Assembly (NCBI GenBank): GCA_009929855.1
Contig: RZZN01000033.1
Coordinates: forward strand, 1 to 44,482
Length of the DNA stretch: 44,482 nucleotides
Source: Gammaproteobacteria bacterium
GTDB taxonomy: Bacteria > Pseudomonadota > Gammaproteobacteria > Chromatiales > Chromatiaceae
Direction: 5' to 3'
In this document: piece by piece, positions 1-44,482 of the stretch
Numbering within the stretch: position 1 is the first letter of the stretch
Layout: each line of letters starts with the position of its first letter
Made by a program: the position numbers and the translations under genes
The notes under the pieces: generated by a model
Told to the model about the DNA's origin: nothing
Database searches by the model: none
The model's input: only the letters and a program-made list of their open reading frames with translations

Positions 1-2
1 GC

Positions 3-2354
3 ATGGACCCGCTCACCCATCATGCCGAGGTCAACAGCTATCTGGCCCGCTGCCGACTCGATGGCACCTTCGAGATCGTCGAGAGCTTCGGGCGCCTGCC
101 CCCCGAGATCCCCGAGCGCTATCGCTCAGGCTCCGGCTCCGGCGCTGGCGCTGGCCTCGGACCAGGCGCACTCGGGGTCGCCAAGCCAATCCCCGCCCTG
201 TCGTTGCGCGAGTTGCCGAAACCCGGCAGCACCAGCAGCGTGCAGGATCTCTTCCGACGGATTCTCGACAACACCGATGTGGCGGTGATCGCGACCGATG
301 CCGAGGGTGTCATCCTGCAGGCCAATCTGGGCGCCTGCCGGATGTTCGGCTATGCGCCCGATGAATTCCAGGGCCTGAGCGTGCATCTGCTGGTGCCGCC
401 CAATCAGCGTCAACACCATGCCGCGTCCCTGCGTGCGTTCGAGCATGGCGAGGCGCTGGAAATCCCCATGGGTAATCGTGGCGCGGTGTCTGGCTATCGC
501 CGCGATGGCACCCTGTTTCCCGCCGAGGCCTCGATCAGCAAATTTCGCGATGCCGATCAGACGGTGCTGGTCGCCACCCTGCGCGACATCACCGCCAAGC
601 AGCGCGCCGAGCAAGAGCTGATCTGGCGCGCGACCCATGATCCGCTCACCCGGCTGCCCAATCGCGCACTGATCCGCGAGCGACTCGACAATGCACTGCG
701 CCGCTCGAAGCGCACCGGTCAGGCGGTTGCGCTACTGTGCATCGATCTGGATCATTTCAAGCTGATCAACGACAGCTGTGGTCATGGTGCCGGCGATCGC
801 CTGCTGGTGCGGGTGGCCAATGTCCTGCTCGAGCAGGTCCGCGCCGGCGACACGGTCGGGCGGCTCGGCGGCGATGAATTCGTCGTGGTGTGCGAGCAGG
901 TCGAGCGCACCACGGCCATCGAGCATCTGGCCGAGCGCATCAATGACGCGCTGCGCATTCCCATGGACTTCGATGGCCGCGCGCTGACCTGCACGGCCAG
1001 CATTGGGCTGGCGCTCGGCGAGGGTGCGACCAGCAGTGTCGAGGAGATGCTGCGCAATGCCGATATTGCCATGTATGTCAGCAAGGAGCAGGGGCGCGAT
1101 ACCTGGCGCGGCTTCTCCGCCGAGCTCACCGAGCAGGCGCGCCAGCGACTGGATATCGTCAATGGGCTGCGCCAGGCGATCGAGCGCGATGAGCTGCATC
1201 TCATGTTCCAACCGATCGTTGCCACCCACGGCGGGCGGATTCAAGGTGTCGAGACGCTGCTGCGCTGGCAGTCACCGCAAGGGCCGATCTCCCCGGCGGT
1301 CTTCGTCCCCATCGCCGAGCAGTCCGGCGCCATCCTGCCGATCGGGCGCTGGGTGTTCGAGCAGGCGTGCGCGGTCCAGGCCCGGCTCCAGGCGCGCTGC
1401 GGGCGCGATACCCCCTATCTGTCCGTCAATCTCTCCACGGTACAGCTCAATGACGAGCGCATCGTCAGCGAGTTCGCGGACATCATGGCGCGCAGCGGTG
1501 CCGACCCGACCAGGCTGGTGCTGGAGCTGACCGAGACCTCGCTGTTCGCGGACGTCGAGAAGAACTTGCGCATCCTGCGCGCCTTGGCCGATCTGGGACT
1601 GCGGGTGGCGGTCGATGATTTTGGCACTGGCTATTCCTCGCTGCTGCAACTGCTGCGGTTGCCGGTGTCCATCATCAAGATCGATCGCGAGTTCATCGAC
1701 GGCATCGACAAGCAGGTCGACACGCGCTTGATCGTCAGCGCCATCGTCAAGATGGGCAAGGCGCTGAACATGGCTCTGGTGGCCGAGGGGGTCGAGACCG
1801 AGGCGCAGCTCTTCGAGCTGCAAGCACTGCAATGCCATGCGGTGCAAGGGTTCCATCTCTATCGGCCGATGGATGAGGCGGCGCTGCTGCGGGTGTTGGC
1901 GGATGACCCATCCCAGCGCAGCATCCCCGATGCCCAAATCTATTATGTGATCTATGTCAGCCGAGCGCGCGAGGCCATGAGCGAGGAGACACTCAAGGCT
2001 GTACTCGAGACCTCGCGCCGGAACAATCGCGCGATCGGCGTGACCGGGTTCCTGATCTATCAGGACGGATATTTCATGCAGATGCTCGAGGGGCGGCAGG
2101 AACTGGTGGATCCGCTGATGGCGCGGATCGCTCGCGATCCGCGCCATGAGGATCCCTGCGTGATCATCCGCGGTCAGGCCACACGGCGTCTGTTCACCGA
2201 CTGGTCGATGGGCTTTTGGAACATGGACGCGCCGCTCGCCACCGACGTCGACTTCATGAGCTGGCAGAAACGCACCATCTCACTGCTGGAGGCCAGCCAG
2301 GACGCGCGCTTCTGCTTCGCCTTATTCGAGGCGCTGAGTCGGGCCGAGCCTTGA
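3..2354 (+). CDS. PAS-GGDEF-EAL-BLUF cyclic-di-GMP signalling protein, possibly 5'-truncated
   Basis: A multidomain protein expected to make or degrade the second messenger cyclic-di-GMP in response to blue light. In order: a Gly/Ala/Ser-rich linker (about 42-58), a PAS domain (about 80-200), a GGDEF domain with intact GGDEF at 289-293 and an RxxD inhibitory site at 280-283, and an EAL domain whose signature reads ETL (417-419) but which keeps NLS, ELTE, DDFGTGYSS, EGVET and QGF. The C-terminal BLUF domain spans about 646-740. Y651, N675, Q693, W734 and M736 have exactly the spacing of Y21, N45, Q63, W104 and M106 in AppA, so flavin photochemistry is expected. BLUF at the C-terminus is unusual; in BlrP1 it precedes EAL. 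Only two bases lie upstream of the ATG, so the true N-terminus may lie outside the window. Domain calls are firm; whether cyclase or phosphodiesterase activity dominates is unknown. Confidence 0.93.
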   Translation: MDPLTHHAEVNSYLARCRLDGTFEIVESFGRLPPEIPERYRSGSGSGAGAGLGPGALGVAKPIPALSLRELPKPGSTSSVQDLFRRILDNTDVAVIATDAEGVILQANLGACRMFGYAPDEFQGLSVHLLVPPNQRQHHAASLRAFEHGEALEIPMGNRGAVSGYRRDGTLFPAEASISKFRDADQTVLVATLRDITAKQRAEQELIWRATHDPLTRLPNRALIRERLDNALRRSKRTGQAVALLCIDLDHFKLINDSCGHGAGDRLLVRVANVLLEQVRAGDTVGRLGGDEFVVVCEQVERTTAIEHLAERINDALRIPMDFDGRALTCTASIGLALGEGATSSVEEMLRNADIAMYVSKEQGRDTWRGFSAELTEQARQRLDIVNGLRQAIERDELHLMFQPIVATHGGRIQGVETLLRWQSPQGPISPAVFVPIAEQSGAILPIGRWVFEQACAVQARLQARCGRDTPYLSVNLSTVQLNDERIVSEFADIMARSGADPTRLVLELTETSLFADVEKNLRILRALADLGLRVAVDDFGTGYSSLLQLLRLPVSIIKIDREFIDGIDKQVDTRLIVSAIVKMGKALNMALVAEGVETEAQLFELQALQCHAVQGFHLYRPMDEAALLRVLADDPSQRSIPDAQIYYVIYVSRAREAMSEETLKAVLETSRRNNRAIGVTGFLIYQDGYFMQMLEGRQELVDPLMARIARDPRHEDPCVIIRGQATRRLFTDWSMGFWNMDAPLATDVDFMSWQKRTISLLEASQDARFCFALFEALSRAEP

Positions 2355-2408
2355 GCCGCGAGCGTTGCGCCGCGGGCCTCAGGCGCGCGCCTCCAGTCGG
2401 TCCAGCGC

Positions 2409-2606
2409 CTAGGCGCCCCCTGGTTGGGTGCCGGGTCCGCCGACCCCAGTCGTGAGGTCGAAGCCTTGATCGCCAAGCGCACGAATGGCGAGGATGCACT
2501 GGTCGAGCTCAAGCAGAGTTTGGTGGATGGGCATCATTGACGCTGCCGTGACTGGGTCGCCGAGCATGGCGAGCTCGGCGATCCAGGTAGGCTCGAGCAG
2601 AGGCAT
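2409..2606 (-). CDS. Candidate small protein downstream of the DUF2126 gene
   Basis: A 65-residue reading frame starts 7 nt after the stop of the transglutaminase/DUF2126 gene on the same strand. The product begins MPLLEPTWIAELAMLGDP and continues with a leucine-rich, probably helical stretch and a Gly/Pro-rich end. Codon use resembles the neighbouring genes and the position suggests translational coupling, but there is no clear ribosome binding site. I recognise no family. It could be a real small partner of the upstream protein or a chance frame. Confidence 0.4.
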   Translation of the reverse strand: MPLLEPTWIAELAMLGDPVTAASMMPIHQTLLELDQCILAIRALGDQGFDLTTGVGGPGTQPGGA

Positions 2607-2613
2607 CAGCGAC

Positions 2614-5600
2614 TCAGCACCCCGGCCGATAGCGCAGATCCAAGGTATAGGGATGCTCGCCGGCGGGTTCGGCAGGTGGCGGGTCGATCGGTCCTGGGGT
2701 GTGACCCATGGTGCGGAAGCGGCTGATGCGTCGGCTCTCGGCCTCGTAGGCGTTGACCGGGAAGGTCTCGTAGCTGCGTCCGCCGGGATGGGCGACATAG
2801 TAGGTGCAACCGCCGAGACTGCGCTGATTCCAGAGATCGACGATCTCGAAGATCAGCGGGTTGTGCGCGGGGATGGTCGGATGGAGTCCGGATGGCGGGC
2901 TCCAGGCCTTGAAGCGGATGCCGGCGACGAATTCGCCGCGTCGCCCGGTCGGGCGCAGTGGCACGCGTCGGCCATTGCAGGCGAGCACGTGACGCTCGTC
3001 GACCATGCCATTGACCAGCACCTGCATGCGCTCGACCGAGCTGTCGACGAACCGCGCGGTGCCCAGTGCCGTGACCTCCTCGCCCAGGACGTGCCAGGGC
3101 TCGATGGCGGCGCGCAACTCCACGTCGATCCCGTTGTCGGTCACGAGATTGCCGTAATGCGGGAAGCGGAACTCGAAGAATGGCTCGAACCAGGCGGGGT
3201 CGAAGGCGTAGCCGGCCCGCTGCAGATCGCAGAGCACGTCGGCGAAGTCCTGCCGGACGAAATGTGGCAGCAGGAAGCGGTCGTGCAACTCGGTGCCCCA
3301 GCGCACTGGCTTGCGTCGATAGGGCGACTGCCAGAAGCGCGCCACCAGGGTGCGCAGGAGCAGCATCTGCGCCAGGCTCATGCGCGGGTGCGGGGGCATC
3401 TCGAAGGCGCGGAATTCCACCAGCCCTTGCCGTCCGGCGGCACTGTCGGGCGAGTAGAGTTTGTCGATGCAGAACTCGGTGCGGTGGGTGTTGCCGGTCA
3501 CGTCGGTCAGCAGGTTTCTGAGCACCCGGTCGACCACCCAGGGCTGCGGCACCTCGCCCGGCGGCATCTGCTGGAAGGCGATGTCGAGCTCGTAGAGCTG
3601 ATCGTCACGCGCCTCGTCCACGCGCGGGGCCTGGCTGGTGGGACCGATGAACATCCCCGAGAAGAGATAGGAGAGGCTCGGATGGTGTTGCCAGTAGGTG
3701 ATGAGACTCTGCACCAGATCGGGCTTGCGCAGCAAGGGGCTGTCACTCGGCGTCGGGCCGCCGAGTGTGACATGGTTGCCGCCGCCGGTGCCGGTGTGGC
3801 GCCCGTCGAGCATGAACTTCTCGGTGCCGAGCCGGGCGAGACGCGCCTCCTCGTAAAGGATGTGGGTGTCGCTGACCATCTGGTCCCAGCTCTCGGCCGG
3901 ATGGATGTTGACCTCGATGACGCCTGGGTCGGGGGTCACCGCGAGCTTGCGCAGTCGGTGGTCGCGCGGCGGCTCGTAGCCCTCGAAGATGATCGGCATC
4001 TGGAGCTCGGTGGCGGTATCCTCGATGCACATCACCAGATCCAGCCAATGCTCCAGATGGGTCAGGGGCGGCATGAAGCAGTAGAGCCGACCCTCGCGCG
4101 CCTCGATGCAGAGCGCGGTGCGGATCAGGTCGGGGTGCGCATCGTCTCGCAGGGCGACCTGTGGATGGATCGACTGATGTGATTCATCGACCGGGGTCAG
4201 GCGTCCGTAGCGGGCCGCGAGATCGTGCGGATGCTGGCCCTGCTCGCGGATGCTCTGGGGGGCTTGGGCTGGCTCGAGCAGTCGGCTGTAGCGCCGCGCG
4301 ACCTCGTCGTAGGGCGAGCGCAACGGCTCGACCGGCTCGAATGGATTGCGCTCGGGCAGCGGCTCGAGCGCGCTCTCGGGCAGATAGGGCAGGGCATCGA
4401 GCGGCAGTCTGAAACCCATCGGTGAGTCACCCGGAATCAGGAAGAGGGTGCCATCGCGGAAGGTCCAGCGACCGCTCGTCCAGCCGCCCATGGTGCCAAG
4501 GCCCCACCAGCGCAACGGCAGCACATAGCCGGCGATGCGATTCAGTCCCTGTTGGAAGAGGCGGGTGAGACGCTTGCGCTCGATCGGGTCTTTCAGCTTG
4601 TTGTCGAGCGGGTCGACGTTGCTCGGCAGACGCGCCTCCTTCCAGAGATAGTAGAAGACATCCTCATAGGCCTCCGAGGCCGCGAGCGGATCGACCCCGA
4701 GCGTGCGCGCGAGTGTGCGCACGAAGGTCTCGGCCTCGGCCGGGCCATAACCGTAGCTCAGATGCTCCTGTCCGAAGAGTGCGGGATCGCGCCACACCGG
4801 CTCGCCGTCCTTGCGCCAGTAGCAGGCCAGCGCCCAGCGCGGCAACTGTTCTCCCGGATACCATTTGCCCTGGCCGATGTGCAGCAGTCCGCCGGGGGCG
4901 AAGCGTTGCCTCAGCCGACCGAGCAGGTCCTCGGCCAGGCCTTTCTTGGTCGGTCCGAGCGCGGCGATCGTCCATTCGGCCCCATCCATGTCGTCGATCG
5001 AGACGAAGGTCGGCTCCCCGCCCATGGTCAAACGCACGTCGTGCGCGATGAGCTCGGCGTCGACCTGATGGCCGAGCCGCTCGATCGCCTGCCACTGACT
5101 CTCGGTGTAGGGCTTGGTGACACGCGGATCCTCGTGGATGCGCTCGATGTGGTTATGGAAATAGAGCTCGACCTCGCACACGTCGGTCATGCCAGTGATC
5201 GGCGCGGCGCTGCGCGGGGAGGGCGAGCAGGCGAGCGGGATGTGGCCCTCCCCGGCGAAGAGTCCGGAGGTGGGATCGAGCCCGATCCAGCCCGCGCCGG
5301 GGACATAGACCTCGGCCCAGGCGTGCAGGTCGGTGAAGTCTTGCTCGGGGCCGGAGGGACCGTCGAGCGATTTCACATCCGCCGTGAGCTGGATCAGGTA
5401 ACCCGAGACGAAGCGCGCGGCCAAGCCGAGATGGCGCAGGATCTGCACCAGCAGCCAGCCCGTGTCGCGACAGGAGCCGATACGCCGGCTGAGGGTCTCC
5501 TCGCAGGTCTGGACACCCGGCTCCATGCGGATCGTGTAGCCGATGTATTCCTGGAGATCGCGATTGAGGTCGACGAGGAAATAAACGGTCTCGCGGCGGG

Positions 5601-6009
5601 TCCGATCCACCCGTGACAGCCATTTCCGCAACAAGGGGCCATCCTCGGTGACCTCCAGATAGGGCGCGAGCTCCTGACGCAGCTCGGGCGAGTAGCTGAA
5701 TGGATAATGGTAGGCGTCTTCCTCCAGGAAGAAGTCGAATGGGTTGATCGTGACCATCTCAGCGATCAGGTCGACCTCGACCGTGAGTGTTCGGGCCTTC
5801 TCAGGGAACACGAGACGCGCAAGATAGCTGCCGAACGGATCCTGTTGCCAATTGATGAAGTGCTCGGCGGGCGTGATCTTGAGCGAATAGGAGCGGATCG
5901 GGGTGCGGCAATGAGGTGCCGGGCGGAGCCGCACGAGATGCGGAGCGAGCTTGACCGGTCGATCGAAGCGGTATTGGGTCTTGTGATTCAGTGCGACGAG
6001 GATCGACAT
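2614..6009 (-). CDS. Transglutaminase-like / DUF2126 protein
   Basis: An 1131-residue protein beginning with a bacterial transglutaminase N-terminal beta domain (about 1-90). A transglutaminase-like cysteine peptidase core follows, with the triad visible as C180 (GSCRDTGW), H229 (DLHAWAEV) and D245 (LDPTSG). Residues from about 310 to 1110 form the DUF2126 region. No signal peptide is visible, so a cytoplasmic location is likely. Proteins of this architecture occur in clusters with circularly permuted ATP-grasp and alpha-E proteins, which Iyer and colleagues predicted to ligate amino acids or peptides, with the transglutaminase fold acting as a peptidase or acyltransferase. Both partners lie nearby (8895-11329) on the opposite strand, separated by potassium-transport genes. 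The reaction and substrate are unknown. Confidence 0.93.
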   Translation of the reverse strand: MSILVALNHKTQYRFDRPVKLAPHLVRLRPAPHCRTPIRSYSLKITPAEHFINWQQDPFGSYLARLVFPEKARTLTVEVDLIAEMVTINPFDFFLEEDAYHYPFSYSPELRQELAPYLEVTEDGPLLRKWLSRVDRTRRETVYFLVDLNRDLQEYIGYTIRMEPGVQTCEETLSRRIGSCRDTGWLLVQILRHLGLAARFVSGYLIQLTADVKSLDGPSGPEQDFTDLHAWAEVYVPGAGWIGLDPTSGLFAGEGHIPLACSPSPRSAAPITGMTDVCEVELYFHNHIERIHEDPRVTKPYTESQWQAIERLGHQVDAELIAHDVRLTMGGEPTFVSIDDMDGAEWTIAALGPTKKGLAEDLLGRLRQRFAPGGLLHIGQGKWYPGEQLPRWALACYWRKDGEPVWRDPALFGQEHLSYGYGPAEAETFVRTLARTLGVDPLAASEAYEDVFYYLWKEARLPSNVDPLDNKLKDPIERKRLTRLFQQGLNRIAGYVLPLRWWGLGTMGGWTSGRWTFRDGTLFLIPGDSPMGFRLPLDALPYLPESALEPLPERNPFEPVEPLRSPYDEVARRYSRLLEPAQAPQSIREQGQHPHDLAARYGRLTPVDESHQSIHPQVALRDDAHPDLIRTALCIEAREGRLYCFMPPLTHLEHWLDLVMCIEDTATELQMPIIFEGYEPPRDHRLRKLAVTPDPGVIEVNIHPAESWDQMVSDTHILYEEARLARLGTEKFMLDGRHTGTGGGNHVTLGGPTPSDSPLLRKPDLVQSLITYWQHHPSLSYLFSGMFIGPTSQAPRVDEARDDQLYELDIAFQQMPPGEVPQPWVVDRVLRNLLTDVTGNTHRTEFCIDKLYSPDSAAGRQGLVEFRAFEMPPHPRMSLAQMLLLRTLVARFWQSPYRRKPVRWGTELHDRFLLPHFVRQDFADVLCDLQRAGYAFDPAWFEPFFEFRFPHYGNLVTDNGIDVELRAAIEPWHVLGEEVTALGTARFVDSSVERMQVLVNGMVDERHVLACNGRRVPLRPTGRRGEFVAGIRFKAWSPPSGLHPTIPAHNPLIFEIVDLWNQRSLGGCTYYVAHPGGRSYETFPVNAYEAESRRISRFRTMGHTPGPIDPPPAEPAGEHPYTLDLRYRPGC

Positions 6010-6289
6010 CGTGCGGGTTTCCTGTCTGTTTTGGATGTGCTAGGCCGGTCGGTCGCGGTGTCACGGCGCGGCGCCTCCGCGGCGCGGACGCGGGCATCGC
6101 GCGCGGGGACGCGCCTCGTGCGGCAAGGCTCGGTTCGAGAGAATATCCAGCAATAGTTGCGCCAACAATCCAGGATGAGCGGACCTGCCGCTCGCCATCC
6201 GATCCAGCGTGCGTCCGGCTTGCATTGTGCCCAGCATGAGGGACACTGAAGAGAGCCGCCAAAGGAGCCCAGGGTTCGCGGAGGTCAAG
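6010..6289. other. Divergent intergenic region before the trk genes
   Basis: This stretch separates the minus-strand DUF2126 gene from the plus-strand trkH-like gene and must hold promoters for both. It is GC-rich. I see no convincing -35/-10 pair, RNA gene or operator. Confidence 0.5.
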
Positions 6290-6349
6290 ATGCAGAGCAC
6301 GCTCGATCCCGATGTGACGCGCCGCGCGCCGGCGCCGAGCGCTGGCTGA
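6290..6349 (+). CDS. Candidate 19-codon leader ORF ahead of trkH
   Basis: ATG at 6290 follows a strong GGAGG (6280-6284) at 5-nt spacing. The frame encodes MQSTLDPDVTRRAPAPSAG and stops at 6347-6349, three bases before the trkH-like ATG at 6353. That gene has no good ribosome binding site of its own, so the leader could deliver ribosomes to it by termination-reinitiation. Alternatively this could be chance in GC-rich DNA. Confidence 0.35.
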   Translation: MQSTLDPDVTRRAPAPSAG

Positions 6350-6352
6350 GCC

Positions 6353-7786
6353 ATGGGCTTTCATCCCGCCGTCAGACCGCTGTTGCAGCCGGTGCGCGCG
6401 GCCACCCTATTGCACCATCTGGGGCTGCTCGCGCTGATCCTCGCGGCGCTCATCACGGTGCCCCTGGTCTTCGCCGCGCTGGCCGGGGACTGGTTGCTCG
6501 CGCAACGTCTGCTGCTCGGCGCGTTGCTGCCGGCGCTGGGATTGGGTCTGGGCGCGTGGATTCGCCCCCACGCGCGTGCGCTGCAAGCAAACGAGGCGCT
6601 GGTGATCACCGCGCTGACCTTCGTCCTGGCCGCCGCACTCTTGACCTGGCCACTGATGGCGGAGGATCTGAGCCTGGTGGATGCCTGGTTCGAGTCGGTG
6701 TCCGGGGTCACCACCACTGGCTTGAGCCTGGTGGCGCGGCCCGAGTCGAAGAGCGCGACCTTCCTCTTCACCCGCGCCTGGATCCAGTGGATCGGTGGCT
6801 TGGGGATCGTCGTGCTGTCGCTCGCCCTGGCCCTCGGGCGGACCGAGGACTTGCGCCGTCTGGCCGATGCCGCGGCGGACGAGGACAGCCTGGCCCATGG
6901 CACGCGGATCCATGCGCGGCGGGTCTTCGTCGTCTATGTGCTCTTGACCATCGGTGGATTCCTACTGGTCCTCGCGACGGGTCTGGCGCCCTTCGCGGCC
7001 GTCATCCATACCCTGGCGGCGGTCTCGACCGGCGGTTTCGCGGCCGTCTCGGACAGTCTGGCCGGGTTCTCTCGCCCCACCCAGCTGGCGCTCCTGACGG
7101 TCTGTCTGGCAGGCGCGCTGCCCCTGTTCATCTATCATCAGGCCTGGCGGCAAGGGCCGCGGCGCCTCTGGTCAGACCCGGAGGCGCGCGCACTCTTCGT
7201 CGCGCTGCTCCTGGTGGCCCTCTTGCTCTGGTGGCTGGGCGGGCTGTCGCCCTGGGACGCGCTCATCCAGGCGGTCTCGGCTCAGACCACCACGGGGTTT
7301 GCCACGCTCGATCTGGCCGCGGCGACGCCGGCCGCGAAGGGGGTCTTGATCATTGCGATGGCGGTTGGCGGCGGGGTCGGATCGACCGCCGGGGGGATCA
7401 AACTGTTGCGTCTCTTGATCCTGATTCGCATGATCCAGCTCCTGGTGCTGCGCGCCCAGCTGCCGCGTCATGCCGTGGTCCAGCCGGCGCTCGGTGGACG
7501 TGTGTTGGACGGGGCCCAGATCGAGCATGCGCTGGTGCTGATCCTGCTCTACGTCGTCCTGGTCATCGGCGCCTGGCTGGCCTTTCTGGTCGCCGGCCAT
7601 CCGGCGCTCGACGCGCTCTTCGAGGTGGTCTCGGCGGCGTCGACGGTCGGGCTCTCGACCGGCATCACCGGGCCCGAGCTGGAGCCTGGGCTCAAGCTCG
7701 TCTTGACGCTGGTCATGTTGGCTGGGCGTTTGGAGATCATCGCCTTGCTGGTGGTACTCTTCCCAGGCACCTGGCGCAAGCCTTGA
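6353..7786 (+). CDS. TrkH/KtrB-type potassium uptake channel subunit
   Basis: A 477-residue polytopic inner-membrane protein with about ten or more hydrophobic helices. It belongs to the TrkH/TrkG/KtrB superfamily, which imports K+ through four covalently linked pore motifs. All four filter-loop regions are visible: SGVTTTGLS, VSTGGFA, QTTTGFAT and STVGLSTG, each with the expected filter glycine. A charged cytoplasmic loop around 160-190 (GRTEDLRRLADAAADEDS) resembles the regulatory loop of TrkH. The next gene encodes a TrkA-like cytoplasmic gating subunit, as expected for this transporter. The ATG at 6353 lacks a clear ribosome binding site; coupling to a short leader ORF is possible. TrkH versus KtrB specificity cannot be settled here, so no symbol is given. 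Confidence 0.92.
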   Translation: MGFHPAVRPLLQPVRAATLLHHLGLLALILAALITVPLVFAALAGDWLLAQRLLLGALLPALGLGLGAWIRPHARALQANEALVITALTFVLAAALLTWPLMAEDLSLVDAWFESVSGVTTTGLSLVARPESKSATFLFTRAWIQWIGGLGIVVLSLALALGRTEDLRRLADAAADEDSLAHGTRIHARRVFVVYVLLTIGGFLLVLATGLAPFAAVIHTLAAVSTGGFAAVSDSLAGFSRPTQLALLTVCLAGALPLFIYHQAWRQGPRRLWSDPEARALFVALLLVALLLWWLGGLSPWDALIQAVSAQTTTGFATLDLAAATPAAKGVLIIAMAVGGGVGSTAGGIKLLRLLILIRMIQLLVLRAQLPRHAVVQPALGGRVLDGAQIEHALVLILLYVVLVIGAWLAFLVAGHPALDALFEVVSAASTVGLSTGITGPELEPGLKLVLTLVMLAGRLEIIALLVVLFPGTWRKP

Positions 7787-7891
7787 TCTGAATCCGCGCC
7801 GCCCGTGCCGGGGGGCGCTCGCGCGGACTTTGGCGCGCGGTCCGCCGTGCTCGAATGACCCTTGAACAAGCCTGCGAGCGGAGGTCGAGCG

Positions 7892-8536
7892 ATGCGTTTC
7901 GTCTTCATCGGGAGCGCCACACTGGCCATCCTCACCAGTCGGATGTTGGTCGAGCGGGGCAACGAGGTCGTCATCATCGAGCGTGACGCGGCGACCATCG
8001 AGCGACTGCGCGACGAGCTCGATGTGGGCTTCATCCAAGGCGATGGGACACGCCCGGCGATCCTGCGCGAGGCCGACCCCGAAGCGACCGATCTGCTCTT
8101 CTGTCTGACCCGTGACGATCAGTCCAACATCATCGCCAGTCTGGTCGCGCGCTCGCTGGGCTATCGGCGGGTGATCACCAAGATCGAGGATCCAGACCTG
8201 GAGCATATCTGCGCCGAGCTTGGTTTGGCCGATTCGCTGGTGCCGATCCACATGCTCGGACGCTATCTGGCGGACATGGCCGAGGGTCAGGACATCATCG
8301 CCGTCTCAGACATGCTGCGAGGCGACACCCGGCTCTTTGCCTTCCGAGTCGCGCCCGCCGATGCCGTGCCGCTGCAAGAGCTGGCGATTCCGGATACGGC
8401 CTGGGTGCTCTGTGTCTACCGTCATGGCGAGGAGCTGCTGTTCGCCGATCCGCGGCTGCCCTTGGAGGTCGACGACGAGGTCTTCCTACTGACCCGACTG
8501 CGCGGATTGAAGGCCCTCAGGCAGCGCTTCGGCTGA
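7892..8536 (+). CDS. TrkA/KtrA-like RCK regulatory subunit
   Basis: A 214-residue cytoplasmic protein with an N-terminal TrkA-N (RCK) Rossmann domain (1-130) and a C-terminal TrkA-C-like domain (145-214). Such subunits bind NAD(H) or ATP and gate the partner K+ channel, encoded just upstream. The start is the ATG at 7892, preceded by GGAGG (7880-7884) at 7-nt spacing; an in-frame TTG at 7862 is less likely. The acidic residue at the end of strand 2 is kept (E30 in EVVIIERD). The glycine-rich loop is not: canonical GxGxxG is G7-S-A9-T-L-A12, with only the first glycine left. Nucleotide binding may therefore be altered or lost. The family is clear; the ligand is uncertain. Confidence 0.9.
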   Translation: MRFVFIGSATLAILTSRMLVERGNEVVIIERDAATIERLRDELDVGFIQGDGTRPAILREADPEATDLLFCLTRDDQSNIIASLVARSLGYRRVITKIEDPDLEHICAELGLADSLVPIHMLGRYLADMAEGQDIIAVSDMLRGDTRLFAFRVAPADAVPLQELAIPDTAWVLCVYRHGEELLFADPRLPLEVDDEVFLLTRLRGLKALRQRFG

Positions 8537-8894
8537 GTCCCTCGCCCCTTGATTGTGCACTGCTTCGAGCTCGGGCCGATCCGGTGCGTTGGGCTGCGCC
8601 GCATTGGTGCATGGGGTGAGGTGTGTGCGACCGACCCGGTGCTTCAGACTGGCCGGGCCGCGGGTGTGATGCCGGGCTCGCCCGGAGGAGCGGATCGGCA
8701 GGTCCACCCCGACGCTGCCGCCCCCTTGTGCGCATCGATCGAGTGACGCGGTCCTGTTCCTGCCTCGCCTGGGCGAGTCGCGCCCGGCATGCGCCGCCCC
8801 GGTTTGGCGGGTCGATCCAGGCAACGCCCGAGCATTGGCGCGTTTCTTGAAGCGGTTCACGGCACATGAGGGTCTGTCGTGAGGGATCTTAGAG
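8537..8894. other. Intergenic region with no identified feature
   Basis: These 358 bases lie between the trk pair and the ATP-grasp gene. Frames within it are short and look like chance products of high GC. It probably carries a terminator for the trk genes and a promoter for the ATP-grasp/alpha-E operon, but I cannot point to either. Confidence 0.45.
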
Positions 8895-10367
8895 ATGTTT
8901 AGACAGTTTCAAGCCGGCGGTCATGGGTTCAGCCAGACACCAGTCGCGGTCCAGGCGATGGCCTATCACGAGTTCTATCAGGATGATTTCAGGCCACGCG
9001 ATCACTATCGCCCGATGTGGGATCACATCCAGACCACAGGTCAGCAGATCCTCGACGCCAAGTCGCGCGATGCTCATCTGACCCTGCATACCGATGGGGT
9101 TACCTTCACGCTCGACTCGAGCGAGCACGACGGCATCGAGCGCGTCTGGCCGTTCGATATCCTACCGCGCATCATCACCGCCGCCGAGTGGGCGCCGATC
9201 GAGGCCGGTCTCAAGCAGCGCATCCGCGCCTTGAATCGCTTTCTCAAGGATGTCTATCACGGTCAGCGCATCCTCAAGGATGGCGTGGTGCCCCCCGAGC
9301 TGATCTATCACGGCAAGGATTTCAGGCGCCAGATCATGGATATCGACCCGCCGCACGACATCTACACCCATATCAGCGGGATCGATCTGATCCGCGACGA
9401 GTCGGGTCAGTATCTGGTGCTCGAGGACAATCTGCGCACCCCTTCGGGGGTCTCCTACATGATCGAGAACCGCATCGTGGAGCGGCGCATCCTGCCCGAA
9501 TTCTTCGCGCGGTATCGGGTGCGGCGGGTCGAGCACTATCCCGCCTTGCTGCTGCAGGCGCTGCGTCATCTCTCGCCGCGTGGCGCCGAGGAGGCCACCA
9601 TCGTGGTCTTGACGCCGGGCATCTACAACTCGGCCTATTTCGAGCACACCTTTCTTGCCAAGGAGATGGGCGTGGAGCTGGCCGAGGGCCGCGACCTGGT
9701 CTGCAAGAACGACAAGGTGTATCTCAAGACCACGCAGGGGCTGCGCCAGGTCGATGTCATCTACCGCCGGGTCGATGACGATTTCCTCGACCCACTGATC
9801 TTCCGCGCCGATTCCGAGCTGGGGATCGCTGGTGTCATCTCGGCCTGGCGGGCCGGCAACGTGGCCCTGGCCAATGCCCCGGGCAGTGGCATCGCCGACG
9901 ACAAGGCCGTCTATGCCTATGTCCCCGACATCATCCGCTACTATCTCGGCGAGGAGCCGATCCTGCCCAACGTCCCGACCTATCAAATGACCGATCATCA
10001 GGATCGCAGCTATGTGCTCGACAACATGGAGCGGATGGTCGTCAAGGCGGTGGCCGAGTCGGGTGGCCACGGGATGCTCATGGGCCCTTCATCGACCACC
10101 GCGCAGCGTGCCGAATTCGCCCGCCGGATCGAGGAGAACCCGCGCAACTATATCGCCCAGCCGGTGGTCCAGCTCTCGCGTCATATCTGCTATCTCGATG
10201 GCGAGCTGGAGTCGCGTCATCTGGACCTGCGTCCATTCATCGTCCATGGGCGCGACATCGAGGTGGTGCCGGGCGGCTTGACGCGGGTCGCCATGACCAA
10301 GGGGTCGCTGGTCGTGAATTCATCGCAAGGCGGTGGCAGCAAGGACACCTGGGTCCTGGCGGAATGA
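8895..10367 (+). CDS. Circularly permuted ATP-grasp protein (CP_ATPgrasp_2, DUF404/DUF407)
   Basis: A 490-residue cytoplasmic protein of the circularly permuted ATP-grasp family. Recognisable conserved stretches include FLKDVYHGQ, DLIRDESGQYLVLEDNLRTPSGVSYM, VIYRRVDDDFLDP, DDKAVYAYVPDIIRYYLGEEPILPNV (in parts), VVKAVAESGGHGMLMGP and the C-terminal LDLRPFIVHG and SSQGGGSKDTWVL. Family members are predicted to ligate amino or carboxyl groups at the expense of ATP, giving a peptide or amide whose identity is unknown. The stop overlaps the start of the alpha-E gene by 4 nt (ATGA), so the two are co-translated. The length is normal for the family. The functional prediction comes from published genomic-context work, not from biochemistry. 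Confidence 0.93.
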   Translation: MFRQFQAGGHGFSQTPVAVQAMAYHEFYQDDFRPRDHYRPMWDHIQTTGQQILDAKSRDAHLTLHTDGVTFTLDSSEHDGIERVWPFDILPRIITAAEWAPIEAGLKQRIRALNRFLKDVYHGQRILKDGVVPPELIYHGKDFRRQIMDIDPPHDIYTHISGIDLIRDESGQYLVLEDNLRTPSGVSYMIENRIVERRILPEFFARYRVRRVEHYPALLLQALRHLSPRGAEEATIVVLTPGIYNSAYFEHTFLAKEMGVELAEGRDLVCKNDKVYLKTTQGLRQVDVIYRRVDDDFLDPLIFRADSELGIAGVISAWRAGNVALANAPGSGIADDKAVYAYVPDIIRYYLGEEPILPNVPTYQMTDHQDRSYVLDNMERMVVKAVAESGGHGMLMGPSSTTAQRAEFARRIEENPRNYIAQPVVQLSRHICYLDGELESRHLDLRPFIVHGRDIEVVPGGLTRVAMTKGSLVVNSSQGGGSKDTWVLAE

Positions 10368-11329
10368 TGCTGAGCCGCATCGCCGAGTCACTCTATTGGA
10401 TGACCCGCCATCTGGAGCGCGTGGACAACACCGCGCGCGTGTTGGACATCAATGTCATCCATATGCTGGAGGCCGACGAGGGCGCGACCGAGGAGACGCA
10501 GTGGCGCCCATTGCTCGCGATCGTCGGTGCCGAGGAGCTCTATGAGCAGCTGCATCCAGACGGTCGCGTGACCGTGCAGCGGGTCATCCAGCTGCTCACC
10601 CAGGACCGCGACAATCCGGGCTCGATCCACAGCAGTCTCAAGCTGGCACGCGAGAATGCCCGGGTCGTGCGCGATCGCATCTCGAATGAGATGTGGGAGG
10701 CCCTGAACGAGTTCTGGCTCGCCGTCGACGATCATCTCAAGACGACTCTGCCGCCCTGGCGCGCGGCCGAATTCTATGCATTCGTCCACCGCCAGGTGGC
10801 CACCTTCTTCGGCTTGTCACAGAGCACCATGATGCGCGGCCAGGCCTACGGCTTCATGGCATTGGGCAGCTTGCAGGAGCGTGCCGACATGACGGCACGC
10901 ATCCTGGACGTGCGCTATCACTTGCTGTTGCCGGATCCGGGTCTGGTGGGCTCGCCGCTGGATTATTACCAATGGGGCGCCTTGCTCAAGTCGCTCTCCG
11001 GGTTCGAGGCCTATCGGCGCCGCTATCAGGGTGGGATCCGGCCGATCGATGTGATCGAGCTGGTGCTGCTCGAGCCGGCGTTTCCGCGCTCGCTCCGCTA
11101 TTGCCTCGACGGGATGGAGTGCGCGCTGGCACGCGTCGGCGACCGGGTACTCGGCGCGGTGCCCGAGACGCTCGGGATCTTGCGTGCCCAGCTGCTCGAC
11201 GTGACCCCGCAAGACATCCTCAATCGCGGTCTGCATGAATATCTGGATGAGTTTCTCGCCGTGCTGGCCGACTTGGGCACGGCCTTGCAGGCGGACTATT
11301 TCGAGGCCCATCTCGGGGACGTCGATTGA
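10364..11329 (+). CDS. Alpha-E domain protein (DUF403)
   Basis: A 321-residue, mostly alpha-helical protein beginning MMLSRIAESLYWMTRHLERVDN, which is typical of the alpha-E (DUF403) family. Later stretches DRISNEMWEALNEFW, FFGLSQSTMMRGQAYGFMALG and ERADMTARILDVRYHLLL also fit. Alpha-E proteins nearly always accompany circularly permuted ATP-grasp proteins and transglutaminase-like peptidases, either as fusions or as adjacent genes. Here the 4-nt overlap with the ATP-grasp gene shows tight coupling. The role is unknown; a scaffold or substrate-handling partner of the ligase has been proposed. Confidence 0.93.
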   Translation: MMLSRIAESLYWMTRHLERVDNTARVLDINVIHMLEADEGATEETQWRPLLAIVGAEELYEQLHPDGRVTVQRVIQLLTQDRDNPGSIHSSLKLARENARVVRDRISNEMWEALNEFWLAVDDHLKTTLPPWRAAEFYAFVHRQVATFFGLSQSTMMRGQAYGFMALGSLQERADMTARILDVRYHLLLPDPGLVGSPLDYYQWGALLKSLSGFEAYRRRYQGGIRPIDVIELVLLEPAFPRSLRYCLDGMECALARVGDRVLGAVPETLGILRAQLLDVTPQDILNRGLHEYLDEFLAVLADLGTALQADYFEAHLGDVD

Positions 11330-11473
11330 GCGCACCGACTGATTGAGCCGACCCTAGGGGTCAACCGAGCGCCCCGAGCGAGCACGATCGAGTCGAGCTG
11401 GCCGCCGCCAGCCGCCATCGCGGACCCACATCGCCAGGCTGAGCGCCAGGGTCGAGCCGGCGTGGGGCCAGAC

Positions 11474-11899
11474 TCAGATCTCCAGGCGCGATGCGCGGGT
11501 CAGCTCGGCGAAGCGCACGCCACGCAGCCCACCGATCTCCAGGCTGAGCCGCTCGATCTCGGCGGGCAGGCCGCGCATGATGATCGTCTCCAGACAGTTG
11601 TGGTGATCCATGTGGACATGGGTCGTCGCGATCACGTGAACGAATTGGCGGTGCTGGATGTCGAGGATCTGTTGGTTGAGCTCACGCTGGTGATGATCGT
11701 AGACGATGGTGAGCACCCCCGCGACCTCCTGGTCGCCACGCTCCCAGGTCTCCTCGACCATGCGCTCGCGGATCAGGTCGCGCATCAGCTCGGAGCGCGA
11801 GGCATAGCCTTTGCCTACCACGCGGCGGTCGAGCTCCTCCAGCAGCGGGCGCGGCAGCGAGACGCTGAATCGGATGGTCTCCTCGGTTGGCGTGCTCAT
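11474..11899 (-). CDS. nikR: Nickel-responsive transcriptional regulator NikR
   Basis: A 141-residue ribbon-helix-helix regulator with a C-terminal ACT-like nickel-binding domain. The N-terminal ribbon ([21 protein letters not shown], in parts) and helix [14 protein letters not shown] bind DNA. The nickel ligands H83, H94, H96 and C102 match the spacing of H76, H87, H89 and C95 in E. coli NikR exactly. The family represses nickel uptake genes when Ni2+ is plentiful. The start overlaps the mtnC stop by 4 nt (ATGA at 11896-11899), making nikR the last gene of a methionine-salvage operon. No nickel transporter or nickel enzyme gene other than mtnD is in the window. I did not find a GTATGA-N16-TCATAC palindrome upstream of the operon. 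Confidence 0.95.
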
Positions 11900-12579
11900 G
11901 CGCGGCCGAGATCGATCGCGGTGAAATCCTCCACCACCGGATGCTCGCCGAATGATCCAGCGATCCCCTCGCGACGCAGCGCCGTGGTCGCCAGTCCAGC
12001 CGCGCGCGCCGCGTCGAGCTCCTCGCGCACATCCGACAAGAAGAGGATCTCGCTCGGGGGACGGCCGATCGCCGTGGCGATGGCGCGATAGGCGTCGGGC
12101 TCGCGCTTGGCGCCGATGCGGGTGTCGAAGAAACCGCTGAACAATGGGGTCAGATCACCATGCGCGGTGTGCCCGAACAGCAGTCGTTGCGCATGCACCG
12201 AGCCGGAGGAATAGACATAGAGCTGGATCCCGGCGGCATGCCAGTCGCGCAGACAGCGCGCGGCGTCCGGGTAGATGTGTCCGGCGAAATCGCCGCGGGC
12301 GTAACCCTCCTCCCAGATCAGACCCTGCAAGGCCTTGAGTGGCGTGATCTTGCGATCGGTGGCGATCCACTCGAGCAGTTGTGCGATCAGCGCCTCCTCG
12401 TCGTCGATCCCAGCGGCCGCGAGGCGTGCATCGGCGAGCAGCCGAGCCACCTCCGGGTCGTTGCGGTGGGTCCGGACGAAGTCCGGCAGGTGCGCCGCCG
12501 CATGGGGGAAGAGCACGTCCTTGACGAAGGAAAGGCTCGAGGTCGTGCCCTCGATATCGGTCAGGATACTGGTGATCAT
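11896..12579 (-). CDS. mtnC: Enolase-phosphatase E1 (methionine salvage)
   Basis: A 227-residue HAD-superfamily enzyme. It converts 2,3-diketo-5-methylthiopentyl-1-phosphate to acireductone by enolisation and dephosphorylation. The nucleophile motif is [11 protein letters not shown] with D8 and E10, followed by [18 protein letters not shown] (motif II serine), the lysine in [13 protein letters not shown] and the acidic motif [16 protein letters not shown]. The length matches single-domain bacterial MtnC. It overlaps mtnD upstream (ATGA at 12576-12579) and nikR downstream by 4 nt each, consistent with one polycistronic message. Confidence 0.96.
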
Positions 12580-13121
12580 CGCTCATCGAGGCGCGGAAAA
12601 CGCGCGGCAATGTCGCTGTCCGTGAAGTTGGCCACCCAGCCCTCTGGATTGGTGAACAGACGGATCGCGGTGAAGCTTGGGCGCGGTCCCATGTCGAACC
12701 AGTGGGTCGTGCCATCGGGGACGCTGATCAGATCACCTTGCTCGCAGAGCACCGAATAGACCCGACCCTTGGTGTGCAGATAGAAGAGACCACGACCCTC
12801 GACGAAGAAGCGCACCTCGAATTCGCGATGGGTGTGCTCATCAAGAAACTTGGCCCTCAGTGCCTTGCGATCCGGGTGATCCGGGGTCATGCGCAAGACA
12901 TCGACCGAGCGGAAGCCATGATCGCTCATCAAGCGATCGATATCGGCTCGATAGGCGGCGATCACGTCCTCCGCGCCAGCCTCGGGCGGCAGTACCCGAT
13001 CCGCCCGCCAGCGCTCGAAGTTGACCCCGATGGCCCCCAGCTCGCGGCGGATATCGGCAAAGTCGGTATGGATCGCCGTCGGGATGGGGTGATCCTCGGG
13101 GTGGATGCGAAGCTCGCTCAT
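12576..13121 (-). CDS. mtnD: Acireductone dioxygenase
   Basis: A 181-residue cupin that oxidises acireductone in the methionine salvage pathway. The metal ligands H96, H98, E102 and H140 (HTHREFE and GTTHWF) fall at the same numbers as in Klebsiella ARD. The same protein with Fe2+ gives 2-keto-4-methylthiobutyrate plus formate, on the route to methionine; with Ni2+ it gives methylthiopropionate, formate and CO. I chose the ATG at 13121 because it forms an ATGA overlap with the mtnB stop and has GAGGAGG 8 nt upstream; the frame is open further to 13151. Presence of nikR in the same operon makes metal choice here especially interesting. Confidence 0.96.
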
Positions 13122-13738
13122 CCTGTCATCCTCCTCGTCAAGGTCTCGCATTCGAGCAGGAACTCGAATGCCTCGATATGGCGACGTGCGTCCATGACGC
13201 TCGCGCCCCAGGTATAGAGCCCATGGCCCGCGATCAAATAGCCGGGCAGACTGGGATCGGCGCGCAGTGCCTGCTCGACCCGCCCGGCCAGTCGCCCGAT
13301 CTCCTGATCGTTGGCGAACACCGGCAGGGCGAGCCGGGTGGCATGGGTCGCGACCCCGGGCCAGGCCTTCATGACCTCGTAGTCGGCCAGTTCCAGGGTG
13401 TCGCCGACCAGGCGCGACAAGACCGTGGCATGGACCGAATGAGTGTGCAAGACCGCCCCGATGGACGGATCGCGCCGATAGAGCATCAGATGCAGCTCGG
13501 TCTCCGCCGATGGCCGCAGGCCCTCGCTCAAGACGCGACCATCCAGGTCAACCACCATGATCCCGCTGGCATCGAGCTCGCCCTTGTGGCGACCCGACAC
13601 CGTGATGGCGACGTGCCGATCATCGAGCCGCGCGGACAGATTCCCGGAGGTTGCCGGCAGCCAACCGCGCGAGAAGCAGAAGCGTCCGACCTCGGCGAGC
13701 TCGTCGCTCCGGCGTTGCAAGAGCGTGGGATTGATCAT
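13118..13738 (-). CDS. mtnB: Methylthioribulose-1-phosphate dehydratase
   Basis: A 206-residue class II aldolase-fold, zinc-dependent enzyme of methionine salvage. It dehydrates 5-methylthioribulose-1-phosphate to the diketo compound used by MtnC. Family motifs are [45 protein letters not shown], the metal-ligand pair in [13 protein letters not shown], and [12 protein letters not shown]. It is the first gene of mtnB-mtnD-mtnC-nikR. Neither mtnA nor a kinase/phosphorylase gene for the earlier steps is in the window, so they must lie elsewhere. The upstream region carries a run of eight A (13752-13759) just before the start. Confidence 0.95.
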
Positions 13739-15778
<2,040 letters not shown>

Positions 15779-15809
15779 CCGAGGTCACATCCAACGCCCC
15801 TGTCACCCA

Positions 15810-15839
15810 GGCCCCGCCCCCACACGAGGGCGCGGGGCC
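15810..15839. terminator. Hairpin between convergent gdhA and TPR-protein genes
   Basis: GGCCCCGC pairs with GCGGGGCC, with three more G-C pairs beyond a C-C mismatch and a loop of about seven bases. It lies 32 nt after the gdhA stop and 19 nt from the end of the convergent gene, so it may act for both. There is no T tract, so intrinsic termination is uncertain. Confidence 0.55.
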
Positions 15840-15857
15840 GACTGCCGAGCGCCCTTG

Positions 15858-17162
15858 TCACTCTGCCTGCGTCTGCGTCTCTGTCTCTGTCTCTGTCTCT
15901 GTCTCTGTCTCCGCCTCCGCCTCCGCCTCCGCTCCCTGTCCCTTGAACCCGACCGATGGTTCACCGCCCTCGACCGGCTCCGACTCGACCAAACCCAGCT
16001 TGATCCGGATCTGCTCGAGGACCGCCTGATCCTGCGAATCGAGCGGTAGGCCATCGCGCTGCATCGACTCGAAGACCTCGACCATCTCGGTCAGCTGCTC
16101 TCTGACGACGCGCTTGCGACCTTGCGCCGCCGCGACCGCACCGAGCTTGTAGTGCGAGACCGCCAGGTCGCGTCGCCATTGCGCATTGCTCGGATCGCTG
16201 GCGGCCAGGCGCGCGGCGATCTCCCAGCCGGCGGTGAAGGCACGTTTCGCCTCGCTCGGTTGGCCGCGGCTCAAGGCCAGCTCGCCGATCTTGTCGTGGG
16301 CGATCGAGAGGTCGCGCAGCCAGAGTGGATTGGATGGATCCAGTTCGAGCAGGCGTTGGCTGATCGCCAGACTCTCGGCATAGTCCTCGGCGGCCTCGCT
16401 CGCACGCCCGTGGGCGATGGCGGTGTCGGCGCGCCGCTCCAGTGCGAGCGCGAGATCGCGTCGACGCGCGGGCACGTCGGGGTGCGTCGAGATCAGCGCG
16501 TGGCGGATGGCAACCTCCTCGTCGGCGGATTGGGCGGCCTCATCGAGACGGCCAAGCTCGCGGGTGAGCTCAACCAGCCGTTGCAGCGTGTCGGCCAGTG
16601 CATCCACCGCGCGCGGATCATCCGCTTGGGTCGCGACCAAGTGGCGGGCCTGGCCGAGCGCGGCTCGCAGCTCGGTCTCGGCGGCGTGCGGATCGCCGCG
16701 CGCGCTGGCCTGGTCGCTCAGCTCCAGTTGCGATGCGAGCGCTTGCAGCAGTGTCTCGGGCGAGTCGGGCGCCGGGCTGGGCACCGGGTCGCTGACAGCA
16801 GCGGGCGCTTGCGGGACGGCGGTCGGCACCGGCGGGTGCGTTGCAAGCGGCTCGGGCGTGGGCGTGGGTGGCACGCTCGCCAGGGGTGGCGCACGCGGCG
16901 CGCTGGACTCGGCCGGGATGGTTGCCGGGGGCTCGCTCGGCGCGCTGGCCTCGGCGGTGCGCGGGTCGGGTGCGGGCTCTCGACCCAGCCAGCCAGTCAT
17001 GAGCAGGCCGAGCGAGCCGAGCACGATGAGGAGCGCGACGAGGCCGATCAGGCGTGCGGAGGCGCGGCGTCGGATCCAGGCGCGCGCGCCGATCCAGAGA
17101 CCTGACAGAGGCTTGGTCAGCGTGCCGATGATGCGAGAGAAGGGGCGGGATGGATGGGTCAT
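15858..17162 (-). CDS. Membrane-anchored TPR protein with an ET-repeat tail
   Basis: A 434-residue protein. A basic N-terminus is followed by one transmembrane segment (about 37-58), a Pro/Ala/Ser-rich linker (about 62-130), tetratricopeptide-like helices (about 135-400) and an acidic tail. The TPR region carries repeated units such as SNPLWLRDLSIAHDKIGELA and SNAQWRRDLAVSHYKLGAVA. The tail reads AEAEAEAE then ETETETETETET and is encoded by GGAGGC- and GAGACA-type hexanucleotide repeats at 15876-15934. It starts 40 nt after the PPDK-N-like gene and is probably co-transcribed with it. TPR domains bind proteins; the partner is not known. It would face the periplasm if the helix is a signal anchor. 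Confidence 0.82.
   Translation of the reverse strand: MTHPSRPFSRIIGTLTKPLSGLWIGARAWIRRRASARLIGLVALLIVLGSLGLLMTGWLGREPAPDPRTAEASAPSEPPATIPAESSAPRAPPLASVPPTPTPEPLATHPPVPTAVPQAPAAVSDPVPSPAPDSPETLLQALASQLELSDQASARGDPHAAETELRAALGQARHLVATQADDPRAVDALADTLQRLVELTRELGRLDEAAQSADEEVAIRHALISTHPDVPARRRDLALALERRADTAIAHGRASEAAEDYAESLAISQRLLELDPSNPLWLRDLSIAHDKIGELALSRGQPSEAKRAFTAGWEIAARLAASDPSNAQWRRDLAVSHYKLGAVAAAQGRKRVVREQLTEMVEVFESMQRDGLPLDSQDQAVLEQIRIKLGLVESEPVEGGEPSVGFKGQGAEAEAEAETETETETETETQTQAE
15876..15934. repeat. Hexanucleotide microsatellite in a coding region
   Basis: On the plus strand, about five CTGTCT units are followed by about four CGCCTC units. On the coding (minus) strand they encode the Ala-Glu and Glu-Thr dipeptide repeats near the C-terminus of the TPR protein. 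Because the period is six, length changes keep the reading frame. Confidence 0.85.
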
Positions 17163-17202
17163 GTCATGGGCTGATGCAGGCTGGCGATGAGGCCGCCTTG
17201 GT

Positions 17203-19962
17203 TCATGGCGTGGCGCGCGCGGCGGCGCGCGCCTGATCGGCCTCGGGCACGGCGTAGCACAAGAGCCGCTGGCTCAGCACGTCGGCGACGACTCGCAAGC
17301 CGAGACCGCGCGTATCGACCAGCTTGACGGCGGCGGCCACGGCTGGCGTGGGTGGATCCTCCAGGTCGAGCGACAGAAGGCGCGCCGCGGGCACGTTGCT
17401 CAGCCAGGCGGGGTGATAGGTCGAGACGCTGCGGTGTGGGAAGAGCGCGACATAGGCGATCTGCGATTCGACCAGATCCTGAAAGAAGTGCGAGCCGAAC
17501 GAGAGATCAGGGATCATGTCCTCGCCCAGCTCGGCGACCTCGACGATGACCGCGATCCGGCTGATGTCGGCGAATCGGATCGGGACCCCCAGCTCGGGCG
17601 TGCTGGTGCCCCAGCGGCCGGGACCGATGAGGAGCGTCGGGCAGTCGTCGCGGTCACTGATGCGCCGGTTGAGCTGACCGACCAGGCGCGCGACGGCGAA
17701 TTTCTCGCTCTGGGTGAGCGCGCTGTAGCGCGGGCCATCCACCTGGATGACGCGCGCGATGGGCTGATCGATGTTGCCACCCATGAAGTGACCATCGGTG
17801 GCGAAATAGAGCCGGTGCGGCGGCACCTCGCCCGGCATCTCGACCCGCTGATTGAGCCCCAGGGTCTGCAGCGGACGACACTGGACCAAGCTGAAGGATG
17901 GAATCCCCTCGGGGTCGAGATGGAGTGTGAGCTCGACATCCACCGGATAATCGTAGGCCGTCTCGAGGGTCTGCAAGAGTCGTCGCATGAGCGCGACGAA
18001 GGGGGTGCGCTGCAGGAGCGGGTTGAAGGTGAGACGCCAGACCGGCTCATCGCTGCCGCGCTCGCGCGCGCGCTCGGTCGCCTCGCGGTCGAGCTCCCCG
18101 CACCATTGCAGCGGCAGCGCGGCATCCTGAGTGAGATGGCGCAGGGCGAGGGTCTTGAGTCGGTTCTCCGAGATGTCGAGCAGATCGACGTCATGCTGAG
18201 AGAAGCGAATCGCGTCCTCGCGGTCGCGAAAGGGACGCTTCATGGGCTGATCGAGCGCCACCACGCAGGCATGATCGCCTTCGATGCGGTCGACCGCGCG
18301 GGTGCCCAGACCCATGACCAGGCGCACCATGCCGGCGCTCGGGTCCATGCTCTCGTCCCAGACGAAGGTGTTGCGCGAGACCCCCACCGCGGCACCGTCC
18401 GGGAAGTAGTAGCGGCCATGGTAGCGTCCGCAGACGCGCTGCAGCAGCAAGGCCATCGGCTCTTCCAGATCGGCCAGGCCACGCTGGAGTCGATAGGTCA
18501 GCGCATCCTCGCTCATGGTGCTGGCGAAGACCTGGCAGATCGCCTCTTGGAGCTGTGCGAGCCGCTGCTCGGGCGAGCCTTGATTGACCAGGAACAGGCT
18601 GTCGTACTTGCCGGCGAAGGCGTTGCCGAAGCCGTCCTCCAACAGGCTGCTGGAGCGGACCAGGATGGGATACTGGCCGAAATAGTCGAGCATCCGCTCC
18701 AGCTCGAGCCGAACCTCCTCTGGCAGCTCGCCACTGAGCATGTCCTCGCCGAGCGTGCGCGCCTCGCTGAAATAGCCCTCGGCGGTGCGCTGACGCATGA
18801 TCCGTGACCACCAGCCGTTGTGCACCAGGAAGGAGTAATAGACATCCGAGCCGAGGAAGAAAGAGTCCAGTGGCTCCAGATGGCGATGCCAGAGCTCGGG
18901 ATCATCGCTGTGCAGGATCTTGCGCGCGAGCAGCATGCCGACCGCCTTGCCGCCGATGTAGCCGCTGCCGATCATGCGCGCGCGGATGGCGATGAGGTCC
19001 TTGAGGGTCAGATAGCGGCGGGCGAGGGCGATGATCCGCTCATCGCGACTGATCAGGACATGATAGAGCTGTTCGAGCACCTCGCGGTGACGCGCATCTT
19101 CCGGGGCATGACCCAGGACCGCCGCGGCATCGAGGAAGAGCCGATCCCAATAGTCGAGCTGACGCTGGGCCGTCTCGCCCTTGCGCTGCTCCAGATGGGC
19201 ATGCAGACGGGTCGCGTCGCTGCTGTCGATGACCGGGGTGAAGCTCTCGCCGCGGTGCACGTGCGGTAGGAACATGGTCGGCGACTGGCGTTGCCAAACC
19301 TTGACCGGCTGCACGTAGCTCTCGCCATTGGTGCGCCGCACGTCGATCATGACCTGCGTCGTCTCACGGATGCGCGCCATGGTGGTGTAACAATGGCTGC
19401 GCGAGTGGATCCCGAAATAGGCGACCGTGTCCAGCTCGTAGAGATAGGGACAGATTACCCGGAAGAGGTTGCCGACCATGAGGTCGGTGGCCCAGGCGGC
19501 GAGCAGGTCGGAGAGACAATCGAAGACATAGAAGGCGCCCCGTCCGTAGTCCGTGATCAGTTGATAGACATGGCGGGTGAAGGTCTCGAAGCCGCGCAGT
19601 GCGTCGATCGAGACGATCTTCACGTGCGGATCGGGGGCGACCAGCGGCGGATGCTGGCCAAAGCGTAGATAGACGATCGAGCGCTCGCATTCGACCGCCT
19701 GAGCGACGAAGGCATCGACGAAGCCGCGGTAATCCTCGACGTCGTCGATGCGCCACACCACATTGTCGCCGATGCGCAGCCCGTCGAGCACGGCATCGAG
19801 TCCGGCGAGTCCGGTGGAGACCCGCTCCGCGGTGGCCGCGTCGGCCAGGATGTCAGGCGCGGTGGGTGTGCCGCCGGGTGGGGCAGGTTGCTCGGACGGC
19901 ACGTCTTCTCGATGGATCCTCATCAGCGGGTCCCGGCGCGGGCGCGCACTTGAATGGCTCAC
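17203..19962 (-). CDS. PEP/pyruvate-binding (PPDK-N) protein fused to a degenerate KaiC-like domain
   Basis: A 919-residue protein. Residues about 48-270 look like a KaiC/RecA-type domain. The entry motif STGLAGLDAVLDGLRIGDNV matches KaiC, and AFYVFDCLSDLLAAW sits at the Walker B position. Where Walker A should be there is RIDDVEDYRGFVD, so ATP hydrolysis by this domain is unlikely. From about 340 a PPDK/PEP-synthase N-terminal ATP-grasp domain follows (GGKAVGMLLARKI, VRSSSLLEDGFGNAFAGKYDS, PMALLLQRVCGR). The C-terminal part contains LLIGPGRWGTSTPELGVPI and LSFGSHFFQDLVES. The phosphohistidine swivel domain and PEP-binding barrel of real PPDK appear to be missing. It is likely a regulatory or phosphotransfer protein, not a metabolic dikinase. 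The start is GTG at 19962, or ATG at 19923; neither has a strong ribosome site. Confidence 0.82.
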   Translation of the reverse strand: MSHSSARPRRDPLMRIHREDVPSEQPAPPGGTPTAPDILADAATAERVSTGLAGLDAVLDGLRIGDNVVWRIDDVEDYRGFVDAFVAQAVECERSIVYLRFGQHPPLVAPDPHVKIVSIDALRGFETFTRHVYQLITDYGRGAFYVFDCLSDLLAAWATDLMVGNLFRVICPYLYELDTVAYFGIHSRSHCYTTMARIRETTQVMIDVRRTNGESYVQPVKVWQRQSPTMFLPHVHRGESFTPVIDSSDATRLHAHLEQRKGETAQRQLDYWDRLFLDAAAVLGHAPEDARHREVLEQLYHVLISRDERIIALARRYLTLKDLIAIRARMIGSGYIGGKAVGMLLARKILHSDDPELWHRHLEPLDSFFLGSDVYYSFLVHNGWWSRIMRQRTAEGYFSEARTLGEDMLSGELPEEVRLELERMLDYFGQYPILVRSSSLLEDGFGNAFAGKYDSLFLVNQGSPEQRLAQLQEAICQVFASTMSEDALTYRLQRGLADLEEPMALLLQRVCGRYHGRYYFPDGAAVGVSRNTFVWDESMDPSAGMVRLVMGLGTRAVDRIEGDHACVVALDQPMKRPFRDREDAIRFSQHDVDLLDISENRLKTLALRHLTQDAALPLQWCGELDREATERARERGSDEPVWRLTFNPLLQRTPFVALMRRLLQTLETAYDYPVDVELTLHLDPEGIPSFSLVQCRPLQTLGLNQRVEMPGEVPPHRLYFATDGHFMGGNIDQPIARVIQVDGPRYSALTQSEKFAVARLVGQLNRRISDRDDCPTLLIGPGRWGTSTPELGVPIRFADISRIAVIVEVAELGEDMIPDLSFGSHFFQDLVESQIAYVALFPHRSVSTYHPAWLSNVPAARLLSLDLEDPPTPAVAAAVKLVDTRGLGLRVVADVLSQRLLCYAVPEADQARAAARATP

Positions 19963-20002
19963 TCTGGCCGCACGGCTCGGATGGACCGCGCGTCCTGTTC
20001 GC

Positions 20003-20653
20003 TCAGCTCACGGTGACCTGATCGCGCGCCATCAGGATGACCTGATCGGCGATGATCAGACGCTCGGCGTGCGAGTTGCCGCCGGTGACCACGAAGCGGC
20101 CGTCCACGGTGATCGTCGGCACGGCATCGATGCGGAACCGCTGCACCAGCGTATCGGCGCGCTTGAGCTGGGTCTCGACCGCGAACGAGTTGAACAACGA
20201 CTTGAATTCATCCGGGTCCACGCCCCGGCTGGCGACCCAGTCGAGGATGTCCTTTTCGGTGAAGAGCTTGACACGCTCGCGATGCAGGGCGGTGAAGATG
20301 TCTTGATCCAGTCGCTCGAGATCGCCGCTGTACTCCAACGCATGGAAGAGTCTGGCCAGATTGGCCATGGCCACGCGACCGAAGGTGACCGGGACCCGCT
20401 TGAAGGTGACATCCGGGGGCAAGGCGGCGGCCCAGGGCTTGATGAGTGGGTTGAGATCGCCGCAGTGCGGACAGGAGTACGAAAAGAACTCGAGCACCTC
20501 GATCTTTCCGGCCTCCCCGCGCGGTTGCGGTGGCGAGATCGCGCGCCAATCGCGCCCTTCGATCAGGTTCGCGACCGCCGGCTGCCAGGGTAGGAGTGCG
20601 ACGCCGATCGCGCCGAGCAGGGTTTGGTTGAAACCACGACGGGTGAGGGTCAT
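20003..20653 (-). CDS. DsbA-like thiol:disulfide oxidoreductase with a Tat-like signal
   Basis: A 216-residue exported thioredoxin-fold protein that should catalyse disulfide formation in periplasmic proteins. The active site is C61-P-H-C64, as in E. coli DsbA, preceded by EFFSYS. The cis-proline loop appears as AVPTITVDG. The N-terminus (TLTRRGFNQTLLGAIGVALL) carries a twin arginine followed by Gly-Phe, resembling a Tat signal, which is unusual for DsbA. I chose the ATG at 20653 because it has GGAG at 6-nt spacing and starts the signal peptide directly; the frame runs on to 20728. The gene is 40 nt upstream of the PPDK-N-like gene and may begin a three-gene operon. Confidence 0.9.
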   Translation of the reverse strand: MTLTRRGFNQTLLGAIGVALLPWQPAVANLIEGRDWRAISPPQPRGEAGKIEVLEFFSYSCPHCGDLNPLIKPWAAALPPDVTFKRVPVTFGRVAMANLARLFHALEYSGDLERLDQDIFTALHRERVKLFTEKDILDWVASRGVDPDEFKSLFNSFAVETQLKRADTLVQRFRIDAVPTITVDGRFVVTGGNSHAERLIIADQVILMARDQVTVS

Positions 20654-20983
20654 GAGGGTCTCCAGTCGAAAAAAGGGAACGCACGCTCGATAACCTGAAG
20701 AATATCGAGTCGATCGAGCGACATGCAAGCCGGTGGGCGGCGTGCGCGCATGCTCCGGGTCAAGCCTGTTGGACGCCCGTGGTGGCGTCTCGTTCCGCCC
20801 CTGGTCGCGCCTCCGACCGCGGCGATCGCCAGGGTGGGCGATGATGCTTGATCGAGATCAAGGCCCCGTGGGGTCCAGATCACCAGACTCATGTCCCTGC
20901 GGTGACTACCCAGAACAGTCGATCCGGACCAAGGGCCGGGCCTCGACCCTGATCCATCCCTGTCAACGAATAAGGGGCATATT
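20654..20983. other. Divergent intergenic region before hcp
   Basis: These 330 bases separate the dsbA-like gene (minus) from hcp (plus). The one clear element is the FNR/DNR-type palindrome at 20848-20861. No small gene is evident. Confidence 0.6.
20848..20861. promoter_or_regulatory. FNR/DNR-type operator upstream of hcp
   Basis: The sequence TTGAT-CGAG-ATCAA is a perfect match to the FNR-family consensus TTGAT-N4-ATCAA, extended by one further C/G pair. Its centre is about 129 bp before the hcp start codon. If it is an activator site at -41.5, transcription would start near 20896. The Crp/Fnr regulator encoded just downstream of hcp is the natural candidate protein. Confidence 0.8.
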
Positions 20984-22276
20984 GTGTTTTGTAATCAATG
21001 CGAGCAGACCTTCCGTCAATCCGCCTGTGTCAACTCACCCGGCACCTGCGGCAAGGATGAGGATGTCCAGTCGCTCCAGGAAACACTCCTCTACGGACTC
21101 AAGGGCATGGCCGCCTACGCCCATCACGCGCGGCGCCTTGGCAAGCATGACGAGACGGTCTCCACCTTCATCGAGGAGGCCCTGTTCGCGACCATGACCA
21201 ATGTCAATTTCGACCTGCAGACACTGCTTGGCTATTGTCTGAAATGCGGCGAGATGAATCTGCGCGTCATGCAGCTGCTCGATGAGGGACATATCGAATG
21301 CTTCGGCAAGCCGGCTCCCACCCAGGTCTTCGAGGGCACCCGCGCCGGCCCCGGCATCCTGGTCACCGGCCATGACCTGCTCGATCTCTGGCACCTGCTG
21401 CAACAGGTCGAGGGCACCGACGTCAAGGTCTACACCCACGGCGAGATGCTGCCGGCGCACATGTACGAGCGTTTCCGTACCCATCCCAACCTGGCCGGTC
21501 ACTACGGCGGTGCCTGGCAGGATCAGAAGAAGGAGTTCGCGGCCTTCCCAGGCCCGGTCGTCGGCACCACCAACTGCGTGCTGATCCCGCCGGACAGCTA
21601 CAAGGGGCGTCTGTTCACCACCAACGCCGTGGCCGTCCCTGGTGGACAGCATCTGCAGCCGGGTGACTTCCAGCCAGTCATCGCCGCCGCGCTGGCGGGC
21701 GAGCCCTGTGTCGAGAATCCGGTCGGCGAGTCCACCGTGGGTTTCCACCGCACCGTCCTGCTCGAGCAGGCCGCGACCATCGTCGATGCGGTCAAGGCCG
21801 GCAAGATCAGTCGCTTCTTCGTGATCGGCGGCTGCGATGGCGCCGAGAAGGGCCGCAACTATTTCACCGACTATGCCCTGGCGACTCCGCCCGATTCATT
21901 CATCCTGACGCTCGGCTGTGGCAAGTTCCGCATCCGCGATCATGACTACGGAACCCATCTGGGTCTGCCACGCTTGATGGACATGGGTCAATGCAACGAT
22001 GCCTACGGCGCCATCGCGGTTGCCGTCGCACTGGCCGAGGCGTTCGAGTGCGGAGTCAACGATCTGCCATTGAGCCTGGTGATCAGCTGGTTCGAGCAAA
22101 AGGCGGTCGCGGTGCTGTTGACACTCCTACATCTCGGGGTCAAGGGCATTACACTGGGGCCACAACCGCCGGCCTTCATCAGCCCCAATGTCTTCAAGAT
22201 CCTGCAGGAGACCTACGACCTGCGCTTGACCGGAAAGGACGCCGCGGCCGATCTGCGGGTGGCGCTGGCGGCTTGA
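20984..22276 (+). CDS. hcp: Class III hybrid cluster protein (Hcp)
   Basis: A 430-residue iron-sulfur protein of the hybrid cluster family, implicated in nitric oxide reduction and S-nitrosylation and historically called hydroxylamine reductase. The N-terminal cysteines C3, C6, C15 and C22 bind the cubane cluster. The hybrid-cluster ligands are visible in order: the histidine in TGHDLLDLW, the glutamate in THGEMLPAH, and cysteines in GTTNCVLIPP, GGCDGAEKGRNYF, LTLGCGKFR and MGQCNDAYG. A C-terminal EQK motif follows. At 430 residues it lacks about 100 residues found after the cysteine motif in 550-residue class I and II proteins, fitting class III. The start is GTG at 20984 with AAGGGG at 6-nt spacing. 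The FNR-type box upstream and the adjacent Crp/Fnr gene point to nitrosative-stress or anaerobic control. Confidence 0.93.
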   Translation: MFCNQCEQTFRQSACVNSPGTCGKDEDVQSLQETLLYGLKGMAAYAHHARRLGKHDETVSTFIEEALFATMTNVNFDLQTLLGYCLKCGEMNLRVMQLLDEGHIECFGKPAPTQVFEGTRAGPGILVTGHDLLDLWHLLQQVEGTDVKVYTHGEMLPAHMYERFRTHPNLAGHYGGAWQDQKKEFAAFPGPVVGTTNCVLIPPDSYKGRLFTTNAVAVPGGQHLQPGDFQPVIAAALAGEPCVENPVGESTVGFHRTVLLEQAATIVDAVKAGKISRFFVIGGCDGAEKGRNYFTDYALATPPDSFILTLGCGKFRIRDHDYGTHLGLPRLMDMGQCNDAYGAIAVAVALAEAFECGVNDLPLSLVISWFEQKAVAVLLTLLHLGVKGITLGPQPPAFISPNVFKILQETYDLRLTGKDAAADLRVALAA

Positions 22277-22310
22277 TGGCGCCGACGCTCGGACGCGCAC
22301 TGCGCTGGCA

Positions 22311-22349
22311 CGCGCTCGCGGCGACGCCACTGGCGTCGCCGCGAGCGCG
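22311..22349. terminator. Perfect 19-bp hairpin after hcp
   Basis: A perfect inverted repeat: 22311-22329 pairs with 22331-22349 around one central base (the real loop would be 3 or more). It starts 34 nt after the hcp stop. No T run follows, so it could be a terminator, an mRNA-stabilising 3' structure or a REP-like element. Confidence 0.65.
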
Positions 22350-22385
22350 GCCGCTTCCGCAGACCGACCCGACGTCCGATCTGGA

Positions 22386-22391
22386 TATAAT
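22386..22391 (+). promoter_or_regulatory. Candidate -10 box ahead of the Crp/Fnr gene
   Basis: A perfect TATAAT lies about 180 bp upstream of the regulator start and just after the hcp hairpin. No good -35 hexamer is seen 16-18 bp upstream, so this is tentative. Confidence 0.35.
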
Positions 22392-22426
22392 CGAGCCACT
22401 CATCGTAAGATCAGGGGCTCGCTCAG

Positions 22427-22573
22427 TTGCTCACCTCCGAACGCTTGGCCGCCGTGCGCCAGCACCTCATCGCGACCGCCAGCCTGGGCGGCGCCTCGAC
22501 CCTGCTCGGCACCGGCGGTCTGTCCTGCGCGCGCGCGAGTCTGGTGGCTCGGCCCCTGGAGCTGGCGGCATGA
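22427..22573 (+). CDS. Candidate 48-residue ORF overlapping the Crp/Fnr gene
   Basis: A TTG start at 22427, with AGGGG (22413-22417) 9 nt upstream and an in-frame stop at 22406, opens a frame encoding 48 residues beginning MLTSERLAAVRQHLIATA. It ends with an ATGA overlap onto the regulator start at 22570. I recognise no family. It could be a leader that couples translation or a chance frame. Confidence 0.25.
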   Translation: MLTSERLAAVRQHLIATASLGGASTLLGTGGLSCARASLVARPLELAA

Positions 22574-23238
22574 TGGAGTCGGCGCTCAGACGGTCACCGC
22601 TCTTCCAAGCGCTCGACGCGACTCAATTGGCGCGCGTCATGGAGCGCGCGACGCAGGTGCGGCTCGCCGAGGGACAGATGCTGTTTCGGCAGGGTGATCC
22701 GGTGGGTCGATTCTATCTGGTGCGCACCGGGCGGATGCGTCTCTTCCGTTTGGCCGCCGACGGCGCCGAGAAGGTGATCGAGCTGATCGGTCCAGGCGAG
22801 ACCTTCGCCGAGGCACTGATGTTCATGGGCACCGGGCGCTATCCAGTATGTGCCGCGGCGCTGAGCCCGAGCGACTTGATCGGCATCGACGCGGACGACT
22901 TCGCCGCCATGCTCCGCGATGCGCCACAGACCAGTTTCGCGTTGCTCGGCATGCTCAGCCGTCGTCTCCATGAACGGATCGCCGAGATCGACAATCTGAC
23001 CCTCCACAGTGCCGCGGTGCGGGTCGCGCGGTGGCTCTTGCGGCAGCTGCCGGAGGGCGCGAGCGAGCTGACGCTGACGGTGCGCAAGGTGGTGATCGCC
23101 TCCAGGTTGTCGATCACCGCCGAGACCTGGTCGCGGATCATGCGTCGTCTGATGGATGAGGGTGTGCTCGTGGTGGATGAGCATCGCATCCGAGTGCTCG
23201 ACCAGGAGCGTCTGCGTCGGCTCGCGGATGACGAATGA
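22570..23238 (+). CDS. Crp/Fnr-family regulator (DNR/HcpR-like)
   Basis: A 222-residue regulator with an N-terminal cyclic-nucleotide-binding fold (about 10-125), a dimerisation helix and a C-terminal winged helix-turn-helix. The recognition helix ITAETWSRIMRRL has the E-x-x-S-R pattern that in FNR reads the TTGAT half-site, matching the box upstream of hcp. The N-terminal cysteine cluster of the oxygen sensor FNR is absent; I see a single cysteine. That suggests a heme- or NO-responsive DNR-like or HcpR-like protein. The start is one of two tandem ATGs (22570 or 22573). It lies 293 bp downstream of hcp on the same strand. Confidence 0.88.
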   Translation: MMESALRRSPLFQALDATQLARVMERATQVRLAEGQMLFRQGDPVGRFYLVRTGRMRLFRLAADGAEKVIELIGPGETFAEALMFMGTGRYPVCAAALSPSDLIGIDADDFAAMLRDAPQTSFALLGMLSRRLHERIAEIDNLTLHSAAVRVARWLLRQLPEGASELTLTVRKVVIASRLSITAETWSRIMRRLMDEGVLVVDEHRIRVLDQERLRRLADDE

Positions 23239-23387
23239 GCCGTTGGTGCAGTCTCGGATCCGCTGCATCGAACAAGGTCCAGGCGCACGCGCTCTGAACC
23301 GGTGGTGACGCGGGAGTCGGCACGCATGGACAGGGCTGCGCGGCCAGCATAGAGTGGATCAGGAACGAACGATCGAGGAGACTCATC

Positions 23388-23684
23388 ATGCAGGTCACAT
23401 TGGTCCATGTCCAAGTCAAGCCCGAGCGGATCGATGATTTCATCGCCGCGACCCGTGCCAATCACGAGGGCTCGGTGCGGGAGCCGGGCAATCGGCGCTT
23501 CGACGTGCTGCAGGATCCGGCGGATCTGGGGCACTTCATCCTGTACGAGGCCTATGTGAGTGCCGCGGACGCGGCCGCGCACAAGACGACCGCGCATTAT
23601 GCCCAGTGGCGCGACAGCGTCGCCGAGATGATGGCCGCGCCGCGCCAAGGCGTTCCCATGGTCGGTCTGCTGCCGGAGGTTTGA
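23388..23684 (+). CDS. LsrG-like antibiotic-biosynthesis-monooxygenase-fold protein
   Basis: A 98-residue dimeric ferredoxin-like (ABM) fold protein. The stretches RANHEGSVREPGNRRFDVL, YEAYVSAADAAAHKTTAHY and APRQGVPMVGLLP closely resemble E. coli LsrG, which isomerises phospho-DPD, the phosphorylated form of autoinducer-2. No lsr transporter, LsrK, LsrF or LsrR gene is nearby. The gene is coupled to an Fe-alcohol dehydrogenase whose TTG start lies 1 nt after the stop. The actual substrate may therefore be a different small keto-aldol or quinol. A ribosome site AGGAG sits 7 nt before the ATG. Confidence 0.85.
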   Translation: MQVTLVHVQVKPERIDDFIAATRANHEGSVREPGNRRFDVLQDPADLGHFILYEAYVSAADAAAHKTTAHYAQWRDSVAEMMAAPRQGVPMVGLLPEV

Positions 23685-23685
23685 G

Positions 23686-24900
23686 TTGATCGCGCCCTTC
23701 CTCATCGGTCGGTTGCCGCGGATCGAGTTTGGCCCGGGTGCTCTCGACCGACTGCCCGGGATCGCCGCTGGTTACGGCAAGACCCTACTGATCGTCACCG
23801 GCGGTCGCTCATTGCGCGCCACCCCGCACTGGGAGCGATTGCTCAGCGCGCTGCGCGCGGCCGCTCTGACCAGTGAGACGGTCGCCATCAGTGGCGAGCC
23901 CTCGCCTGATGAGGTCGATGCCATCGTGCGAGATGCGCGCGCGCGCGGCTACGATCTGGTGATCGGGATCGGCGGCGGCAGCGTGCTGGACGCGGCGAAG
24001 GCGATCGCGGGTCTGCTCAAGCCTGGCAACAGTGTCATGGACCATCTGGAGGGTGTCGGTCCGGAGCGGCCTTATCGCGGGCCAGCCACCCCCTTCATCG
24101 CAGTCCCGACGACGGCCGGAACCGGCTCCGAGGCGACCAAGAATGCCGTGCTCACCCGTCAGGGGGCGGATGGGTTCAAGAAGTCCTTCCGCGACGAGTC
24201 ATTGGTCGCCGAGTACGCCATCATCGACCCGGACCTCTTGGCGAGCTGTCCGCCCGCGCTGATCGCCGCCAATGGGATGGATGCCTTCACCCAGCTGCTG
24301 GAGTCCTTTGTCTCGGCGCGCGCCAATCCGATCACCGATGCCTTGGCGCTGCGTGGTCTCGAGGCGGTGCGCGACGGTCTCCTGGACTGGTATCTGGTTG
24401 GCGAGGAGGCGGCCGCCGGACGCGAGCGCATGGCCCTCGCCGCGCTGCTCTCGGGCATCTGTCTGGCGTGGGCCGGACTCGGCTCGGTGCACGGATTGGC
24501 CCAGCCACTGGGGTCCTTCTTTCCCATCCCCCATGGGGTGGTCTGTGGCACCCTGGTCGGGGCGGCGACACGGGTCAATCTGGAGGCACTGAGGGCTCGT
24601 CAGCCCGAGCACCCGGCGCTCGTCAAGTATGCCCAGGTCGGTCGTCTGCTCGGTGCCGACCCGCGCGCCGACATGGACGCCGCCCACGTGCACCTGCTGC
24701 AGACCCTGGATGATTGGACCCAGCGTCTCGCCTTGCCCCGGCTCGATCAGCTGGGTGTCACACCCGCGGATCTCGAGCGCATCGTCGCCAATTCGCGCGG
24801 ATCCAGCATGAAGACCAATCCGCTCGTGCTGACCGACGCCGAGGTGGAGCGGATCCTGCGCCTGCGCCTGCGCCTGCGCGAGGCGGCGGATCCGTCCTGA
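23686..24900 (+). CDS. Iron-containing (group III) alcohol dehydrogenase
   Basis: A 404-residue member of the Fe-ADH family: an N-terminal dinucleotide domain with GIGGGSVLDAAKAIA, a conserved PTTAGTGSEATKNAVL stretch and an all-helical metal domain. Of the four metal ligands known from FucO, Asp is present in NGMDAFTQLLE and two His in GSVHGLAQPLG and FPIPHGVVCG. The His expected four residues after the Asp is Gln. The metal or its geometry may differ. Translation starts at a TTG one base after the LsrG-like stop, with GGAGG inside the end of that gene, so expression is tightly coupled. The C-terminus includes an Arg-Leu run from a short hexanucleotide repeat. The substrate is unknown; a shared short-chain aldehyde or ketone with the LsrG-like protein is likely. 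Confidence 0.9.
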   Translation: MIAPFLIGRLPRIEFGPGALDRLPGIAAGYGKTLLIVTGGRSLRATPHWERLLSALRAAALTSETVAISGEPSPDEVDAIVRDARARGYDLVIGIGGGSVLDAAKAIAGLLKPGNSVMDHLEGVGPERPYRGPATPFIAVPTTAGTGSEATKNAVLTRQGADGFKKSFRDESLVAEYAIIDPDLLASCPPALIAANGMDAFTQLLESFVSARANPITDALALRGLEAVRDGLLDWYLVGEEAAAGRERMALAALLSGICLAWAGLGSVHGLAQPLGSFFPIPHGVVCGTLVGAATRVNLEALRARQPEHPALVKYAQVGRLLGADPRADMDAAHVHLLQTLDDWTQRLALPRLDQLGVTPADLERIVANSRGSSMKTNPLVLTDAEVERILRLRLRLREAADPS

Positions 24901-24975
24901 TCGTCCCGGCGCCGCCAGCGCTGCGCGCCCGTCCACGCGCGAGCCAGGTGGCTGTCGGCGAGTCCGCGACGGCGC

Positions 24976-25950
24976 TCAGCGGCTGGGATCGAGGAGGACC
25001 TTGATCGCCGTGCCGTCGCCGGCTCGCGCGAAGGCCTCGGCGACCCGCGAGAGCGGCAGCCGATCGCTGATCAGACGCTCCAGCGGCAGGTCTTCGACCG
25101 TGCGCATCATGGTCAGTGCATCGGCGAAGCGACCGCAGCGCGAGCCGATCAGGGTCTGTTCATTGATCACCAAGGGGGTCAGGTCGATCTCGCCTGGCCG
25201 CGCCAGGGTGGACTTGAGGACGATGGTCCCGCGCGCTCGGCAGAGACGCATGGCGTCGGCCAGGCCGCCGGGCGATCCGCTGGCCTCGACCACCAGATCG
25301 GCCGTCCCGGTCGGGAGCTCGGATGAGCTCAGGCAGGTCCGGATATCACGCCAGGCGGCCGTGGCCAGCTTGGCGGGGTGATGGCCGATGAGGGTCAGAT
25401 CGCGACACCGCGTGGCCAGAGCCCAAGCGCAGAGGATGCCGAGACGCCCGTCGCCGAGCACCATCACCCGCTCCGCGCCGCTCAATGGGACCTGCTCCAG
25501 GATTTCGCAGGCCGCGGCCAGCGGCTCGGTGAGGACCGCCTGCTCGTCGCTCAGCGCGGCCGGGACCTCCAACAGGTTCGCGATCGGCAAGAGACAGTAT
25601 TCGGCCATGCAGCCATCGAGACGATTGATCCCTAGCGTGGTGCGCTCGGGGCAGTGTCGGCCGAGTCCCCGATCGCACCAGTGACAGTGTCCGCAGGCGG
25701 CATTGATCTCGCCGACCACCCGTCGCCCGATCCAGTCGGGATCCGCGCATGACTCCACCCGGCCGACGAATTCATGCCCCGGGATCCCTCGAAATCCCTT
25801 GTAACCCTTGGTAATCTCAAGGTCGGTCTTGCAGATTCCGGCCAGACCGACCCGGATCAGCGCCCAGCCGGGGCGCGGATTCGGTTTGGCATGATCCCTG
25901 ACGAAGCGCAGTGACTGGCCGTCGAGAACGGCAGCTTGCATGGTTGTCAT
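24976..25950 (-). CDS. Zinc-dependent medium-chain alcohol dehydrogenase
   Basis: A 324-residue MDR-superfamily dehydrogenase. The catalytic zinc ligands are the Cys in LAGICKTDLEI and the His-Glu of PGHEFVGRV. The structural zinc lobe has the four cysteines of ACGHCHWCDRGLGRHC. The nucleotide-binding loop is VLGDGRLGIL. The enzyme should oxidise a secondary alcohol or polyol with NAD(P). The ATG at 25950 follows AAGGAGAAGAGG; the frame is open to 26001. It is divergent from the ROK kinase gene, with 74 bp between the starts, and so may share regulation with it. The exact substrate cannot be read from the sequence. Confidence 0.9.
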   Translation of the reverse strand: MTTMQAAVLDGQSLRFVRDHAKPNPRPGWALIRVGLAGICKTDLEITKGYKGFRGIPGHEFVGRVESCADPDWIGRRVVGEINAACGHCHWCDRGLGRHCPERTTLGINRLDGCMAEYCLLPIANLLEVPAALSDEQAVLTEPLAAACEILEQVPLSGAERVMVLGDGRLGILCAWALATRCRDLTLIGHHPAKLATAAWRDIRTCLSSSELPTGTADLVVEASGSPGGLADAMRLCRARGTIVLKSTLARPGEIDLTPLVINEQTLIGSRCGRFADALTMMRTVEDLPLERLISDRLPLSRVAEAFARAGDGTAIKVLLDPSR

Positions 25951-26024
25951 CCTCTTCTCCTTGGGTTGGGTCGGGCTGACGCCCGATCCTGGTGGCCGCA
26001 CGCGGTGGATGAAGGTCGATCAAG

Positions 26025-27065
26025 ATGATACGAATCGGCGTGGACCTGGGTGGGACCAAGATCGAGATCATCGCGCTGGGCGCCGATGGTCAGGAGTTGC
26101 TGCGCCGACGCGTGCCCACGCCACAGGGCGACTACGCGGCCACGGTGGCGAGGGTCGCCGCGCTGGTGCGGGACGCGGAGCGCGCGCTCGGGATGCCGAA
26201 GGTCTGTGTCGGGGTTGGGACACCGGGCTCGCTCTCGCGTCTCACGGGGACCCTGCGCAACTCGAACTCGACCTGTCTGAATGGTCGAGCCCTGCAATCC
26301 GACCTCGAGCAGGCACTCGCCCGGCCGATTCGGATGGCCAACGACGCCAACTGTTTCGCCATCTCCGAGGCGCTCGATGGTGCTGGCGCCGGGGCCTGCG
26401 TCGTCTTCGGCGTCATCCTCGGCACCGGGGTCGGCGGTGGTCTAGTGGTCCGCGGCCAGCTCTGGAGCGGGGCCAACGGTATCGCCGGCGAGTGGGGGCA
26501 CTCACCCTTGCCGCGCACCGACATCCATGACCTGCCCTTGCCGCCATGCTATTGCGGGCGCGCCGGCTGTGTCGAGACCTATCTGTCCGGACCCGGGTTG
26601 GCCGCCGATCATGCGCGTCATCATGGCGGGCGACTCGACGCGCTGGCGATCGCGCGGGGCGCGGCGTCCGGGGACGCGGCCTGCGAGTCCAGTCTGCGCC
26701 GCTACGAGGCACGGCTCGCGCGCTCCTTGGCGGTCGTCATCAATCTGCTGGATCCGGATGTGATCGTGCTCGGCGGCGGACTCTCGAAGCTCGCACGGCT
26801 CTATGAGAGCATCCCACGACTCTGGGGTGCGCACATCTTCTCCGATCAGGTCGTCACCCGGCTCGTCCCCGCCCGTCATGGCGATTCGTCCGGGGTCCGC
26901 GGCGCGGCCTGGCTGTGGGCCGGGGTCGGCGTTTCCGACCTCCACGCGGGTGTGTCGCCGCGCCCTGACGAGTCGAGCTCGACCGCGCAGGCTCGAGGCT
27001 TTGACAGCGCGCGTCCAAGGTGTGAAAGTGGAACGTCCACGGCCATCACGGCTGGGATGGACTGA
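26025..27065 (+). CDS. ROK-family sugar kinase (fructokinase-like)
   Basis: A 346-residue ROK-family kinase that should phosphorylate a hexose or acylhexosamine with ATP. Motifs: DLGGTKIEI (phosphate loop), GVGTPGSLS, ANDANCFAISEA with the catalytic Asp, GVILGTGVGGGLV, EWGHSPLP with the zinc-site histidine, and the ROK zinc cluster CYCGRAGCVETY. The kinase fold normally ends near RGAAWLW (about 300). Here a roughly 40-residue Ser/Arg/Ala-rich extension of low complexity follows. The stop overlaps by one base an ATG of the next frame (TGATG), but the protease probably starts at 27083. Fructokinase/Mak is the closest named type; specificity is not certain. Confidence 0.9.
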   Translation: MIRIGVDLGGTKIEIIALGADGQELLRRRVPTPQGDYAATVARVAALVRDAERALGMPKVCVGVGTPGSLSRLTGTLRNSNSTCLNGRALQSDLEQALARPIRMANDANCFAISEALDGAGAGACVVFGVILGTGVGGGLVVRGQLWSGANGIAGEWGHSPLPRTDIHDLPLPPCYCGRAGCVETYLSGPGLAADHARHHGGRLDALAIARGAASGDAACESSLRRYEARLARSLAVVINLLDPDVIVLGGGLSKLARLYESIPRLWGAHIFSDQVVTRLVPARHGDSSGVRGAAWLWAGVGVSDLHAGVSPRPDESSSTAQARGFDSARPRCESGTSTAITAGMD

Positions 27066-27082
27066 TGCCAAGGAGACTCTCA

Positions 27083-29899
27083 ATGAATCCCGCAATGAAT
27101 CCCGTGAGGCGACCGATGCGCGGCATCGGTGATCAGGTGTCGCGACTGGCACTGATCGGCGGCGTGTTGGCATCGCTCCTGGTCGCCGGGCTTGGTCCGG
27201 CCGTGGCTGGACCCGCCGTCGAGCCGCAAGGCGACGGTGAGCAGCACCTCTGGTACGACGGCGCGGTGCCGCGTGTCTTCACCCTGGTCGAGGATGAGCT
27301 GGGCGTTTGGCTGGCGCCGGGCGTCGATGAGCTGTCCGAGTCACGTGTGGCCAGATCACTCACCGAGCAGCTGCCGAATTCGACACTGCTGGACGTCGAA
27401 GGACGGATCGCGCGGCTGCGCCTCGCGAGTCCATTGCGCGCAAGCAATCTGATCGAGTCGCTTGGCGCGCGCCAGCTCGACGGCTCCTCTGGATGGGTGG
27501 ACAGGGTCTTTCGCGCCGGCGCGCACCCGGATGCGCCGCGTTATCTCTTGACCGGCGAGATGATCGTCCATTTCGAGGCGCCGACCGATATGGCCGCGGC
27601 ACGTGTCTGGTCCGACACGATGGGTGTGACGCTGCGTCGTGCGCTCGGGCTCGATCAGGCCTATCTGTTCAGCTGTCCGGCCGGACCAGCCTGTCTGGAG
27701 TTGACCCGCGTGGTCCGTGATGACCCGACGGTGCGCTACGCCTATCCCAACTGGATCCGTCCCAGGGTCCAACGCAACGATCCGCTCTATCCCGATCAGT
27801 GGCACCTGAACAACACCGGCCAAGGCAGTGGCACCGTGGGCGCGGATGCTCGCTTGGAGGCCGCCTGGTCCGCGGGGTTCGACGGCGCGGGTGTCACCAT
27901 CGCGATCGTCGACGATGGCCTGGAGATCAATCATGAGGATCTGCAACCCAATGTCGTCGCCGGGAGTTGGGACTATATCGGCAACGATTCCAATCCGACG
28001 CACACCAATTCCTGGGAGGGGCATGGCAGCGCCTGCGCCGGTGTCGCCGCGGGGCGTGGCTTCAATTCGCTGGGTGTGCGCGGTGCCGCCCATGCCGCCA
28101 ACCTGGTCGGTTACCGACTGCTCGGCGCGGGGACCGATGCCAACGAGGCCGATGCACTGCTGCGAGATGACGCACCGGTGGCCATCTCCAGCAATTCCTG
28201 GGGTCCACCCGACACGGGTCAGGCCTTGGTGGCCCCAGGCCCGCTGACTCAGGCGGCCTTGGCGAGCGCCACCAGCTCGGGACGAGACGGCAAGGGCACG
28301 GTCTTCGTGTGGGCGGGCGGCAACGGCTTGGAAAATCGCGATAACGCCAACTACGATGGCTATGCCAATTCGCGCCACACCATCGCGGTGGCCGCCTCCA
28401 CCAATCAGGGGGTCCAGTCCTACTATTCAGAGCCCGGGGCCAACATTCTGGTCAATGCGCCATCCAATGGTGGCACGCGCGGGATCACGACCACCGATCG
28501 CAGCGGCTCAGCCGGGTACAGCTCCACCAACTATACGTCCAGCTTCGGTGGGACCTCATCGGCCGCGCCTCTGGTGGCTGGAGTCGTCGCCTTGGTCCTC
28601 CAGGCCAACCCCGAGCTGACCTGGCGCGATGTCAAGCATCTACTCGCCAAGACGGCGACCAAGAACCATCCGAACGATGCCGATTGGACCACCAATGGCG
28701 CCGGTCTGCCGATCAATCACAAATATGGCTTTGGCCGGGTCGATGCCGGCGCGGCGGTCGCGGCGGCCCAGACCTGGATCAACCTCGGACCCGAGCAGAC
28801 GACGGCGGACGAGCGCATGCCTGGCTTCGCGATCCCAGATGGGCAGGGAGCCGATGTCTGTGGCGGCTGGGTGACGGACACCCTGATGATCGAGGATGAC
28901 CTGATCATCGACTCGGTGCTGGTCGGCTTCCGCTCGAACCATACCTACTGGGGTGATCTGGAGATCCGTCTGGTGTCGCCGATGGGCACTGAGAGCATCC
29001 TCGCCGAGCGTCACAACAGTGGCCGGACCGCGGCGTTCGCCAACGGTTGGACGTTCGCGGTGGAGCGTCTCATCGACGAGTCCTCGGCGGGTGAATGGAC
29101 GCTGAAGGTCCGCGATTGCTACAACACGGATGTCGGCACCCTGGAGCAGTGGTCAGTGATGGTCCATGGCAGCACCCCGAGCAGCGCTGGACTGGTCTCC
29201 GCCACTCAGTCCACGGTCAGCGCCGTGCCGAGCAGCGTGTTGGCGAATGGGGCGAGCGCCGCGACCATCAATGTCACCCTCATGGATGCCTTCGGCGATC
29301 CGGTGAGCGGAAAGTCGGTGACCCTGTCGGCGGTCGCCGGCAACTCCACCATCATCCCGTCGAGCGCCACCAGCTCGGCCGCTGGGTTGGCCAGCTTCTC
29401 GGTCACCAATACCCAACCCGAGACCGTGACCTATGTCGCTCGGGGTGGCGGGGTGGTGATCGAGCAGACCGCTCAGGTGACCTTCACACCCGTGACCCAT
29501 CTGATCACGACACAGGTCAGCCCACCCGGCGGTGGCGCGGTCGTCTGCGAGCCCAGCCTGGTCAGCCCGGGCGCGATCAGTGTCTGTACACTGACCCCCG
29601 CGCTCGGCTATGGGATCGGGAGTGTCGAGGGTTGCGATGGCAAGCTCGAAGGAAATCTCTACACCACTGGAGCGATCAACGGCGATTGCCGGGTGACCGT
29701 CTTCTATCGGCTCATGAGCGACGTGAACGAGGATGGCGAGGTCGACGCCAGCGATGTCGATGCCATCGCAGACAGTATTCTCGCTGGCTCATACACGCCT
29801 GTTGCTGATGTCAATGCCGACGGTCAGGTCGACATCCTCGATCAACTCTTCGTCATCCAATGGATCAACACAGCGGAGTCGGGGCCTCCGGCCCCATAG
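27083..29899 (+). CDS. Exported subtilisin-like protease with P-domain, Ig-like domain and dockerin
   Basis: A 938-residue secreted peptidase of family S8. After a signal peptide (about 15-38) and a propeptide region, the catalytic triad is D277 (AIVDDGLEI), H314 (EGHGSACAG) and S492 (GTSSAAPLVAGVVAL). A P/proprotein-convertase domain follows (GFRSNHTYWGDLEIRLVSP to EQWSVMVHG), then a Big_1-type Ig-like domain, a Cys-containing beta repeat (SPPGGGAVVCEPSL) and a dockerin type I module with two calcium loops (DVNEDGEVDASD and DVNADGQVDILD). The dockerin may dock to a cohesin or serve as a calcium-binding tail. The last codons (ESGPPAP) are encoded by the first copy of a palindromic repeat array. 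The start at 27083 has AAGGAG at 7-nt spacing. Confidence 0.93.
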   Translation: MNPAMNPVRRPMRGIGDQVSRLALIGGVLASLLVAGLGPAVAGPAVEPQGDGEQHLWYDGAVPRVFTLVEDELGVWLAPGVDELSESRVARSLTEQLPNSTLLDVEGRIARLRLASPLRASNLIESLGARQLDGSSGWVDRVFRAGAHPDAPRYLLTGEMIVHFEAPTDMAAARVWSDTMGVTLRRALGLDQAYLFSCPAGPACLELTRVVRDDPTVRYAYPNWIRPRVQRNDPLYPDQWHLNNTGQGSGTVGADARLEAAWSAGFDGAGVTIAIVDDGLEINHEDLQPNVVAGSWDYIGNDSNPTHTNSWEGHGSACAGVAAGRGFNSLGVRGAAHAANLVGYRLLGAGTDANEADALLRDDAPVAISSNSWGPPDTGQALVAPGPLTQAALASATSSGRDGKGTVFVWAGGNGLENRDNANYDGYANSRHTIAVAASTNQGVQSYYSEPGANILVNAPSNGGTRGITTTDRSGSAGYSSTNYTSSFGGTSSAAPLVAGVVALVLQANPELTWRDVKHLLAKTATKNHPNDADWTTNGAGLPINHKYGFGRVDAGAAVAAAQTWINLGPEQTTADERMPGFAIPDGQGADVCGGWVTDTLMIEDDLIIDSVLVGFRSNHTYWGDLEIRLVSPMGTESILAERHNSGRTAAFANGWTFAVERLIDESSAGEWTLKVRDCYNTDVGTLEQWSVMVHGSTPSSAGLVSATQSTVSAVPSSVLANGASAATINVTLMDAFGDPVSGKSVTLSAVAGNSTIIPSSATSSAAGLASFSVTNTQPETVTYVARGGGVVIEQTAQVTFTPVTHLITTQVSPPGGGAVVCEPSLVSPGAISVCTLTPALGYGIGSVEGCDGKLEGNLYTTGAINGDCRVTVFYRLMSDVNEDGEVDASDVDAIADSILAGSYTPVADVNADGQVDILDQLFVIQWINTAESGPPAP

Positions 29900-30001
29900 G
29901 AGTCGGGGCCTCCAGGCCCAGAGGAGTCGGGGCCTCCGGGCCCCAAGGGAGTCGGGGCCTCCAGGCCCCGAGTATGGATCTGCCCACGCCATCAGGCCAG
30001 C
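29875..30001 (+). repeat. Tandem array of four GGAGTC palindromic units plus a 32-nt tail
   Basis: Units start at 29875, 29899, 29923 and 29948 (periods 24, 24 and 25). Each has GGAGTC followed by a self-complementary stem such as GGGGCCT-CC-AGGCCCC. A tail at 29970-30001 (containing GGATCTGCCC and CGCCATCAG) matches the tail at 44343-44374 in 28 of 32 positions. The first unit overlaps the 3' end of the protease gene; the array lies between convergent genes. Confidence 0.9.
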
Positions 30002-30058
30002 ACGACGCCCAGTCCGCCCAAGCAGCCGGCCTTGGGATCAGCGCCCCGGAAGACAGGG

Positions 30059-33000
30059 TCACGTGCCCCAATGCTCGCGCAGCGCCAGCGCGGTCGCGGA
30101 TGTCCCGGTCGCGGCCACATCCTCTGGGGTGCCTGCGGCGACGATCCGACCGCCGCCATCGCCGGCCTCTGGCCCGAGATCGATCAACCAGTCGGCGTCG
30201 GCGATCAGATCCAGGTTGTGCTCGATGACCAGGACCGAGTGACCGGCGTCGACCAGACGATGCAAGACATGGAGGAGCCGATCGACATCGGCCAGATGCA
30301 GCCCGACCGTGGGCTCGTCGAGCACATAGAGCGTTGGCCGGGAGCTGGGTGCGTCGGGCGCGCGTTTGGGGCCGCGCGCGCGCGGGGTGGCGCGCGCCTT
30401 GGCCAGCTCGGTGACCAGCTTCAGACGCTGGGCCTCGCCGCCTGAGAGTGTCGGGCTGGGTTGACCGAGCGGGAGATAGCCGAGTCCGACCTCGCGCAGC
30501 AGCTCGAGTGTGTGATGGATGGCGGGGTGAGCCTGAAAGAGCTCGCTCGCCACCTCGACACTCGATGCGAGGACCTGACCGATGTCGTGCTCGCGGTAGC
30601 GGATCTCGCGGGTCTCGCGGGTGAAGCGGGTTCCGCCGCAGGTCTCGCAGACCAGACGGGCATCGGGCAGGAAGCTCATGGCGAGCGTCTGCACGCCCTG
30701 CCCCTCGCAGGCGGGACAGCGACCGCCGGCGACATTGAAGGAGAAACGGGCCGGCCCCCAGCCGAGCACGCGGGCCTCGGGGGTCGCGGCAAAGAGTCGG
30801 CGGATGGCGTCCCAGATCCCCACGTAGGTCGCGGGACAGGAGCGCGGCGTCTTGCCGATCGGGGTCTGATCGACCTCGAGGACCCGGGTGAGACCAGACC
30901 AGCCGGTGAGCCGCGTCCCGGCACGGCGGGTGGCCGCGGCGGCGGCCGCCAACGCCGGCTCGGCGGCGTGCTCGGCCGAGGCGCGGCGTGTCCCGCGGCC
31001 CTGCTCGGCGCCGAGCAGGTCACGCAGCAGCGGGACTAGGACCTCGCGCACCAGGGTCGACTTGCCGGAGCCTGACACACCGGTGATGGCCACCAGACGG
31101 GCGAGCGGGATCTCTACAGCCAGATCCGCGAGGTTGTGACGCCGCGCCCCCGTCAGTCTGAGTGCCGGGTCGGCGGGTGCGATCGGTCGCGGCGGGCGGG
31201 TGCGCGCATGCGCGCGGGCGAGCCAGCGGCCGGTGACCGAGTCCGGGTTGGTCATGAGGTCGGCGAGTCTGCCGCGCGCGATCAGCGTGCCGCCCTGCGA
31301 GCCGGCGCCGGGACCCAGATCGATGATCTCGTCGGCGCGGCGGATGGTGGCCTCGTCGTGCTCGACGACCAGCAGACTATTCCCCTTGGCGCGCAGCTTG
31401 ACCAGACCCGCGAGGAGCCGGGCATTGTCGCGCGGATGCAGACCGATGGTCGGCTCGTCGAGGATGTAGCAGACCCCGCGCAGATTCGAGCCGAGCTGGG
31501 CGGCGAGACGGATGCGTTGGGCCTCGCCACCCGAGAGCGCCGGCGCGGCGCGGTCGAGCGTCAGATAGCCGAGTCCGACCTCCTCCAGGAAGGCGAGACG
31601 CGCGCTGATCTCGGCGAGCAGATCGGCGGCGATCGCCTGCTCGCGCGTGTCCAGGCGGACGTCTCCCAGGACCCGCGCGGCCTGTGTGACGGTGAGCGCC
31701 GAGAGTGCGGGGAGCGTGTGTCCATGCATGCGCACCGCGCACGCGAGTGGATTGAGGCGTGCCCCCCGACAGCTGGGACAGACCGGGGTGGTGCTGGAGT
31801 CGCGCTCCAGCCAGGCGTCCTCCTCGCCGGTCTGGTCCGCGTCGAAGCCAACGAGTGCGAGCCCGGTCCCGAAACAGCTGGTGCACCAGCCCTGTTTCGA
31901 GTTGAAGCTGAAGCGTCGCGGGTCTGGCTCGGGGAGTGCGATACCGCAGCTCGGACAGGCGCGCTGGGTCGAGTAGAGGATGTCCGCCGCCGCGTCCGGC
32001 GTGACTCGCGCCACCATGACCGTGCCCTTGCCCAGGTCCAGTGCCTGGTCGAGGAGCGCGCCCAATGTCTGCTCGGTGCCTGGCACGAGGCGCAGCTCCC
32101 CGAGCGGCAGCGCGATGCTGTGCTCGCGATAGCGGTCGAGGAGGGGCCAGTCGCGGGTGTCGACCAACCGGCCATCGACACGGAGACTGAGCCAGCCGTG
32201 CCGCAGCGCCCAGTCGGCCAGATCCTTGTAGAGACCCTTGCGCGCGCTGACCAATGGGGCCAGTAGTGTGATCGGTTGATCGGCATGGTCGCGCCACAGA
32301 CGAGCCAGGATGGTGTCGCGGCTCATGGGCTCGATGGGGATCGCGCAGCTTGGGCAGAAGGCCGTGCCGATCTGGGTGAAGAGCAGGCGCAGATACTGAT
32401 GGATCTCGGTGAGTGTGCCGACCGTGCTCTTTGGGCCGCCGCGGCTGGTGCGCTGGGCGATGGCCACGGTCGGTGGCAGGCCGCGCACCGCGTCGACATC
32501 GGGACGCGCGGCGGGCTGGACGAACTGGCGGGCATAGGCGTTGAGTGATGCGAGAAAGCGACGCTGACCCTCGGCGAAGAGGATGTCGAAGGCCAGTGTG
32601 CTCTTGCCGCTGCCCGAGACACCGGTGATGACGATGAAGCGCTCGCGGGGGAGGCTGAGCGTGAGTCCCTTGAGGTTGTGCTCGCGGGCCTGGATGACCT
32701 CGATGGCGGGCTCGCCGGGGCGCGGTGTGCCCATCCCGTTCGCCCAGTGCACGAGCGGCTCGGCGATGGCGCGCGCGGGCTCGGTCGTGGTGCGCGCGGT
32801 CGCGGCATGGGCGCGCGAGGCTCGGTGGCTGGCCAGCGCGCGGCCGATCTGACTCTCGGGTCGCGCCGCGACCTCCTCGGGGGTGCCGACACACACCAGC
32901 TCGCCACCGGCCGCGCCGCCCTCGGGTCCCAGGTCGATCAGCCAATCGGCGGCGGCGATCAGATCGAGATGGTGCTCGATCACCAGCAGCGAATGTCCGG

Positions 33001-35713
33001 CGTCGAGCAGACGCTGGAAGGCACCAAGCAAGACGGCGACATCGGCGAAGTGCAATCCGGTGGTGGGCTCGTCGAGCAGGAAGAGCAGCCCGCTCGCGGT
33101 CTGGCCGCGGCGGCTGGCGAGCCGATTGGCTTGCGCCAGATGACTGGCCAGCTTCAGACGCTGCGCCTCACCGCCCGAGAGTGTCGGCACCGGCTGGCCG
33201 AGTCGCAGATAGCCGAGACCGACCGCGATCAATGGCTCGAGCGCGCGCGTCAACTCGGTGTCATGGGCGAAGGCCGCGTGCGCCTCGTGCGCGGTCAGGT
33301 CGAGGACCTCGGCGATCGAGCGCGGCGGCTGGTCGGGGCCGGCCTCGAGCTTGACCTCCAGGACCGGGGCGCGAAAGCGGCGGCCGTCGCAGTCCGGGCA
33401 GCGGAGATAGACGTCGGCGAGGAACTGCATCTCCAGATGCTCGAAGCCGTTGCCGCCGCAGGTCGGACAGCGTCCGGTGCCGCTGTTGAAGCTGAAGGTC
33501 GCGGCGGTATAGCCGCGCTCGCGTGCGAGTGGTACCGCCGCGAAGCGTTTGCGCAGCACCGCGAGCACGCCGACAGCGGTCGCCGGGCTCGAGCGCGTGG
33601 TGCGGCCGATGCTCGACTGATCGAGCAAGACCACATCGGCGATCGCCTCCGCCCCGGTGATGGCCTCGTGCTCGCCCGGCGGCTCTTCTGGATGGCCCTT
33701 GATCTGGCAGAGTGCCGGGTAGAGGATCTTCTGCGCCAGGGTCGACTTGCCCGAGCCCGAGACCCCGGTGATCACCACCAGATGCTGCAATGGGATCTCG
33801 ACATCGATCCCCTTGAGGTTGTGCGCGCGGGCACCCTGGACGCGGATGCGCGGAGTGGTCGCGGCGGGCGCGCGGGGGACGCGCGCGGCAGCGATCTGGC
33901 GCCGACCGGCCAGAAAGTCGCCGGTGAGCGATCCCGGGGTGGCGAGCAGCTCCGCCGGGGTGCCTTGGAAGAGCAGTCGTCCGCCCTGCTCGCCGGGGCC
34001 GGGGCCCAGCTCGATGATCTGATCGGCGGCCTGCATGACCTGCGGGTCGTGCTCGACCACCACCAGGCTATTGCCCTGATCGCGCAGCCGGCGCAGGATC
34101 CCGATGACCCGTTCGAGGTCGCGCGGGTGCAGCCCGATGCTGGGCTCGTCGAGCACGAAGAGCGCGTTGACCAGTGTGCTGCCGAGCGCCGTGGTCAGAT
34201 GGATCCGCTGGGTCTCGCCACCCGAGAGTGTGCGCGATTGGCGATCGAGTGTCAGATAACCGACGCCGACCTCATCGAGATAACGCAGCCGGGCACGGAT
34301 CTCGCCGATCAGTGGATCGAGGGCGGGGTCGAGCTTGAGTGCGTCACAGAAGCGCCGCGCGTCCTCGATCGGCAGTCCGAGCAGGTCGGCCAGGCTCAGT
34401 CCGGGCAGTTGCTGCCATGCCGATTGGTCCATGGTGACGCGGCCGTGACGCGCGCGCTGCGTGGGCGGGAGCACGCGCGCGGCCAGCGCCTGGTCGCCGA
34501 GACGCCAGTCGAGCGCCTCGTCGATCAGGCGCGCGCCCTTGCAGGTCGCGCAGGTCTCGTAGGCACGGTAGCGCGAGAGCAGGACGCGCACGTGCAGCTT
34601 GTAACTGCGTCCCTCCAGCCAAGCGAAGAAGCGCGCGAGCCCATACCAGACACCGCTCTCCCAGTCGCCCTCGCCACTGATCACCCAGTCGCGGTCGGAC
34701 GCGGTGAGGTCGCGCCAGGGCAGGTCGGTCGGGATGCCGCGACGATTGGCGAAGGCGATCAGATCCTCCTGGATCTCGGCATAGCCATCGGACTGGATCG
34801 GTTTGATGGCCCCTTCGAGGAGCGATTTGGCGGGGTCCGGGATGACCCGCGACCAGTCGATCGCGAGCGTGCGGCCGAAGCCCCGACAGGTCGGGCAGGC
34901 ACCGAGCGGTGAGTTGAAGGAGAAGCGGTTGGGGCTGGGATCGGCATAGGCGAGGTCGCAGTCGGGGCAGTGCAGCTCGGCCGAGAAGCGCGCTGGCGCG
35001 CCTGGCTCGCGCCGGTCCTCGAGCGGGTAGACCCGGATCTGGCCGTGGCCGTGGGCGAGCGCCTGCTCCAAGGCCTCGAGCGCGCGGCCACGCTGGGGCG
35101 CGACGACCCGCAGGCGATCCTGGATGACCTCCAGACTGGCGGTGTCGGCCGCGAGGATGCGCACATAGCCCTGCTGGGCGAGCAGGGTCTGGATCTCCTC
35201 GCGGGTGCGCTCGGGCGGGATACGAACGGCGAAGGCGATGGCGACGCGCTGCTCGGCCATGCGCGGGTCACTGGCGAGCTGCTCCCAGATGCTCTCGGGA
35301 GTATCGCGTTGAACCGGCCGTCCGCAACCATGACAGAAGAGCCGGGCGGCACGGGCATAGAGTAGCTTGAGGTGGTCGGTCAGCTCGGTGAGCGTGCCGA
35401 CGGTGGAGCGCGAGGTGCGCACCGCGTTGTTCTGATCGATGGCGATCGCCGGGGGGATGCCCTCGATGCGCTCGGCGGCGGGGCGGTCGAGCCGGTCGAG
35501 GAACTGACGGGCATAGGGCGAGAAGGTCTCCAGATAGCGGCGCTGACCCTCGGCATAGAGGGTGTCGAAGGCAAGCGACGACTTGCCCGAGCCCGAGACC
35601 CCGGTGATCACGATCAACTGGCCGAGCGGGAGATCCAGATCGATTGAGCGCAGATTGTTCTGGCGCAAACCGCGCAGCTCAATGACGGGCGTGGGTGTCT
35701 CGGAGTGGGTCAT
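30059..35713 (-). CDS. Tandem (single-chain double) UvrA excinuclease subunit
   Basis: An 1884-residue protein made of two consecutive UvrA units, each about the length of E. coli UvrA (940). UvrA is the ABC-type ATPase that recognises bulky DNA damage as a dimer. Four Walker A motifs (GVSGSGKS) lie near residues 38, 648, 1029 and 1543. Four ABC signatures (LSGGETQR, then LSGGEAQR three times) lie near 496, 844, 1393 and 1754, each followed by a LDEPS/T box. Zinc-finger-type CxxC pairs are seen in both halves. The second half keeps a UvrB-binding-like region (LLAPLVSARKGLYKDLADWA). The protein is thus a covalent dimer. I chose the ATG at 35713 because homology starts there; the frame is open to 36124. 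A standard uvrA may exist elsewhere, making this an accessory repair or resistance protein. Confidence 0.94.
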   Translation of the reverse strand: MTHSETPTPVIELRGLRQNNLRSIDLDLPLGQLIVITGVSGSGKSSLAFDTLYAEGQRRYLETFSPYARQFLDRLDRPAAERIEGIPPAIAIDQNNAVRTSRSTVGTLTELTDHLKLLYARAARLFCHGCGRPVQRDTPESIWEQLASDPRMAEQRVAIAFAVRIPPERTREEIQTLLAQQGYVRILAADTASLEVIQDRLRVVAPQRGRALEALEQALAHGHGQIRVYPLEDRREPGAPARFSAELHCPDCDLAYADPSPNRFSFNSPLGACPTCRGFGRTLAIDWSRVIPDPAKSLLEGAIKPIQSDGYAEIQEDLIAFANRRGIPTDLPWRDLTASDRDWVISGEGDWESGVWYGLARFFAWLEGRSYKLHVRVLLSRYRAYETCATCKGARLIDEALDWRLGDQALAARVLPPTQRARHGRVTMDQSAWQQLPGLSLADLLGLPIEDARRFCDALKLDPALDPLIGEIRARLRYLDEVGVGYLTLDRQSRTLSGGETQRIHLTTALGSTLVNALFVLDEPSIGLHPRDLERVIGILRRLRDQGNSLVVVEHDPQVMQAADQIIELGPGPGEQGGRLLFQGTPAELLATPGSLTGDFLAGRRQIAAARVPRAPAATTPRIRVQGARAHNLKGIDVEIPLQHLVVITGVSGSGKSTLAQKILYPALCQIKGHPEEPPGEHEAITGAEAIADVVLLDQSSIGRTTRSSPATAVGVLAVLRKRFAAVPLARERGYTAATFSFNSGTGRCPTCGGNGFEHLEMQFLADVYLRCPDCDGRRFRAPVLEVKLEAGPDQPPRSIAEVLDLTAHEAHAAFAHDTELTRALEPLIAVGLGYLRLGQPVPTLSGGEAQRLKLASHLAQANRLASRRGQTASGLLFLLDEPTTGLHFADVAVLLGAFQRLLDAGHSLLVIEHHLDLIAAADWLIDLGPEGGAAGGELVCVGTPEEVAARPESQIGRALASHRASRAHAATARTTTEPARAIAEPLVHWANGMGTPRPGEPAIEVIQAREHNLKGLTLSLPRERFIVITGVSGSGKSTLAFDILFAEGQRRFLASLNAYARQFVQPAARPDVDAVRGLPPTVAIAQRTSRGGPKSTVGTLTEIHQYLRLLFTQIGTAFCPSCAIPIEPMSRDTILARLWRDHADQPITLLAPLVSARKGLYKDLADWALRHGWLSLRVDGRLVDTRDWPLLDRYREHSIALPLGELRLVPGTEQTLGALLDQALDLGKGTVMVARVTPDAAADILYSTQRACPSCGIALPEPDPRRFSFNSKQGWCTSCFGTGLALVGFDADQTGEEDAWLERDSSTTPVCPSCRGARLNPLACAVRMHGHTLPALSALTVTQAARVLGDVRLDTREQAIAADLLAEISARLAFLEEVGLGYLTLDRAAPALSGGEAQRIRLAAQLGSNLRGVCYILDEPTIGLHPRDNARLLAGLVKLRAKGNSLLVVEHDEATIRRADEIIDLGPGAGSQGGTLIARGRLADLMTNPDSVTGRWLARAHARTRPPRPIAPADPALRLTGARRHNLADLAVEIPLARLVAITGVSGSGKSTLVREVLVPLLRDLLGAEQGRGTRRASAEHAAEPALAAAAAATRRAGTRLTGWSGLTRVLEVDQTPIGKTPRSCPATYVGIWDAIRRLFAATPEARVLGWGPARFSFNVAGGRCPACEGQGVQTLAMSFLPDARLVCETCGGTRFTRETREIRYREHDIGQVLASSVEVASELFQAHPAIHHTLELLREVGLGYLPLGQPSPTLSGGEAQRLKLVTELAKARATPRARGPKRAPDAPSSRPTLYVLDEPTVGLHLADVDRLLHVLHRLVDAGHSVLVIEHNLDLIADADWLIDLGPEAGDGGGRIVAAGTPEDVAATGTSATALALREHWGT

Positions 35714-35878
35714 CGTGAGGACTGCCTTGGGGATGGGCGGCGGGGTCTGGAGAATCCGGATCGATTCACTGGGACTTGTGTCGGGTCGATCCGCCCACAT
35801 CATCCCAGTGCGGCGCTCACCGCGCCAGTCGGTCTTCGACACCCGCACATCACCAACCAGATCGCGAGGAGCAAGCCC

Positions 35879-36040
35879 ATGACCCGATCCAAGTCCACCG
35901 TTGCGACCGCCCTGCTGCTTGGCGCACTCTTCTTTGCCGGCGGCCTTGCCACCGCGCAGGCCGGGGATGGATGCACCAAGGACAAGCCCAAGGATGGCGC
36001 CACCTCCGCTGCCTATCCGAGCCTCACGCTGCAATCCTGA
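35879..36040 (+). CDS. Small exported protein, 53 residues
   Basis: ATG at 35879 follows AGGAG (35867-35871) at 7-nt spacing. The product starts MTRSKSTVATALLLGALFFA and has a clear signal peptide ending at AQA (about residue 28). The predicted mature peptide is about 25 residues, with one cysteine and the charged stretch GCTKDKPKDGA. It is divergent from the tandem uvrA gene and convergent with pepA. I recognise no family. Confidence 0.65.
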   Translation: MTRSKSTVATALLLGALFFAGGLATAQAGDGCTKDKPKDGATSAAYPSLTLQS

Positions 36041-36143
36041 TCCCAGTCCAAGGCGCTGTCGCGCGGGCTCGCGCGGCAGGCCGAGCCACTGATCGGTTCG
36101 CGCCGGGCGGGTTGCCGATGGCACCCGACCGGCGCGATCTCGG

Positions 36144-37658
36144 TCAGTGACCCCCGCCGATCAGCCCGGCGCGCGCGAGCAGCAGCTGGGTGAGCAGACC
36201 CACCGGGCGGCCGGTCGCCCCCTTGTCCTTGCCGCTCAGCCAGGCAGTCCCAGCGATGTCCAGATGGGCCCAGCGATAGGCCTTGGTGTAGCGCGCGAGA
36301 AAACAGGCGGCGGTGACGGCGCCGGCCTCGCGTCCTCCCACATTGGCCATGTCGGCGAAGTTGCTGTCGAGCTGCTGCTGATAATCCTCCCAGAGCGGCA
36401 TACGCCAGACCCGGTCGGCGGCGGCCTGTCCAGCCGCGATGATCTCATCGGCCAGTCGATCGTCACTGGTGAAGAGCCCGGAGGCGTGCCGACCCAGGGC
36501 GATGACGCAGGCGCCGGTCAGGGTCGCCAGATCGATCACCAGCTCGGGATCGAAGCGTTCGCTGTAGGTCAATGCGTCGCACAGGATCAGCCGTCCCTCG
36601 GCGTCGGTATTGAGGATCTCGATGGTTTGACCGGACATGCTGGTGACGATGTCGCCCGGCTTGTTGGCGGCGCCACCCGGCAGATTCTCCGAGGCGGGGA
36701 CGACACCGATCAGGTTCAGTGGCAGACCGATCTCGCAGGCGGCAAGCAGCGTGCCGATCACCGCCGCTCCGCCGCACATGTCGAATTTCATCTCATCCAT
36801 CTCCGGCGCCGGCTTGATGGAGATCCCGCCAGAGTCGAAGGTCAGCCCCTTGCCAACCAACACCAGGGGTTTGTCCTGCGGATTGCCGCCGCTATAGTGC
36901 ATCAGGATGAGCTTGGCCGGCTGGCGACTGCCGCTGGCGACCGAGAGCAATGAGCCCATCCGTAGCTCGGCCATGTCGGCCTCCTCGAGGATCTCGGTGG
37001 TGAGCGGTTCGTAGCGCTCGCCCAGCGCCAGTGCCTGCTCGGCGAGATAGGTCGGGGTGCAGACATTGCCGGGCAGGTTACCGAGCTCGCGCGCCAGCGC
37101 GATGCCCGCGGCGATCGCCTGGCCGTGGAGGAGGGCGGTGGTGGCGCTTGGCTCGAGCTTGGCCTCGTCGATCCAGATGTCGAGCCGCTGCAGGGGTGTC
37201 TTGGGCGCCTTCTTGTCCTCGCTCTTGGTCTTGGTATAGCGATAGACCTTGTCCGCGGCGGTGGTCACGATGTCCCGAGTCATGCTGTAGCGATCGTCCG
37301 TGTCATCGGCCGGGCGCGGCAGCGCGCACAGCGCCGCCCCGGCCTGGCCCTGCTGCAAGACCGCGACCGCGGCGCCGAGCGCCTTGCGAAAAGGCTCGCG
37401 TCCAAGCTCCTTGCGTTTGCCGCAGCCGACGAGCAAGACTCGCTCGCAGGCCAGTCCCGGCAGGTCATAGAGCATCAGTGTCGAGCCGACCTCGCCACTG
37501 AGATCAGCCTTCTTCACCAACTCACCGAGCCGACCACCCGTGGCCTCGTCGAGTGCCTTGGCCGGCTCGGAGAGCTTGCGCCCCTCGAAGATCCCGATCA
37601 GGATACAGGGGGTCTTCTGTTTGGCCAGGTCACCGGTCTTGATTCTGAATTTCACCAT
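36144..37658 (-). CDS. pepA: Leucyl aminopeptidase (cytosol aminopeptidase)
   Basis: A 504-residue M17 family aminopeptidase that removes N-terminal residues from peptides; in some bacteria it also binds DNA. The two-metal active site is visible in VGKGLTFDSGGISIKP (Lys and Asp ligands), the downstream DMCGGAAVIG, and the family signature NTDAEGRLIL, followed by DLATLTGACVIALG. The N-terminal domain (1-165) is intact and the length is normal. It is divergent from lptG with 123 bp between the starts, the arrangement seen in many gammaproteobacteria, although lptF is missing here. Confidence 0.96.
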   Translation of the reverse strand: MVKFRIKTGDLAKQKTPCILIGIFEGRKLSEPAKALDEATGGRLGELVKKADLSGEVGSTLMLYDLPGLACERVLLVGCGKRKELGREPFRKALGAAVAVLQQGQAGAALCALPRPADDTDDRYSMTRDIVTTAADKVYRYTKTKSEDKKAPKTPLQRLDIWIDEAKLEPSATTALLHGQAIAAGIALARELGNLPGNVCTPTYLAEQALALGERYEPLTTEILEEADMAELRMGSLLSVASGSRQPAKLILMHYSGGNPQDKPLVLVGKGLTFDSGGISIKPAPEMDEMKFDMCGGAAVIGTLLAACEIGLPLNLIGVVPASENLPGGAANKPGDIVTSMSGQTIEILNTDAEGRLILCDALTYSERFDPELVIDLATLTGACVIALGRHASGLFTSDDRLADEIIAAGQAAADRVWRMPLWEDYQQQLDSNFADMANVGGREAGAVTAACFLARYTKAYRWAHLDIAGTAWLSGKDKGATGRPVGLLTQLLLARAGLIGGGH

Positions 37659-37781
37659 TGCGCTCCTCTGGAAGGATGGGATGACTGGATCGAAAGGGCC
37701 GTTTCGCGCTGCCCCGCGGTGGCCGTTGCGAGGTCGGGATGTGACTGCCGAAGTCTATCCGATCCGCTCGGGCCGGGTCTC

Positions 37782-38846
37782 GTGATCATACTCGAGCGCT
37801 ATCTGGCCAGGGCGGTCATCGGGGGTACCCTGCTCACCCTCGCGGTGCTGCTGCCGCTGCTGGGGTTCTTCATCCTCGCCGAGGAGATGGATGCCATCGG
37901 CGTCGCCGGCTATGGTCTGACCCATGCCTTGATGTATATGGGGCTGAGTCTGCCACGGTATGCCTATCAGGTGTTCCCCATCGCGACCCTGATCGGGGCC
38001 TTGATCGGTCTGGGCACGCTCGCCGGTCGCTCGGAGCTGGTGGCGATGCGTGCCGCCGGGATCTCGGTCGGGCGCATCATCCGCGCAGCCCTGCTCGGTG
38101 GGGTGCTGCTGGCGGCGCTGGCGCTGCTGCTGGGCGAGATCATCGCCCCGATCGCCGAGCAGCGTGCCCTCACGCTCCGCCACCAGGCGCTGTCCGGCGA
38201 GGTCGCGCAGCAGACCCCTGATGGATTCTGGGCCATCGACGGCACCTCCTACGTGCATATCCGCGAGATCCGCTCGGCCACCCAGTTGAGCGACATCTCG
38301 ATCTATCAGATCGACGCGGATGCCGGCACGCTCCTGGCCACCCACGCGGCGGGGGCGCGCTACGACGAGACCGGCTGGGTGCTCGAGGAGATCGCGCGCA
38401 GTCGGGTCAGCGCCGCGGGTGTCACGGTCGAGCAGATCGATCAGGCGGCCTGGGTGTCACTGCTCGATCCCGCTCTGCTCAAGGTGGTGGTCCTGGACCC
38501 CCGGGTCCTGCCGGTCTGGGGTCTCTACACCTACATCCAGTTCATGAGCTTGAACAAGCAGGATCCCGGGGCCTACGAGGTCGTCTTCTGGGGCAAGATC
38601 CTGCATCCGGTCCTGACGCTGTCGATGATCCTGGTCGCGATCCCGATCGTCCTCGGCTCCACGCGCGCCGGCGGACTCGGCCGACGCATCTTCATCGGTG
38701 TGCTGATCGGGATCCTCTATTATCTGATCAGCCGCACCTTTGCCTTCGTCGCGCTGCTCTTCGGGTTGGATGCATTGGTCGCGGCCGTCATGCCGCCACT
38801 GTTGTTCATCCTCGGTGCGCTGCTGCTGCTGCGGCGGGTCGGATGA
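37782..38846 (+). CDS. lptG: LPS export ABC transporter permease LptG
   Basis: A 354-residue inner-membrane subunit of the LptB2FG complex, which extracts lipopolysaccharide and sends it to the LptC-A-D bridge. It has three N-terminal helices, a periplasmic beta-jellyroll domain (about 125-260) and three C-terminal helices. LptG-type stretches include FPIATLIGALIGLGTLAGRSELVAM (in parts), FWAIDGTSYVHIREI, LSDISIYQID and YTYIQFMSLNKQDPGAYEV. The start is GTG at 37782 (MIILERYLARAV); no strong ribosome site is seen. Usually lptF lies between pepA and lptG; here it does not, and no other lptF is in the window. Confidence 0.92.
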   Translation: MIILERYLARAVIGGTLLTLAVLLPLLGFFILAEEMDAIGVAGYGLTHALMYMGLSLPRYAYQVFPIATLIGALIGLGTLAGRSELVAMRAAGISVGRIIRAALLGGVLLAALALLLGEIIAPIAEQRALTLRHQALSGEVAQQTPDGFWAIDGTSYVHIREIRSATQLSDISIYQIDADAGTLLATHAAGARYDETGWVLEEIARSRVSAAGVTVEQIDQAAWVSLLDPALLKVVVLDPRVLPVWGLYTYIQFMSLNKQDPGAYEVVFWGKILHPVLTLSMILVAIPIVLGSTRAGGLGRRIFIGVLIGILYYLISRTFAFVALLFGLDALVAAVMPPLLFILGALLLLRRVG

Positions 38847-38857
38847 GCGCGCCGCGC

Positions 38858-38860
<3 letters not shown>
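38844..38860. terminator. Hairpin containing both stop codons of lptG and murU
   Basis: TGAGCGC-GCC-GCGCTCA is a perfect 7-bp stem with a 3-base loop. Its two ends are the TGA of lptG (38844-38846) and, on the other strand, the TGA of murU (38860-38858). It may act as a compact bidirectional terminator, though no T tract follows. Confidence 0.6.
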
Positions 38861-40501
<1,641 letters not shown>

Positions 40502-40546
40502 CCCGCGGGCGATGTCTCCATCCGGCCCCATCCCGACCGCCCGACC

Positions 40547-41398
40547 ATGACACCCAGACAACCCATCGGCGTCTTCGACTCGGGCGTGGGCGGTCTCTCG
40601 GTGCTGCGTGAGATCCGCCGCGAGCTCCCGCACGAGGATCTGCTCTATGTCGCGGATTCGGCCCACGCCCCCTATGGCGAGAAGTCGCCAGCGGCGATCG
40701 AGGCGCGTGCCATCCTCATCACCGAGCTGCTGCTCGCGCGCGGTGCCAAGGCCATCGTGGTGGCCTGCAACACCGCCACGGGCGTGGCGGCTCGGGTGCT
40801 GCGCAGCCGCTATCAGGTGCCAGTGATTGCGATGGAGCCGGCGGTCAAGCCGGCGCTCGCCTGCACGCGCTCGGGGGTGGTGGGCGTGCTGGCGACGCGG
40901 CGGACCTTGGCGGGCCGCAGCTTCGCGGAGCTGGTCGCGCGGGTCGGCCAAGGCGCGCGGATCATCCCCCAGGCCTGTCCCGGATTGGTCGAGCGCATCG
41001 AGGCGGGCGATCTGGATGGGCCCGAGACGCGCGCGCTCCTGTCCTCCTACATCGAGCCGCTGCTGCTGCGCGGTGCCGATACCCTGGTGCTCGGCTGTAC
41101 CCATTATCCACATCTGGCCCCACAGATCCGCGAGCTGGCCGGTCCGTGCGTCCAGGTGTTGGATTCAGGTCTGGCGGTCGCGCGGCAGGTCCGTCGACGC
41201 TTGGCCGAGCTCCAGCTGTTGGCGCCACCACCGCGCGCCGGGGTCGAGCAGGCGTGGACCAGTGGGCAGCCCGAGCACCTGCGCGCGGTCATGGCCAGAC
41301 TTTGGGGAGGCGATCTGGATCCACGTCCACTGACACGGCCCACCGAGAGCGCCGGCTGGTCGGTCGCGGGTTCGTCGTTGGCGTTGCAGGGCGTCTGA
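40547..41398 (+). CDS. murI: Glutamate racemase
   Basis: A 283-residue enzyme making D-glutamate for peptidoglycan. The first catalytic region is IGVFDSGVGGLSVLREI with the substrate-contacting Asp-Ser. The two catalytic cysteines are in VVACNTATGVAARVL and LVLGCTHYPHLAP. The length is typical. It follows xthA by 45 bp on the same strand and could share its message. The C-terminal 30 residues are poorly conserved, as is common in the family. Confidence 0.95.
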   Translation: MTPRQPIGVFDSGVGGLSVLREIRRELPHEDLLYVADSAHAPYGEKSPAAIEARAILITELLLARGAKAIVVACNTATGVAARVLRSRYQVPVIAMEPAVKPALACTRSGVVGVLATRRTLAGRSFAELVARVGQGARIIPQACPGLVERIEAGDLDGPETRALLSSYIEPLLLRGADTLVLGCTHYPHLAPQIRELAGPCVQVLDSGLAVARQVRRRLAELQLLAPPPRAGVEQAWTSGQPEHLRAVMARLWGGDLDPRPLTRPTESAGWSVAGSSLALQGV

Positions 41399-41490
41399 GC
41401 GTCGCTCGGCAAGCGGCCGCGACGCGTCCTGCGCCAGAACCCGATCCGATGTCGATGACGGCTTCAAGTGGACCGACACCGAGGAGCACC

Positions 41491-42045
41491 ATGCGCATGA
41501 GACCAGGCATCGGCATCATCACCAGGATCCTCTTCACGCTCGCCTTGGCCAGCGTGGTGCCAGCCCAGGCCGCCGAGCCATGTCTGAAGCTGGTCTTCGG
41601 CAGCTATTGCCTAGGGGGCGACGTGCGTCCGCTGCTCCAGGCGGTGCCGCCCCCGGTGACGCGTCAGGAGCAGGGCGCCAGTCTTGCCTTGGTCTTCCTC
41701 GATGGGGCGGATCGCACCTATGTGATGGCCCATCAGGGCCGCATCTACAAGGTGGTGCGTGCCTACGCCAGCGCCACCCAACTGCGATACGAGGAGACCT
41801 ACGCGGCACTGCGCCAGATCTATGGGGCCGGCGAGGATCAGAGTCGTTTCCCCGAGGACGCGATCACCACGACACGCCGCCTGACCGCCATCCGCCGCGG
41901 TGAGGGACGCGCGCTGCATGTCTGGATCCCGAGCCCGGACTGGCGCATCGAGCTGGGCTGGACCCGCGAGATGGGGGTCTCGCTCACCTATCTGGCGACC
42001 CAACTCGCGGCCGCGCGCGCGGCCCAGAGCGATGGGGGGCTGTGA
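41491..42045 (+). CDS. Exported protein of unknown function
   Basis: A 184-residue protein with a signal peptide (MRMRPGIGIITRILFTLALA to about AQA at 27). I chose the ATG at 41491 because GAGGAG lies 4 nt upstream; an upstream ATG at 41449 is in frame. The mature protein begins EPCLKLVFGSYCLGGDV, with two cysteines that may form a disulfide. It continues as a mixed alpha/beta domain and ends in an Ala-rich helix. I recognise no family. It lies between murI and the convergent DsrC-like gene. A periplasmic location is likely. Confidence 0.7.
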   Translation: MRMRPGIGIITRILFTLALASVVPAQAAEPCLKLVFGSYCLGGDVRPLLQAVPPPVTRQEQGASLALVFLDGADRTYVMAHQGRIYKVVRAYASATQLRYEETYAALRQIYGAGEDQSRFPEDAITTTRRLTAIRRGEGRALHVWIPSPDWRIELGWTREMGVSLTYLATQLAAARAAQSDGGL

Positions 42046-42093
42046 TCCAGCCGCGCGCGCGGTCGCGCCGCTCACCCAGCAGCGGCCCTGGGC

Positions 42094-42735
42094 TCAGTGC
42101 TCGCCCTTGGTGCGCAAGAGTCCGGCCAGCCGGTTGCCCTGTTTCTGTGGACCACCCCGCGGGAAGAGGCGATGCAGTGCACGGTTGCTGCCCTGCTCGG
42201 TGCCCCAGACCTGGCTGAAATGGGTGATCATCTCACGCACCGTCGCCTGGATTCCGTGCCGGGCATAGTGCGCGCGCAGGAAGCGGAGGACCTCCCAGTG
42301 CTCGGCGCTCAGCGCCAGACCCTCGCGTGCCGCCTGGGCGCGGGCGAACGCCTCGGACCAGTCGGACGGGTCGACCAGATAGCCCTCGCTGTCGGTGAGT
42401 ATGGCGCGTCCCTCGACCATGAGCGTCTGAGTCGTCATGCCGGGGTAGGCATTGCTGCCGGCCGGAAACTCACCAGGCAGACCGCGCGAGTCATGCTCCG
42501 ACTGGGTGATGGACCAGAGCTCGATGGGGATCTCACCGGCGAGTCGTCCATCGTAACGCTCGATCCCCGCGACCAGCACCTTGCCGCTGGTTGGCGGCAG
42601 GTCGAAGCTGGCCATGCCCGCGCGGTCGGTGAGGACCGCCGGGGTCTCGGATCCGTCCCCATCGAGTTTGAGCACGACCGCGGTGCGCTTGAGTGGCTCG
42701 TGTGTGGCCTTCATTGAAACCTTGATGGCGATCAT
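42094..42735 (-). CDS. Cysteine-free DsrC/TusE-like protein with an N-terminal beta domain
   Basis: A 213-residue protein of two parts. Residues about 1-95 look like a small beta-sandwich (VVLKLDGDGSETPAVLTDRAGM and similar), possibly transthyretin-like; I do not recognise the family. Residues about 103-213 match the DsrC/TusE family: MVEGRAILTDSEGYLVDPSDW, LSAEHWEVLRFLRAHYARHG, TVREMITHF and NRALHRLFPRGGPQKQGNRLAGL (in parts). DsrC carries two C-terminal cysteines that transfer sulfur as a trisulfide. Here the inner one is N201 and the penultimate one is E212, and the whole protein contains no cysteine. It cannot carry sulfur in the DsrC manner, so a regulatory or decoy role is more likely. 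It is divergent from a LysR regulator. The ATG at 42735 has GGAG at 9-nt spacing. Confidence 0.85.
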   Translation of the reverse strand: MIAIKVSMKATHEPLKRTAVVLKLDGDGSETPAVLTDRAGMASFDLPPTSGKVLVAGIERYDGRLAGEIPIELWSITQSEHDSRGLPGEFPAGSNAYPGMTTQTLMVEGRAILTDSEGYLVDPSDWSEAFARAQAAREGLALSAEHWEVLRFLRAHYARHGIQATVREMITHFSQVWGTEQGSNRALHRLFPRGGPQKQGNRLAGLLRTKGEH

Positions 42736-42826
42736 GAGGATGTCTCCAGATCAGCGTGCATGTGACATGATCCCCACGCTAACTTGACTGATCAATAAAG
42801 ACAAACGAAATTTATCCCTATTTGAC

Positions 42827-42841
42827 ATCGATGTTATCGAT
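42827..42841. promoter_or_regulatory. Candidate LysR-type operator
   Basis: ATCGAT-GTT-ATCGAT is a perfect palindrome containing the T-N11-A pattern of LysR-family sites (TCGAT...ATCGA). It sits 11 bp before the LysR start codon in an unusually AT-rich divergent region (42775-42850). That placement suits autorepression. A second site controlling the DsrC-like gene is not obvious. Confidence 0.55.
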
Positions 42842-42852
42842 TTAAGCGAGAC

Positions 42853-43791
42853 ATGGATATCGAGCAAGTCAAGACCTTTCTGGCGATCGCGGCACATGGG
42901 AGCTTCCAAGAGGCGGCCAATCGGGTGCATGTCACCCAGTCGACCGTCAGCGCCCGCATCCAGGGCCTGGAGCAGTATCTCAACGCCCGGCTCTTCGTGC
43001 GCAACCGCTCCGGGGCGACCCTGACCGCGGCGGGCCGGCGGTTCCTCCGCCATGCCAAGACACTGGTGTTGACGCTGGAGCAGGCACGCCACGAGGTGGG
43101 TCTGCCCAGCCGTTTTCGCACCAGTCTCACGATCGGCGCCCGCATCGCGCTCTGGGATGGTCTGCTGCCGGTGTGGGCCGGGCGGATGCGCGCCCAGTCG
43201 CCCGAGGTGTCGCTGATCTGCGAGATCGGGTTCGAGGAGGACCTGATGCGTCGTGTCATCGAGGGCACACTGGATCTTGCCTTGATGTACACCCCGCAAC
43301 AGGGCGCCGGTTTGGTCGTTGAGCATCTCTTCGACGAGACCCTGATCCTGGTCACGCGCGATCCGCACTACGCCGAGCTGGACGACGGCTATGTCTATGT
43401 GAGTTGGGGTCCGACCTTTTACGCCCAGCACAGCCGGGTCTATCCCGCGCTCGAGCGTCCGGCTCAGATCGCCAACATCGGCTGGCTCGGACTGCAGCTG
43501 ATCCTCGCCAACGGCGGGGCCTGTTTCGTCCCGGAGCGTGTCGCCGCGCCCTATCTGCGCTCGGGCTGTCTGCACCCGGCGCCCAATGGCCCTCGTTTCA
43601 CCCTACCGGCCTACGCGGTCTACTCTCTCGAGAGCGAATCCCAGGTCCTGGAGACCGCGCTCGTGATCCTGCGCGCGCTGCTGCAGGAGAGCTCGCCCGG
43701 CACGGCAGCGCTCGCGGCGGCCTGTCCGGCGGGCGGATCGACCGATCCAGACGACTCGACCGAACCGGATGCGGTCGTTTCCCGAGCATGA
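42853..43791 (+). CDS. LysR-family transcriptional regulator
   Basis: A 312-residue LysR-type regulator. The N-terminal winged helix-turn-helix (1-60) contains FLAIAAHGSFQEAANRVHVT and QSTVSARIQGLEQYLNARLF. The effector domain (about 90-285) starts LTIGARIALWDGLLP and includes the recognisable LDLALMY strand. A 25-residue Asp/Ser/Ala-rich tail follows. It is divergent from the DsrC-like fusion gene, the usual arrangement for a LysR regulator and its target. It overlaps the next gene by 4 nt (ATGA at 43788-43791). The effector is not known. Confidence 0.93.
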   Translation: MDIEQVKTFLAIAAHGSFQEAANRVHVTQSTVSARIQGLEQYLNARLFVRNRSGATLTAAGRRFLRHAKTLVLTLEQARHEVGLPSRFRTSLTIGARIALWDGLLPVWAGRMRAQSPEVSLICEIGFEEDLMRRVIEGTLDLALMYTPQQGAGLVVEHLFDETLILVTRDPHYAELDDGYVYVSWGPTFYAQHSRVYPALERPAQIANIGWLGLQLILANGGACFVPERVAAPYLRSGCLHPAPNGPRFTLPAYAVYSLESESQVLETALVILRALLQESSPGTAALAAACPAGGSTDPDDSTEPDAVVSRA

Positions 43792-44243
43792 TCTACACCC
43801 CGCTGTTGATCCGACCGGGCTTCTCGCGACGCCTAGCTGGATTCGTCCTGCTCACGCATCTGCTCGCCGCGGCGGTCTCGCTGGCTTGGCTTGAGTGGTG
43901 GTCATGGCCGTTGCTCGCCGCCATCACGCTGAGCGGCCTCCATGCCTACCATGTCCATGTCTTGCGACGTGCACCCTGGTCCATTCGCGCGGTCTTCCGG
44001 GATGTCGACGGAACCTGGCGCGTCGCACTCGTGTCCGGGGCCGAGCACCCGGCACGCATCGATCCCGCCACCTTCGTCAGCCTGCCGTTGGTGGTCCTGA
44101 GACTCCGCTTGGGGCGCTGGCGCGTGTGCGCTCTACCACTCTTTGCCGATGCGCTCGACCCCGAGCAACTGCGCCGACTGCGACAGTGCTTGCGGATCGA
44201 GCACGACATCACCAACGACGCCAAGCCCGAGCCGACTCAGTGA
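43788..44243 (+). CDS. YgfX-like (CptA family) membrane protein
   Basis: A 151-residue protein with two closely spaced transmembrane helices (about 18-55) and a cytoplasmic C-terminal domain ending LPLFADALDPEQLRRLRQCL, which resembles the end of the YgfX/CptA family. In E. coli YgfX is an inner-membrane protein described as a toxin acting on the cytoskeleton and is paired with SdhE (YgfY). No sdhE is seen here. Instead the gene overlaps the LysR gene by 4 nt, so the two are co-translated. The family call is moderate; it could be another small two-helix membrane protein. Confidence 0.62.
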   Translation: MIYTPLLIRPGFSRRLAGFVLLTHLLAAAVSLAWLEWWSWPLLAAITLSGLHAYHVHVLRRAPWSIRAVFRDVDGTWRVALVSGAEHPARIDPATFVSLPLVVLRLRLGRWRVCALPLFADALDPEQLRRLRQCLRIEHDITNDAKPEPTQ

Positions 44244-44271
44244 GCGGTCGGAGCAACGGACTCAGTGCGAA

Positions 44272-44482
44272 GGAGTCCGGGCCTCCAGGCCCAAGGGAGT
44301 CGGGGCCTCCATGCCCCAAGGGAGTCGGGGCCTCCAGGCCCCGAGTGAGGATCTGCCCGCGCCATCAGTCCAGCTCCAGACCTGGTCCGCACGAGCGCCC
44401 GGACTCGTGATCGGCGCCGCGTCTGTCCTTCCTCGGGGCGAGGACGCCCCGACTCCCCTGGGGATGCGCCGACTCCCCTGGG
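44272..44482. repeat. Palindromic repeat array in both orientations, running off the window
   Basis: Forward units start at 44272, 44296 and 44321, followed by the 32-nt tail at 44343-44374 shared with the 29970 locus. An inverted unit at 44432-44456 is variant B, like the one at 13833. A further inverted partial unit lies at about 44461-44476, and the array seems to continue beyond 44482. The forward units begin 28 nt after the YgfX-like stop. Confidence 0.88.

Follow-up and report, generated by a model that had tools for sequence, protein, structure and literature searches.

Organization of the locus

The window, that is the whole stretch of 44,482 nucleotides that was analysed, belongs to a purple sulfur bacterium and carries near its end a gene for a DsrC-like fusion protein of 213 amino acids, which starts with ATG and is arranged divergently to a LysR-type regulator (Table 1; the gene coordinates include the stop codon). 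This open reading frame had been proposed on the same strand in an earlier examination of the DNA, referred to here as the sequence-only reading, and its position was confirmed. The protein, which contains no cysteine in its 213 residues, and its relatives are termed KGEH here, a name coined from the C-terminal residues. Behind the LysR gene, an open reading frame at 43404–44243 (+ strand) barely exceeds the cut-off of PF07254 (Cpta_toxin; 28.0 against 27.3 bits); its long 5' part, which overlaps the LysR gene, is probably non-coding. About three copies of a G+C-rich tandem repeat of 25 bases are situated at 44272–44349, close to the end of the contig at position 44482.

Table 1. Features of the KGEH locus in the window.
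Feature	Position	Strand	Basis
DsrC-like fusion gene (KGEH protein), 213 aa	42094..42735	-	ORF; Pfam and NCBIfam matches
N-terminal beta-sandwich, residues ~1-75, transthyretin/CnaB-like in the model, no Pfam match	42511..42735	-	AlphaFold, Foldseek (weak, E 0.024 and up), Pfam
Linker, residues ~76-101, lowest conservation	42433..42510	-	59% mean column identity; residues 81-88 with pLDDT <50
DsrC-fold domain, residues 102-213	42097..42432	-	Pfam, 1yx3 alignment, AlphaFold, Foldseek
C-terminal arm, residues 191-213, N201 and E212 at both cysteine positions	42097..42165	-	98.8% mean column identity
Two-part operator ATCG-N7-CGAT-N19-CGTTTG, between the divergent genes	42802..42841	-	Pattern recurrence; presumed LysR binding site
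LysR-type regulator, divergent	42853..43791	+	Pfam, NCBIfam; orthologue within 1.5 kb in 33 of 73 named fusion loci (from the best 80 of 360 relatives)

Domain architecture of the KGEH protein

Residues 107–208 match the Pfam family DsrC (PF04358) with 105.8 bits (cut-off 24.9), and the protein reaches 84.6 bits against the NCBIfam model TIGR03342 (cut-off 53.5) and an E-value of 9e-19 against DsrC of A. vinosum (1yx3). Judged by its sequence, it is thus a member of the DsrC family, far above chance. The score against the TusE equivalog model NF008562 (93.2 bits) lies below the cut-off of 191. An AlphaFold model calculated from a 74-row alignment (mean pLDDT 87.3, pTM 0.79) displays six strands at residues 2–73 and a DsrC domain starting at about residue 102, with low confidence at residues 81–88 of the linker and at the final three residues. 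In this model, residues ~102–213 adopt the DsrC fold: all seven Foldseek matches in the PDB with E-values up to 0.001 are DsrC-family chains, and A. vinosum DsrC is matched with an E-value of 1.8e-8 and a TM-score of 0.86 on the target chain. Structure prediction, which had been suggested as a check, accordingly agrees with the DsrC-like part of the sequence-only reading, and the extra N-terminal domain claimed there is also borne out by the strands at residues 2–73, the adjoining linker and N-domain matches in 48 of the 194 genomes of the window's family (profile E-value up to 0.001).

The N-terminal domain is covered by no Pfam family, and a PDB search with its profile gave no match (best E-value 0.98). 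Foldseek returned weak transthyretin-like and CnaB-like matches to it, with E-values of 0.024 and up and a target TM-score of up to 0.65. A mobile module was considered and rejected, as all 51 N-domain matches in the 194 genomes are matches to the fused protein too; one of these, in G121, begins at a contig end. The 248 genomes of the class contain four full matches to the N-terminal domain, one of them that of the window, and all four are fusions; six weak matches (L200–L205) were found in addition. Three of the latter (L202, L203 and L205) lie in longer proteins that are secreted by appearance, and L204 lies inside a very long frame. At L201:1462-1704 (+ strand), a free-standing protein of about 80 residues in another family resembles the N-terminal domain (profile E-value 2.5e-6). 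Since five of the weak matches are free-standing, secreted-looking or long-frame proteins, their link to the N-terminal domain seems to be one of fold only.

Relatives and distribution

Scanning one genome per species (84,980 species) yielded 378 places with the pattern, 360 of which encode a relative. The best 80 of these 360, referred to as the named loci, stem mostly from Chromatiaceae and other Gammaproteobacteria (for example Thiogranum, Thiohalobacter and Cocleimonas). In the order of the window's genome, 74 of 210 genomes carry a KGEH protein at a full-profile E-value of up to 1.9e-36, namely 48 fusions and 26 proteins lacking the N-terminal domain, some of the 26 being fragments; the 74 include the fragments in G073, G121, G142, G168 and G178, and G200, with a tail fragment of 65 residues (E-value 1.8e-31), was scored negative. 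In the 248 genomes of the class, the four full-length matches, the window's own included, are accompanied by ten further matches to the DsrC part (E-values up to 2.6e-53).

Conservation was assessed in alignment A3, which comprises 68 fusions (window included) and six standalone proteins and covers 73 of the 80 named loci; the near-duplicates L084, L085, L087, L088 and L089, the fragment L148, and L150 are omitted. The alignments A1 (29 rows) and A2 (27 rows) combine the window's protein with those of 28 and 26, respectively, of 36 loci, near-duplicates being omitted. L038, the start codon of which is unclear, is absent from both and is represented in A3 by its named copy L132. In a tree of 33 DsrC domains all 27 KGEH rows are grouped (support 80/85), and their nearest relative from the window's genome is a cysteine-free paralogue beside dsrA (98/94, with a long-branch warning). 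Since the fusions do not form one clade in this tree, the N-terminal domain has probably undergone repeated loss or gain.

Several relatives show peculiarities. L131 and L139, from a MAG named Desulfobulbaceae Ww282, are KGEH fusions adjoining a LysR gene, which reflects either transfer or a binning error. In L173 and L174 (G142 and G168, one genus) the first ~118 KGEH codons are gone and the arm is intact; the open frame extends in antisense direction into the LysR gene, the start of which seems to be lost together with the operator region. In G105, a second DsrC-like open reading frame (L054:9405-9872, + strand) directly follows the fusion and ends in the tail EQGHRLAGLPRGKS, which has no cysteine. 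A. vinosum (G124) also carries a KGEH gene (G124:C1:28183-28821), which, judging by its position, we take to be very likely Alvin_0028. The available part of one report gives an approximately two-fold increase of Alvin_0028 on pyrite (PMC11267869).

Conservation of the C-terminal arm

The KGEH arm aligns without gaps to that of A. vinosum DsrC and displays Asn201 at the position of the inner cysteine (Cys100 in A. vinosum). The local alignment with 1yx3 stops at residue 210, and ungapped extension sets GEH on GCV, which places Glu212 on the penultimate cysteine. Among the best 80 of 360 relatives, as represented in A3, both residues are invariant (74 of 74 rows each), confirming the replacement of both DsrC cysteines by Asn and Glu that had been read from the window, and from residue 184 on no cysteine is present in any of the 74 rows, so that neither a frameshift nor a cysteine-bearing tail in relatives, which would have spoken against that reading, was found. 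The further statement that cysteine is missing throughout holds for the window's protein and does not extend to the family, as 29 of the 74 relatives in the same alignment of the best 80 of 360 contain one or more elsewhere in the protein. Mean column identity in these rows amounts to 98.8% in the arm (residues 191–213), 71.4% in the DsrC core and 68.1% in the N-terminal domain. In a standalone sub-group the arm deviates slightly, to IRKTKGEH or IRRTKGEH.

At the invariant arm positions, two to six different codons apiece are used in 72 rows, corresponding to the full set of synonymous codons or to the full set minus one. This free synonymous variation indicates that the protein sequence is held fast, and not the DNA. 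The loss of the cysteines is thus maintained under strong purifying selection.

Neighbouring genes

Clustering of the open reading frames around 136 loci (80 named and 56 unnamed, the sets overlapping) and the window revealed NnrS, HPP, CBS, Rrf2, MoeA, ThiS/MoaD, NarG, NarH, NarI and NarJ as recurrent neighbours by Pfam and NCBIfam, and further NarK, NirD, ModC, a molybdopterin oxidoreductase and others. As nitrogen-oxide genes, narGHJI, nasA, nirD, narK, NnrS and HPP were counted with reference proteins within 6 kb. Of the 73 fusion loci among the best 80 of 360 relatives, which include several copies per species, near-identical MAGs and the contig-end fragment L148, 30 have such a gene in this range and 43, some of them cut by a contig end, have none; all six named Thiocapsa fusion loci lack any of the listed genes within 6 kb. 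The most frequent neighbour of these 73 loci within 6 kb is LysR (34 loci, 33 of them within 1.5 kb), followed by HPP and CBS (17 each), NnrS (14), Rrf2 (six), MoeA (five), MoaD (four), narG, NasA, NarK and NirD (two each) and ModC (one). For HPP, these 17 of 73 loci compare with about 0.2–0.4 expected by arithmetic for a gene that is present once or twice per genome of 4–5 Mb.

A nitrogen-oxide gene lies within 6 kb of 18 of the 27 loci lacking the N-terminal domain (L150 as well as L173 and L174 with their lost 5' part included), and nine have none. Here narI is found at ten loci, narG, narH and narJ at eight each, LysR at seven, HPP at five and NasA at four. In ten of the 27 cases narI is located no more than 1.5 kb upstream of the KGEH gene, and the gene order narK-narG-narH-narJ-narI-KGEH recurs. 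At the window locus, LysR is the only one of these neighbours and no nitrogen-oxide gene is seen up to the contig end; the window's genome gives no match for narG or NasA and carries NnrS and HPP on other contigs. In the KGEH-bearing genomes G049, G123 and G189, none of narG, NasA, NnrS and HPP was found.

Co-occurrence was counted across all 210 genomes of the order, which are related to each other, so that all p-values are too small. Genomes with and without KGEH protein carry narG in 27/74 and 12/136 cases, NnrS in 65/74 and 93/136 and HPP in 55/74 and 74/136. For NasA, counted with a stricter set, the difference is not significant (21/74 versus 30/136, p 0.32), and NasA co-occurrence was rejected as an explanation. 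If the fusions are taken alone, HPP displays a significant excess (41/48 versus 88/162) and narG does not (11/48 versus 28/162, p 0.40). Physical linkage is therefore the stronger argument.

NnrS belongs to regulons responsive to NO and nitrite, as described in the accessible part of PMC1274295, and a plant HPP protein is presented as a nitrite transporter candidate in the consulted section of PMC4137279. By analogy, nitrite carriage by the bacterial HPP proteins is assumed here. For A. vinosum, the excerpt available of PMC3368242 mentions no obvious genes for nitrate reduction, yet norB and NarXL are present, and handling of nitrite or NO therefore fits better than nitrate reduction. A description of the fusion or of its link to nitrogen oxides was not found in the literature covered, a weak negative since most subscription journals lie outside this coverage.

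LysR regulator and operator

The LysR orthologues beside the fusions are 59–81% identical to that of the window. In many loci the DNA between LysR and KGEH genes, or between LysR and HPP genes where HPP heads the operon, contains the palindrome ATCG-N7-CGAT, followed 19 bases later by CGTTTG (CGTTTT in Thiocystis and Thiorhodococcus). Fifty loci, some with a misjudged LysR start, served to derive the pattern. The copy listed in Table 1 is the sole match in the window with up to one mismatch, compared with an average of 0.05 in shuffles. In 47 hand-chosen genomes, 39 of them KGEH-bearing, the exact pattern recurs with 38 matches in 28 genomes, and the reversed pattern, a control that does not keep dinucleotide content, gives 0 matches in the 47. 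Twenty of the 38 matches, each in a different genome, have a KGEH gene at a distance of up to 2 kb, and for 16 of them this distance does not exceed 400 bases. The proximity is partly circular because the pattern stems from KGEH loci. Nineteen of the 39 KGEH-bearing genomes, A. vinosum included, have no exact copy beside their KGEH gene.

HPP is no more than 600 bases away from six of the 38 matches, and two of these six are upstream of an HPP gene that has no adjacent KGEH gene. One of the two, in G137, which has no KGEH match, is flanked by HPP and a LysR orthologue (68% identical). Sixteen of the 38 matches have no KGEH or HPP gene in their vicinity; five of them (in G147, G151, G102, G071 and G165) adjoin a gene resembling an NtrC-type response regulator. 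For the one at L236, which was scanned, ntrC is the best match, below the model cut-off; the other four calls were made by eye, that at L215 being the least certain. The response-regulator gene may also belong to the LysR regulon, and the remaining matches may be chance or additional targets. These five operator copies (L215, L217, L232, L233 and L236) occur in narG-bearing genomes, with narG on the same contig at a distance of 14 to 32 kb. For the gene that flanks some operator copies on their opposite side, Mrp ATPase was considered and dropped, as there is no family match. The LysR protein presumably binds this operator and regulates directly.

Relation to sulfur genes

Of the 210 genomes of the order, 186 give a match to dsrA. 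Among the 74 that carry a KGEH gene, 71 do so; the exceptions, at an E-value of 1e-50, are G040 (72% complete), G072 (70%) and G051 (90%). Since so many genomes of the order possess dsrA, the survey of co-occurrence with dsr genes that had been suggested for the fusion is uninformative as regards dsrA. In six genomes with both genes on the same contig (G023, G132, G185, G105, G124 and G082), the KGEH gene is separated from dsrA by at least 0.9 Mb, and in the window's genome the two genes are on different contigs. In the latter genome, siroheme-domain matches are confined to DsrA and the adjacent protein, presumably DsrB. G051 carries a fusion and displays NirB as its sole siroheme match. Siroheme enzymes are, however, common and occur in 11 of 14 control genomes.

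The genome of the window encodes a second cysteine-free DsrC paralogue (L002, G000:C180:19216-19521), and its gene is some 3 kb away from dsrA (C180:15118-16329). Judging from this location, the paralogue fits the idea of a competitor of DsrC better than the window gene does.

Proposed function

Proteins above the TIGR03342 cut-off are named sulfur relay protein, and genome papers build sulfur models on such copies. Because the arm is kept, the cysteines are absent and nitrogen-oxide neighbours are frequent, this label is probably wrong for the KGEH family. DsrC inserts its arm into partner proteins, and it docks on a siroheme reductase. As the most strictly kept part of the KGEH protein is an arm the chemistry of which is gone, the simplest reading is docking without transfer. 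A non-transferring docking protein of the DsrC type, which acts in nitrite, nitrate and NO physiology under LysR control, is given about an even chance of being correct. The KGEH protein would then be a cysteine-free DsrC paralogue that has departed from sulfur relay. The divergent LysR-type regulator would control its gene via an operator of the T-N11-A type and would also control the gene of the HPP membrane protein and, in some genomes, a gene for a sigma-54 type response regulator. DsrC fold and rigid arm could dock on a partner that is open to canonical DsrC-type arms, where Asn and Glu in place of the cysteines would let the arm occupy or stabilise the site without sulfur transfer, and the N-terminal beta-sandwich may serve as an optional binding or anchoring module.

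As the docking partner, a siroheme reductase (DsrAB or NirB) is ranked first, since DsrC docks on one and since the window's genome and G051 show the matches described above; with two genomes only and siroheme enzymes being common, this is a guess. The position in nar operons speaks for nitrate reductase as the second candidate. A more specific form of the proposal, which appears decidedly improbable, holds that the protein is a nitrosation-safe dummy DsrC that is induced by nitrite or NO through LysR and blocks siroheme reductases, which would be DsrAB in purple sulfur bacteria and NirB elsewhere. It would shield the siroheme or hold the DsrC site while the thiols of real DsrC are at risk and, if true, would link the nitrogen and sulfur cycles.

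The sequence-only reading had offered a sensor or competitor of loaded DsrC in a possible sulfur oxidiser. In such a role, the arm with its Glu would imitate DsrC in persulfidated or sulfonated form, either at DsrAB or at DsrEFH, and thereby tune sulfur oxidation. The groundwork of that reading stands, that is the DsrC fold retained in the model, the arm lacking cysteines, the N-terminal domain and the dsrA-bearing genome, and the prevalence of dsrA among KGEH-bearing genomes as well as the lack of a siroheme-domain match beyond DsrA and its neighbour in the window's genome are in line with it. The role tied to loaded DsrC, however, seems improbable, because dsrA is far off, the recurrent neighbours are nitrogen-oxide genes and LysR, and G051 has the fusion and no dsrA match. 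Moreover, binding of DsrC to DsrEFH dropped strongly upon exchange of Cys111 to Ser according to the portion available of PMC3397948, so that a protein with Glu at this position is unlikely to bind DsrEFH. A helper in assembly or activity of molybdenum nitrate reductases, comparable to NarJ, would account for the ten standalone genes directly downstream of narI, for nasA near four of the 27 standalone loci, for moeA and moaD near five and four of the 73 fusion loci (from the best 80 of 360) and for the higher share of narG in KGEH-bearing genomes of the order; with narG and NasA missing from the window's genome and from G123, and no significant narG excess in fusion genomes, it is rated fairly unlikely.

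A. vinosum DsrC binds DNA. Together with the tight pairing with LysR in 33 of the 73 fusion loci (from the best 80 of 360) and the shared operator, this could point to a co-regulator whose DsrC-fold domain acts with LysR on the operator, a very doubtful reading given that conservation peaks in the arm and not in the helices and that the ten standalone copies behind narI have no adjacent LysR. Loss of both cysteines might also be expected of a decaying or frameshifted dsrC copy. This is hardly conceivable and was rejected: the gene is intact in dozens of species, Asn201 and Glu212 are invariant and the arm is the most constrained part of the protein.

Should the docking reading be right, a widespread protein of the DsrC type acts in nitrogen-oxide physiology without sulfur carriage. 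The main additions made here are the nitrogen-oxide link and the operator. The conserved arm makes the KGEH partner testable, and A. vinosum, a laboratory strain used in sulfur biochemistry, has the gene. The label also matters for genome interpretation: in Thiohalobacter thiocyanaticus, extra dsrC/tusE copies were proposed to replace the missing DsrEFH, as stated in the text available of PMC6504805, and the strain concerned carries a cysteine-free fusion (L142).

Comparison with known systems

DsrC of A. vinosum shares with the KGEH protein the fold, as far as the model goes, and the gapless arm. In contrast, the KGEH protein has Asn and Glu for the arm cysteines (74 of 74 rows each, from the best 80 of 360), carries the added N-terminal domain and is encoded outside the dsr operon, on another contig in the window's genome and at the distances given above in the six genomes that have both genes on the same contig. 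Compared with the TusE/DsrC/DsvC family (TIGR03342, PF04358), it scores above both cut-offs and lacks both sulfur-carrying cysteines, and it misses the TusE equivalog cut-off. The paralogue L002 has the absence of cysteine and a KQG motif in common with it; unlike the KGEH protein, L002 ends in the tail KQGTKIAGLPEVHRKGGY, has no N-terminal domain and is encoded near dsrA. The N-terminal domain may resemble transthyretin-like and CnaB domains (for example 2gpz, 5aq0, 8bdw) as a predicted beta-sandwich, with the weak matches mentioned above and no Pfam family.

The name RspA was reportedly given to cysteine-less DsrC homologues by Venceslau and co-authors in a review from 2014, and these are said to have a regulatory function in sulfur metabolism. 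In the literature covered, no text applying this name to DsrC relatives was found; on the definition as reported, the KGEH protein is likewise a DsrC homologue without arm cysteines. Partial loss of the cysteines is already known, since viral DsrC-like proteins in which the second C-terminal cysteine is missing are described in the part available of PMC4164917.
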